DNA from: Tetraselmis striata
Lineage: Eukaryota; Chlorophyta; Chlorodendrophyceae; Chlorodendrales; Chlorodendraceae
Direction of reading: 5' to 3'
Assembly (NCBI GenBank): GCA_006384855.1
Contig: VCJN01002426.1
Span: forward strand, 124,001 to 188,000
DNA: 64,000 bases
Position 1 is the stretch's first letter. Each line of letters begins with the position of its first letter. Positions 1 through 64,000 of the stretch are shown here, in pieces. Made by a program: the position numbers and the translations under genes. The notes below the pieces were generated by a model, which had not been told where the DNA came from, did no database searches, and saw only the letters and a list, made by a program, of their open reading frames with translations.

Positions 1-73
1 CGCGCCAGCTGCCCACCTACCGGTGCCTTGGCGGGAGCTCACCCCCGCGCGCGCCTTTCTTGGCGCGCCGCAG

Positions 74-3000
74 GTGCACGTCCTCAGCGCCCACCCGAGC
101 TCGCCCAGCGTGGTGATGAGCGCGGGCTACGACGGGCGCGTGTGCGTGTGGGACGTGGTGAAGGGGGAGCTGCTCAAGACGTTCACCACCGACCACCGCG
201 GCGGCACCGAGCGCGACCCCGTCCCCGTGCTGGACGGCCACTTTTCGGCGGACGGCCACTCCGTGGTGGTCACCGACGTGGCTGGCCAGGTGAACCCCCC
301 TCCCTCCTGACCGTGCTATGGCTGCCATTTTCGATACGGGTGCACGGATGGGTTACGCCTCAGATTCAGCTTGCATGCAAGCTGGAGGAACATTCACCGT
401 AGGTCGGCTATCGCTGCGTTTGCATCCCGCCTCCTGAAAAGTATACCAGTTTCATCGTCGTTGTGTATTTATTACCGTAGCAGCGTCATGCTGTAACAAT
501 TATCATCCCCAGGGTTAAATGTAATATGTATACATATTACACACACACATATATATGTATATATATGCAGTAAATATGTACATTCATGTACAGCATCTAC
601 ATGTGTATAAATACATATATATGTATACACATATACATACATCTATATAGTGTCTATTTCCGTATTACATTTTTTGTCTATATGGATTGTCTATATATGT
701 AGTAAGTCTCTGGCCAAATCAGGTTTTTATAAAGAAACAAGAAAATAATAAACACAAACAGTAACTGAGAAAATATGATAAATATAAACTCCGTAAACCA
801 AACGAAAATTGCGGCATTGACATCGCCGTGGCTACTTGTAGTCTTCTATATATAGTCAAAAGAGTGCCGACTTTGGCCATATGCTTTGGATGTTGAATAT
901 AGACAGCACCCTGACTGCCCGCACCGTTCACCAGGCCTCCATCTACCACACCGGGTCGCCGCACCCCTTCCGCCTGGCGCAGTACGACCAGTTCCTGGCC
1001 AGCGACTACGCGCCGGTGCTGCGCGACAGCAACGGCAACGTGGTGGACGCCGAGAGCCAGGCAAGCGCCAGCGTGGTGTGCCGCGCCTGCGCCCTCTGGC
1101 CCGCCCCCCGGCCGCCGCTGAGTCCCCCCCCCCCCCCCTCCCCGGGCGGATGCTGTGCCCTGGGCTGCTCGCTGTACGTGTCCGCAGGTGGCGCCGCACC
1201 TGATGCCGCCGCAGCCGCTGGTGAACTTGGCCAACACTCCCTACCCCGTGGCGTACCAGCAGGCGTACCAGGTGACCTGCCCACCCCGCTGGGCTTCCGC
1301 GGCTCCGACCCTTTGTGTCTATAATGCTGGTGGAATACATGCCCTGTAGGAAGAGCTCCTACGCGGCGTTGCGACGTGCGCCGACGGTATATGTGCGTGC
1401 TGACGCGCCTACAAGAACCATTCTTAGAGGCCTGGAACTGGGCTTGCTAGCAACGGATGACACCATTCGCTACAATTCCGCTACGGGTGCCGACCCGACT
1501 ATGAGAACAAACAGTTAAGAACGCGCTATGTCCTTATTGGTCCAGTTTAGACGAATACATCACGATATCATTGCGAGAATTAAAAACATCCGCTCGCCCC
1601 CCATTCCTGAGAGCAAAACACAGGTTGGCGCCCGTGTAGTTTCGTCTACATCTGACCGCCGGCAGACAGGGGAGGTTGTCATTGGCGGTGCTGTGATTGC
1701 CACATCGGTACCGGCAGGTGTGTGGCGCTGGTAGGGCTTCTGAGCCACCGGCTGCCTCGTCCTGTACATGCCTCAAGAGCTGGATGGCAGAGGGAGTTCC
1801 GGCATAGCACAGACGGGCTATCTGCTTGTTGAGGCCCGCCGCACGGGGGCGGTCGCCATGCTCCTTCCGCCTTCCCATAGCAGCATCCCCAGGGGAGGGA
1901 GCGAGGCTGCTGATGGCTGCGCGGTCGTGTTGTGCCTCGGCAGGCGGGTGCGTTGGAGATCGCGGCGGCGGACGGGCTGCTTGAGGGGCAGCCGGCGACC
2001 GGGTGGGCCACGTTGGCGGGGCGCCGGTGGCTGCTAAACACGACGTCGCCGCCGGTGCTGATGGCCGCCTTCTGGCAGGCCTCCACGCAGGGCCTCAACG
2101 ACCGCGCGATCACCCGGTGCGCGCGGCCCGCTGCAGGCATCCCATTCACCCCTCAGGCTCACGCGCCCCTCGCATGCCCCGGCTGCCTTGTGGGCGGGGC
2201 TGAGTGCGCGCCCCGCATTGCCCTATCGGTGCTGCAGGCGCGTGCAGGAGGCGGAGGAGCGCTACCAGGCGGACCACCAGCAGGCGCAGTTCATCGAGGC
2301 GGGCCTGGTACGCCCCCCAAACAGTGCCCCCCCTTCCGCGTGATACGATCTGCGCTCACCAAAGCTATGCGAGTAACCCAGAAGACGAAGCAACCGAATA
2401 AGACTGATAACAGCGACCAGTCGATGAATTGATGACGACTGTTTATTTTAAAATAATCCCACACAGGCAGCAGGCATGCTATCATTCGGAACTGACGTAG
2501 CCCCCCATCCATCCACCGTCGCCGTTGTGCCTGCAGATCAGCGCTCCGCCGGCAGCTGCGCCGCAGGCTGGGCGTCGACTGCCGGTGGTGTCCGCCCCTC
2601 GAACGGGCGTGACGGCCTTTGCCGGCGCCGGCAGCCCGCTGGGGGCTCGGCCCTCCCCCGTCGCGCAGCGCGGCGGCAGCGGCGGCGTGCAGCTGACGCC
2701 TGTGCAAAACCGGCGTGGGCCACCGCGGCCTCGGCCGCCGCCGCGGCTGCGCGTGACGCCCGTGACGCCGAGGACGGCCGCGGCGCGCGAGGAGGACGAG
2801 GAGCCGGAGTACGTGGCGTCGAGCTCCTCGGAGGAGAGCGAGGCGGAGGTGATGGAGGAGAGCAGCGACAGCAGCGACGACGAGACCTGGAGGTCGCCCG
2901 GCAGGTGGGGCTCCCCCTCCTCCCCCCCCCCCCCCCCCCCCCCCCGCCCCGAGACCCCGCCATCTCCCTTCGACGGAAGCGACAAATACAAGGGCACCTC

Positions 3001-6000
3001 TGCCAACGACTTATTTGTTCCGACATGGGGTGTTGTCTTCTTACTGTCGGTTCAGCGTCGCGATTGGGTGTTCTATGAAGGAAGCGTCGTCTGGTAGTCG
3101 TCATCGCGCGGTGCTACACTTTTCCACAGATCTTTCGCGTCCGTGCACTCGGAGACCCCGACCACCAGCATGAAGGGTCAAGCAACTCTGGACTCGCCCG
3201 TAGTCCTTTTGATCTATAATCCCTGCTACTCTTCGCCATGTAGCTATCTATGGTCGCCATCACTATGGCCGCCCTACTAATCTGCTATCATATTAACATC
3301 TTTCGACAATCATAGTGATACCCTGCTTACACATAAAGCTCCGCATCGAATGGGATAATTACGAAGGGCGGCCTTCAACCATGCTGCATGGAACATAGTC
3401 GCGGTCCTCGCCGGAAGTCCTCTCGTGTCCGCGTGATGTGAGAGCAATATGTCGTAGAAGGAGTGGGAACATGTTTGTCAACGCGCTCGCACGCTGTCAC
3501 CCGCCTCGAGCTAGACTGGCCCCTGTGAGCAGGGGGCAGCAGGCATTCTCTAGCGCGTATCTGGGAGCGGCAGCTATTTTCCGACTTATTTCCGGTGCTA
3601 TTTCTTTCCTGGTGGCGGTGGGCTGATATCCGACCCGACCGGGCGTCCTCGCGCCGCAGGCGCCGGCGTCGCGGTGGCGCGCGGGGCGGCGGGCGCGGCG
3701 CGGGTGGCGCCGGCTCCTCGCGGCGGCCGGAGCCGGAGCTGCCTGCGGAGAGCAGCCGCGGGCGGCAGATCAAGCGGCGGCGGCTGTCGGACGAGGAGGA
3801 GAACAGCGAGGAGGAGCGCCGGCGGAAGCGCAAGGGCAAGCGCGTGCGCACGCAGGCACGCCGGCGCCGTCCCGACTTCCTGTCGTTGCTTTGGGAGGCC
3901 CGGCCGATGCTGACGACGTGGCGGGTGGCGGGTTGCAGGAGGAGAAGGACAAAAAGAAGAAGAAGAAGAAGGCTAATAGGAAGGACAAGCAGCCGCGAGG
4001 CAGTACGCGCGCGGGCGGCGACGAAATCGAGGAGAGCCTTGCTGCCCGCAATTTGGAGTGCTACGCATGGCTGCAGGTGCGACCCCCCTTCTCCGGTCCG
4101 CGTGCCCGTGCCCGTTTCTGTCGACTGCTTTTCTGGGCACACGTCTGCGCGCAGCGGATCCTGCATCGTCGCGGGTCGTTTTTTTTTAACTCGCTTGTAA
4201 TAAGAAATATATACATAATTATATCGAATGAATTCGTCATCATTAGGTTCAAGAAGGACTTTAAAGGGGCAATAACACCATTCAAAAGCCCTGAATCTGC
4301 CCAGCGCAGCAAGCCGCTCTCTGAGGCATGCATGGTCGGCGCAGGCCTTGGAGCCGGGCATCCCCACCAGCCAGTACGTGCCCCAGGAGGGGGACGAGGT
4401 GGTGTACCTCAAGGTGCGCACCGCCCGGCCGCCTGCCGCTGACGCGCAGCGCCCTGACAAGCCCAAGCACGGCTGACCGCCTCTGGATAGCACAGTGCTC
4501 GAGCGCCCGCTGAGCGGGCACCCTGTGCTGCACCCGCAGGAGCAGCAAAAGACGCTGCTGAGCCTCACATCCGACAAGCTGACCAAAGCGGCATGGCAGC
4601 AGCTGAAGGTCAGCTACGACGCACTGCGGCAGGCGGAGAAGTGCAGGTGCGCGGCGGGCGGAGGCGGGGGAGGGCGCAGCGGGGCGGGGTGGGGCATTTA
4701 CAGGGAGTATCAGGGCCTGCTGGGTCCCGCCTGCAGGCGGAGACCCATGCAGGCAGCCGGTGCATCAGCCGGGATCCTGCCCGACTTCGGCGACCCTCCC
4801 CCCTCCCCCCGCCCCCCTTTGATCCCGCTTTCCCCTCTCACAGGGTGACCGGCCTGGAGTATTTCATCCATGCCAGCACCAGGGAAACCGGTGTGCGCTG
4901 CACGCTCGCGTTTGAGGTGCTGGGCAGCCGCAGCGTCACGGTGGAGCTGCTGCCGCCAGATGTAAGCCCGCTGAGCCCTTTCCCATAGGGTGCAGGGTAG
5001 ACACGCATGCATACAGGTATAGACATGCATTCATGTGTCCTGATCGATGGCCGGCTGCGCCTGGCGTGTGCCTCTGGCGGCGTAGAAGGAGGATGCCACC
5101 GTGCAGTTTCTGGTCCCCATCGAGCGCTTTGTGAACGCGACCTCCCGCCCCTGGAGGGCTGGCGACAAGTGCCAGGTGACCCCCCCCCCCCCCCCACACA
5201 CCCCCGCAGACACACTTTGCTCTTTTCCTTTTGCTGCGCTGCTGCATGCAACCACCGACGGCGGTAGCGCTCTCCTGAACCTGCCCCGAAGCAATTGAAG
5301 AACATATGGGCTGACCCCCCCCCCCCCCCCCCCCTTTCCTTTCCCGTTATCCCGGGTAGATCTTTTTTGTAGACGAGGGGCTGTGGCGGGCGGAGATCGT
5401 GAGGGATGCGGGCTACGAGACCGCGCAGGAGGCGGGCACGCTGCAGGAGGAGATGCTGCCCTGGGACGGCGTGCCGCTGGTGCAGCGCTATAAGGTACTG
5501 GCGCCAGTGCTGGGGCAGCCATCATGCCTGGAGTCGGCTTGGACCCCCCCCCCCCCCCCCGCCCCCTCCTCCCCCCCCCCCGCCCCGACCCACACACACC
5601 CATGAGGCTGCTGCCTGTGAGAACATCCCCCCCACCCTTGCTTACACGACCAGGTGGCCTGGGCAGTGGGCGATGGCGGCTCCTTTGACTACGGGTTGCT
5701 AGATCTGGTGGATCCCTGGGAGATACTGGAGGTGACCCCCCCCCTCTTGAATACGCCCCCCTAATCAGTACGCTTCCGATTATCAGCCGTATCCATTGTC
5801 ATCTACGACTATGCAAGTACGGATAACCGTATCACACGAGTTGTTTGCAATAGTATTATGCATCATCTGGCGCTCGGAGGGCCCGCATGCTCCGGGCTAC
5901 GGCCGGCCCTGTGCAGGTTTACGCAGCCGAGCCGTGGGACAGCCGGCCTGTGTAGTCGGGAGACTGGCGGGAACAAAGTTGCAACAAGTTTCCGAATTTC

Positions 6001-8861
6001 AAATACTCATCATCTCTTGATATGGCCTGCGGTTAACTGTCCTCCGGCTTGTGAGCGCTCTGCACTTGAGTGTCGCCGGCATGGTCTGCCCAATCCTGGG
6101 GCATGGGGGGGCGATGATGGCACGGCAGGCGCCATGGCATGGCGCCGAGGAGGGCGGTGCCATGAAGGCTGATGGTGCCGGCGGGGGTGTGCCGTGCCGA
6201 GCAGGACGGGCGCGATGCGGAGGAGCTGATGGAGGAGATCCCGAGGCTGGAGGCCGCCGTGACGGAGCGCATGCTGGCGGCGGTGGGGAACTACCTGAAC
6301 GACGACGCGTACGCGGTGTTTCACGAACAGGAGGCGCCGGACGCCTGCTACGACGGTGCCCCCCCTCCCCCGCCCCCCCCCCCCCTTACCCTCACCACCG
6401 CGCTTGTGGTACTCCCCTCCACCCCCACTCCCATTCCGCCCTCATGGCCCCTGGTATCCTCCAGAACATCGCCTCTGCCGCCATCTTGGGATGTTCCACC
6501 ATCTGCTTCACTTCCCTGCGGGTAGTCGAGTTGGAATCCAGCGTTCCCGTGCACGCTGTTGACATGCTCCATGCGATTGACTGATTTGGCAAGTCGGTGC
6601 GATTGGCCACTCTGGCGATCACCTCACCAACGCCCGCTGCGTCGGAGCATCCAGCACTGAGCTTGTTGACGCCCCCCCCCCCCCCCCCCCCCTAAAAGGG
6701 AGGTTCTACAACGCGCTGGTGCCGCTGCCCATCTCGCTGTCCGACATCAGCATGCGCCTGCAGGTGCCACCCCGGGCGCCCCGTCCACCCCCCCATGCTG
6801 CCGCCCCCCCTCCTCCATCTGCCCCTCCCTTGCCCTCCTCATCCCCCTCTTTACCCCTCTTCACCATCTCCCCTCACCACTGCGTCACACTCTCCCTCAT
6901 CATCGCACGCGCCCTCACCCTTCTCCACCATTTCCTTTGAGCGCTCGTCTTCCTCCTCCCCCTCCTGAATCCGGCCCCACCGGCTCCATCTTCACCCCCT
7001 CCCTCCCTCATGCCATGACCCTTCACACCCCCCCCCCCCCCCCCTGCAGGTTGCCCTTCCTTTCCCCGTTCCTTCTCATGTATATCAACCCCCCTCTCCC
7101 CCCCCCACACTCTCGCTCTTTCCCGGTCCTTCCTCTCCCCTGCCCATCATCGCCTCCCCCTGTCCCTTGCCACTGCCATCCTTGCTCTAATCCCCCCCTC
7201 CCCATGGTGCCGCACTCTCCTCTATCATGGCTCGCCCCCTCCACACACCTCTACCATTTCCGACGAGCACCCAACCTCCTCCTCCCCATCCTCCTCGACT
7301 TTCTGCCCCTCCCCGCTGCTCTCTTTACCTCCCCCCCCCCTTCCTCCTTGTGCCTCATTGCCCCGCAGCTCCATGCGTGCCTCCTCGCCCGTCCAACACT
7401 GAGCGCACACCCTCCACCCCCCCCCCCCCCCCCCACCTCGTCGCAGAACCACTGGTACCGCTCCGCGGACGGCCTGATGCGCGACATCCGCCTCCTGCAC
7501 GAGAACTGCATCTGCTACAACGGCCTTCCCATGACTGATGGCGACATCGGCGCGTTCAGCGAGTTCATGATGCAGGACCTGGGGAGCATCCTGCTCGGCA
7601 ACGGCCCCATGCCGTACGGGCCCAACGCCCTGGGTGAGCCCCCCCCCCCCCCCCCCCTAAACCCGTACTGTGAAAGCTGGGGGAACCGGGGTGGGCGGCT
7701 GTGATCGCCGCCAGTTGCGGGGCGCCGCCGTGGTCGATCGTACCGCTGTGAAAACCCGACAAACCCTTCGCGTTGCTTACCTCCTTTTTAGGCGCAACCT
7801 GCCTACTGCCTCAAAGTCCAGGCGGTCCTGGATGCATGTGAGGTTCCGCACGTCGGGCCTGCCATCTGCATCCTCACGCCCGGGACCCCCCCCCCTTTCC
7901 CCCGGGCCTGCGCCCATACGTCGCCCCGCAATGTTTCCGTTTCAAGTGTCACCGCCCGCGAGATCCCCCGGGTGCTGCCCTGCCTGCCTGGGGCCCTCCT
8001 CGGGGGTTGCTCATGGTCAATGGCGTCCCAGGGTAGCACCTCTTCGCAGTGCAGCTTGGTTGGGTGATCTCCGGCGACGTAATCGGGCACCCCCTCTGGC
8101 CGTGATGACGTGTAACCCTGAAATCCTGAACCGCTGTCACCTGACAGAGCACTGTGGACCATGAGGTTTGAGGTTGAAAAGTTCGCTAGGTTTTCGAGTT
8201 GGTGGACCGGCGGCAGAGCACACACACGCGCACCAGGGGCGTGTTGCCGGATGCTACGTGATTCGCCTCCGGCAGACGCCCGGCACACCTCGCGTGGGAG
8301 GCTTCAGCAGGGGCAGGCTCGTCTGTGTGGGTTTGGTATTATCATGATTTCAGGCCGTCACTCCAGGAGGTTGAGCTGATATATGTATATATGTGATATG
8401 TGCATGCCTCGCTGATATGCATGTGGTACAACACTTCATGTGGTGGATACTATCGTATGTATATCGTGTTTGAGCCCCATCACAGAATAACGTATGGTTT
8501 CGGAGCATAGCAGTGCTATCATCAATGTGGTTTCGGATCATTCGCATTGGTCGCCGCTGTAACTGCTCCGAAACCAAAGTAAGCGGCCCAGCTTAGGTTG
8601 TCGTAGCGTCGGAGTCGCTCCGCAGACAGTTGCTACGACCCCGCGACTGACAGCCCTTCTGACCCCGGGCGGCGGCCAGATGACGGCGCAGCTCAGGACG
8701 AGGCCCAGGTGGAGGGCGCAGCCAGCGGGAGCGCCGCCGCCGAAGAGCTAGCGGCGGCCGCACCCAGGCTTGAGACCGCAATGCCCGCGGGCGAGGGCTC
8801 GGATGGGGGGCGCCGCACGCGCCGCCTGCGAGTCCGCCTACCCCCCGTCCGCGCCTCGTGA
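74..8861 (+). CDS. BRWD/PHIP-type WD40 and bromodomain protein, 3' part
   Basis: Chromatin reader of the BRWD/PHIP family; in animals and plants these bind acetylated histones and act with CUL4-DDB1. Exons that keep phase: 74-289, 935-1060, 1188-1271, 1944-2116, 2238-2307, 2537-2904, 3660-3855 (or to 3843), 3939-4076, 4345-4413, 4540-4646, 4844-4961, 5086-5175, 5360-5494, 5654-5731, 6205-6355, 6699-6763, 7447-7633, 8680-8861 (stop TGA). Seen: the last WD repeat (DGRVCVWDVVKGELLKTF), the family signature after the propeller (DYAPVLRDSNGNVVD, then APHLMPP), an acidic and Lys-rich linker, a PHIP-like module (YVPQEGDEVVYLK to PWDGVPLVQRY), then a bromodomain split over three exons with ZA loop VPLPISLSDISMRL and acetyl-lysine Asn in ENCICYNG. 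One bromodomain only, as I recall for plant homologues. Earlier WD repeats lie left of the window. The exon at 1944 is family-ambiguous but phase-consistent. Confidence 0.88.
528..652. repeat. AT-rich simple repeat in BRWD intron
   Basis: Imperfect (TA)n/(ACAT)n low-complexity stretch inside the intron 290-934. No gene is seen in the rest of this intron. Confidence 0.8.
7634..8679 (+). other. Last intron of the BRWD-like gene
   Basis: A 1046-base intron that starts with GTGAGC and a poly(C) run. It ends at an AG that restores phase for the last exon. I see no RNA gene or conserved ORF inside it. Confidence 0.6.
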
Positions 8862-10143
8862 GCACCGCTGTCCGAGGAGCCCTCCCCCCTGCCTTAACCC
8901 TTAAGCTCGGGCACATACTCACTCCATCATTCCACGAGCTAGAGCTGCCTTAGCGTCGTGACCCCCCCCCCCCCCCCCCCCCCGGCTGCCTTCCCCCCCC
9001 GTGTTGTCTGAGCGGACAGCCGCCCACTGCCATGCCTGGTCGGATGTAAGGATGCAGGTTTACACTGTGCACAAAGGCAAGTGAGCGCTAAGGGGAACAG
9101 CACGCCGCGATGCGTGCCGCTTGCCGAGGTCTCACGGCGCTGATACTTACGGCATAGGCGCTGATGCTCGTCTAGCGCACCCTCACGCCAGTATCGGCTC
9201 ACATCGGTGTATTTCACGAGCGGATAAGGGGGCTGGCCGACCGGGTGTGGGGGGTAGAGAGCACCCCGGCACAGCGTGACAAGTGTTCGTATCCGGCGGT
9301 TCGAACGCCGGCCGGCGGGGTCACCGCTCCCATCAGACTCTGCCCGTACACCTCCTGTCGCTTCCACCATTGGCAGTGCGGCAGTGTGCATCCATCCAGC
9401 GACGGGGTGGCATCAGAACACTGTCATGAATACACTGGTCGATGTGATATACATATGCAGTCTCTACGTTAGCACCACGAACACATTGTTAGCACCACGT
9501 GTCATCTTTAAACAAGTCCAAACTTGCAAACCGAGTTTGCAAAGTACCGGACATGCCAGGGTTGGCGTACCACGACGCCCAACATGACCCAGGCGCAACA
9601 TGAGGAAGACATCACGTGGCGTTGGTCGCTACATTATTTCCGCTGCCCGAACACAAGATACGCCCAACCTGGATGCGCACACTCTTCCTGGATGCGCATA
9701 GATCTCTGTATCTTTTTAAATCAAGTGAGACAGAGTAGCTGCGTAGTCATCCCATTCAACTCGCGCTCGCGGCTTCAGGTGAATTATGGATATAGTCGCT
9801 AGGCGGGTCTGCTCCCGATGGGATCGTCGCAGGCCACCAATCATCCAGTGTTTTGGCGAATGATGACCTCGGGAAGGCTCCGCAGGCAGTGCTGGAAGTT
9901 GCAGGCCGTGGCCCTGCATTGTCAGATCGTCTCCGCGCCCCATGCTGTGCTCCGAGTAGCCACGGAGCAGCGGGTTGGCGAGGCCGGCTGGCAGGGTAGC
10001 TGCACCGCCGAGTCTCGACTACACTCGAGCGTCGTGAGCCTGAGCGATAACAGCAATATGCACAGGGATGTGATATACATGTGGCGTGAAGTACAAGTGT
10101 AGAACAATGGCGGGCGGTCGCAGCACCGCCAAGTCAGCGCAGC
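8862..10143. other. Intergenic region with poly(C) run
   Basis: Between the convergent BRWD-like gene and the duplicated block. It holds the BRWD 3' UTR and a C run at about 8962-8982. The open frames here show no family resemblance, so I see no gene. Confidence 0.5.
9045..9049 (+). terminator. Polyadenylation signal TGTAA, BRWD-like gene
   Basis: TGTAA, the chlorophycean polyadenylation signal, lies 184 bases past the stop at 8861. Confidence 0.6.
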
Positions 10144-10289
10144 TCATCCTCTGTTCAGCCCTCTACTAATGATATATTACAGGGAACCGTGTCGAGAAAC
10201 TCCGCAAAAGGGCGGTGAGTGGAGCAGGCAAAGCAGGTAAGTAGCACGCCGAAAATCGGCGACACTATTTCTTTCCTCGCTCCGGTTAT

Positions 10290-10290
<1 letters not shown>

Positions 10291-10364
<74 letters not shown>
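10291..10364. repeat. (TG)n microsatellite
   Basis: Long near-pure TG run in unit 1. The matching place in unit 2 (about 15649-15680) has only short TG pieces. Confidence 0.95.
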
Positions 10365-10367
<3 letters not shown>

Positions 10368-11960
10368 GTGTGTGTGTGCATGTATATTTCTTTTTTAACT
10401 ACCCATGCATCTTGACACCAGCCAGCACAACTGCACAACTAGAACCGTGTTGGCGCCGTGCAGCGCGACTGCTGGCTCTTCGGTACCACGCGGGCGCAAA
10501 TATCTCGAATAAACTACTTGCGCAAATCGCGGTGTACAACTGTAGATGACAATGACACGGATATAATCGAATGAGACCGCCCATTTTTTTACGGCTCGAA
10601 ATATCTCAGGAAAATTTTAGCGACTATATGCTACATATTCCGAAGACTCCCGCGCAGAATATTATTATAAACAGCAGCAGCAGCAGTAACAGCACAGATG
10701 ATTAATAGTAGCGCTGTAATTAAGAGCTGCACACATCTCCGAAATACTGCAAGTCTGCAATAAGAACAGCCGCGTAAACGATAGTACGATATGTTAATAA
10801 TGTGATGAAAATCATGTAGTCAGATATACCTTTCCACGGCATGTGTATGGGATTCACATAGCGACTATATCTAATTGGCATACACCACTATGCGTAGCGA
10901 CGTTGGGGCCCACGCGGCAGCGCGCGCGCATGCATGTTACTAAGGGTTGGACCTCGGAACAATCGCGTGCCTCGCCCCTGCTCGCGCGACGCGGCGGGAG
11001 CCGTCGCAAGATTCGCGCGCCATCCGAATCATTTTCAATTTTGCGCAAAAGCAATGATGCGCGTTGCCCTGTCGCTAGTATTAATTAAGGGTCTCGGCGG
11101 TCCAAATTCGCCACATAAACACATTATTATCATGATGTGTCATTATCTACGTAGTCCATGAAATAGCGCCATGGGGCATACTACTTAACGTTGTATTGTA
11201 CTGCGTTGCCTTTGGTGTGATGAGGATGGGACACCGTGCGGCAATGGAAGACGGCCATTATGGGTATGAAGTAACTTGACAGTTGAATCAGCGATGCGTC
11301 GATTTTTCAGAAAATTTTAAAAGAACGGGTTCTATATCACTGGCCTACAGTTCCATGAGTAGTCGCTACCAGAGTTTTTTTTCCCACTACCAGCAGCGAG
11401 TAGCGAGTACCAGTACCAGTACCTCCCGTACGCGGTAGGCTCTTGTTGCTTACGCTTCTGTAATTCAAACCAGTACCTCCCAGCCGTGAGATCGTAATCG
11501 GATGGCTGTGTAATTAAGGACCGTGGGCGGGCGGGTGGGTGGCGGGCGGGTGGGTTAATTATAGTACTTAGTAGTACATGCCAATAGATAAGCGCTTTAG
11601 TCATGCACCTATAGGCCCGATCCGCTGCACTATACGGGTACCCGTGCGGCAGTAAAGCTCACCGCCGAAAAATCGACGCTTCGCTGGATGAGATGAGCCG
11701 TTTGTATCGATTCCGCTGCTCAAGGAGCAAATGAATCACAGCAAAAATCCTGTTGTTATTGTTGCATGCTCGAGCATGACAGGCGGGGCGAATGAAGGTG
11801 CTGGTACCCTCCTTTCCCGTGGGGCGAAGTTCCGCCTCTATGGTGGCGTGTGGCTACATGCATGTTGCACGTTGTCGTCAGCCGAGTAGCCGCGAATGGA
11901 GTGTATTATTTCGTCGCAATACTTACTTGCCTCTCTGCTCTATATATATAATTATATATA

Positions 11961-11964
<4 letters not shown>

Positions 11965-12010
<46 letters not shown>
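11965..12010. repeat. (TG)n microsatellite, unit 1
   Basis: TG run with a counterpart at about 17268-17320 in unit 2. Confidence 0.95.
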
Positions 12011-12013
<3 letters not shown>

Positions 12014-13410
12014 GAAAACTAAATGCGAAACTGAATGCGTGGCACTGCCCATCCCTACCCATGCGCATCGATCAAGGGAAGCATGTTCCAAGTATGCAGA
12101 GTGGTGTGGGAGCAAGTGCCTCTAACACGCTAATTATCACGATCCCCAGCATTGCGCGCATGGAGACGCACGCGCCACTGACGTGAAGGTACACGCCAAT
12201 GTGGATGCTGGCACGATCCAAACCAGGCAATCCTCAATCAACGTTGGCGCAGCTTTGAAACTTGAATTTTCATACAAATGTGTTCCCGGGCGATCCGGGC
12301 CAGCTGTCGTACGGCCCGACTGGCACGAACGACGCAGGTTGTGTAGGTGGCAAGACGTCCCTATATGGACCCGTTAGGGGCAGACCCGCCAGCCAGCAAC
12401 ATTTCGCATGATGACTGCTTTACAGACTTTATTTCAGGATTTTCCTCGCAACAGTATAAGTATAGTTGGTTGTTAAGCAGATGAGCCGCATGGCAAGGGC
12501 ACAACCCCTGACTGAACTCCATTCGCGACTGTGATGTCCAACATAGCGGGCATGGCCTCGTGCTTGCATGCGCCCAGCACCGCCCACACACAACCACCTA
12601 AGCCTCAGTATGCTTGCGCGTGCTAGTATGTCTCCTGAATGGCCACCCATGGGCTTGCCGCCATGCGGCAGTCTTTGCATGTTCGGTGGCACGTAGTGTG
12701 GGATGCCAACCCTTGTGTTGCACGGTTGTAGGTGTACCCAATCTGGCGCAGAGCCCACTCGTGCACGAGTGATATGTTTCACAAGCGCCACAGGTCATCA
12801 CTGAACCCTACGATGACGATGGCTAAACATGAAGCCATGACATGCCATGGTTTGAGGTCATAAACATGCCTAGGTTGAACTAACGCACCGCTCGCGATGA
12901 ATCCAAATTCCACAAAATAGGGCCTGGGACTTTGTGTGGATGGGTGTAGCAGCGGGATCTGGCGGCCGCAGTAGCATATAGCGCCAGAGCGCTCAGCGCG
13001 CGCACATATATATGGTCCCGCACACTGTGATAAACAACACCAGCACCGCCATAATTAGCTATATCATTAGGTGTATATATGTATCGAAATACGAAAACCC
13101 TTCACTAGTGGTGTGCAATGGCGGGTCCGCAGAAAAAACTCGGCTTTGGCGGCGAAAGCAGCAAGCAGTCAGCACGCCGCTAGTGAATTCAATTCACTTC
13201 AATATACATATTCCCGGCCTCAGCAGAGCAAGCACTCCATTCAGAGTAATTAGCGCTACACATTGAATGCAACATATACACGCAGAGTGTCCTTAAACGT
13301 CATGGCGCACCTGCCAGGCCATCCGATCTGACCACTAAATGGGCCAAACACATCGATGCGTTCCCTTGGTTGCGGGGACTCCCACGCATTTGCAGGCGCC
13401 TCTCCCTCAC

Positions 13411-13415
13411 TTACA
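13411..13415 (-). terminator. Polyadenylation signal TGTAA, PRP38 copy 1
   Basis: TTACA on the + strand, 85 bases past the copy-1 stop codon on the - strand. Confidence 0.55.
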
Positions 13416-13499
13416 CAAGCGCTGCCTGGATGGATCCCAGACAGCGGAAGCGAGCGTACCGTTCCGCCCAGGGGCAGCCGCTGCCGCGCTGCGATCTCG

Positions 13500-14182
13500 T
13501 CACTGCCGCAGCGGCTTGATGCCCAGCTTGGCGCGCAGCGCGTTGGCCTCCGCGATCTCCACGTCCTCGCCGCCGCCGCCGCGGTCGTCGCGGTCGCGCG
13601 AGCGGTCCCGGCGGCTGCCGCGGTCGCGGTCGCGGCTGCTGCGGCGCTCCTTGCGCGAGGACCGGCGCTCGCGGCTGCCGCTGCGGCTGCGGCGTGACCT
13701 GACGTCAGGCCAGGCAGGGAAGAGAGTGGGGGGGGGCAAGAGCGCCGTCAGCGCCCCGCCGGCCAGAGCTGCCCTGAACACCATGGGCCTCCATAGAAAC
13801 CTAAGCAACACTTCTCACCCCCTGGCACTAGCAGACCGGTGGTGTTGGCTGGGCAAGGTGAGCATTTGGGACCTGTTGTACACCAGACTGCGCGGCCCAG
13901 TAAGCCCAGTAAGCCTACTAGTACACAGCATGAAAATACGCACATATACACCCGTATGTATGTATGTATGTATGTATGTCATCAGCTCACCAGGGCACGC
14001 AATTGAGGCCGGGTGATGCCCTTCAGCCACCACCGGGTCTCAGAGCCGGGCGCGCTAAACCATGCCACACCACAAATATATAACATATATGACAGTATGC
14101 GACTGAGACAGAGACGGAGAGAGGGAGCGAGAGAGAGCTTACAGATGGTGCATTGAGATGTGTGCGTGTGCATGTGTGTGTG

Positions 14183-14233
<51 letters not shown>

Positions 14234-15508
14234 CAGAGATGTGTGTATGGATGTCTGCAACCAAAGGCAGGTGCCACCGCCACACCTGTCATCCCGGTCC
14301 CGCCTAGAGCCGCGGTCGCGGTCGCGGTCGCGGCGGTCGCGATCATCGCGGTCGTAGTCACGGTCATCCCGGCCGCGGTCCCGGCCGCGCGGGGCTCTTG
14401 CTGCGGCTGCGCCGGTCCGACTTCCGAAGTCGCCACTTCTCACGCTCGCGCTCCTGACGACGCTCCCTGTGCGACACCCACACCGCCCTCAGCGCACGCT
14501 TGCCCCCAAGCATTTGACGTCGTCATTTGGTGAGGGGCAAGCCCGGGGGGGAAGGGGGGGGGGTGCCTGTCGTGGTCGTCAGGGCTGCCGCTGCGCCTCC
14601 GGCCGCCGCCGCCGCCGCCATCGTCTGCAATCTCCGCCTCCAGCTGCGCCGCCTTGCGCTCCGCGTCGCCCGCCTCCGCCTCCAGCGCCGCCTCGTCAAC
14701 TCCTCGTCCAGCACGCTCTGCCGCGGGTCCAGCTGCCCCGTCGCCTCCAGCACGCGCCTGAGACCCCGTCCCGCCCAACCCAGCACGCCGGGGGTGGTTC
14801 AGCCACATCCATACATCGCAGGCACCTGCCGCCATGCCTCCAGCCGTGCTCTGGTTGGTGAAGCATTGCGCAAGCGCTTCATGCAGACTTGTGGGGCAGG
14901 ATGTGTGTATGTGTGGTGGGGGTGGGCGGGAGGGGGGGGCATTCACACCTGTCTGGCAGCCGCGGCAGCGCGATGTCAAACATGTAGTCCGACGTCAGCA
15001 TGAGGTCCACCAGCTCATCCACGTGAGACAGCTGGAAGCCGCCCTCCACCGCGCGCACCCGCACCTGAGAGGAGGCAAGGCCGGGGGTGGGGGGGGGGGG
15101 GGGGGGGTGTCTTAGCCTGGTGAGGAGAACATAGCGCGGGGCTGGCTGAGCAGGGGCAGCATCAGTAGGATCCATTGGTTGTGTGTGTCAACAGCGAGCG
15201 GCGTGCCCTTTGTGCTCCAGAGTACGTGTGCTACAGAGAGCAGTTCATCATCTGCTGCGCTGGTGGTGGGGGTGGGGATGGGGCTGGGGGCTCCAGGACT
15301 GGATCCCTGCCTTGCGGTAGTCGTTGTAGAGCGGCTCCAGGTACTGGTACACCTCCAGCGGGCGGCCCACGAGGCGCAGGTAGAAGGCGCCCAGCAGCCG
15401 CACATACTTGTAGTCCTCGTTCTTTATGAACTCCACCACGATGTCCTTCTCCGGCTGGATCTGCAGCATCTTGAGGATAAGGCACATGAAGTCGGTGGCC
15501 TCATCCAT
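13500..15508 (-). pseudogene. PRP38 3' partial copy (exons 3-7)
   Basis: 5'-truncated copy of the splicing factor gene in duplication unit 1. Exons: 15311-15499, 14949-15064, 14567-14757, 14286-14466, 13500-13698. Exons 1 and 2 are absent because the duplication breaks at the 5' edge of exon 3. The joined sequence supplies a chance in-frame ATG at 15508 (MDEATDFMC), so a short product could start there. Exon 5 is one base shorter (191 against 192) and exon 6 one base longer (181 against 180) than in unit 2, which breaks the frame. The last exon is intact here and ends in the conserved tail ALRAKLGIKPLRQ, which the other copy lacks. The differences could be real mutations or homopolymer sequencing errors. 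Confidence 0.85.
14160..14230. repeat. (TG)n microsatellite in PRP38 intron, unit 1
   Basis: TG run in the last intron of the PRP38 3' copy. Its counterpart in unit 2 is at about 19470-19538. Confidence 0.95.
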
Positions 15509-17262
15509 TGTTCAGCCCTCTATTAATGATATATTACAGGGAATCGTGTCGAGAAACTCGGCAAAAGGGCGGTGAGTGGAGCAGGCAAAGCAGGTAAGTA
15601 GCAGGCCGAAAATCGGCGACACTATTCCTTTCCTCGCTCCGGTTATACATGTGTGTGTGTAAATGTGTAAATGTGTGTGTACATATATATTTCTTTTTTA
15701 ATTACCCATGCATCTTGACACCAGCCAGCACAACTGCACAACTAGAACCGTGTTGGCGCCCTGCAGCGCGACTGCTGGCACTTCGGTACCACGCGGGCGC
15801 AAATATCTCGAATAAACTACTTGCGCAAATCGCGGTGTACAACTGTAGATGACAATGACACGGATATAATCGAATGAGACCGCCCATTTTTTTACGGCTC
15901 GAAATATCTCAGGACAATTTTAGCGACTATATGCTACATATTCCGAAGACTCCCGCGCAGAATATTATTATAAACAGCAGCAGCAGTAACAGCACTAATG
16001 ATTAATAGTAGCGCTGTAATTACGAGCTGCACACAACTCCGAAATACTGCAAGTCTGCAATAAGAACACCGCGTAAACTACGATAGTACGATATGTTAAT
16101 AATGTGATGAAAATCATATAGATGATGTACCTTTCCACGGCATTTTTATGGGATTCACATAGCGACTATATAGAATTGGCATACACCCATATGCGTAGCG
16201 ACGTTGGGGCCCACGCGGCAGCGCGCGCGCATGCATGTTACTAAGAGTTTGACCTCGGAACAATCGCGTGTCTCGCCCCTGCTCGCGCGACGCGGCGGGA
16301 GCCGTCGCAAGATTCGCGCGCCATCCGAATCATTTTCAATTTTGCGCAAAAGCAATGGTGCGCGTTGCCCTGTCGCTAGTATTAATTAAGGGTCTCGGCG
16401 GTCCAAATTCGCCACATAAACACATTATTATCATGATGTGTCATTATCTACGTAGTCCATGAAATAGCGCCATGGGGCATAATACTTAACGTTGTATTGT
16501 ACTGCGTTGCCTTTGGTGTGATGAGGATGGGACACCGTGCGGCAATGGAAGACGGCCATTATGGGTATGAAGTAACTTGACAGTTGAATCAGCGATGCGT
16601 CGATTTTTCAGAAAATTTTAAAAGAACGGGTTCTATATCACTGGCCTACAGTTCCATGAGTAGTCGCTACCAGAGTTTTTTTTCCCACTACCAGCAGCGA
16701 GTAGCGAGTACCAGTACCAGTACCTCCCGTACGCGGTAGGCTCTTGTTGCTTACGCTTCTGTAATTCAAACCAGTACCTCCCAGCCGTGAGATCGTAATC
16801 GGATGGCTGTGTAATTAAGGACCGTGGGCGGGCGGGTGGGTGGCGGGCGGGTGGGTTAATTATAGTACTTAGTAGTACATGCCAATAGATAAGCGCTTTA
16901 GTCATGCACCTATAGGCCCGATCCGCTGCACTATACGGGTACCCGTGCGGCAGTAAAGCTCACCGCCGAAAAATCGACGCTTCGCTGGATGAGATGAGCC
17001 GTTTTGTATCGATTCCGCTGCTCAAGGAGCAAATGAATCACAGCAAAAATCCTGTTGTTATTGTTGCATGCTCGAGCATGACAGGCGGGGCGAATGAAGG
17101 TGCTGGTACCCTCCTTTCCCGTGGGGCGAAGTTCCGCCTCTATGGTGGCGTGTGGCTACATGCATGTTGCACGTTGTCGTCAGCCGAGTAGCCGCGAATG
17201 GAGTGTATTATTTCGTCGCAATACTTACTTGCCTCTCTGCTCTATATATATAATTATATATA

Positions 17263-17267
<5 letters not shown>

Positions 17268-17320
<53 letters not shown>
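17268..17320. repeat. (TG)n microsatellite, unit 2
   Basis: Counterpart of the run at 11965, a few repeats longer. Confidence 0.95.
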
Positions 17321-17323
<3 letters not shown>

Positions 17324-18716
17324 GAAAACTAAATGCGAAACTGAATGCGTGGCACTGCCCATCCCTACCCATGCGCATCGATCAAGGGAAGCATGTTCCA
17401 AGTATGCAGAGTGGTGTGGGAGCAAGTGCCTCTAACACGCTAATTATCACGATCCCCAGCATTGCGCGCATGGAGACGCACGCGCCACTGACGTGAAGGT
17501 ACACGCCAATGTGGATGCTGGCACGATCCAAACCAGGCAATCCTCAATCAACGTTGGCGCAGCTTTGAAACTTGAATTTTCATACAAATGTGTTCCCGGG
17601 CGATCCGGGCCAGCTGTCGTACGGCCCGACTGGCACGAACGACGCAGGTTGTGTAGGTGGCAAGACGTCCCTATATGGACCCGTTAGGGGCAGACCCGCC
17701 AGCCAGCAACATTTCGCATGATGACTGCTTTACAGACTTTATTTCAGGATTTTTCCTCGCAACAGTATAAGTATAGTTGGTTGTTAAGCAGATGAGCCGG
17801 CATGGCAAGGGCACAACCCCTGACTGAACTCCATTCGCGACTGTGATGTCCAACATAGCGGGCATGGCCTCGTGCTTGCATGCGCCCAGCACCGCCCACA
17901 CACAACCACCTAAGCCTCAGTATGCTTGCGCGTGCTAGTATGTCTCCTGAATGGCCACCCATGGGCTTGCCGCCATGCGGCAGTCTTTGCATGTTCGGTG
18001 GCACGTAGTGTGGGATGCCAACCCTTGTGTTGCACGGTTGTAGGTGTACCCAATCTGGCGCAGAGCCCACTCGTGCACGAGTGATATGTTTCACAAGCGC
18101 CACAGGTCATCACTGAACCCTACGATGACGATGGCTAAACATGAAGCCATGACATGCCATGGTTTGAGGTCATAAACATGCCTAGGTTGAACTAACGCAC
18201 CGCTCGCGATGAATCCAAATTCCACAAAATAGGGCCTGGGACTTTGTGTGGATGGGTGTAGCAGCGGGATCTGGCGGCCGCAGTAGCATATAGCGCCAGA
18301 GCGCTCAGCGCGCGCACATATATATGGTCCGCACACTGTGATAAACAACACCAGCACCGCCATAATTAGCTATATCATTAGGTGTATATATGTATCGAAA
18401 TACGAAAACCCTTCACTAGTGGTGTGCAATGGCGGGTCCGCAGAAAAAACTCGGCTTTGGCGGCGAAAGCAGCAAGCAGTCAGCACGCCGCTAGTGAATT
18501 CAATTCACTTCAATATACATATTCCCGGCCTCAGCAGAGCAAGCACTCCATTCAGAGTAATTAGCGCTACACATTGAATGCAACATATACACGCAGAGTG
18601 TCCTTAAACGTCATGGCGCACCTGCCAGGCCATCCGATCTGACCACTAAATGGGCCAAACACATCGATGCGTTCCCTTGGTTGCGGGGACTCCACGCATT
18701 TGCAGGCGCCTCTCCC

Positions 18717-19492
18717 TCACTTACACAAGCGCTGCCTGGATGGATCCCAGACAGCGGAAGCGAGCGTACCGTTCCGCCCAGGGGCAGCCGCTGCCCGCGC
18801 TGCGATCTCGTCACTGCCGCAGCGGCTTGATGCCCAGCTTGGCGCGCAGCGCGTTGGCCTCCGCGATCTCCACGTCCTCGCCGCGCCGCCGCGGTCGTCG
18901 CGGTCGCGCGAGCGGTCCCGGCGGCTGCCGCGGTCGCGGTCGCGGCTGCTGCGGCGCTCCTTGCGCGAGGACCGGCGCTCGCGGCTGCCGCTGCGGCTGC
19001 GGCGTGACCTGACGTCAGGCCAGGCAGGGAAGAGAGTGGGGGGGGGCAAGAGCGCCGTCAGCGCCCCGCCGGCCAGAGCTGCCCTGAACACCATGGGCCT
19101 CCATAGAAACCTAAGCAACACTTCTCACCCCCTGGCACTAGCAGACCGGTGGTGTTGGCTGGGCAAGGTGAGCATTTGGGACCTGTTGTACACCAGACTG
19201 CGCGGCCCAGTAAGCCCAGTAAGCCTACTAGTACACAGCATGAAAATACGCACATATACACCCGTATGTATGTATGTATGTATGTATGTCATCAGCTCAC
19301 CAGGGCACGCAATTGAGGCCGGGTGATGCCCTTCAGCCACCACCGGGTCTCAGAGCCGGGCGCGCTAAACCATGCCACACCACAAATATATAACATATAT
19401 GACAGTATGCGACTGAGACAGAGACGGAGAGAGGGAGCGAGAGAGAGCTTACAGATGGTGCATTGAGATGTGTGCGTGTGCATGTGTGTGTG

Positions 19493-19541
<49 letters not shown>

Positions 19542-21223
19542 CAGAGATGTGTGTATGGATGTCTGCAACCAAAGGCAGGTGCCACCGCCACACCTGTCAT
19601 CCCGGTCCCGCCTAGAGCCGCGGTCGCGGTCGCGGTCGCGGCGGTCGCGATCATCGCGGTCGTAGTCACGGTCATCCCGGCCGCGGTCCCGGCCGCGCGG
19701 GCTCTTGCTGCGGCTGCGCCGGTCCGACTTCCGAAGTCGCCACTTCTCACGCTCGCGCTCCTGACGACGCTCCCTGTGCGACACCCACACCGCCCTCAGC
19801 GCACGCTTGCCCCCAAGCATTTGACGTCGTCATTTGGTGAGGGGCAAGCCCGGGGGGGAAGGGGGGGGGGTGCCTGTCGTGGTCGTCAGGGCTGCCGCTG
19901 CGCCTCCGGCCGCCGCCGCCGCCGCCATCGTCTGCAATCTCCGCCTCCAGCTGCGCCGCCTTGCGCTCCGCGTCGCCCGCCTCCGCCTCCAGCGCCGCCT
20001 CGTCAAACTCCTCGTCCAGCACGCTCTGCCGCGGGTCCAGCTGCCCCGTCGCCTCCAGCACGCGCCTGAGACCCCGTCCCGCCCAACCCAGCACGCCGGG
20101 GGTGGTTCAGCCACATCCATACATCGCAGGCACCTGCCGCCATGCCTCCAGCCGTGCTCTGGTTGGTGAAGCATTGCGCAAGCGCTTCATGCAGACTTGT
20201 GGGGCAGGATGTGTGTATGTGTGGTGGGGTGGGCGGGAGGGGGGGCATTCACACCTGTCTGGCAGCCGCGGCAGCGCGATGTCAAACATGTAGTCCGACG
20301 TCAGCATGAGGTCCACCAGCTCATCCACGTGAGACAGCTGGAAGCCGCCCTCCACCGCGCGCACCCGCACCTGAGAGGAGGCAAGGCCGGGGGTGGGGGG
20401 GGGGGGGGGGGGGGTGTCTTAGCCTGGTGAGGAGAACATAGCGCGGGGCTGGCTGAGCAGGGGCAGCATCAGTAGGATCCATTGGTTGTGTGTGTCAACA
20501 GCGAGCGGCGTGCCCTTTGTGCTCCAGAGTACGTGTGCTACAGAGAGCAGTTCATCATCTGCTGCGCTGGTGGTGGGGGTGGGGATGGGGCTGGGGGCTC
20601 CAGGACTGGATCCCTGCCTTGCGGTAGTCGTTGTAGAGCGGCTCCAGGTACTGGTACACCTCCAGCGGGCGGCCCACGAGGCGCAGGTAGAAGGCGCCCA
20701 GCAGCCGCACATACTTGTAGTCCTCGTTCTTTATGAACTCCACCACGATGTCCTTCTCCGGCTGGATCTGCAGCATCTTGAGGATAAGGCACATGAAGTC
20801 GGTGGCCTGCCAGGCGCGGAGGGAAGGGGAGGGGGTGTTGTCAGGATGGCACGAAGGCTGAGGCGGGACGAGTCGGGTCAGATGGGAGGAGCAAGATTTA
20901 TTCGAGGGAGGGAGGGGGGGGGGGGGGGACGAGGAAAGGGGCACACCTTGCGGGTGCCGCCAAAGGTGCCACCCACGGCGCGCAGGTCCACCGCCTTGTC
21001 TACCACGCCCTCCGCCGACAGCCCGAAGCAGTGCTCCTTCCAGTAGAGCTGCTCGTATATCTTGGAGCGCAGGATCTTCTCCACCAGGTTCTGTGCCGGG
21101 GACAACGGGGCTCAGAGACCGCGCGTGAGAGCGCCCTGGGGAGGACGGGGAAGAAAGGGGGTGGGGCACCTGTGGGTTTGTGCCGTGGATGTGCCCCGCG
21201 GAGGGGTCGGTGCGGTTCGCCAT
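18717..21223 (-). CDS. PRP38: Pre-mRNA-splicing factor PRP38 (PRPF38A type)
   Basis: Component of the spliceosomal tri-snRNP/B complex, needed for activation; nuclear. Exons: 21170-21223, 20947-21090, 20618-20806, 20255-20370, 19874-20065, 19594-19773, and a last exon from 19008 down. The start ATG at 21223 gives MANRTDPSAGHIHGTNPQ, matching the animal N-terminus almost residue for residue. Next comes the PRP38 core (YWKEHCFGLSAEGVVDKA, KMLQIQPEKDIVVEFIKNED, YLEPLYNDYRK, HVDELVD), an acidic coiled stretch, then an Arg/Ser/Asp-rich tail. Two introns (20371-20617 and 19774-19873) fit only with GC donors. The last exon has one base fewer than copy 1 (at about 18881-18890). The conserved C-terminal tail is therefore replaced by a frameshifted one ending at 18717; the homologous stop is at 18811-18813. 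With the copy-1 last exon the product would be 357 residues. The divergent neighbour is the sulfotransferase gene. Confidence 0.93.
18721..18725 (-). terminator. Polyadenylation signal TGTAA, PRP38 copy 2
   Basis: TTACA on the + strand, 86 bases past the homologous stop position. Same site as in unit 1. Confidence 0.55.
19470..19538. repeat. (TG)n microsatellite in PRP38 intron, unit 2
   Basis: Counterpart of the run at 14160, in the last PRP38 intron. Confidence 0.95.
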
Positions 21224-23504
21224 CTCGTCGACTCACAGCGGCTGAGAAAAAGTTCTACTTCTCCCCGACGCCGCCGCCGGTGCGCCGTGGGGGAGCTTCC
21301 CCTGGTTCGCGCCGCCCGGCCTGCGCGGCCTTGAGCTGGAAACGTCACGTTAGAGGTGCGGATCAGAGTCGGATTAGTGCAGCCGCTGTAGAGGGGGCGG
21401 AGGGGGCGGGACTGCTGTGTGCTGAAATGATGGTGTGGCTCAGCGGTGGATGTGAGAAGTGAGACGAGATGGTGGAGCCAGGGCTGAGGATGGCGACGCG
21501 TGCGCTATCGGCTCTGCAGCGCGCGCGGACCGCCCTCTCCTGGGGCGGCTGTGATCGGACGAATCAGGACGAATTAATACTGGACGAATTACCATCAGCA
21601 GTAGTTTTTTTAGCGACTACCTGTACTTTAAAAAACACTTCCGCCGGCCGAGATTTGAGGCGTCCGGAGATATTTTGTCGAGAAACTAATGCTGGCGAAG
21701 TTTGTTTCAGCGGATTTGTATAAGTATCTTAAATATGTCGAACGAAATCAGCGACGACCTGTACAAATATCCCTATTCATAATGACGAGACAACTTGTTG
21801 CTTTACATGAATAGTGACTACCTATTACATTCCTAGATACAGCATAATTATTCATAAATATCCCTATATATCCCGCCAGCACGAGACTGCGCTTCTAGTC
21901 GTTGCCTTTTCGGTACACGTACGACTCGCTATATGTGTTCGACAGGTATATGAGGTATGCTCTAGTGCTGATCGACGAGATATATACAGGGACCGGTAAA
22001 GAGCATGAGTGCGACACGCTGTGCGCGTGACATTGGGCGAGATTATTCACTCGAATTTAGGTTCACGCTAGTTTACAGCCTAGTCGTTATCCTATTAAAT
22101 AAAAGAAAACTTTTTAAGATCCCAAGGACTATTACTGAGAGTAGCGCGAATAATCGTGATAAAACATTGTCAACGACTACCTTCAATCATTTTAATATTA
22201 TATCGAATTGATTATACCTGTAGCATCCTCGGATTATGACGCGATGTCGATGACTGTCGGCCTGGCCAAGCTCCGCTGGACGGCCTAAGCATCGGGTAGT
22301 CGAAGCCTCGAAACAGGCCTTGATGTCACACGCGAGTGAGACCACAGATCCAACTGGGCATAATAAAGTGCCGCCGAGCAACAACAGGGAGATCACTGAT
22401 CGCGCCAAACACTACACCTATCGCGTGGACGCTGCTACTAGTGACGCTGTCAGTCTATATCTAGCATCCAACCAATATCTTGGAGACCTTGGCAGCCCTG
22501 GCCAAGGCCTGGCTATATACTGCTCCGAAAGGCGGGCGTTCTAGCTAATAAGGGCGCGAGACATCCAAGGATTCAACCTTGAGACTATCTATCCTGAGCA
22601 GCAGTAGACGAGCACCATCTGCGCGCTCTCTGGTTGTTTCGTGGTATAGTTCCCGGCAGTGGCTGTGGCGCGCCTGATCTTCGCCTCCACTACATTTGCC
22701 ACCATTGTCTTTTTCCGGCCGGCGCCCATTGTGCGCCCGAGGTATTTAGCTGTATGGCATACGAATTGTGACAACAACTACATCTCCAGCAAAGCAACTA
22801 CGGTAGAGTGAAACCGTGACTCCGACACGGCCAACTCGCACGTAAGGTGAGAATTTGTGCTCTGTGCTGGCGACTCCCGAGCGCTGTAATGGCGTTAATT
22901 CGCGTCTGTCGCTTGACGAAGCACGTTGTCGCCCTCGGCGGATCAGCCAGGCGGACTACATAACAGAAGAGCGCGCCGAGCTGTAGCGTTCAGTGTTGTA
23001 ACCGCCCACGTTGTTCTAATGTTCGAGCTAAAATCGGTGTTCGTGAGCTGTCAGAATTGTCGAAGCTTTCAGAGTAAGTGATCAAGTGATGAACGGCTCC
23101 AATGTATGCTATACTGCTCCGATTTATCGTGTACATTCCAATAAGGACTGCCGCCCCATGCTGGTTGGGGGTGGACATACCATTCTCTATTAATGCATGT
23201 CCCTCGAGCTCGCAGAACTCTGCAGAACTGTGCGGAGTCTCCGCTGTTATCTGTCGCGTATGCGCTGGGAGGGTAACTTTTGCTGTATGGTGTTGTGAAT
23301 CCCCGATCGGGTATTCTACGCTGACTCTGGCTACTTGATGCTGGTACCTGCTGAGAAGGCCTTTGAGAAGACCCCGACGCTCACTGATTAGTCTCATAGC
23401 CAATGGTATGAGCGCAGAGGATCTCCCAAAGAAGTGAACATTTCCCGAGGTTCACCAGGGCTAAACTTCGGAAAGGCATCTTGACAACACCTGCGACTCC
23501 GAAC
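21224..23504. other. Divergent intergenic region
   Basis: About 2.3 kb between the start codons of PRP38 (-) and the sulfotransferase gene (+). GC-rich near PRP38, then AT-rich from about 21.6 to 22.3 kb. It should contain both promoters. I see no convincing TATA box, RNA gene or coding exon. Confidence 0.5.
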
Positions 23505-26500
23505 ATGAGGACCTCAGTGAAGGTGGCGGTCTTCCTGCTCTCCCCGGTTCTGTTTGGTGAGTGGCCTTGAGCTTTAACACAACCCGCTCAATCCGCTTAA
23601 CACAATCCTGGCAACTCAGACACTCACTCCGCTCAATTCGTCAGATTGTCAACGGGGCTGCTCGCGGCATATGCGCAGTGCCGCCACGGAAGAATCCCAC
23701 ATCAGTGCCGCACTGTCGTTGAGATGTCATAGGTGGATCCTGCGCTGCGATCAACGGTGTAACAATAGCAAATTGCGCCACTCCGGATAGGAAGCCAGAC
23801 GGTGCTGCTTGCCGAATGCATACGGCCTATTCATGGCGGACTAAGTTAAACTGTTGTGAGATATAAAGGATGACAATTTGAGTGCTGGCGGCATGGTGCC
23901 GCACTGTTGGACAGTGAAGATCGACCCGTACGGTCGGTTGCAATTATGCAACACTGTCATCGCAAAGCATCCGATTCACCAAATGCAACAGTGCCGCTGA
24001 CTCAGGCGTAGAGATGCGCCGCAGCAGCCCTGTGTCAAGCAGTGCATCGGCACAGCCACGGAGTATTTCCCACTTGACTCTCGCTGTGTACTTGCGCATG
24101 GCCTTGCAGTGTACTACGCAGGCGCGGCCCTGCTCAGCGTCCTGGGAACGCTGCTGGTGGCACCGGCAGCCATCATCACCCGCCGCTTCTACTGGGCGCT
24201 GCCCTTTACTCAGTTCGCCATCAAGAACGAGTTCCCGCGCACGCACATCCTGGCCAAGTTCGTGTTTGAAGTGTCCCTCAGCATCAACACGCTGTTCCGG
24301 TTACTCACAATCCCGCTGCGCCCGCTACCGGACTTCTACATCGGTGCGGGGCCCCTTGTTCCGGCTGCGCTGCATTTGAAAAACACTGACCTTGAAACGT
24401 GATGGAGCATGCATGTCACAATGAATGGATTTTAGCCTTTCATAGTATTCTAGTATGCGCCACTGTCTGAGAGCAATGTGGGTTTTGAGGCTCATGGCAC
24501 GAGTTTCGCCATTCACACCCCTGACTGACTCTTGTGTCTGCTCAATGGCTACCACGCCCAACGGCGTGGTTGCTTGAAGTTGGATTCCCGGTACGCAGGC
24601 TTTGACCCACACATTCTGATGTGGCATTGGAGGGAACGAGAGGGGCGCGTCAGGATTCGGTGGGGGGGGGGGGGGGGGTCTCTATCTTAGGCTTCACACC
24701 TGCATGCTACCCTAATACCGAGTCAAACATAATGTACAACCTTGATATGTTGCAAAATATTATGTTCATTTTGTGAATTTGTGTTGATATGTTAGTGCAA
24801 TTTCATAGCACAACTACACACAACGTGTGGCAATGTTGTGTGTAATTGTGGTATTATAACAACATAACTCAAATGCATAAAAAACATAGGTAACAGAATA
24901 AATAATGTTATTTGAATGATAATGACATACTGACATTAAAAACAAGATACACACCACTTCTGAAATAATTATAAACATATAAGATACTGTACTGGATTGT
25001 AACTATCATCTATCACATTGCCACCCGCAACCTCATGCGCCACTATCGATGGCACAGTAGGGAAGAGACAGATGGCGATGTCTCGGTGCCCGAAGTGAAA
25101 CGAAAGCCTGTCATAGTGGCGCTTCCGACGATGGGATGGGGACTGAGAGAGAATGCGCTGATGTCGCGATCGCCCCATGCTGCCAGAAATGCGGCACCAC
25201 GACACTCGCCAACTACCTCAAGCAGCACCCTGCTCTGGGCGGCGTGGACGGGCCGCCGCTGCACGACACGCTCACCAAGGAGAGCCACTTCTACTCGGGC
25301 GTGCTGGGGCGGCGCACCACCGACAGCGGCGCGCTGTACCGGAGCTTCTTCCCCACCGTGCTGTCCGCCTGGTGGGCGGAGGTCGTCCGCGGCGTGCACC
25401 AGGCGAGCCGCCAATAGGACGTAACGCAACAGAAAACCGAGTCGATGTTGGGGCGAGGAAGGCGGCAGTGGCTTCCCTGTATATCCGCAGTGGCTCTTCA
25501 CACTTTCGCAGTACAGCTCGAATGTTACCATTATATACGATGTTATAGTTATAATAGCATACCATAACAATTATGTTACTGTTCTACGAACTTTAAATAT
25601 ATTATTATACGAATCAGCATGATTGTTTTTTTTTCGAACCTGTACTAATCATTACCTGTACGAGGTACTAAGGATCATCATAAGTGTGTATTAACCAGCC
25701 GTTGTTCTCGAGCATGTCCTTAATCCTTTGCTGCAAGGACAACCAAACTGGCAACGGCTGTGACTGGCTGAGCGCAGCACGACTGCGCTGCACCATTTCG
25801 GTGCAGACCGCAGTCGCAGCAATGTGCGCCACTAACCCGCCGCATCTAGCGTGGCGCGCGTAGTCGTCAACGCCAGCCCTGCAACACCATCATGTCTGAC
25901 TACGCATTGGCAAACGTGCGCAGTACAAGTGCTTCGATGCCTGCCCCGCCAACGCCTGTCTCCCCTACATGGCAGAGAAGATCCAGCGGCTCACTCCAGA
26001 CGCCAAATTCGTCTTCCTGGTGGGGCACCGGCAGCCCCTCCCCTCCCTGCCCACTGCCATTGCGGAGCACTGCCCGCCGGTGCCGTTAATGGCCTGGCTC
26101 TGTGCATGACCTGTTTGGCTGAGGCATTGAGTCGCTGTCGTACTGCATTGCTTTTTGCTATCCTCGTCAGCTTCGAGACCCGGTCTCCGCGCTATTCAGC
26201 GCCGAAATTATGGTACGCCTGCGGCGATCACAATCCTCGCCCGGTGTTCCCTTGTGCACGTACGGCAAGAATGCGCATCATTGTACCATCGTCTTTGCAG
26301 GGTTGGGGCAGTGCATGTGAATTCATTGTCATCGCCTGTCCCCGTGACGATGCGCATGGACACGCTGCGCACTGACCGGCATGCAGATGCGCAACTGGGG
26401 CGTGGACCTGCAGTGGTCCCTGATGGATGAGATGATTCCAGATGACCCCCGCCTGGAGGTAAACTCGCCGCTCCTCCTGATGCTGCATGCACGTCGCCGC

Positions 26501-28840
26501 GGCGGCCAGGCGTTCTCTGCTCGTTGCCAATGTCCTTAGCTGCTGTCTCCCGCCAGCCACTGGGCAAGTCACCGCAGGTCCACCGGTATGCTATAATGCA
26601 TGCACAGAGGCTGACATGCTTGGGCAGGGAGAGTGGGTTTGGGGGAGAAAGTCAGTCTGAGAAATAAGATGGTGATCAAAGGACATACTACAGTCTTACG
26701 TCTTACCGCATGGACAAAGTGCACTTCTCACGGGGTTCTGCACCTTGCCAGGAACGGGAGGACGAGATCAAGCTGTGGAAGACGCTGCAGAACCTGTCCC
26801 CAGGCGACCCTCTGCCGCGGGACTTGCCGCGGCTGATGTGCAGCCGCTTTGGGATGTGCGCGCGCACATCTCACGCCACTGTCGCCAAGCACGCCCGCGG
26901 CGTTCGGATGAATCCTTTGAGCGGGGCGCCCAGCTCTCCGGGGATCCTGCAGTCATGACAACTGCCCCTGCCCGACGCCCCGACCGCAGGTACCTCCGCT
27001 TTGGGAAGGGCAGCGACCGCATCATGCCGTTCGTGAAGCGCTTTCCTCGAAGCAAGTGCGTGCCCCGCCCCCCTCCCCAGTCTCATATACCATGTCAGAG
27101 CGATACCTGCCCTTCATGGAGCTCCGGGTTATTTGCATAGAGGCAGAGCGGCCTTGCAGTGATGTGGTGAGACTGAGCCCTAGTCGGCCTTGAGATGGCG
27201 CCACTGCATCAGCACATGGTCGAATAAATGTACCCGTACGTTAGCCCTCCCCCGCCCCGGGAGTGGCTGCGACACTCACCAGCATGTACGGGTAGTCGCC
27301 ATAAATAAATAATGTCGCTAGTAGATAGCACATGGTGCCACGCTGAATTCGTTATTGCTGCTGTACAAGCGCGGACAGAGGTAATAATGCAGATGAGTGA
27401 TCTTCCTTATCATTCATGATTGGTGCCGGATCTGCGATTCTGCGAGTCTACATACGTGAGCACTCGTAGAAATGACTACATATAATGATATATTGATATG
27501 GCGGATGATTCGCACGCGACGCACCGAGTCGGCCGATATATATATTGAGCGGATTTGCGGATTCAATCAGTCCGTTTGCGGAGTATCTCAGCCACATATG
27601 TGATCATGGAGCTGCGCGATAGCATGCGGCTAATTGGCTCTTATGGTGGTCCAATACGGGAGTTGCAAAAACATATACTATGAATATCATAAGAAACAAA
27701 ATACAAATATTAAAATTACATATATCACAATATTATAAGAAACAAAAAACAAAAAAAAACGATATCGTCTGACATCTGTACGGGGGCAGAACCCGTAACT
27801 CCAATGTGATATAAATACATATATATACATGTTGTATATCACATTGGAGTTACGGGTACTGCCCCCGTACAGATATCAGACGATATCGTTATTTGTTTTT
27901 TTTCTTATAATATTGTAATATATGTTATTTTAATATTTGTATTTTGTTTCTTATACTATTTATATGTATATGTTTTTGCAACTCCCGTATTGGACCACCT
28001 TAAGAGCCAATTCGCCGCATGCTATCGCGCAGCTCCATGATCACATATGTGGCTGAGATACTCCGCAAACGGACTGACTGAATCCGCAAATCCGCTCAAC
28101 CTGCACCGCATCCCGGCTAGACATGGACTGAGGGCAGTGCTCCCCACCCCCATTGCGCTGCGGCAAACGGGCGTTGCTGTCCGCAGCATCATGTTCATCG
28201 ACTTCAAGGATCTTACGGAGGATACGGAGCGCACGGTGAAGGAAGTCCTCAAGTTTGTGGGTGTGGAGGAGGAGCGCTACACCCACCGCCCGCAGCCTGC
28301 CGGTGGGTTGCACCCCTCGTCACCACCCGTACCTCTGCATCATCTAAGATCTCACATAGCATCTCTCTGGCTGCTACCTATATTCACGCAGCGACGTGCA
28401 CAGCAGGGCTAGGTGCACAGAGGCGATGCTATTACTAATCTTTTTTTCCGGCCGCTGAATCGGCTGCCCCCCCCCTCTTCCCCCCCCCCCCCCCCCTCCC
28501 CCACTCAAACACACACGATCAAACCGCGCCAGGCATGAAGAGCGACTACAAGGGACGGCGCGTGCACCCTCCCACCCGGCGCAGGCTGATGAACGATTTC
28601 TTCCAGGTTAGTCGCATACTCGCGCTGCCCTTCACAGTGCAACCTACAGGGCATCAATGCCGGTCGCATTGCCGGCTCCCCAGTGCCAACCGCACCGGAT
28701 TCAGAGCCTCCCACTCCGCCCCATCACGTGGATGCTGACCGTGCCCTCCCCCGCACCACCTGCCCGCTGCCCAGGCGAGCAACGAGCGGCTGCAGGCCGT
28801 CACCCAGCGCACCTTCGACTGGATCCCGCAGAGCGCGTAG
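23505..28840 (+). CDS. Type II membrane sulfotransferase (PAPS-dependent)
   Basis: Transfers sulfate from PAPS to a carbohydrate or peptide acceptor, probably in the Golgi lumen. Exons, all phase-consistent: 23505-23556, 24110-24343, 25152-25402, 25924-26019, 26171-26212, 26387-26458, 26752-26837, 26990-27055, 28187-28302, 28533-28606, 28775-28840; 384 residues. Residues 5-42 form an uncleaved signal-anchor. The 5'-phosphosulfate loop is QKCGTTTL (107-114) and the 3'-phosphate loop LRDPVSALFS (212-221). Then follow the algal family stretches AEIM/MRNWG and FIDFKDLTEDTERTV, ending DWIPQSA. The start is the only ATG giving an anchor in phase with exon 2. The donor after exon 3 is GC (CAG|GCGAGC). 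The acceptor of exon 3 (GAGAG) is weak and was chosen by phase. It resembles the expanded sulfotransferase families of volvocine algae, which sulfate extracellular-matrix glycans; the acceptor here is unknown. Confidence 0.9.
27545..28099. repeat. 555-bp palindrome (fold-back) in sulfotransferase intron
   Basis: Long inverted repeat inside the intron 27056-28186. The left arm starts TTGAGCGGATTTGCGG at 27545 and the right arm ends with its complement at 28099. The arms are about 260 bases with few mismatches. The short AT-rich centre is near 27822 (GTGATATAAATAC to TTGTATATCAC). No clear target-site duplication flanks it. It could be a fold-back or MITE-type insertion, and once transcribed it could be a long RNA hairpin. 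Confidence 0.92.
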
Positions 28841-29021
28841 CTCGGGACTGTGTTGACATCAGTGCTGCTGTTACTGCTGTGCACCGGACGATGTAGCTAG
28901 GGTATGCGTATCAGTACTTAGCACATATCTGAGTGGTACAAGCACCGCGCTACGCACGCGCCGCGGGCACCGCATCGCGCCGGCCATGTAGGCGTTCGGT
29001 GCCCCGGCATGCTCACTTCCC

Positions 29022-29026
29022 TGTAA
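29022..29026 (+). terminator. Polyadenylation signal TGTAA, sulfotransferase
   Basis: TGTAA 182 bases past the stop at 28840. Confidence 0.55.
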
Positions 29027-29771
29027 CCAGACACTCCCCCGGCTATGGGCTTCCGCCTCCCAACCCCGGGCTCATGCCGAGCGGACGTGCGACATGGAAC
29101 GGCACGTCGGTTACGGGGAGGTTGCGCATGACACTGTCATGTGGCAGGGAGACGCGCCTTTGACATCCTGGTCACTGTGCCTTGATCCACACGTCATGCG
29201 GACAAACTGCGGCAGGAACTCCTCCACCATGCATGAATGTTACTGCCCAGACAAGGCATATCACACATTGTCCCCCCCCTCCCCACCACGGGCAGCCCCA
29301 TTCCATCTCTCATGTATGGACACAATATTCGGCCATTCAGGCGAATATCCCTACTGTCCAGATAAAAATTGCGCGGAGGATGGGCCATGTAATGTATGTG
29401 GAATGTTGTAGAGTACTGTGTAGTATCTGGTGTGGCCATGCGGTCAGGAGTGCACGCAGACACCATGTTTTCGCATTCTCTCTCTGCGCAGCATTCCCCC
29501 TGTCAGGATCGCGAACAGGTATGTTTCTTGGTGCCATGCTGCAGAAACAATCGCCTCCCATGTGCTACCGATGACAGACACATGGTAAATAGCGGGGGCA
29601 TGTGTTATGCTACGGCTGCTTGAGGGCCTTCCACAATTCAACCATGACAGCGTCCGCTGCAGCAGCCACTCAGCTGATGTGTCCAAGCCAGGCAAGTGTA
29701 GCCACCATCAGGCAAATGCCGCAGTGGATGGAATGAGCGCCCATGGCGAGCCATGTGTAATGTACCCGATG
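29027..29771. other. Convergent intergenic region
   Basis: Between the 3' ends of the sulfotransferase and the SAP/SPIRAL1-like gene. Nothing coding or structured is recognised. Confidence 0.5.
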
Positions 29772-29776
29772 TTACA
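29772..29776 (-). terminator. Polyadenylation signal TGTAA, SAP/SPIRAL1-like gene
   Basis: TTACA on the + strand, 266 bases past the stop of the - strand gene. Confidence 0.45.
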
Positions 29777-30042
29777 GCAGCCTGCGACCCCGAAACGCAG
29801 GCATCCCTGTGTGTACGTGAAATCTGATGGGCGCCGCACTCCCCAGAGTGCCACCGCCCCCTCCCCTCAATTGAGGGAAGAGGCCGGCTGGGCCAACGGG
29901 CCGATCTGAGCCGCAGGGGCCAGGCAGAGCAGCTTGGCACAACCGGGCCCTTCCATAGATGCATACATACATACATATCAGAACCTCCCCGCCCGCATTG
30001 CTCTATGCCTCGCCATGTGCAAAGCTGGGCGCGGTCGGCCCT

Positions 30043-31094
30043 CTAGCCAAACATAATCTGGGAGGCGCCGCCGGGCGTCTGAAGCACCTTGGAGGAGGGG
30101 CGGTCGGTGATGAAGTTGCCCACGTTCTGGCCACCCGGGCGCGCGTAGTTGTTGCGGTTGGCGGTCTCGGCGCCGATCTGGTCAAAACTGATACTGCTGC
30201 CGCCACCCGGGGGCGCCAGCACCTTGGAGGAGGGGCGGTCGGTGATGAAGTTGCCCGTGTTCTGGCCGCCGGGGCGCGCGTAGTTGTTGCCGGGGCTGGC
30301 GGACGCCGCCTCCTTGGGCGCCACCACGCCCTCCACGGCTGGCTCCGGAGCCGCGACCACGGGCTCAGGGGCAACCTGGGCGGGTGCCGCTGGGGCCTCG
30401 TTTTCGGCCCTGCGTCGGGGAAACAGTTGCGCAAGCATGTTTCAGTCGCATTTATTGCCAGCCCATTCACCCGGTTGAACTCCCCACCAACCACTGACCC
30501 TACAGAAGCAAAGGAGGCCGAATTCCGTACCAGTTGAAGGAAATCTGGGAGGCGCCGCCGGGCTGCTGAAGCACACGGGAGGACGGGCGGTCGGTGATAA
30601 AGTTGCCCGTGTTCTGGCCGCCCGGGCGCGCGTAGTTGTTGTCGGCGGGGTGGTGCTCCTCGAGGTCGGTGGCGGCGTGCACCTCGCTGCGAGGAGCAAG
30701 TCAGCGTCCCTTTTGTCAGGTCAACCCCCAGACATACTATCGAGACGCCCCGCCCCATGTCCTCTCCTCTTTGGCCCGGTCCCGGCGCAGCGCATGCGGC
30801 AGTCGACGCCGTGAATGACTGTCCGGTCTTGTGTTTATTTCTCGCGATGTTCGCTGACAACGCGCGGGTCCCGTCGTCGGCAACGTCGGCTTCATGCTCA
30901 GGGAGGGGAGCGGGAGGTCACCTGGCAGGAGCGGGGGCGGCAGCCGTGGGGTTCATGAGGCTGTCCGTCAGGCGCTCACGCAGCGCATCCATGCCCCCGG
31001 CGGGGTTCAGGCCGCGCGCGCGGAGCTCGACACGCAAGTCCTTCAGGAGCATCCCGTTCACGCGCTTCGTGATCACCTCGCGGGACTCGGCCAT
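30043..31094 (-). CDS. SAP domain protein with three SPIRAL1-like motifs
   Basis: Exons 30922-31094, 30531-30686 and 30043-30409 join in phase to 231 residues. Residues 14-48 (RVNGMLLKDLRVELRARGL, then GMDALRERL) look like a SAP helix-extension-helix, normally a DNA/RNA-binding fold. Three near-identical copies of a 34-residue motif follow at about 74-108, 150-185 and 196-231. Each has the pattern NNYARPGGQNxGNFITDRPSS(R/K)V, then PGGxSxIxF. That is the signature of plant SPIRAL1 proteins (GQNSGN and DRPS...PGG), which bind growing microtubule ends; animal Jupiter/HN1 proteins share part of it. A Pro/Ala linker joins motifs 1 and 2. The ATG at 31094 has a good context (AAGATGGC). SAP plus SPIRAL1 motifs is an unusual pairing, and the function is inferred from the motifs only. 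Confidence 0.85.
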
Positions 31095-31224
31095 CTTGCT
31101 GCTGGATCTGGTAAGCAAGGACGGAAGCGGGGTCAGCGAGAGAGCTAAGACGAAAGCGAGGTCGAAGCAGCAGGGTCAAGGGAGGGGTGCACATCATTCG
31201 CTTTGGCGTGGTGGTGGTTCCTTT

Positions 31225-31260
<36 letters not shown>

Positions 31261-32399
31261 GTTGTTTAAGGGTAGGAGCTTCCGCCGAGGATGCGCGCAC
31301 ACCGCTACGAACTACAAATACGACCTGGCAGGACCAGGAGCGGATGGGTCGGTTGTCCTACAGGACCGGAAGGGTAGGTACAGAAGCACGGACCGAACAA
31401 CAAAGCTATTCGCCAGTAACGGGGGCTGTACAGGTGATGTGAGAATGCCCTGGCTGCCTCTTCCAGCGGGTTGGTTGCTACGGCGAAGTCAACGCACTAC
31501 CGGAAGTACTGAGCGTCGCGTCGACGACCGGTCGGCGGCAGCGAGGCGCGAAAAACTGGCGACGAACCGCCAGCGTGGCTTCAGGGCGCAGCAAAGGGCA
31601 GAACAGACTGCCTGAGCTGCTGTGGTACTGTTGCATGCGGAAGGGATCCCAGGATCAAAGTGACGCACCTGGGTATGTTGGATGTAGGCGTGAGAAGCAG
31701 GCGGTGGTGGGGAGAACCGGTTGTGGACCGTCGTTTGTGGGTGGAGCTGAGGTGAGTCGCGCGGAACAGCAGCAGCACCTGCGCGGAATAATCGGCGCGC
31801 GCGGTACCGGTATACCGGTATCGCCGTACCTTTCCTGCAGGATGATCATCCCGCTCCCCGCCGGCGGCCGGCCGTACTGTACCCGTACAGTACTAGTAGG
31901 CGGTTTTGTTTTCGTGATTTCCGATATCGCCTTCTGCTTATAGCTCATGTAAATCAACTAAGGATCTTAGTAGGCGGACAGACGACGCTGCGCCCATTCG
32001 GGGCTGCCGGGGCGGGGCCGCCCACCGCCAGCAACAATACAGGTATAAAGGCGCAACAAAGTGCAAGCTTGCCGGTGACGCGATGCTCCCCGCGTAACTG
32101 CACGCGCGTCGCTAAAGCTCATTTCAAAGTTGAGTCTGGTTTTGCCAACAAATTCGCGCAGGCCGTTTTACAAGGATACGAGCCGGAATTGGCAGGAAGG
32201 TTTAGTGAAAACGGAGAAAGGGGGGCGCTGTGTAACACAGCGAGATTGGAAGATGGCAGGCTCAGCTGTCACGGCTGCTTTATGTCTACTCGTGCTACAC
32301 CCAAAACAAGGCGCAACGACGGGTGAACTAGTAACGTGTACCACTTAGCAGCAACGGTAGGCGGAAAAGCAGTTACGAAAGGAGGAAACCCCATAAACT
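31095..32399. other. Upstream region of the SAP/SPIRAL1-like gene, 30-base G run
   Basis: Holds a G run of about 30 bases (31230-31259), which is poly(C) on the sense strand of the gene. It probably lies in the 5' UTR or promoter. Right of about 31.9 kb the sequence is repetitive and joins the mobile-element district. Confidence 0.5.
31905..31955. repeat. Dispersed repeat, copy 1
   Basis: GTGATTTCCGATATCGCCTT and the following bases (to ATGTAAAT) recur at 61857-61898 in the same orientation with a few differences. Family unknown. Confidence 0.7.
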
Positions 32400-32412
32400 A
32401 GTAGTTTAAACC
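32255..32412. repeat. Dispersed repeat related to 41650-41785
   Basis: Shares a block with 41650-41785: ACGGGTGAACTAGTAAC, then GTACCA, a GGCGGAAAAG-like piece and CCATAA-CTAG. Same orientation, diverged. A 24-bp piece (CAAAGTTGAGTCTGGTTTTG) also occurs twice near here, at about 32125 and 32416. Confidence 0.65.
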
Positions 32413-33163
32413 ATCTCAAAGTTGAGTCTGGTTTTGCCAGTGATGAGCGAACGGAGAGAGCGGTAGATTGACGAAGAAGGGGTAGCGCCAGGTCACGACG
32501 GGGGCACCGGGAAGGTCGCCGCTGCGGAGTCTTGTTGAACCTGGAAGTGGCGAAGGGGCGCGATATGTATCGACCGAGGAAGAACCACGAGCCGGGTGGA
32601 GAGAGGTCGTTTGGTCGATGTAGTCCATAACGACGTCGGAGTTCGTGGCCCAACCGCCTTAGTGGCGAATTTGGGACAGCGGAACTCCGATGGCGTTAGC
32701 AAGAGAGGCTGTTGCACCCTTGCGAAGGTTACTGTGCAATCTCCGCCATGAAGTGCCGCCGGGAGGGGCAGCACCGACGACGAGACGAACGGCCGTAGAG
32801 AGCGAGCCAATCCGATGCTGTAGTAGCGGCAGTCCAAGATCTAGACTGCTTGCTCGGGATGACCACCCATAAGTTTGTCTCGACCCATGCAACAAGGACT
32901 AGGGGGGCAGACATGACGTTGTCAATGAAGTGGTGCAGGAGGCGCGCGACGCCCGCGGGGTAGTGCTCCGGCACTGGAAGGAGTAGCCAAGCACGAACGT
33001 CGTCGGGGCCGCCCCTTCTCTCGGCACACATGCATGGTGATGTTGTAGGCGTCGACATGCACGTCCCACCGCACTCGGCAGGACGCGCCAGCAAGAACAT
33101 GAAGTTAATAAGCGAGGCCATGAGGGCTCGGAAGTCGTATCGGTACTACTCGGAGGGCCGGGG

Positions 33164-33200
<37 letters not shown>

Positions 33201-33690
33201 ACCGACTCAAGTCGGCCCGCTCAACGAAGCTATAAGCGACATCTGCAGGCAACGGCGGGACTCGCAAAGGGGCAGCCTCCATGCGGCGTTGACTAAGCAG
33301 CATGCCACGACGCGCGGCCGTGAGGTGCATGCATGCTATCCTTAGCGATGGAGTCGATGTTGTGCAACTCGAAGACGGTGTTGATTGCTAACATGATGTA
33401 AAATTGTTAAGACCTAGCCCCAATGTGGCCCCGCTTACAAATCCAAAAGACGTGGCAGTGGTCGCCTCCATCGGGATGGTGTTCTCGGAGTCGTGGCAAT
33501 AAAACTCCGCGAACTGAGACAGCGTGCTGGGCGGCGTAGCTCTTGATGGGCGTTTGGGCAGGGAGGGAGCTGGAGAGTAGGTCGAGGGCCCGTTGTCCCA
33601 ACTCATCGTCTGAACCGAACGCTTCCGACCTGTAGACGGGACTGGCGGAGTGAAGCAACCCATGGGGCGGCAGCTTCGGGCTCGTCAATT
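32400..33690 (-). mobile_element. Tyrosine-recombinase retroelement fossil (DIRS-like), broken
   Basis: Minus-strand remains of a tyrosine recombinase. An N-terminal SAM-like part (QRALDLLSSSL region, 33.4-33.69 kb) is followed by catalytic-domain pieces (about 32.6-33.3 kb), with a G run of about 36 bases between them. The family is the recombinase type carried by DIRS retrotransposons, which are common in volvocine algae; a Crypton is the alternative. The element is clearly broken in several places, and I see no reverse transcriptase next to it. A related fossil lies at 55358-55860. Age: old, judging by decay. Confidence 0.65.
33162..33197. repeat. Poly(G) run
   Basis: About 36 consecutive G inside the recombinase fossil. 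One of the longest of some twenty poly(G)/poly(C) runs in the window. Confidence 0.95.
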
Positions 33691-34224
33691 ACGTAAGTAC
33701 GACCCTTGGCCGACGGACTAATAACACGGGCCGGTTGATTTCAGCAAAGTACTCGGCCGCGGCGGTTAGCTAGGTTGCCGGCGGCGGCGGTTGGTCGGTA
33801 ATTGTTGGGCGGGTTAGTCAGAGCACCAATACGGGTTTGCGGGGCAAGTTTAGGTAGGAGGGCCGCCCCGCGCGCCCGTCGCGCTCGTAGCGCCTGCCCC
33901 GCCGTGCGTAACACACTATACACGAGCGAAAGATGGTCGTTGCGAACCACTTGTAACACGTCGTGTAACAACCGACGTACGCGGTGATGCGATGGTACGG
34001 GAGGCGGATCGTTGAGCCGCCATGTGCATGTGTTCGGATGGTTGAGCCACACTCGGCCGTGGCTATAGTAAGAAGCGCCGCACCGAACGTTAAAATGAAG
34101 TCAATAGGTTGGGGCGGGGGGGGGGGGGGGGGGGGGTCCGGTCACATTATGGCGCTCATCCCGCCGTTACTGAGCTGCCATGGTTCGTTGTAGTGCGGCG
34201 GTCACCGAAAGGTGACCTCACAAA

Positions 34225-34246
34225 CACTGTGAGATTCAGATGTGAC
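34225..34246 (+). repeat. Left terminal inverted repeat of the CACTA element
   Basis: 22 bp starting CACTGTGAG, an exact complement of 41438-41459. Preceded by the target duplicate AAA (34222-34224). Confidence 0.9.
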
Positions 34247-34475
34247 GTAAATGTGCCCTACTGGTGACGAACGACGACATACGGGGACGATACGGGACGG
34301 ACGAGGGACGTGGATTTCATACCCAGTAGCGACGACTATCGCGCGCGACCTGTAAAGTACTATATGAATTTCTCGTTTCCATAATTTCATCAAATTGATA
34401 TGCGCACGCGGGCTCGCGTGTCGCCCGCCGACGCGGAGCACCCGGGCTAAGTACAGGCGGATGTACGCACTCATT

Positions 34476-34556
34476 GCACATCGCCGCACATCGCTGACCG
34501 CACATCGCTGACCGCTGACCCCGCGGTGTGCCGCGATGTGCGGCACGACGGGCGGA
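34476..34556. repeat. Subterminal repeats and palindrome of the CACTA element
   Basis: Direct repeats of CGCACATCGCTGACC followed by their near complement (CCGCGATGTGCGG). Arrays of short repeats inside the TIRs are typical transposase-binding regions of CACTA elements. Confidence 0.55.
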
Positions 34557-34833
34557 GGTGTGGGCGGATGTAGGTGGTACGGTAGGTGGTAGGCGGTAGG
34601 TGGTGTTCGTAGGTGCGCGTTTTAATGCAGCCGCCCTAACTGCTGATGATTGTGTAACGCCCCAGCACGCGCATGAAGTACGGGGTCGCCTCACGGTCAC
34701 CGCCGCTCACCGTTGAATCAAGCGCGGACAGCCGCGCACTCGCATCTGTGTTGCCTGCCGGTGGTGGGTTACATCCATCCCAACTCTCAACCCCCCCCCC
34801 CCCCCGCCCCGCCCCCCGCGCGCGGCAGCAAGC

Positions 34834-36270
34834 ATGCCGGCAAAGGGATGGATAGCGAGTGTGTCGAAGGATGGCGTGTACACATGCAAGCACTGCCACG
34901 GCATCGTGACGGGTAGTAGTGAAAGGACGGCGCGAGAGCGGCACTTCCTAAAATTCCCGAACTGTAGCCACTCGTTGAAGCGTGCGGCTAAGTTGCGCCG
35001 CAAGGCCGCCTTATCACAAGCAGCAGCAGCAGGGGCGGCAGCAGCAGCAGCAGCAGCAACAGCAGCAACAAGCGCGGCAGCAGGAGTAGCTGCAGCCGTC
35101 GGAAACGGCCCGCCGGCGCCGGTCTCGGACGACGGCGGCTCGAAGGTGGACGATGTGATGGGCGTGGGGGAGGACCCCGTTGGCGAAGACGGTATGGACA
35201 TCGACGCGCCTGCGTGGCCGCCGGCGGGCGTCGAACCCGCGATGAGGGCGTGATATGGAAAGGCGATCCCGGCGACTTCTACATGAAGGTCATCGCCAAG
35301 AAGTTCCGGGGAGTATGGCACTACGGCGTGATAACCGGCGTCGTTACCGAGTGGGTGTTGGAGGACTACGGCGGGGCGACCCAGTGGCGCGCTGTTTTCG
35401 AGGACGGTGACATTGTGGACCTTCTGCGTTCAGAGGTGAGTGGGCCCGGCCTGCGTGCTGGTGGCACCACTCAACTGCGGTTGTATGGAATCACACGCAC
35501 CCGCCCGGTCGGCGTGGCAGGTTGTGGAGGCTATGGCGGCTGCCCAGGAGCACCCCCCTGTGGATGCGGACGGGGAGGCTCGCTTGGTAACCGTCCATCA
35601 AGGCGATGACTTGTCCAGTGAATCACGCACCTTGCCCGGCGTGCGTTCAACACAACCCGGCTGCCATGGCGTGTGCCATGTGCATGTGGTCCTGGGCTAT
35701 GTCAGCATGATCAACCTCTTCCCCCTCGCGCCGTTCCACCTGTTTTTTTTTGGCTTGGGAAGGGACTTCTGGAGGAAATTTGTCACCGTGCAGGGCCACA
35801 TTGGATTCCGAGCTATGAAGCAGGAAGACCGGCGCCAGGCTTTAGTCCCGATACCCAGCAACTTTGAACGCGGGTTGCGCCCTTCGTTTGCAGTGTCCAA
35901 GAATCGAAAGGTAACCCCCCCCCCCCCCCCCCCCCCCGGGCGTGGGCGTGGGCGTGACGGCATTCCCCTCCATGACTGCAGGGTCAGGCAAGGTGACGGT
36001 GCAGTCCGGCTGGGTCATGGAGGACTGCTTGCACCACATGGAAACGTTTTCCATTCTTAACGCCGGTCCGCTGCTCGAGGAGGCCCGGGTGAAGGCGATC
36101 ATGACCGAGAAGGAGCTTCGCGTCCCCAGGCGGTGCTTGGGCACATGTACAAGCGCATGCAAGGAGCTGCGTGGTTCGTCACGCGGTGGGGGTTGCAGAA
36201 TGTGGTGACGGAGGAGGACGGCCCCGAGCGCAAGGCGCAGGTGGACGCGCTCACTAGGGAGGGGAGGACT
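34834..36270 (+). CDS. CACTA-borne ORF: BED-type zinc finger plus Tudor-like domain
   Basis: Candidate element-encoded protein. The first ATG is at 34834. Exon A (34834-35145) gives a BED-like zinc finger (CKHC, then an H-x5-C in ERHFLKFPNC), followed by an Ala-rich stretch. Exon B (35247-35435) follows in phase after a 101-base intron and has a Tudor/PTM-like core (KKFRGVWHYGVITGV, then WRAVFEDGDIVDLL) with a good GTGAGT donor. Exon C is about 35521-35586. Further coding-like stretches at 35763-35911 (FRAMKQEDRR) and 35983-36130 (WVMEDCLHHMETF) could not be joined in phase with confidence. BED fingers are common DNA-binding parts of transposases. The Tudor-like part could be cargo from a host gene. 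Catalytic residues were not located. Confidence 0.45.
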
Positions 36271-36280
36271 CGATACCCAG

Positions 36281-36411
36281 CGCGGCGCCAAGGCGCGGCG
36301 GCCGGGGCAGCGCGGCGCCAAGGCGCGGCGGCCGGGGCAGCGCGGCGCCAAGGCGCGGCGGCCGGGGCAGCGCGGCGCCAAGGCGCGGCGGCCGGGGCAG
36401 CGCGGCGCCAA
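36281..36411. repeat. 30-bp minisatellite, 4.4 copies
   Basis: Unit CGCGGCGCCAAGGCGCGGCG plus ten bases, repeated from 36281, 36311, 36341, 36371 and 36401 (partial), practically identical. The unit length is a multiple of three, so an open + frame reads RRQGAAAGA repeats. Confidence 0.95.
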
Positions 36412-37017
36412 GACAGCGCATACAGCGGAATCGGCGGAAAGGGATGCATTACAAGCTGTGGACGGCAGCCGCTGAAAACTATGCGGTCATGCCGCAACAA
36501 CCCCAGCACTGGCTTCTGGATACCTCTGATCTGGCTGACGGCGGCAGGCTGCGGGATGCAGGGCCGCATGATTGAGGTGGCGGTGCTGGTTTGCCCGCAG
36601 AGTCTGCATGCGGCGGAGGCGGCGCAGCCGCATAGGCACTAGACAATGCTCTGAAGCGAGCCCCAATTGTCTGCCCAGCGCCTGCCCCAATGTAACGCAC
36701 CAGCTTGGCAGCAATTGGCAGCTCTTTTGCCCCCCCTCCACCCCACAGACACACTACCAATACCAGTTTCTCATCCCGGCGGGCAGTTGATGCGTATACC
36801 CAGGCTTGTGCGTACGCGGTGCGGGGGGGGGGGGGGGGGGGGGGATCACTATAGCTAAGCTAGTGATGTGAGATATGAGTGCAGCAACAGATATTGTGCA
36901 AGATATAATACGATGGCATGCAAGCGGGTCCCCGCTCTTCCACAATCATTGGCCCTGCTCCCTCTTGCCCCGCCCCCGGTGCCCTTTAGCTGCTCTCAGC
37001 ATCCCGAGTGGGATGGG

Positions 37018-37323
37018 CGGGGCAGCGGTTGCTACCGAGTGAGGCGTAGCATCGTTTGCAGTAGCAACGCAGCCTTTCCGGTGTGACGCCGCCTGGATGT
37101 AACCCAGCAGTACGCGCAAAGTGCAAGTGCAAGCTGCTGATGGCGGGGATCCCGCGCGGGGGGGGGGGGGGGGGGGGGGGGGGAGGCAGCGGCTGTGGGA
37201 TAGGCGCGGCAGCGGTTGCTACAGAGTGAGGCGTCGCATCGTTTGCAGTAGCAACGCAGCCTTTCCGGTTGCATAGTGTGACGCAGCCTGGATGTAACCC
37301 AGCAGTACGCGCAAAGTGCAAGT
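37018..37323. repeat. Direct repeat pair of about 115 bp around a G run
   Basis: The block from GGGCAGCGGTTGCTAC to CGCGCAAAGTGCAAGTG occurs at about 37018-37131 and again at about 37206-37323, with small differences. A run of some 26 G (37158-37183) lies between them. Confidence 0.85.
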
Positions 37324-37366
37324 GTTACACGTCCGTGTGCCCCACCCAATGACATTGCGCCCGACC

Positions 37367-37996
37367 TCACTGACGGCATGTCTCGCTCTCCTTCAGCTCC
37401 TGGGCCGTCCGCCGCCTCACCCTGCGCACCCTACCAGCCGCGCGTGCCTTCTCGGAAGCCTCACACACGGCGGCGCGAGTCGCGTCGTGGAACGCGTCCC
37501 TGACATGGCGGAACTCCGCCCTCTTCGTGGCCGTGGTCGGGCAGGGGACTGCCCGCTGATGGGTCGCCATGCATGGGTACTTGGGGCCGCACAAAGCCGG
37601 GGTGCCGTCGCAGCAACACTCCCAGTCCGTCCGTTGGCCGCAGTCCACGCATGACGGGCGTCCGGCCAGGACACGCACATGATAGTGCATGTGGCCGCCT
37701 CCCGCCACTGCTCGTAGTGCTCCGGTCAACATGGCGACGAGCAAGTCGGCATGTCCCGCAGGTGGCTGCGGGGCGGGTGGCGCGAGCGCAGCCTCGCTCG
37801 CCTCGACAACCCCCTCAGCCCGATCAGTCGCCTCGACCACGGCCTCCTCCGCCTCCTGACGCGGCGCACCAGGCGCATCATCGTCGTCTGGCAGGGCGTC
37901 CCCCCCCGCAACGGCGCCGTCGGCGGTGGCCGACGCCGTCGTGGCGGGGTGTTGTGAGGAGGTGGCCCTAGACATAGGTGGGGCCGGCACCGCCAT
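37367..37996 (-). CDS. CACTA-borne Cys-rich ORF
   Basis: 209-residue open frame on the - strand from the ATG at 37996. It starts with an Ala/Glu/Asp-rich low-complexity part (DALPDDDDAPGAP). A compact Cys/His cluster near residues 115-145 follows: CVDC, then WECCC, ALCG, PCMATH, and a further C. It ends in a basic tail (RVRRVRRRTAQEL). The cluster resembles the Cys-rich C-terminal zinc-binding domains of some DDE transposases, for instance the piggyBac class. Upstream exons to about 38.25 kb are possible. It is antisense-oriented to the BED ORF, so the element may have two outward- or inward-facing genes. No firm family assignment. Confidence 0.4.
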   Translation of the reverse strand: MAVPAPPMSRATSSQHPATTASATADGAVAGGDALPDDDDAPGAPRQEAEEAVVEATDRAEGVVEASEAALAPPAPQPPAGHADLLVAMLTGALRAVAGGGHMHYHVRVLAGRPSCVDCGQRTDWECCCDGTPALCGPKYPCMATHQRAVPCPTTATKRAEFRHVRDAFHDATRAAVCEASEKARAAGRVRRVRRRTAQELKESETCRQ

Positions 37997-38956
37997 GTGT
38001 TGCTCCACATGCGGTGCGGTTCCTGACGCGACAGCTCCGTCGCACCAGTACCGGCGCCGGCACCCCACGCACGCCTGCTGGGCTTACCACCAACCGGCAT
38101 GTTTCCTTTGGGAGGCGGTTCATCCGCGTCGGAGGTGAGCGGCGGTGCCTGTGTGGGTGTGGATACTGCCCGGCCATTAGGGCTCCCGCCGCCTGTCGCT
38201 CCGCCGACCCACGCCGCGGCGTGTGCTGCGCCCCGCATAGTCGCCTCGAATATAATATACATGACGCGGGGACGGGGGGGGGGATTCGTGCGTTTCGTAT
38301 GTCGGCGGAAAGGCGTGCGAAGCTGCGGCTGGCGAAGGTGGTGGAAGGAAGCGTGGCGGCGTCGGCGGCGTATTACCGTGCGTGCATGCGTGCGCAACCC
38401 CGCGGCAGCAAGCGCCGGACTCGGCGTGTGCCAGCGGCAGAGCTGCGAAGCCATGGACACGGTACGGGATGCCAAGTCTGGCTAAGCAACTGCCGAGGCT
38501 GGCGGCTTAACCCCCATGTCCGGCGGTTGAGGGACGGAAAGTGCGTAGAAGTTGATCGGGAAAGCGGGCATATAAGCCTGGCTGTGCTAGGTTCCTATTA
38601 AGTAATGGCGGTTTGTGCTAAGTAATTCGTAGGGGTAGACCATGCAGCGCAGGTAGGGGGCGGTATAAATGAGGCCGGGCACATATACTGCTCCACGAAA
38701 CGACACTGTCGCACGTGTGGTTGAATATACGCCCCCCCCCCCCCCCCCCCTCCCCGCCGGGTCGGCCCGCCGACCCGCCACGGCATGTAATATTTGTCAT
38801 GCATCGCCGGGGTATGTGTGAGTGGATGCCCCGCCGCCACATCCCCCCCCCCCCATTTACACTTGTGCACTCATTAAGTTTGGGCTGGTTTCGGAGCAGT
38901 ACATGTACGTATGTATATACATACAATGGAACGTAGGACCTGCGCGGAAAGAGGCG

Positions 38957-39750
38957 GGGCTGGCGGAGTGCGTTGGGGGTGCGTAGAGTAGCGTGTTGGT
39001 GAGATTCGGGGTGCATCGGACGCCGGATGCCCATCCACCCAGCGTAAAAGACGCCTACGTAATATTCACACTATATATATTCACACGCAAATGTGTGAAA
39101 ACCGGACATTCCGTGCCGGATGGGTGGGAATACGGCGTCCGATGCAGCCAAAACCCCAGCAACACGCTATTCTGTGCACCGCCAATGCACTCCGCCAGCA
39201 CCGCCACATTCTCTGTCGATTTCGAAAACGCCTTCACATTATCCACCGCTAATTGCAATTGCCACCGTGTAATGTTGTCACGATGTGCGCACACAACAAC
39301 ACTTACTACCGGTTCCGACGCGGATGGAGGCGAGGCTTGCGGAGTGCGTTGGAGGTGCGTAGAGTAGCGTGCTGCAAATAATTGGGGTGCATCGGACGCC
39401 GGATGCCCATCCACCCGGCGTAAAAGACGCGTAATATTCACACTGCTTTATTAACACACAAATGTGTGAAAACCGGACATTCCGTGCCGGATGGGTGGGA
39501 ATACGGCGTCCGATGCAGCCAAAACCCCAGCAACACGCTATTCTATGCACCGCCAATGCACTCCGCCAGCACCGCCTCATTCTCTGTCGATTTCGAAAAC
39601 GCCTTCACATTATCCACCGCTAATAATTGCAATTGCCACCGTGTAATGTTGTCACGATGTGCGCACACAACAACACTTACTACCGGTTCCGACGCGGATG
39701 GAGGCGAGGCTTGCGGAGTGCACTTGCGGTGCACAGACTAGCGGGAGACT
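38957..39750. repeat. Tandem array of hairpin-forming units, period about 375 bp
   Basis: Two full units and one partial (starts near 38960, 39336 and 39710), nearly identical. Each unit is itself an inverted repeat. The left arm (GGCGGAGTGCGTTGG to GGACGCCGGATGCCCATCC) pairs imperfectly over about 95 bases with the right arm about 100 bases further on (GGATGGGTGGGAATACGG to GCACTCCGCC). A spacer unit of about 130 bp separates the hairpins. No coding potential. It lies inside the CACTA element. Confidence 0.85.
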
Positions 39751-39842
39751 AGACCCATTGTCGCTTATTTACAAGCACGGGCGGTGGTGCCAGACCTGAT
39801 CGTCTACGGCCGATATAATATTCACACTATATTAACATCGGT

Positions 39843-39895
39843 GCACACCGCCGCACACCGCCGCACACCGCCGCACACCGCCGCACAACGCTGCG
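39843..39895. repeat. Short tandem repeat GCACACCGCC
   Basis: About five copies of a 10-bp unit CGCACACCGC, degenerating at the right end. Confidence 0.85.
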
Positions 39896-40024
39896 CGCGC
39901 ACATTCGTCGCACACATTATCCCGGATTCACTCGCCGTATCCATTACGCCGTGCTACTTCAACAATAAACATTGCGAAATTACACCGACACAATGCCGCA
40001 CCGACTAGCTCTTGACAATACGTG

Positions 40025-40035
40025 TATATAAATAG
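40025..40035 (+). promoter_or_regulatory. TATA box candidate inside the CACTA element
   Basis: TATATAAATAG, a strong TATA-box match, 129 bases before the ATG at 40164. It suggests a + strand transcription start near 40055-40065 within the element. Confidence 0.5.
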
Positions 40036-40163
40036 TAGTGGCGCGCTGCTCCTCGCCTCCGATGTGTCGTTGACTGCTGCGGAAGGCGGTCGTCGACTGG
40101 GTGTTAGTTTCTCCACCTCGGCCGCCCCCCCCCCCCCCCCCCCCCTTCACCGCTCACAGCGCC

Positions 40164-40451
40164 ATGGCAGACCTCGCCCCCCGGGCAAAAGTGGGCGGCG
40201 AGCCTTGTTGTCTCGCGTGTCCGCGCCGCCGGCATCGAGAAGGACGAGAAAGACATGAGGAAACGCGTGACAAGGTGGGCGCGCAACAAAACACTCCATC
40301 CTCCGCATTAGCACGCACCCACTCGTGGCTAACTTGTGCCGCGCGCAGGTTCGTCCGGGAGCGCCGTAAGGCCCACCTCAACGCCAAGGCTTCCACAGTG
40401 CCAGCGGCGCAACTCGTGGTGGCCGAGGAGGCCGCATCCTCAGCCGCTTAA
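40164..40451 (+). CDS. Small ORF of the CACTA element, 95 residues
   Basis: Single open frame from the first ATG after the TATA candidate. It has a Cys pair (CCLAC), a very charged Arg/Glu/His stretch (RRRHREGRERHEETRDK) and a second basic helix (RFVRERRKAHLNAKA). Not recognised. It may be a small DNA-binding accessory protein of the element or part of a spliced product with 40524-40739. Confidence 0.35.
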   Translation: MADLAPRAKVGGEPCCLACPRRRHREGRERHEETRDKVGAQQNTPSSALARTHSWLTCAARRFVRERRKAHLNAKASTVPAAQLVVAEEAASSAA

Positions 40452-40523
40452 AGGCGAAACGATTGTGGCTTGTTGTGGGTGTCTGGGCACAGGGGGCGTC
40501 CCGACGCGAAGGTAAGGAAGCTC

Positions 40524-40739
40524 ATGGCGGCGTCGTCGACGGCACAGCCTCCCGGGGTGGTGAAGACACTGACGGATGACAAGAAGCGGAAGAGGCCAGT
40601 GAAGAAACGCCGAGGTAAGAAACTGACGGTTGCGGAGTCGGAGGCGCAGGCGGAGGCGGAGGCGGAGGCGGAGGCGGAGGCAGCGAGATCGTCGAAGCGG
40701 AGGGTCCCCCGGGCACGCAAGAACAAGAACAAGCAGTAG
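40524..40739 (+). CDS. Small Lys/Arg-rich ORF of the CACTA element, 71 residues
   Basis: From the ATG at 40524. Lys/Arg clusters (DDKKRKRPVKKRRGKK) resemble a nuclear localisation signal. An (AE)n run from a GGCGGA repeat follows, then a basic end (RARKNKNKQ). Not recognised. It may be a 3' exon of the same transcript as 40164-40451. Confidence 0.3.
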   Translation: MAASSTAQPPGVVKTLTDDKKRKRPVKKRRGKKLTVAESEAQAEAEAEAEAEAARSSKRRVPRARKNKNKQ

Positions 40740-41157
40740 CCCCCGCCCCCTTACCCCCCCCCCCCCCCCCCCCGCCAGGCGGGAGCGGCTGGCGGCGAGG
40801 GGGGGCGGGGGGGGGCGGGGCGGGCGTGGTCCCCCCGCCCCCGCACCCCCCCCCCCCCCGCGGGCCACATTCCCCGATGGCAGCTGTCGCGAATATTGTA
40901 ATTCAAACATTCTTCGGCAGACCGCTGCCTGCCCCCGCCCTCCCCCTCGCGAATATTTATGTAACGTGAGCACTCTTTGGCAAAACATGGCAGCCAAACC
41001 GCCCATCTGATGACCTTTGATCGGACGGCTGGCAGGCCCGTTCAGCAGTACTAGCTATAATGTACACAAAATTCCCCAGTGTTCCCGAATAGTACGGCTG
41101 AGATTTGCGCTCCCATGTACTAATAGTCGTAGTTATCCACAGGACCACTCGTGATCG

Positions 41158-41240
41158 TGCCCGGGTACCGGGTACCGGGTACTAGATACCCGGTACCGGC
41201 GTAATAAATATATCGCGTACTACCCGGTACTACACGGACA
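41158..41240. repeat. Palindromic GGGTACC repeats near the right end of the CACTA element
   Basis: Three direct GGGTACC units run into TAGATACCCGGTACCGG, forming a perfect small cruciform, with further CCCGGTACT copies after it. Position and form suit subterminal transposase-binding repeats. Confidence 0.6.
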
Positions 41241-41437
41241 ACCTTGTACCTTGTACGTCAGTGCCATGTACGCTTCACCGGGCTGGTACGACTACCAGAA
41301 TGATGACAAAAAGGATTTATCGCCCGCCGGCAATAACGCCGGATGTACTCGCACGTAACTGGATGGACGTGCCGCCACCAGCAGCAGCCTTCACGGATAA
41401 ATAATAGTCGCTAGTAGTAGTGCTTCGTCACCTGTAT

Positions 41438-41459
41438 GTCACATCTGAATCTCACAGTG
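41438..41459 (-). repeat. Right terminal inverted repeat of the CACTA element
   Basis: 22 bp ending CTCACAGTG, an exact complement of the left end. Followed by the target duplicate AAA (41460-41462). Confidence 0.9.
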
Positions 41460-41649
41460 AAAGCAGCAGCAAGTCCGACGAAAGGCGCCCCACGACGTCA
41501 CTCATGCTCACCTTCGCGGCCACGCCCGCGACCGCCGCCACGTCCACGTCCACGCCCGCGTCAAGCGAGCACCGCCGCCACCTGACGAGCAATAGCGGTA
41601 GCTTTCATGCTAATGGCGACCGTCGCATCGAAGACACGACGCAGGAAAT

Positions 41650-41785
41650 TTAACTATGTCTTTTCGTGTTGCACACGAACGGGCGCAGCGACGGGTGAAC
41701 TAGTAACCCGTACCATTTCATAGCACATGTAGCCGGAAAAGTGGATAGGAAAGGAAAAAACTCCATAATCTAGCTAGTTTCGATC
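41650..41785. repeat. Dispersed repeat related to 32255-32412
   Basis: See the entry at 32255. This copy lies just outside the right end of the CACTA element. Confidence 0.65.
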
Positions 41786-41973
41786 TGCCATAAATCTTCT
41801 CCAATAATTGCGTACATGTACCTTGTAGGTTGCATTATACGCTTACGATAAACGCTTCTATCGCTATATACATATAAACCGTATTTATCGTCAATCGGGT
41901 AAGGATAATAAAGGTAGTAGCGACTACTAGTCGTACCCTATTAGTCGGTGGACGGGACATAATTCCTATTATT

Positions 41974-42921
41974 GTGCGTGTGTCTGTCTTTAAAACCTGT
42001 GTACTGCCGGTTTTAACTTACGGGTGTGAAGTATGGGGCATGGATAGAACTAGCGGCGCAAATAAATTACTACAAACCGTTCTCAATCAGTGCTTGCGGT
42101 GCCTCATTGGGGTGGGTAAAAACGCCCATAGGGTGGCCACTGCACCGATGATGCGGGAATTGGATATCGCGCCCACAGAGGCTTATACAGCCGCTACGGC
42201 ACGGGCTCGGGCGTTCCTTAAAGCATCCGACTTGAATACATGTATAACCCATTTAGTAGATCAGCCAAGTCGGGCGCGCCCTAACACGTGGACGTCGGGG
42301 ACTGTGCGGTGGTTATATCGACTAGCTAGGGCGAACGTAGGGCTAGCGGAGGGGGCGCACCTTCCACTTGATGAGTGGAAGTCACTAGCCGCGTGCGATG
42401 CCGTTAAACTAGTAAAGGCATCGGTGTGGGCGCGTTACGAATCGCCGGCGTCGTTAGCACGCACTAAAACCCGGGGTATATATGTCAAGGCGTCTTGTAT
42501 GTCAAACCCGCTGCCGCCAGAGTACGGTGCGTGTGGGTGTCCCCGAGGGGGTTGTGGCCGGGCTGCACAATATGATACAATCACGCACCCGAGAATTTCC
42601 CACTGCTTGCCGATTGGCCCGGATTCATGTCATGCATGAGCGGTTCTTGGAACACTGCCATGCATATGTGGCGGAGCTGAATCTGAGACTATCGAACATA
42701 TGTTACTTAACTCCCTTTATTTTGGGCGGGGTCCCCCCTCCCTTCACGGCGCCCTTGATTTCACTGGGAATGGGACAATTTTCCAGCTAATAAGGCATCG
42801 GGCCCTCCCTCACATTGCCTTCTTTGTTGCACATGTATTGCACTCCCGAAATGCTTTGCTCCGCGGGTTGGGGCTTGCCCCAACTCGCATTACTCGAATG
42901 GGCCGACGCCCAAACGGGTAG
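41974..42921 (+). mobile_element. LINE (non-LTR) 3' end, 5'-truncated
   Basis: Carries the thumb region after the LINE reverse transcriptase (VFKTCVLPVLTYGCEVWG, then QCLRCLIGV) and the C-terminal zinc knuckle (CICGGAESETIEHMLLN). It ends at a stop at 42921. The palm domain and everything 5' are absent, so this is a typical 5'-truncated insertion. The frame is open to about 42.5 kb, then shifts, and the knuckle is read in another frame, so it is inactive. No poly(A) tail is obvious. It resembles the LINEs of Chlamydomonas-type algae; the clade cannot be fixed from the fragment. Confidence 0.8.
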
Positions 42922-43279
42922 GGCGGACCTTTCGTGGTCAGTGCCGGGCATTTTCATGGCCAATGTTTTAGACCGTGATCCAAAAGTGTAGGAAAACAAT
43001 TCCGTCACTGGCCTCTAATTAGTCTTGCAAAATTCTTCGCCAATTTGCTTGATGACCAGCATAACGGAGCGTCGCCTACCCAGAGCTTTCCGTAATTGGA
43101 TTCCTGCTAAAACGGCCGTCATAGAGACGCTAAAAGGGTTTCACTTTTGCTAGTCCTGTCCCGGGGACGGAAAAACAACTAGTCATACCATGTAGCGACT
43201 ATAGTGGTACCCGGGTGTTAGCTGTGCCCTTTCCAGTAGCAATCCCTAATCCTTATTTACTGAGTACATGTGCTAGACG

Positions 43280-46200
43280 CAACATTCAAGAAATCCATAC
43301 AAATGTCCAAAAGGAAATCCCTAATCCTTCCTTGTGTGAATTACAAAACGGGCAGTAAGAAATCCACCTCCAAAAAGCGGCCCGCATCCCGCACGAGGCC
43401 CTAGTGGCGTGAAATACAAAACGGGCAGTAACAAATCCACCTACTACTGCTAAAAGCAGTACTAAAAGATCAACACAGCAAGCCGCGTAAAGGCGCGGCC
43501 CGCATCCCGGACGAGTCCGGGCCACGCGTGCACGTGTGTGCGAGGGTGATCCCCGGACGTGCTCTGCAGCTTCGGCAACGTGATGGTGGACGAATCTGCG
43601 CCGTCTGATGAAGCAGCGAGCACGCTCTCGAGCCGCCACCAAGCTCAGGACCCAAAGGAAGTATCTTGCGAGTAAGGCCTCATGGTGAGCCCGGGTGGTG
43701 CACCAAGTGCCCGGCGATGAAAGGGCACCCCGATCCGCAGCCATGCGACACCGCGCACTGTGCGGCGCACCCCTTTGCTCACCTCACCCACTGTGCCGAA
43801 AACCTTGCCCGTGTTCTCCGACATATCTAGGATGTCTCGAAGAGGGCCCTTTTGTCCGGGCTCCGTGTTGTGCCACGCCGCATCCCGCACTGCCAACCCC
43901 CGTTGTATGTCGCCCAAGAGGGAGCGTTCAAACCGATCCACGGCCGTGCGGTGGCCCCGGGCACCGCAATGTACTTGACCATATACCGCATATAGTCTCG
44001 AACTCCAGCTGCAACGTGAACTTCAAGCTCCGGGGATCATAGCTCCCGGTCACGACGTTGAACGCCGGAAGGGATTGGTCTGCGTCCGGCACCATGTCCT
44101 TGAGTTCATCCATGGGTACGGTGTTGCCGAGAGGCACTGCCTGTTGGAACAAGTAGTCGTCCACCTCCCGGCGTAAAGCGATACCTAGGTCGTGAGCAAA
44201 ATGATCGCGGAAGGCGTCTTCGATAGCGTCGTGTTGTACACGCCAGTGGGCGTCTCCAGGTGCCGAGAGCTTCATGAGCGCGTCGCGGTATAGGTCAATA
44301 GTGACGGGATTGTGCTCTGTCGAGGGCAGACGAATGATCGGGCTACTGAATAACCACCGGGGCCGAGCACGGGCTAGATAGAAAGAAGTATCCGGCAACG
44401 ACCTCCCGCAGCTCATGCGGAACGGAGTCATGACCGTCCGCGCGGTGGGGATGGCCACCATCCAACTGCCCGACGCCGCATCGAGCTGGTTGAACAAAAT
44501 CCGTTCCCTACATGTGACAAGGAGAGCGCACACCTCATTTCGAAGCCGAGAGTTGTTGGCCTGCTATAGAAATGGCGTCAGCTCCTTTTGCGAGCCCGAT
44601 GCAACCTCAGCTTCCCGCTCCGTCACAAGCGCATCTGCATCGCTGAGTTGGCCGGATGTAGCCGCTTGGAGGCGGCCCCACGTCTCGCGCATCGCCGCGG
44701 TGTAGCTGGCCGACCCACGAGCATCGTTGAGGAAGTGGTGATACCGGCGAGGGCGGAAGAAGTTGCGTTGAAGCTGCATCGGCCAAGTACGGACCCAAGC
44801 TGTGGGTCAAAGAAACCATGGGTGGGGTGTTGGTGTCGGAGTTCCTAATGGGGAACCTTGAGAGGATGTCATTCATGCAGCCGATAAAGGCGGCATCACG
44901 AACGGTAGCCATGCGGCGGATGCCAGCGCCCGTATTCAACCGAGTGGGGAGGTGAAGCCTGTTGCGCGCCATGGTTACTGCATCCTCGCTCAATGTAGCC
45001 ACCTATGTTGCCATGGGGCCGGGGTCGTGCCAAAACTCCGCCAGAAATCGGTGACCAACGGGATTGGTGTCGTTGCCGTACGTGGAGGGGTCAAAAGAGA
45101 CCCATAGCACCCGCTCGACCGCTGCGAGGACTGTGGCATCCAGGCACCGCCTCCGCAAAGGCCTCCACCTCGGACGGGAGCGGAGCCAATATCCCGCCTT
45201 GTGTTATTGCATGAATTGCGTGAGCATGGCCCATGCGTGGTGATGCAGGGCGTGGGTGTGCCGACGGCGGGGTTTGGCAGATAGGAGCTTGCTCAGGCTG
45301 GCGTAGTCCACCTCCTCTCGTAGCTCCTCCGCCTTGCACGCGCATGTACGCATGCACATACTCTGACGATCCGAGCGGCACGTTGAGGAACTTGAAATCG
45401 ATTTACAACATGCTGACTTGCTGCTCTCCACTGCCCAAGCCGAGTTGCTTTAAGGACCTGCTTTATCCAACCGTTGTGGGAACCCTAGGGATTACGGATG
45501 CACCTTGCGGCCTTCCTCCTTGTCGCCCGCGTCCCTCCTCCTTCCATTCCGCTTGGTATTGTCCCCCCCCGCCGTGGCGGGGGTGTCGTGTACGGTGGTC
45601 TGCGGAAGCGTGTATGTAAGTTAACGGTGGGTGTGCGTGCTCCGGGGTTTGTGGGAGGTACTTGGGTTGGACATGACAAGTTTGAGGGGCTCTCGGGATA
45701 TGCGGAGGAGAGTATGTAGCCATCCGACTGTGTGTCGTTGGAGTTTCCTACAGAGGCGGATTGCAGCGGCGCTGGGAGGCGGAGGGGGTTTGTCCGGGGG
45801 TTGCTTCTTGGGGCGGAGGACCATGAGGCTATGAATGGCTTCTAGTGCGAGTTTGTGCATGGTGCCGCTGCGGCTGAGGGTGACGGGGGTGATTTCAATC
45901 GGACCCTGCCAGCCTTGTTGACGCACGGCGCTCACCGTGTGTTGGTATTTTTCGCGGATGAGAGCGTGCACGGTGGCATGATTGAGATCGGTACAATATT
46001 TGAATTCGATTATCAGTATTTTTTGGACTGCTCTAGGATCGGTGTTGGGGGACATGGTTTCGGTGGCCGGGTCCCAGCCGAATCCGACGATGCGTACTGC
46101 GTCCGGCTTGCAGTGTTTAGGGCGGAGGTGAGGGGGCACGTTGAGGACCGGGATGCCGTGGTGGCCATCTAGCTCGGGCCACTCGATGTCGGCCGGAGCC

Positions 46201-47690
46201 TCACGCCGCGCGGCCTCCATGTCTGCAATGTACGCGTGCATCTTGTCGAAGCGCACCTTAAGCCCCACGGACGCCGTGATGGGCATGCGGAAGGCGTGAA
46301 GGGCCGGCCAAACGTGCTCCGGGAAGACCACGAAATATCCATCGTCGGCGTTGAAGCGCGCCGCCCCGTCTATGACCTCCAACGTGCTTTCACGTTGCTG
46401 CACCTTGGGGTGAATCGCGACGCAGAAGAAAGTCGTGGCCAACGGCGCGCCATGTTGCACGCCGCCCTCCGACCGCAGAGGGGCGGACCGATCGTCCACG
46501 ACCAGATACGAATACGGGAGAGGGAAGCCAAGAGCGTAGGGATGACAAGGTGTAGTGGAGAGCAATTGATGTGGCATTGGATCATGGCGAGGCGCCACGC
46601 CTCGTTGTAAGCGTTGCGAAAGTCGGTGTGGGCGATGACGGCACGTGGGCCAAGCTTCTCTGCGATGAGGCGGACGCCGTAGATGAGCATAGAGTCGCCC
46701 GCGGAAATGCCAATGCCGAGCTGAGATTAAGCAAGCACCGACACATACGCCTCCTTCATGTTGTCTACCACCGCCCGCTCCGCTACGCGCCGCGCTCCGC
46801 CTCCCCGACCGCCACTGACATGCCGCACGTCCGGGGCCCCGCCCTCGCCTAGCTTCTTGACAGGGGCCACGAGCTTAGCAAAGGCGAAGAGCCGGTTGAA
46901 CCACCCGGGCATGCGACCTTGAAAGTACATTGAGGCGACCTATGACATGTCGCGGACCGCCGCAGGCCCCGACGCCGGGGCGTATTCGCTCACCAAGCAG
47001 CGGAGATACTCGTTGCGCATGCCTGAGGGCCCCGCCGCCACGTGCTGCTTGAGTTGTTGGCACGGCACGCGCATGTCCACCGCCGTCAACCGGAATGTCA
47101 TACGCGGCGTCTAGGATCGGGTGGCTACGTGACGGGTGCTTGTCGCGCAGCTGGGCGAGGATAGCATGATCGGATAGGTCGCCAATACCCTACCTTAGAA
47201 GATCGTCGGCCAGCCGCTCGGGAGAGCTCTCCGACCTCCACCAACGCCACGACAGTGTCCGTGGTGCCCACGAGTAGCGCCGCAAAATAAGAGGTCAACG
47301 TCCGTTTGACGCTAGCGGGCATGTCCGGCGTAGAGCGCCTCAGTGCGCGCGTCGTCCCATGAGCGCACGAGTTCGGTCATGCGTCGCTCAGCGAATGCGC
47401 GGAATCGCCACGCCAAGGCTTGTTGCCGCCGCCGCCCGACTCGGTTAGGGGCCCTGCGCAACAATTGCGGCAACATGTACTTCCACTTCAACGCCCTATC
47501 CAACACCACGGGGTCATTGGGCTCCGCCGCCGCCACCACCCGCTCATTCACGCAGCGTTGTGCCTCCGCCCACACTTCTTGAAAGTCGGTAGGCACCGCC
47601 GTCTCCATGGACATCTCCGCCGACATGTGCACCATGTCCACGTCGGAGAGTTGGTCCACCGCACGAGGCCCTACTGGTACTAGTACTTGT
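43280..47690 (-). mobile_element. Reverse-transcriptase retroelement fossil A, broken
   Basis: Minus-strand remains spread over 4.4 kb. An N-terminal region with a basic RRAPNRVGRRRQ-type segment lies at 47.3-47.7 kb. Reverse transcriptase pieces lie at 45.6-46.7 kb: a TDFRNAYN motif, a GGVQHGAPL motif and an ADD-type catalytic motif. A C-terminal part (LPTRLNTGAGIRR region) lies at 44.6-45.0 kb, and a terminal domain at 43.4-44.5 kb. The class is uncertain (an algal/protist RT family, not typical LTR pol). It is broken in many places and is an old copy. Its 3' part is repeated in inverted orientation by fossil B. Confidence 0.6.
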
Positions 47691-48935
47691 TTATCGGGCC
47701 GCTTTTCGGCGGCTTGTTGGGTTGATCTTTTTATACTGCTGTTACCGGTACATGTAGCGTCGCTGGGCGGTGGATTTGTTAATGGCCGTTTTGTGATACC
47801 ATGTACACACCAGCCGGGTACTTCTTTCTGCCTAGCCTGTGCTTGGCTACGGTGGTTGGGAACCATATCATTCTGCCCTCAACAGAGCACAACCCCCTCA
47901 CTGGTGACCTATACGGCGACGCGCTCATGAAGCTCCCGGCGCCTGGAGACGCTCACTGGCGTGTACATCACGACGCTATCGCAGACGCCTTCCGCGATCG
48001 TTGTGTTCACGACCTAGGTGTCGTTGTACGGCGGGAGGTGGATGACTTGTTCCAACAGGCAGTGCCTCTCGGCAACACCGTACCTAGGGATGAACTCAAG
48101 GAAATGGTGCCGGACGCAGACCTCTCCCTTCCGGCGTTCAACGTCGTGACCCGGAGCTATGATCCCCGGAGCTTGTAGTCCATGCTGATGGAGTTCAAGA
48201 CTATGCGGTACGGGGTAAAGTACACTGCGGTGCCCCGGGCCACGGCTGTGGATCGGTTTGAACGCTCCCTCTTGGGCGACATACAACGGGGGTTGGCAGC
48301 GCGGGATGCGGCGTGGCACAACAAGGAGCCCGGACAAAAGGGCCCTCTTCGAGACATCCTGGATATGTCGGAGTACACGGGCATGGTCTTCGGCACAGTC
48401 GGTGAAGTCAGCAAGGGGGCGCGCCGCACAATGCGCGGTGTCGCATGCTTGTCTGCGGATCGGGGACGGTGCCCTTTCATCGCGGGGCACTCGGTGCACC
48501 ACCCGGGCTCACTAGGAGGCCTTGCTCGCAAGAGATTTCCTCGGGGTCCTGAGCTTGGTGGCCGCTCGAGAGCGCGCTCGTTGCCTCATCAGACGGCGCA
48601 GATTCGTCCGCCTTCCCGTTGACGCTGCACAGCACGTCCGAGGATCACCCACACACACACGTGCACGCGTGGCCCGGACTCTGAACCGTGTGCGCATCAC
48701 TCATCCATCCCGCCTCATGCGGGATGCGGGCCGCTTTTAGGCGGCTTGCTGTGTTGAATTTATAGTACTACTTTTTGTAGTAGGTGGATTTGTTACTGCC
48801 CTTTCATGGTTGCTGTTAGTTCTGTTGTAGTGCGTTTTTGTGAAAGCCCTGATGTAATTTAACATTTGTTACTGCCCTTTTTTGTAATACACACCAGTAC
48901 AGTACTTGTAAATGGCCTTTTTGTAATTCACACCA
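47690..48935 (+). mobile_element. Reverse-transcriptase retroelement fossil B, 3' part
   Basis: Plus-strand copy of the terminal domain also found on the - strand at 43.4-44.5 kb (shared HNPLTGDLYGDALMK and ERSLLGDIQRG stretches). It keeps the same 3' tail, in which ATTTGTTACTGCCC-type units repeat several times (48780-48930; complement at 43330-43440). The two copies form an inverted pair about 3.4 kb apart. Only the 3' third is present, and it is broken. Confidence 0.65.
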
Positions 48936-49289
48936 GTACTTGTCCCCATCGTCGCCGCACGCATCAGCAGGCTGCCATCATCGGGCGCCGCCCTTGCTGG
49001 TAGCGCCTAATCCTTATGTCGCGGCATATCCGTGACCCCAACAGCACTTCATCATCTGGCCGACGCGCGCTGACCTCATCCCCAAGATTGCTCGTCAGCC
49101 CCCAACAGCCGTACCCCCAACCCCTTTCAGACCCCCAGGGTGCTCCAAGCTACTCAGTATCACCGTTTGACGCCCCCTATTTGGCGTCTCGCTTGAGCTG
49201 CCACCGCCGTCATACGGCGGTTGTCACACGAGCTGCCGCTCGCCGTAACCTCAAGCACGAGCCCCACGGCAGCAGCCCAGCGAGTAACT

Positions 49290-50110
49290 ATGGCGTTCAT
49301 GCGGGCGTGCGTCTCCGCTGCTGGCCGCACTGCGCTGCGGCCGCAGCACATCACAACTACTCGCTCCACCGGCCGGCTGCTAGTCTCCGCGCCGCCTGCA
49401 GGCTCGTGGCGCCGGGACCAGGCGCGCACCAAGACCAACTTGGCCAAGAAGGAACTGATAAAGGAGGTGGGGCACCTGTGCCTCAAGGGGCTGTTTGGTT
49501 TAACGGTGCATTTGCCATTTATGTGACAATATAATTGCTGTCATGTCGTCATACATTCATGAATCATCTGTTCAAGTTGTTGTTTTGCCTGTATATTTGA
49601 TACAAGTCACTATCATCGTCCGGCGTAATGGCGCATGCCGGTGCTGTTAACTATGAGTGGTCGCAAAGCGGACCGGTACCTGTACCTGAAGCCTGTAAAT
49701 TGGTTTATGCCAGCAGTCTGTATTATGTAGCGCCGCCATGCGCGCCGCCTCGCAGGGTCGCTACTCCTCACGTCGATTCTCGGAGCGAGCCTTGGCTACC
49801 ACGTGAAGCTTCCCACCCTGCTGTCCCTCGGTTTCCGTAGATTCAGGTGAAGAGCGGCGTGGACGCCAAGACCGTGGAGCTGGTTCTCAACGCTACTCTG
49901 AAGACGGTGATGGCCGCTGTTGCCGCTGGCGATAAGGTGGCGCTGCCGGGCTTCGGCACCTTCGACTCGAAGACGCGCGCGGCGCGCACGGGGCGGAACC
50001 CGGCCACGGGTGCTTCGCTTGAGATCCCAGAGAAGGTCGTTCCTAGCTTCACGTTCGGTAAGACTTTCAAGGACACCGTGCTGAAGGAGGGCAAGCCGAC
50101 TGAGCCTTGA
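49290..50110 (+). CDS. HU-like DNA-binding protein, probably plastid
   Basis: Bacterial-type histone-like protein that bends and compacts DNA as a dimer; in Chlamydomonas such a protein sits in the chloroplast nucleoid. Exons 49290-49466 and 49847-50110 join in phase 0 to 146 residues. Residues 1-45 form an Arg/Ser/Thr/Ala-rich, acid-poor transit peptide. The HU fold starts at about residue 49 (NLAKKELIKEV). It includes GDKVALPGFGTF (87-98) and the DNA-binding arm RAARTGRNPATG (103-114), then EIPEKVVPSF and GKTFKDTV. Length after the transit peptide matches bacterial HU (about 95). The intron sits inside the first helix. A TGTAA signal follows at 50223, and the gene converges on the DnaJ gene. 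Confidence 0.93.
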
Positions 50111-50222
50111 GAGGTGCGTTCAGTCGTGCAAGCAGCATCGCCAGCGAGTGAAGCGACGTCCGAGTTGCGCACCGGGCTGAGGGGGCGTGGGCTTCCTTCC
50201 AGGTTTTCCGCCCTGCGGTATT

Positions 50223-50227
50223 TGTAA
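50223..50227 (+). terminator. Polyadenylation signal TGTAA, HU-like gene
   Basis: TGTAA 113 bases past the stop at 50110. Confidence 0.6.
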
Positions 50228-50607
50228 ACCCCCTACTGCCTCGGAGCATCTATTATGATGGCGTGGGAGCTTTGCACCAGGTACCGTCGTATGCATGCGC
50301 GCCGCGATTACCGCATCAACCACCAGCCTAGCCAACCCCCCCCCCCCCCCCCCCCCCCCTCAATCGAAAAAAAAAAAACACCCCCATCCCTCCACCAAAG
50401 CGCAGGATACAGAGCCTCATGCGTCCAGAGCCCGGTACTAGCAATGTGTAGACACGCCCTCCTTGCTCTGATTGCAGGAAGAATATACACCCCCAATAGA
50501 CAAGGGAGGGCTTCCAGCACCATCTCCCTGCCCGACAGCAGCCTTGGACAGCCACCCGAGCACCGCCCGCCCCCCAGTGCTCATCATGCTCAGCGACCTG
50601 CAGTTGC

Positions 50608-50612
50608 TTACA
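50608..50612 (-). terminator. Polyadenylation signal TGTAA, DnaJ gene
   Basis: TTACA on the + strand, 32 bases past the DnaJ stop. Confidence 0.5.
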
Positions 50613-50643
50613 CAGCAGACGCCCTCCGCACCACCCTGCCCCA

Positions 50644-53600
50644 CTACGCGGCGCGCTTCTTTGTGCTCTCCTCCTCCGCAAACTCCAGCAGCAGCTCGCG
50701 CTGCCGAGCGGTCAGCTGCCGCGGCGTCACCACCCTGCCGCAGGGCACCCGCGCGCGCCTCAGTGGCTCCGCCGAGAGCGACCAGGGACACCCTGCCGAC
50801 AACCCGCGCATCAGTGACCGAGGCCGCACCTGATGATGACAATCTGGTCGCCTCGCCCGCCAAACGTGTTCTGCAGCCGCGGAATGCCCTTCCCCCGCAG
50901 CATCATGTTGTCGCCGCTCTGCGCCGCGGGCCGCAGCACCATCTCCACGTCGCCTGCACAGCGCCCAAACCGCCAAGGAAGACCACCGCAACTCAGGGAG
51001 CGGACAACGACCAGCAGAGCGGCGATCACGGGTGGTCCATGCAGACTCTGGCTGGGCTGCTGGTACCGCCGACATGGTGGTGAGTAGGCACCCAAACAGG
51101 GGAGGCGCACCGTCGATGGTGGGCACTCGCAGGCGGGTGCCCAACGCCGCATCCACCATGTCCACCTCCACCTCCACCAGCACGTCCGAGCCGCGCCGCT
51201 TGAACACCGGGTGCTCCGCCACCTCGATCGACACGTACAGGTTCCCTGGCGGCGCTCCCGACTGCGCACGCAAGAGGGGATCGGCAGGGGAGGGGCGCAC
51301 ATTAGCGGCTGATCGCCTCCCTGCATGAGACAGTGTAGATGGAGGCGTGTGGCGGCAGGGGGGGCGGAGCCTTCTCCTCGGTATTGTGTTCCATACAAGC
51401 GCGTTGGGACACTGGGTCATATATCTCGAGCTTCTGGTTTCAGCAGCCTGTGCTATTTCGAGTCTCTCCCCATGCTGTATATCACATGTAGTCATAGAAC
51501 AAAGCATGGTATTTCGCAACACCGATGAGACTACGGTTTCATAGAGGCACTGGTGCGCATCATCGCCAGGCCGCTTAACGAGCTCGAGTATGGGAGAAGG
51601 CAGCAGGGCGCGGCGCGTCATAAGCACTGTCATGCGATTATCATCATGGGTGAACGGCGACGGGTCAGCGATCCGCGTACTTGTATGGGACCAGCAGATG
51701 TATGCGGAGACGAGCTCTACCCGCCATGCCACCCACCATACCCAGCGCCAATTCTTCGACAAAATCACAAATGGCCTCCCCAGTTACATATAAAGTGCCT
51801 CCCCACATCGCTGAGGACGGCAAGCGTATCTCCCTTCTCTTAGTTGTCGTTGTCTACAATCAGGATGTAATGCAATTGGCGCAATTGTCCCCCTTCCCCA
51901 CCCCCTCCCCACCCCCCCCCCCCCAAAAAAAAAAAAGAAAAAGAAAACACAACATCAACTCCCTCCCTCTGGCAGCAAGCACAGGCACACGGAACTTGAT
52001 CTGGGGTGCAGTAATGCGATCGCAACAACTGCGAGAGGGAGGAAGAGAGAGAGAGAGAGAGGAGGGGGGGGGGGGGGGGGTAGCCGGCATGGAGCTGCAG
52101 AGGCATCATCTGCGACAGATAGCTGCACAATCATACAAAAACAGACAAAGGTACCGCTATAATTTCCGATGTCTAATTCATATAGCCCTTTGTTTTACTG
52201 TAGCGTCTAATCAACCGATATACCGGTGGCGGCACTTCAGAAATCGGTGCCATCACCGCCAAAAATGCCGACAAGAATGCACATCAAATGATCAAGAAAA
52301 TCGTATCATGGCTAGGCATACATATCCCCGTGCAGCCGACGAGCACTGCAAACGTGTGTCCATGGTGCACAGCACAGGGCGCAGCCAATCATGTGGTGCA
52401 TATACTACTAAAGCTGCAGTCGTATGATTTGGGGCTGCCAGTCCTGTCACCAAAGCCCACCGGATCGACCCCACCGAAATGGACATGTCGTGGTTGCAAT
52501 CTTTAGGAGCCGAGGCCAACAGCGGTGAGGTGCTAGGGGTGGCTGCTGCCCATGTGCCCCACATCGGAGCGCTGTGCCGCTATTGCCCCGTAGTGCACCA
52601 GCTGCACATCAACAACCGCACTCGAGCACACTCTGCTTACCACCTACCCGGAGGGGGAAGAAGAAAGGGGGGGCTCACCTGCTGCGCTCTTGCGCCCTGG
52701 CCCTGCACCTGGATAGAGTTGCCCGAGTCCACGCCTGCAGGAATCCCGGGGAGGCGGGGAAGGGGGGGGGGGGGTCATCATGCCAACACAGTCCGGGTCC
52801 TTGGAAGAAAGAGGCGGCTCGGGGGCGGAAGGCAAATGGGGGGCAGGGAGATGGGCGCCTGTGGGCTATCGGCGCACCTGCAGGGATGTCGATCGGCACG
52901 GATTTTGTCTGCCCGTCGCTGGTGCGGATCTTGACTGTCCGTTGCGTCCCCTTGGCCGCTTCCTGCGCGCAGGCAGGTGGGGCTGTGCTCAGGGCGGGCC
53001 GCGGACGGCAGGGCAGCTGGGGCTGGGAGGGCGGGGGGAGCACGGAGGGCAGGCGCACCATGAAGGTGAGGCTGATCGAGGCGCGCAGGTCGCGGCCGCG
53101 CCGCGGGCCGCGCTGGAAGCCGCGCCCGCCGAAAAAGTCCTCGAAGATCTGCTCGATGTCCTCCGCGTTCATGGGGCCGCCGCCCATGCCGCCAAAGGGG
53201 CCGCCAAAGCCACCAAAGCCGCCGCCTTCAAATCCGCCGCCGCCCTCGTTCATGCGCTCCATGTTCTCCGGCCCCACCTGCCCCGTGCAGCCATGCGCTC
53301 TCAGCCTGCCGCACCCCGCTGCTGCATGGCCACGCAGCTCCGTGATGAAGGACGGAAAGGAGGAGGGAAAGAGAGGGGGTAGGTGCCTGGTCGTAGACGC
53401 GGCGCTTCTCCGGGTCGCGCAGCGTCTCGTACGCCTTCTGCGCCTCCTGGAAACGCGCCTCTGCCTGCGGGTCGCCCTTGTTGGTGTCCGGGTGGTACTT
53501 CTTCGCCAGCCTAGTGAGCGGCGCATGCGCAGTGAGAGGACGTTCGCAGCGGAGAAACGCAGCTTGCGTGCCAACCAGCCAGGGGCGTAGCTGGCGTGCA

Positions 53601-54637
53601 CAGTACGTATGCCATGGCATATGCAGCATGGCAGGAGATTGCATGGCGCGGCAGGCACGTGGCCGCTGTGGCCGCGCCACTTACTGGTAGTACGCCTTCT
53701 TGATCTCGCTCTCGCTGGCGCCGCGCGACACGCCCAGGATGTCATAGTAGTCCTTTGCCAGCGCCGCTGCAGTGCATTTCGCACGGCCACATCAGCGCCC
53801 AGGAGAATGAGACGACCCTCATTGAGGCGGGGGCGGGGGGGGTCACGGGAGGTTGCGGGGCGAACCTCGTGACGCGTGAAACTGGCGCCGCTGCTCCCCT
53901 GGCACTGACGTGCTGTGCTTGCGATATAGGCTACCCGACGGCGGGCACATGCCTATAAACACGCAAGCGGGGCGGAGGGTGAGGGAGGCGGGGGAGGCGG
54001 CTCAGCTCATGGCCTGTCCACACCTTTTCTCTCGCCACCGTGCCCAGCACTACAGGCGAAACGGCACGGTCCATCCCCACTACTGGCCAGCCCGACAACG
54101 CCCCGGTTGCACCGCCAACGTGCAGGCCTCCCGCGCTCCGTTCAGATATAAGCAGGCGGCGCCAGAGCGTGCTCGCAGCTGCCCCCCGCGCCTTCCCCAA
54201 GGCTCCCACAAGCTGAGTAAGGCACACCCTCAGAATTGCGCATTCCCACCCGCGCACTTCACACCAGCGCGGAAGCACACGTCGCGCGTGAAAGGTCCCT
54301 TTGCCGTTCGGGCCGGCGAGTGTAGCTTGCGCGTCCCCTGGAAACGGGGGCGCGTATCTCTGGGCTGGAGAGGTGTCGTGCGGGGTGGGCTTGGTGGGTG
54401 TGCGACGAGGCAGGTACGGGAATTGCGCTGCTCACCGGAAGTCACCGGCCCGCCACCGCAGCCGCCTCCAGTGGCAGCCGCCGCCTGCTGCCACGCCTGC
54501 ATTCCAGCCGCCGCCAGTGCGCTAGTGGAAAGGTGCTGCATGTCGGAGAAGCTCGCTGGAGGGGCGGCGCGCGAGAGGCAGCGCGCGAGCAGGGCGCCGC
54601 CGCGGCGGCCGAATGCTGCGCCGACGAGGGCGGCCAT
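50644..54637 (-). CDS. Organelle-type DnaJ (HSP40) without zinc finger
   Basis: Co-chaperone that stimulates the ATPase of an organellar HSP70. Exons, all phase-consistent: 54436-54637, 53685-53766, 53387-53510, 53059-53277, 52878-52962, 52679-52734, 51111-51261, 50830-50953, 50644-50758; 385 residues. Residues 1-60 are Arg/Ala/Ser-rich, fitting a mitochondrial or plastid presequence. The J domain runs from [13 protein letters not shown] (73) with HPD at 101-103. A Gly/Phe region follows ([15 protein letters not shown], about 147-161), then the C-terminal substrate domains ([39 protein letters not shown]). The CxxCxGxG zinc fingers that usually sit after FMEA are absent, so it is CbpA/type II-like. 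The intron 53278-53386 has a GC donor. The intron 51262-52678 (1.4 kb) has simple repeats only. Confidence 0.92.
52045..52080. repeat. (GA)n and poly(G) tract in DnaJ intron
   Basis: A GAGAGA run merges into a G run. A poly(C)-poly(A) tract lies 130 bases to the left (51910-51935). Confidence 0.85.
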
Positions 54638-55357
54638 CTCGGCGGTCCCGACGTGCTTGTGACCACGGCGGGGGCGGAGCAGTCGGTCGGGCGGACGCAG
54701 TCAACTTGGCCCACTGCCACGCAGGAACGGCCTCCCAAGCGAGAGATGCCTGCTGGGCTCGAGCACGAGGGGATGTGGGGGTCGGGATCGCGCTGGGATC
54801 ACGCCCGCTCTCGCTGCAGCCCCCTTCAAACGTCTGGGCGGTGGTTCCCCTGGCCTGATCGGCTTGGTTCTCTGGCCCGCCGCCACGCCAAAACAACTGC
54901 CGCGCCTTTTTCGTCGCCCGCGCGCGCCTGCTGCATGTGCCGGCCGCAGACGGCGGGGCCGGAGCGGGCGCGAGTACAAGATACTGTACGAACTACCAAT
55001 ACAGTATCTTGTAATTTATTTAAAACTACCTGTACCAATACAGACGACGATGATTCTGGAAACTACGAGTATACAACACACGCCCTACGAGTATACCGGT
55101 ATATATTCGACGCCGACGACGACGACAATTGCTACTCAGCAGTATACACAGCAGTTTACGTACCAGCGGTACAGGCCGTACCCGTACAGAGTAGCGAACA
55201 TACACCTACTACGCAGATGCACATCACCGCTAAAATGAACCTATGCAAATATCACATACCATGTAAATTGATCATCAGATGCACTGCCCCCAGACGTTTA
55301 TAAAGCGCCCCCACTGCCGACTTCAACCAACGATCCATGAGAGGATTAGACTTATAA
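54638..55357. other. Upstream region of the DnaJ gene
   Basis: GC-rich for about 350 bases (probable promoter and 5' UTR), then an AT-rich stretch with many GTAC/GTATACC pieces up to the recombinase fossil. No gene recognised. Confidence 0.45.
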
Positions 55358-55860
55358 TTAGTCTTGTATATACCGTGCAACATGTACTAGTGAGGCAAGC
55401 ACCACTGTACATGTAAACTCGTCGATGTAGTCCAGAACGACGTCAGAGTTAGTGGCCCAACCGCCTTGGTAGCGAATGTGGGACAACGGCACACCGATGG
55501 CGTTCGTTGCAGAGGCTGCGCCTTTGCGAAGACTGTGCGAGGTCCAGGAGGTGCCAGCAGGGGGGGCAGCGTTGACCAGACGGATGGCTGTGGACAGCCA
55601 GTCTGACATTGTAGCCGCAGTCCAAGGTTTTGACTGCTCATCCGAACTGACAGCCCAGAAGTTTGACACAGCCAAGCCAACAGTAACCAGGGGGACTGAT
55701 TGGACGTGGTCGAGGAAGTGGTGCAGGAGACGGGCCACTCGGGGGTGCTCTGACACTGGAAGGAGAAGTACGCGTAGGTCGTCGGGTCCCCGCCGACCAG
55801 CGCGACCCTTCTCTCGGCACACTTGCAGGGTGATGTTGTAGTCGTTGAATCACCTGGGAA
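55358..55860 (-). mobile_element. Tyrosine-recombinase retroelement fossil (DIRS-like), second copy
   Basis: Minus-strand catalytic part of a tyrosine recombinase, with the box HSLRKGAAS, then GVPLSHIRYQGGW and a terminal Tyr region. It is related to the fossil at 32400-33690, and the matching pieces are collinear. Only the C-terminal half of the recombinase is present. Inactive remnant of a DIRS-type element (a Crypton is the alternative), better preserved than the other copy. Confidence 0.7.
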
Positions 55861-57064
55861 TAAGTTGGGCACTGCCATGTGGAATGCAGTATAGGGCATA
55901 TGCACATGGGCATCGGGCACAACAGTACAACATGCTATCATGGCATGTAATAATTACAATCGTAGATGAGGGAACAACAAAGGGGAGTGTCGCGCAACTG
56001 GGGTTGTGCCTGGTCATATCTATTGCGGCATGGGTGAGGCAGAATTTGCTGGAAATGTGTGCACAATATGTGCGCAATGCACTGCCAGTGGTCTAATATT
56101 GCCTCGGGGGCAAAATCGCATCATTACGGATGTTTTTGAGTGATGATTTAAAGGCAATGCGGAGCAATCGCAAACGGCCTGTCGAAACCCTGCCTATTGA
56201 CTTGTTCAATAAGGTCCCTGCTTATTGTGGTTGATGCTTGCTATTATTATGTTTGCTATTGTTTGCTGTTGTTCTAGTCCTAGGTTATAGTCCTAGTTAT
56301 AATTATAGTATAATGAATTTCAGACAGAACATGCCAGGCCATGTCATCGATGTCATGACATAACCATCAGGCAACCCTGCTGAGTATTGCCGCATGCGCC
56401 GACTGTATCCACTACCGGATCAACACTGGGGCAGAGAAGCGCAAGCAGGTCAGCAACCGAGTATGGAACCTCGGACCAGCACCCAACTCTGACATGCATG
56501 CCGGATTCCGCAGGTGGTGGGATCACTGTTCTCAAAAAGGTTATCAAGGGTGATCTGTGGTCACATTCTATTGTCATCGCCTAGATTTGATAATTGCATT
56601 CATTGTTTGGGGTCTGGCGCTTTCCGTGACACGTATACGCGCGCTCTGTGACCGTCATGCATATGGAAAATGCACGCTGCATCATCCAGCTACAGCCGCA
56701 GCTACAGGGGCATGATTACGACTTCCGACATGTGCGCCCTGCAGCCACATTTACGACTTTACGACTTTACGACTTTACGACATACAGCCACATTTACGAC
56801 TTACGACTTACGACTTTACGACTTTACGGCTTACGACAGACTTACGACTTCCGACTTCTGCATCATTCAGCCCGACATGTGCGCCCTGCAGCCACATTTT
56901 GCCGACTCCTTGGCCATGCTGACATGTTGTCGCATGAAGTATAACAGCTGTCGCAGAAATTCTACCTTTGCTAGTACCTGCTGGAGCACAGCCCAAAAGA
57001 AACAGCATTAGCATGTCGCCACATGCTACTGCCAGTTGCGACGCTGGCCGAGTGCCATGAACAA
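55861..57064. other. Intergenic region
   Basis: Between the recombinase fossil and the 3' end of the fatty acid hydroxylase-like gene. Apart from the TTTACGAC repeats and one short duplication, nothing is recognised. Confidence 0.5.
56726..56899. repeat. TTTACGAC minisatellite flanked by a direct repeat
   Basis: Degenerate TTTACGAC/TTACGAC units at 56751-56855. The flanking piece CGACATGTGCGCCCTGCAGC (and on to CACATTT) occurs on both sides, at 56726 and 56873. Confidence 0.85.
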
Positions 57065-57069
57065 TTACA
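57065..57069 (-). terminator. Polyadenylation signal TGTAA, hydroxylase-like gene
   Basis: TTACA on the + strand, 229 bases past the stop of the - strand gene. Confidence 0.45.
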
Positions 57070-57297
57070 GCTCGCCGACATTTGGGGCTCCTAAACCACC
57101 GCGCTTGTATATCTACTTTGACTACAGCCTCGTCTCTGTCAGCTGCGGTGAATACTGAATCCTCTGATGTGCCATCAGCTACCCAAGCTACACCAAGCCA
57201 CTGCAGTGTCTACAAATGGCACGCCTGCCCTGGGCCTCAACCAGCAATGGCAGCATTGAGTGGGGCAGTCTGTGCTTAGCAGTACTTAACCCCCACC

Positions 57298-58486
57298 TCA
57301 TTGACCCTTAGTTTTGTGGGGAGTATTCTCGGCGTGCGTCGCGGCATTGGAGGGCTCAGCAGGATTGCATATCGTGTTGCAGCCAAGGATGGCGTCCCAA
57401 ATGAGATCCGACGGCATCGTCAGGCCGAAGTTCTTTCCGGGCTGGAGGTGATGCACGCGATGGTAGGCGCCAAAGTTCATCGATGGCGGCAGTGGCACAA
57501 TGAGATTGGCGCAGCGCACGTCATGCGCGTGCGAAAAGAGGGTGTTGTACAACAGCAGCCACTCGATGAAGTTGGAGAAGGCGGCGCTCTGCAGCCCTAA
57601 CAGAGTGGCGAGCTGAATGTACAGGAAGCCTCCGATGGTGGTTGTGGCCGGCATGAGAAAGTCATCCAGGAGGGTCCCATGGTACAGCACCAGCGAGGTC
57701 AGCTTGTTGGTGTACTCATGGTGCATTTTGTGGTTGCTGCTGTACTGCACGCGGTGCGAAAGGCGGTGCATGGGGCTGAACATGAGGTCTGTAAGGATCC
57801 CGATGAATGGCACGGCGAGCGTGAAGCGCAACACCTCTTTGCCAATCGTGAGCGGTGAGAGGTCGTCCACGATGTGCGTCATGTCTTGGCCAATGTAGCG
57901 CTGGGTGAGAAATAGCCGCACGATGACTGAAAAGCACCATAGCGCTGCGCCTGCCAGCGTGCGCATGGACACCTGCCGAGTCACCACAAGCACAGGTCGC
58001 CTCAGCAAAGAGGCCAGCGAGCCTACCAGTGAGTCTGGGATACAGGGCAAGCGTGTGGCGCCGCCATGCGTGGCATCCGCAGTTTATTTATCGACTTTCA
58101 CCCTGAGTTTCAAGTGTGTGGGCATCCTAGCTCACTAACACATCCGAATCGGGTGGAAAAAGAAGGGAGGCATGTCCATTTCCGCGACCCACCGTTTTCG
58201 TATCGGAGAAGTAAAAGTCGAGCAGGCCGCACGGATACGCCAAGGCGTAATTGCGCATGGCAATCATGTACTCCGTGACATCGTACGCGTAGTCAAGCCA
58301 GCAGCCGAAAGCCATGCTGCTCACGATGAATGCCCAGTAAGCAGCGCGCTTGACAGGCCAGGACCAGCTGCACGGCGACCCCGAGCCGGTCTTGTACCGG
58401 TTGAGAATTGCCAAGGAGGCGGCGTCAAAGGCAAGCGCGGTTGCCAGCACGGCCATGTGAACGGGGTCACTCCGCGCCGCCAACAT
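57298..58486 (-). CDS. Sterol desaturase / fatty acid hydroxylase family protein
   Basis: Di-iron membrane oxygenase of the ER-type family that acts on sterols, fatty acids or related lipids. Exons 58193-58486 and 57298-57972 give 322 residues. The first ATG in the open frame is at 58486. The three His clusters are HRLSH (167-171), HKMHH (179-183) and HRVHH (269-273), with an additional HAH at 246-248, in the order and spacing of the family. Membrane segments lie around residues 11-25, 47-66, 106-121, 147-160 and 205-235. The N-terminus is short and has no cytochrome b5 domain. The substrate cannot be told from the sequence. The gene diverges from the unknown gene at 59466 over about 1 kb. 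Confidence 0.88.
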
Positions 58487-59465
58487 ACTGCCGGACGAAG
58501 CCCTCCCGCCGGACAGCCGACGTAGCGTTGTCGCGACGAACAGGTGGTTGCAGGGCGTTTTGGTTGCAGAGTGCAGAGCGCGGGGCTGGCCGGCTACGGA
58601 GGACGCGAGTGCAAATGCCGGTCGGCCACGTTGCGCGCGGTGATGAATTGCCCGAATTCGGGGGGCGGGTTGTTCAGGGCTACACGTATCTGCACTGCAC
58701 ACTGCCTTTTAATTATTAGCGACTATCTGCTGTGCTGTAGGGATTCCATGGTCGCTATGATATAATTTATATTTGGTACTATCTGGTCAGCATATGGGGG
58801 CATAATCCATACATATTAGGGTATATATTAGGGCTTGGTCTAGGGCTAGGGCGCGGCCGGGCGGCGACCGTTGCTGGTCCCAGTACCTGTACGCTCAACG
58901 GCGAGCGAGCCTGCTCGCGTCGCGGCTGGCTGGGCGGCCACCCACTGCCGTCGCTCCCGCTTGCAGAAAGCAGCAGGAGACGCGCACTCGCGCCTGATGG
59001 CCGGTATTACGGGCGTGGGTTCGAGCCTGCTAGATTCGGAAAGACTTGTCCCTGGCCGCCATTCCTCTCCGTACTGCATTATCGCTACAGGTAGGGCAAG
59101 ACGCGCGCCACGCCCTGCGCTTGTTATATTTGTTGTCACGCCGACCCTGCGCGGACTTGAATTTATTCGGCGGGCCGCTACTTGGGCTGGTGTCGACCAC
59201 CGCTCTTTCATCCAGGTTGCCGATAGCAGCGGCAACGCAGCGAAACCAGCAGCGCAGGCACGGCAACTGGTAAGGTGTCAACCAAACCTGATATTCAAAG
59301 CGCACTTTTCCAAGGGCGGCATGTCCCTGAAAGGCGGACTGCGGTATGTGAGGTGGAAGCCAACGGGGCATCGTATGTGGACTGCTTGCTGACGAGCTGA
59401 GATGCCGTTTGCACCGAGCCGCTGAGAAGCGCGCCCGCCGTGGCCGCAGGATCCAACCCGCTGCG
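58487..59465. other. Divergent promoter region
   Basis: Shared upstream region of the hydroxylase-like gene (-) and the unknown gene (+). It includes several TTAGGG/CTAGGG pieces (58817-58850) resembling plant telo-box elements. Long open frames in the GC-rich right half show no family resemblance and lack a convincing start. Confidence 0.4.
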
Positions 59466-60423
59466 ATGTCATCCCTGCTTAGTGGACTCGAGCGGCTTCA
59501 GAGCCGATTGGATACAGCAGACACCGGCAGCGACAGCGACTCGGACAGCGTCGGGGGCGGTGCGGGTGGCGGCCCGGACGAGGCGTTTGCGTATCAGCTT
59601 CGCCAGGTGTGCCGCGACCTGCGCCTGCTGTCCGGAGCCGAGCGGGCAGCGGAAGAGGGCACGTACAGCGGAGGGTCATGAAGCTACAGCGACGACGATG
59701 ACAGCGTAGACTACTCACCGCGGCAGGTTCGCCGGCATTGCCCCCCCCCCCCCCCCCCCCCCCTGTTGCGGCACACTCAGTAGAAGCAGACACTGCGGAG
59801 GCTTATCCTTTAAAACGGCGCCGTCCTCCGTGCAGGGAGCAGAGTGGGCACTGTCCCCTGATAGCGTGCTGCCGGTGATGCCGGGGAGGGGCACAGATGC
59901 GGTTCCCCCGCTATCCCTACACGGTGATCACTCCGCCGTCATGGGCAGCAAGCGTCCACAGCGACCATCATTGCACAAGCGGGAGGACATGTACCGAGCA
60001 CAACTGGCCCAGGAGAATGCGCAGGTGCGGGTGCGACCTCATCCTGCGATGTCAACTTACGGTGCCGGCAGAATGTAGGCAACTGAAACCCTCGATGCCT
60101 GACTACAGGAGCAGCATGCGAAACGACCCCCGTCCCGCTTGAGAACCAAGGCATGGCGAACCCCGGTTACCCGGCCGCGCGCGGGCGCCAAGCCCATCAG
60201 CCCCACGACAAGAGAGTCTATCCCCCCACATGCGAGGCTCGGCTCGCTGGCTGCCCCTGCGTCCGGCATAGACAGCGGCACTCTGTCGTACGCAGACGCG
60301 CTGACGCAGCAAAGCCTGCAGCGCCTGCGCTCGCGGACGACGCAGCTTGGCTTGTTCTCGCCACGCCGGCTCTGGGGGGAGGCCGCTCACGTGGAGGCAG
60401 AGAGAAGGGGTGCCGTTGTATGA
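59466..60423 (+). CDS. Unrecognised protein gene with in-frame TGA
   Basis: Not recognised. Exons 59466-59726, 59836-60024 and 60109-60423 join in phase 0 (255 codons). The first exon holds an in-frame TGA at 59679-59681, with coding character on both sides: SGLERLQSRLDTADTGSDSD before it, and SYSDDDDSVDYSPRQ, a natural continuation of the Ser/Asp-rich stretch, after it. Exon 2 ends in a charged helix (HKREDMYRAQLAQENAQ) that runs into exon 3 (EQHAKRPPS), then SYADALTQQSLQRLRSRTTQ and the end EAERRGAVV. Composition suggests a partly disordered nuclear or scaffold protein with coiled-coil segments. The TGA may be a nonsense mutation, a sequencing error, or (less likely) recoded. TGTAA at 60518. 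Confidence 0.6.
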
Positions 60424-60517
60424 TCATCAGGCCGACATCATCTTTTGCATATGGTCTGGAAGCCCTTGGCGGGCGGCCTCATGCACTGTCTGAGAGTAGT
60501 CATGACATGATGCATCT

Positions 60518-60522
60518 TGTAA
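60518..60522 (+). terminator. Polyadenylation signal TGTAA, unknown gene
   Basis: TGTAA 95 bases past the stop at 60423. It supports transcription of this gene to its 3' end. Confidence 0.55.
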
Positions 60523-62922
60523 ATACACCCGTTACTAGTTCGGAGGCTTGTTACTTTACAACGCTCACATCGAATAGCTGTCCAATCCAGCCCTCGTGCC
60601 CTTCTCCCTGGGTTGCCATTGGCTGCATGTAGAATAAATGCGGATTAAAGAGCAGCGCTAAGTGAGGCATATGCATTGCACGGCGGTGATAGCGACTGCT
60701 TAACATGAGTCTATTTGTTCTGTAACTCGAATGAATCTCTGTGATGCCCATCGCTGATGCTGGAGCTAGGACAGTGTACAAGTTTGACTGGGAATGACTG
60801 TACTAATTGGTGGTGTGACTCATGTTGGCTGATTGGTTCAAACAATTGGGGAGATTCATCGGAGCAAGCAGCCACATAGGGTGCCACGTGACAACCGTTC
60901 CATAGGGTAGCTACATGACACAGTATATGGTCTTATCGGCAATAATATCGATGGCTGCGGACGGGTCTGCGTGCACCCGCATTCGCTCCGAAGCCCACTG
61001 CCCGAGTGCCCGTCCAGAGCGCCTCAGTGTTGCACCGGCGCCGCAGCCGTTCTGTCGCCCCATCAACCCCTTCTCCCTCCCTGCCGCCACCACTCCCTCT
61101 CACCATGTGTCACAGCAAGCGCGGTATGGCGCACCCTACCACAGCCCTGTTTCGATCGTTGTCTATGTGTAGTAGCGACTAGGAATACTATGTGTACATG
61201 TTTGGCACGCGAAACACAGCGCGTTGCACCTGCAGGTCATCACACAACGCATGACGCCTGCTCCCCTGGTCAGCTGCTCCGAAACCATTCTCGCCACCCG
61301 CTGCCACCGGTGCCGCCCCTAAGGTCAACTCTCACAGCACCTGCCGTCGCCTGCCAAATACGACCACACTCCGCTATATCCATCTACATACCGCCTGGCT
61401 TCCGGCGCCGTGCAGACCGTGTCCAGAGCGTCTGAGCATGGGGCTTGTTTTCAGTCGTATTGTTGGCACTCGTCAGGAGGGTGAAAAGTTATGACACCAA
61501 GCACAGCAGGGGCCGTAAAATGATGCGCGGCCACACCGCACTTGCTGCCGCTCCACCTTACACCGTGCGACCTTTCGCCATCCCGCGGCAGCTTAGTCGT
61601 AAGTAAGCTCAGGTGAGTAGTCGCTAGCTCTCGTTGAAACACCCGTCGCCGACTGTCTGGCAATCACGCGCCGCCCTGTGTCGTTTCGACGTTTCTTATT
61701 TCTCGCCATATGTAATTGTCATCACAATCCGTGCATGATGTGCTGGGGCGGCTTCGGCCGATGACCCGGGGGTAACTTTACTTACGTATTGCTGTGTTAT
61801 AAGTAACTTTTAACGCGATTTATGGTTATGAGGACCTTTCTGATTGTCCTTTTTTTCGGTGATTTCCGATATCGCCTTCTGCTGCTAGCTAATGTAAATT
61901 TTATTTATGGTTATTTGCGCCCGCTACAACTACCACCGCATGTTCTCCAGCGCCGCCTTACGACGGCAGAATAGCGACTATTGTGAATATATAGCGATGA
62001 CGATGTGGCGAGCGCACAGCGGGACGCGCGATGTAAGGATTAATCCTTGGTTCGTCTGTGGCTGTAATTCCGCGCAGACTACCACTCGTACCCGTACGAC
62101 GACCACGAGCACGGACGTCGACCACATTTATCAAGTACACCCTACTGTGTATTATATATGTATGGTCGCCGTAAGAACTACATACTATATAGCGCTATAT
62201 ACCGATGCTGAGACAATACAGTGGTCCACACACATTTATTGCGCGCATGAAAAGGTCCACTGCTTCTATCCTCATCACCTTACGCATGCGCGGAATCAAC
62301 AATATGTCGCGTTGAGGACATGGGGCTTTGAATTAAGAATATATGTACAGTATGCAAGTCCCAGCACGCCGAGGGGGCGGCCTCCGTTTTGACTTTCGCG
62401 TTTCGGAGCTATACGAATTCTTACGACCGCAGCACAGAAATAACTATCAATGAAGTGATGCTGTCACCACACCGGCGCGGTGCCGCCCGCCAAGCTAACC
62501 TGATGTACATATGCCGAGTGAGAACAACCGCCCAGCGCACCTGACGACAACTAATCATTGGGTGATTGGGGACAGCTATACTATATGGATCCGACCCAAC
62601 GAGCTCATCATCTCCTGGCGCCTGACACTACCGGGGGTATGGCAGCGCGCCTTACAGGTGGTTCCTATTGGCATGCGCGGATCCATGCATGATGCGCTGC
62701 GATACAAATATACTGAGTAGTTGGCTTACATCAGCGATTCATTGGCACATCCCACAACAACTGGTGTCCTGCAGCATCGTCATCCCTGACAGCCCATCGC
62801 GGTTCAGCGGAATCTACCATCCCACGGAGCACTAGCGGCGATGCGAGCGTGTGCGGTGGGGCGACCTCTGGCCTAATTGGTCATCATCCCTTTGCGCCGC
62901 CGTCTACGGAAAAATGACCCCT
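60523..62922. other. Intergenic region
   Basis: 2.4 kb with no recognised gene between the unknown gene (+) and the TPR gene (-). It contains the second copy of the dispersed repeat (61857-61898). Confidence 0.45.
61857..61898. repeat. Dispersed repeat, copy 2
   Basis: Matches 31905-31955 (GTGATTTCCGATATCGCCTT, then CTGCT and AGCT-ATGTAAAT). Confidence 0.7.
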
Positions 62923-62927
62923 TTACA
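62923..62927 (-). terminator. Polyadenylation signal TGTAA, TPR gene
   Basis: TTACA on the + strand, 69 bases past the TPR stop. Confidence 0.5.
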
Positions 62928-62995
62928 AACGGCGTGCCAACGTGCCGGTCGCTCGCTCATGCGCTGCTCCCCGCAGAATACGGGCGCCCGATCTT

Positions 62996-63437
62996 TCATG
63001 CGCGGAAGACGCCGGCAAAGGAGGGGCAGCTCGAGCGCATGTTGGCCACGCGGTCGTCCGCCTGCGCCCAGGCGCGCTTGTGGCGCGTGATGGCGCTGGC
63101 GGCCTCGCTGGCGCGCCCCTGCCCCGCCAGGCTGTGCGCCAGGCCGAGCAGGGACCACGCGTTGGCGGGGTACTCCGACAGATCCTGTGGCGCGGCATGC
63201 CGCCAGCGTTTGCAGAGGTCAGCGCACGCCGCCGAGGACAGCGGCAAGCGCAAGCGACCAAAGCAGCCGCCCTACCTAGACAAACCCTATACAACATAAA
63301 TCTAGGGCAAGGAGACAGCACCAGTGGGGGAGGGAGCGCTGGCGGAGCTGGGCCGGTCTTGCCTTGCGATAACAGTCCTCCGCCTCCTCGTGCCGCCCGG
63401 CGTCCAGTAGCACCTTGCCCAGGCACTGCCGGATGGG
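62996..63437 (-). CDS. Tetratricopeptide repeat protein, C-terminal exons
   Basis: 3' end of a TPR protein. Exons 63363-63437 and 62996-63184 (stop TGA) join in phase 0. Together they read one complete helical repeat pair (VLLDAGRHEEAEDCYRK, then DLSEYPANAWSLLGLAHSL and GRASEAASAI). The ending AWAQAD is common to the last repeat of bacterial-type TPR proteins whose final repeat reads AWSLxGLxxxLxxQG. The donor of the joining intron is GC (AAG|GCAAGA), close to the GC-AG consensus. Earlier exons lie right of 63438 and probably beyond the window. Partners and role cannot be told. Confidence 0.75.
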
Positions 63438-63514
63438 CTGTCGAGGCGGCAGAATGGAGCACCGGCGGCGCAGACCAGCGGCGCGCGGCGCGGTTAGCAC
63501 ACATAGACACGCAT

Positions 63515-63675
63515 GGACACACACACACATACATACATACACATATATACATATATGTATGTATATATATGTGTGCATGTATATAGAGAAAGAGATATAT
63601 ACATATATATCTACGTATATACATCCATATGTATCACAGATCTATACATATACAGAAATATATACATGCCCTTCG
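63515..63675. repeat. (AC)n/(ACAT)n/(TA)n simple repeats in TPR intron
   Basis: Low-complexity dinucleotide and tetranucleotide tracts in the intron upstream of the TPR exon. Confidence 0.85.
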
Positions 63676-64000
63676 TATTTGCGGTCTACTCACATATTAA
63701 GGTAGACGTGCGAATATAGTTTTCTCCTCATTGAGCAGGCACGCGGCACTTGCGAGGAGGAAGGGGGGGGGGGGGGGAGGCAATTGATCATGGCGTGTAA
63801 ATCCTAAAACTCATAAGGACGAGGGGCGGCGTGTTGAAGCGTGTCACCCTCATCCAGTACATGCATCCCCACGTGCGCGCCGCACTGAGGCGCTCTGCGA
63901 TGGCTCCGAATGAGCAGCACGTGCCCCGCTTGTAAATACACCACTCCAAAAAGCAAATTGCAAGGGTGCCATACGGTTTGCGGCGCCACCCCGGCGCACG
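63676..64000. other. Right edge of window
   Basis: Probably TPR intron. A G run (63763-63778) and a TGTAA on the + strand (about 63931) are present. No exon could be fixed. Confidence 0.35.

Follow-up and report, generated by a model that had tools for sequence, protein, structure and literature searches.

Positions 34225–41459 (+ strand) of the window, the 64,000-nucleotide stretch of the Tetraselmis striata genome analysed here, are occupied by a 7,235-bp element of a CACTG-ended family, a span that can be read directly from the sequence. The strand and 5′ end of the element were set by the side on which its transposase-gene remnant begins. The 5′ terminal inverted repeat, CACTGTGAGATTCAGATGTGAC (34225–34246, +), is 22 bp long and perfect, with its exact reverse complement at the 3′ end (41438–41459, −), and both ends are abutted by a 3-bp target site duplication, AAA (34222–34224 and 41460–41462), also read directly. 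Within the window the 22-bp repeat is found at two sites only, the two element ends, and beyond the 22 perfect bases an imperfect repeat continues, with agreement at 7 of the next 11 positions. Short subterminal repeats are expected of CACTA/EnSpm elements. Here, a repeat search detected two period-14 arrays in the 5′ subterminal region (34484–34604) and a period-7 array within the 3′ 400 bp, with little common to the 400 bp at either end; the 5′ repeats may act as transposase sites.

The element contains a broken transposase gene (gene 1). This starts with a Cys/His zinc-finger-like N-terminus and an Ala-rich linker that ends in a frameshift (34834–35253, +), followed by a possible Tudor-like segment of 63 aa ending in FEDGDIVDLLRSE (35247–35435, +). 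The frameshift is common to 27 of the 32 determinable sources, window included (35 asked), and the gene is in frame in L002, L051 (element eA, described below), L056, L062 and L065. The two N-terminal pieces were modelled from single sequences (pLDDT 74 and 76); fold searches with these models found nothing significant (best E 0.37 and 0.096), and 'Tudor-like' and 'zinc finger' are therefore used as motif-level names. Two remnants of the transposase core follow. The first (35659–35910, +; 80% at the amino-acid level to L068) corresponds to residues 132–215 of the L068 core piece and has Phe in place of the Asp of PLAPDH, while the second (35981–36276, +; in two parts, 35981–36127 and 36133–36276, 78% and 96% to L068) stops before the Glu region. 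The transposase parts holding the second catalytic Asp, the C(2)C motif and the Glu are absent from the window copy, and a 30-bp tandem array of 4.5 units (36278–36412), whose unit number differs between copies, begins exactly where the transposase similarity breaks off. With internal deletions and a frameshift in its transposase gene, the window copy is non-autonomous; the description 'complete-looking' in an earlier note on this DNA thus holds for the ends of the element but not for this gene.

The PDH position reads F in 21 of the 24 distinct loci examined (one of them, L053, also reading R in an overlapping match) and D in three (L067–L069). The D-to-F change also occurs in the older relatives L056, L062 and L065, and is therefore not special to the young form. 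Among the matches listed, with contigs paired by eye, a distance of 1,334–1,360 bp separates the 5′ end from the start of the retained core piece in 16 of the 17 short-form loci, and one of 1,250 bp in the remaining locus; so near-constant a start might come from one founding deletion.

Downstream of the transposase remnants lie gene 3, a putative Cys-rich open frame (37367–38083, −) whose length of 238 aa is the same in the window copy, L043, L044 and L045; a repeat with a period of ~376 bp, found by self-comparison as two slightly overlapping copies 92% alike (38943–39743); a 59-bp remnant of gene 2 (39752–39810, −), matching the eA stop codon and the sequence just downstream of it, the gene 2 coding region itself being absent; and a small Lys/Arg-rich open frame near the 3′ end (40452–40739, +). 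Pfam searches of 10 window ORFs gave nothing above the curated cut-off, an Rfam search of 33500–42200 gave 0 matches, and the extra frames tested in the window and divergent copies, where a second protein of the TNPA/ORF2 kind might be encoded, had no recognisable relative. Codon-position counts, which were few, showed no third-position excess overall and no clear purifying selection, and look neutral (the zinc-finger exon row, in the wrong frame, and both g4 rows, which run through stops, were disregarded). The gene content had been noted as unlike the TNPD/TNPA pair; it is indeed odd in the window copy, owing to the transposase deletion together with the other genes, but the family does have a transposase, in relatives of this copy.

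Exact genome matches to the 22-bp repeat numbered 994 forward and 874 reverse (1,868 in total), compared with 0 + 0 for a reversed-pattern control, which excludes pairing of the repeat by chance; allowing up to 3 mismatches, there were 1,250 and 1,143 matches, with the control again at 0 + 0. From the exact ends we estimate a family of ~930 elements, or ~3% of the genome. Among the 66 exact ends with inner sequence (2 of them belonging to the window copy), 65 match the 5′ or 3′ end of the window element for 229 bp or more, and in the remaining one, L023, the match is limited to 41 bp. A pattern for ends with another next base retrieved 7 places, every one in the same family. Of 30 paired elements, 28 are 6.1–8.9 kb in size (median of paired elements ~8 kb), and eight other complete copies (6,870–8,624 bp) are broadly collinear with the window element, apart from an internal deletion in L044 and, in L050, some divergent sequence towards the 3′ end. 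Pairwise identity among these eight and the window copy is 97.4–99.5% (mean 98.4%, gaps ignored), and the sampled copies are mostly of the short defective form. The earlier note had read the locus as a CACTA-type element with exact edges and had proposed searching for other copies with the same termini and comparing their edges; many such copies exist in the genome, and in those examined the edges fall at identical bases. No description of the family was found among the open-licence papers listed by literature searches.

The 3-bp target duplication reported at this locus extends to the family, being perfect in 15 of the 19 elements with both flanks known (0.3 expected), with 1/19 at 2 bp and 0/19 at both 4 and 5 bp. 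In the four elements without a perfect duplication, the flanking triplets differ by one base (L043 and L029/L030) or by two or three bases (L027/L028 and L033/L034). The duplicated triplets are varied (AAA, GAA, GGA, GTA, TAG, AGG, TTC, GAG, CCG and others). Empty-site matches were obtained for 3 of the 15 elements with a perfect duplication (C51, L047 and L044), in a comparison against the window element and eA alone; in each, the joined flanks align through the junction with one copy of the duplication and small differences nearby. The matches of C51 and L047 lie inside other family members and that of L044 inside a different repeat, at ~89% identity. These data confirm the window element as a mobile element with exact edges.

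Open frames with the second Asp, C(2)C and Glu motifs occur in relatives elsewhere in the genome. The second Asp, GCPWC, H(3)C and Glu were recognised by eye in L068/L069, for which the part read starts downstream of the first catalytic Asp, and the H(3-4)H motif of the CMC type reads H(3)C in both. Three transposase loci were examined; in one of them, L067, a stop interrupts the C(2)C motif and the reading frame is broken. The order of motifs in the relatives (D.....GCPWC, a CHGV..PDH...KDFW block, LH...WMENLMGFLK) is, judged by eye, what we take to be expected of CMC enzymes. Among the matches listed, C8 and C279 have a family 5′ end with a longer core piece 3.5 and 4.0 kb downstream on the same strand, a linkage that makes them candidate transposase-bearing family members. 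Profile searches of the kind proposed in the earlier note gave no transposase match: the two L068 transposase pieces matched no model at E up to 10, and searches for PF02992 (Transposase_21) and PF18758 (KDZ) gave 0 genome matches and 0 genome candidates, respectively, both being likewise silent in every control genome, while an RVT_1 family search does give matches in the same genome. PDB sequence searches with the transposase core, the possible Tudor-like segment and gene 2 were without significant match (one match at E 0.049 was counted as non-significant). CACTA membership of the enzyme therefore rests on motifs read by eye.

Element eA (L051) is a complete divergent element with both ends and a CCG/CCG duplication, and carries another part of the transposase gene absent from the window copy; none of 8 eA ORFs scored above the curated Pfam cut-off. 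Gene 2 of the relatives has an HxD...H layout by eye and could encode a dioxygenase, for which Pfam and PDB gave no match. Two elements of C142 were considered as autonomous candidates and rejected: the 13.9-kb one (eA) is divergent and has a further CACTA-like element nested inside it, and the 13.0-kb one is of the window type, enlarged by an insertion of 4.4 kb. L063 holds just 1.6 kb of the family, adjoining a retroelement frame.

By its ends, its duplication and the motif order read by eye, the element fits the CACTA/EnSpm type. CACT-type ends, 3-bp duplications and a C(2)C between the second Asp and the Glu, the last seen here in the relatives, are features of CACTA/EnSpm (CMC) elements (PMC4158355, PMC12730594). 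This family differs in its CACTG rather than CACTA ends, transposase pieces outside every Pfam model, an H(3)C where H(3-4)H is expected, zinc-finger-like and possible Tudor-like N-terminal segments, and several extra frames with no recognisable TNPA. The absence of any Pfam match for the transposase pieces makes it plausible that the family is a new one within a known kind. Among comparable systems, the brown alga Ectocarpus has large EnSpm and KDZ elements, generally >10 kb and making up 1.1% and 1.8% of the genome, with accessory genes, an often pseudogenised transposase, nested insertions of other elements and presumed mobilisation in trans (PMC12477816). They resemble the present elements in being big, with accessory genes, a broken transposase, nested insertions and presumed trans movement, whereas here the median is ~8 kb and the estimated share ~3%. 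Fungal EnSpm and Plavaka elements with a TET/JBP dioxygenase have CAC..GTG ends and 3-bp duplications (PMC12730594), and so share EnSpm-like ends, duplication length and, in the relatives, the HxD...H layout of gene 2, but gene 2 has no dioxygenase match in Pfam or PDB and is lost from the window copy.

We consider it very probable that the window element is a non-autonomous CACTA/EnSpm element that arose by internal deletion and is mobilised in trans by its relatives. The defective dSpm-type elements of maize likewise arose by internal deletion, keep intact ends and are mobilised in trans; trans movement in the present family is inferred, as is the activity of the transposase-bearing relatives, and one deletion form seems dominant in our sample. 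The ancestral element would have carried a large transposase gene, with a zinc finger, a possible Tudor-like segment and a CMC-type core, along with extra genes, and internal deletions and the D-to-F change would have produced a defective form keeping both ends. The transposase of related elements would recognise the shared 22-bp ends in trans, probably with subterminal sequence too, excise the element and insert it at a staggered cut, giving the 3-bp duplications.

That the window element might itself be autonomous, with its remaining open frames encoding an unrecognised transposase, could draw on the rather uniform length of the copies, the layout shared by eight complete copies and the lack of an assigned function for several frames (gene 3 and the small 3′ frame). 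This is highly improbable, as window gene 1 is a shortened version of a longer transposase frame open elsewhere and has a frameshift, a lost Asp and no Glu region, and the tested window frames have no transposase match and neutral-looking codon-position counts. Transib elements have CAC ends and 5-bp duplications, a length found in none of the 19 elements. Membership of a different short-duplication superfamily (PIF/Harbinger or KDZ, for example) is also improbable, slightly less so than autonomy of the window element: no Pfam CACTA model matches, and PIF/Harbinger also makes 3-bp duplications, but the ends here are CACTG..CAGTG, and the 7- and 8-bp duplications given for the KDZ members Kyakuja and Zisupton contrast with 3 bp in this family (PMC12730594 for both superfamilies). 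Harbinger duplications are TNA triplets, unlike the varied triplets observed, and the transposase motifs of the relatives, read by eye, follow the order we expect of CMC enzymes. High identity between copies in a genome assembled into 2,903 contigs would also be compatible with paired ends arising by assembly artefact or segmental duplication, without transposition; given that among 19 elements the flanks differ, the edges are the same and 15 have the duplication, and that 3 elements have empty sites, this is so improbable as to be negligible.

Beyond the favoured reading of a deletion derivative, a rather doubtful extension is that the family represents a distinct CMC lineage, with a transposase outside Pfam, an N-terminal zinc finger, a chromatin-reader-like segment and H(3)C, whose dioxygenase-like gene 2 might counter silencing, a role proposed for fungal TET-bearing transposons, and of which a single defective form has lately spread to occupy a few percent of the genome. 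What began as a hint in raw sequence can now be described as a family: its ends are exact, its size is estimated, a defective form is recognised, and the same genome has candidate partners that carry a transposase. The family is an annotation target, because unmasked copies would pass as genes, and as its transposase pieces escape Pfam, annotation of other genomes may overlook elements of this sort. If movement in trans is true, this would be a natural two-component system in which to study how a crippled DNA transposon comes to overtake its parent.

The window element belongs to a very abundant transposon family and is non-autonomous. Reading the window directly and by script placed it at 34225–41459 (7,235 bp) in both cases, which bears out the coordinates of the earlier note. 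Its 5′ end is CACTGTGAGATTCAGATGTGAC, its 3′ end is the exact reverse complement, AAA adjoins it on both sides, and a search of the window found the terminal repeat nowhere beyond these two ends. Among 19 elements with both flanks known (the window copy, eight whole copies, eight known as two ends and two long elements on contig C142), the flanking 3 bases were identical in 15, with two exceptions differing at one base and two at two or three, and 4-base identity occurred in none (0/19). Empty sites were sought by joining 15 pairs of flanks, with one duplication copy removed, and comparing them with the window element and the divergent complete element eA only. Three aligned through the junction: C51 and L047 matched members of the same family, with small differences near the junction in both, and L044 matched a different repeat at ~89% identity.

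Exact matches to the 22-base repeat numbered 994 forward and 874 reverse in the genome (224,097,584 bases), rising to 1,250 and 1,143 with three mismatches allowed; the reversed-pattern control gave 0 forward and 0 reverse matches in the same genome at both settings. At least 60 of the first 100 matches listed (of 1,868) formed 30 inward-facing pairs (picked by eye), 28 of them spaced 6.1–8.9 kb and two 13.0 and 13.9 kb apart (median 8,069 bp). If all exact ends were paired at the median size, the family would comprise an estimated ~934 elements, or 7.5 Mb and 3.4% of the genome. At L023 (C22:145612), an exact 3′-type end is followed by just 41 bp of family sequence, which could be a much-shortened derivative or a broken end.

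The eight whole copies (L043–L050) are broadly collinear with the window element, with L044 lacking element positions 975–1649, L050 carrying a divergent stretch near its 3′ end and the number of 30-bp units varying among copies. Pairwise identity among these and the window copy was 97.4–99.5% (mean 98.4%, gaps ignored), and all of them look young. Another window-type copy (L053/L054, C142:88885–101914) carries a 4.4-kb insertion, within which lie about three head-to-tail copies of a ~1.52-kb unit, with frames recurring every 1,521 bp. L062 (C342) is a family member inside another member at element position 4180 (one flank read), and family-into-family insertion was also seen at C51 and L047. 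Elsewhere in the window, retroelement pieces in both orientations (43513–48761) share 87–92% DNA identity with L063, in which the 1,152-aa reverse-transcriptase-like frame is open; an inverted 20-mer starting CACTG pairs 44135 with 48064 and may mislead searches for CACTA ends.

Gene 1, the transposase gene, is broken in the window copy. Core residues 132–215 are kept at 35659–35910 and two later core pieces at 35981–36127 and 36133–36276 (78–96% identity to the relative L068), and neither the D2/C(2)C part nor the E part of the core has a match in the window copy. The kept core piece begins 1,334–1,360 bp inside the 5′ terminus at 16 of 17 loci (1,250 bp at the other), these being by-eye picks among matches listed in both the core and 5′-end searches, and this near-constant start points to one founding deletion. 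A frameshift ahead of a possible Tudor-like segment was found in 27 of 32 determinable sources (35 asked), the window among them, with L002, L051 (eA), L056, L062 and L065 in frame. The Asp of PLAPDH is replaced by Phe in 21 of the 24 distinct loci examined that cover the position, including the divergent L056, L062 and L065 as well as L053, where a second, overlapping hit has R instead; Asp was found in L067–L069 only.

With the gene 1 segment specific to eA as protein query, 150 of 347 candidates were scored and yielded 150 matches of 60 to 100% identity, many free of internal stops; the core search returned 152 (150 scored of 1,305 candidates). The surrounding gene is visible at three loci, L067–L069. 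In L068 and L069 the core is split into two open pieces by ~80 bp that is interpreted as an intron, and it reads ...TWVCDAQGRRK...RGCPWC..., ...NTGCHGVCQVPVVLGYVSMVNLFPLAPDHLC..GLGKDFW..., ...SNLHSAVC...GHPLAELWMENLMGFLK...; in L067, the C(2)C motif is interrupted by a stop and the frame breaks close by. Starting downstream of D1, the L068/L069 core may be read, in an alignment by eye, as the D2, C(2)C, H(3)C and E order of a CMC-type DDE enzyme, with motif definitions taken from PMC12730594. The ends are linked to the enzyme by C8 and C279, where a longer core piece lies on the same strand 3.5 and 4.0 kb downstream of an exact family 5′ end, and by eA, which combines both ends with part of the transposase gene; the transposase-bearing elements were read in part.

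Ten window frames matched no Pfam family above cut-off, and two L068 pieces had no Pfam match even with E values up to 10 allowed. PF02992 (Transposase_21) and PF18758 (KDZ) had no match in the genome, nor in control genomes, so these zeros mean little alone. In the same genome, RVT_1 yielded 150 matches out of 3,001 candidates, indicating that the family search works on it.

The complete element eA (C142:117723–131576, flanked by CCG/CCG) shares 90–97% identity with the window copy in its larger shared parts and has segments without counterpart there, namely more of gene 1 and the reverse-strand gene 2, which adjoins 59 bp still present in the window copy at 39752–39810. In L065, a relative on C2227, gene 2 is present and the region of gene 3, a Cys-rich reverse-strand frame, is missing. 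A search with the gene 2 stretch, in which 40 of 309 candidates were scored, yielded 46 matching pieces; those that were long had 90–95% DNA identity, eA itself excepted. Gene 2 (L051:1856–3420, + strand of L051) is multi-exon and contains ...QITHIDGQAPNLHAILAYT... and ...SDTTHRGPVG...; judged by eye, its product could be a 2-oxoglutarate/Fe(II) dioxygenase, and Pfam and PDB searches gave no match. Between eA and L065, the first exon (69 codons) shows one synonymous change, and ~11–14% of codons differ in three later exons. A second CACTA-like element of ~4.85 kb is nested in eA (positions 113 to ~4963), with ends CACTAGGCTCCCAG.../CACTAGCCTCCCAG..., flanks of 2-bp GA (3-bp GAC if one base is shared) and reverse-strand frames, among them YDDGDSEEL; L044 sits within a relative of this nested element.

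The exact ends and the 3-bp duplications in 15/19 elements uphold both the observation of the earlier note and its broad assignment to the CACTA type, and the by-eye motif order fits the latter. As far as the literature search reaches, the family is new by name and its kind already known. Comparable elements of Ectocarpus, whose transposase genes are pseudogenised and which are presumed to be mobilised in trans, are described in PMC12477816. We infer that a CMC-type transposase, active and supplied in trans, would act on the shared ends in cut-and-paste transposition, with insertion leaving the 3-bp duplications.
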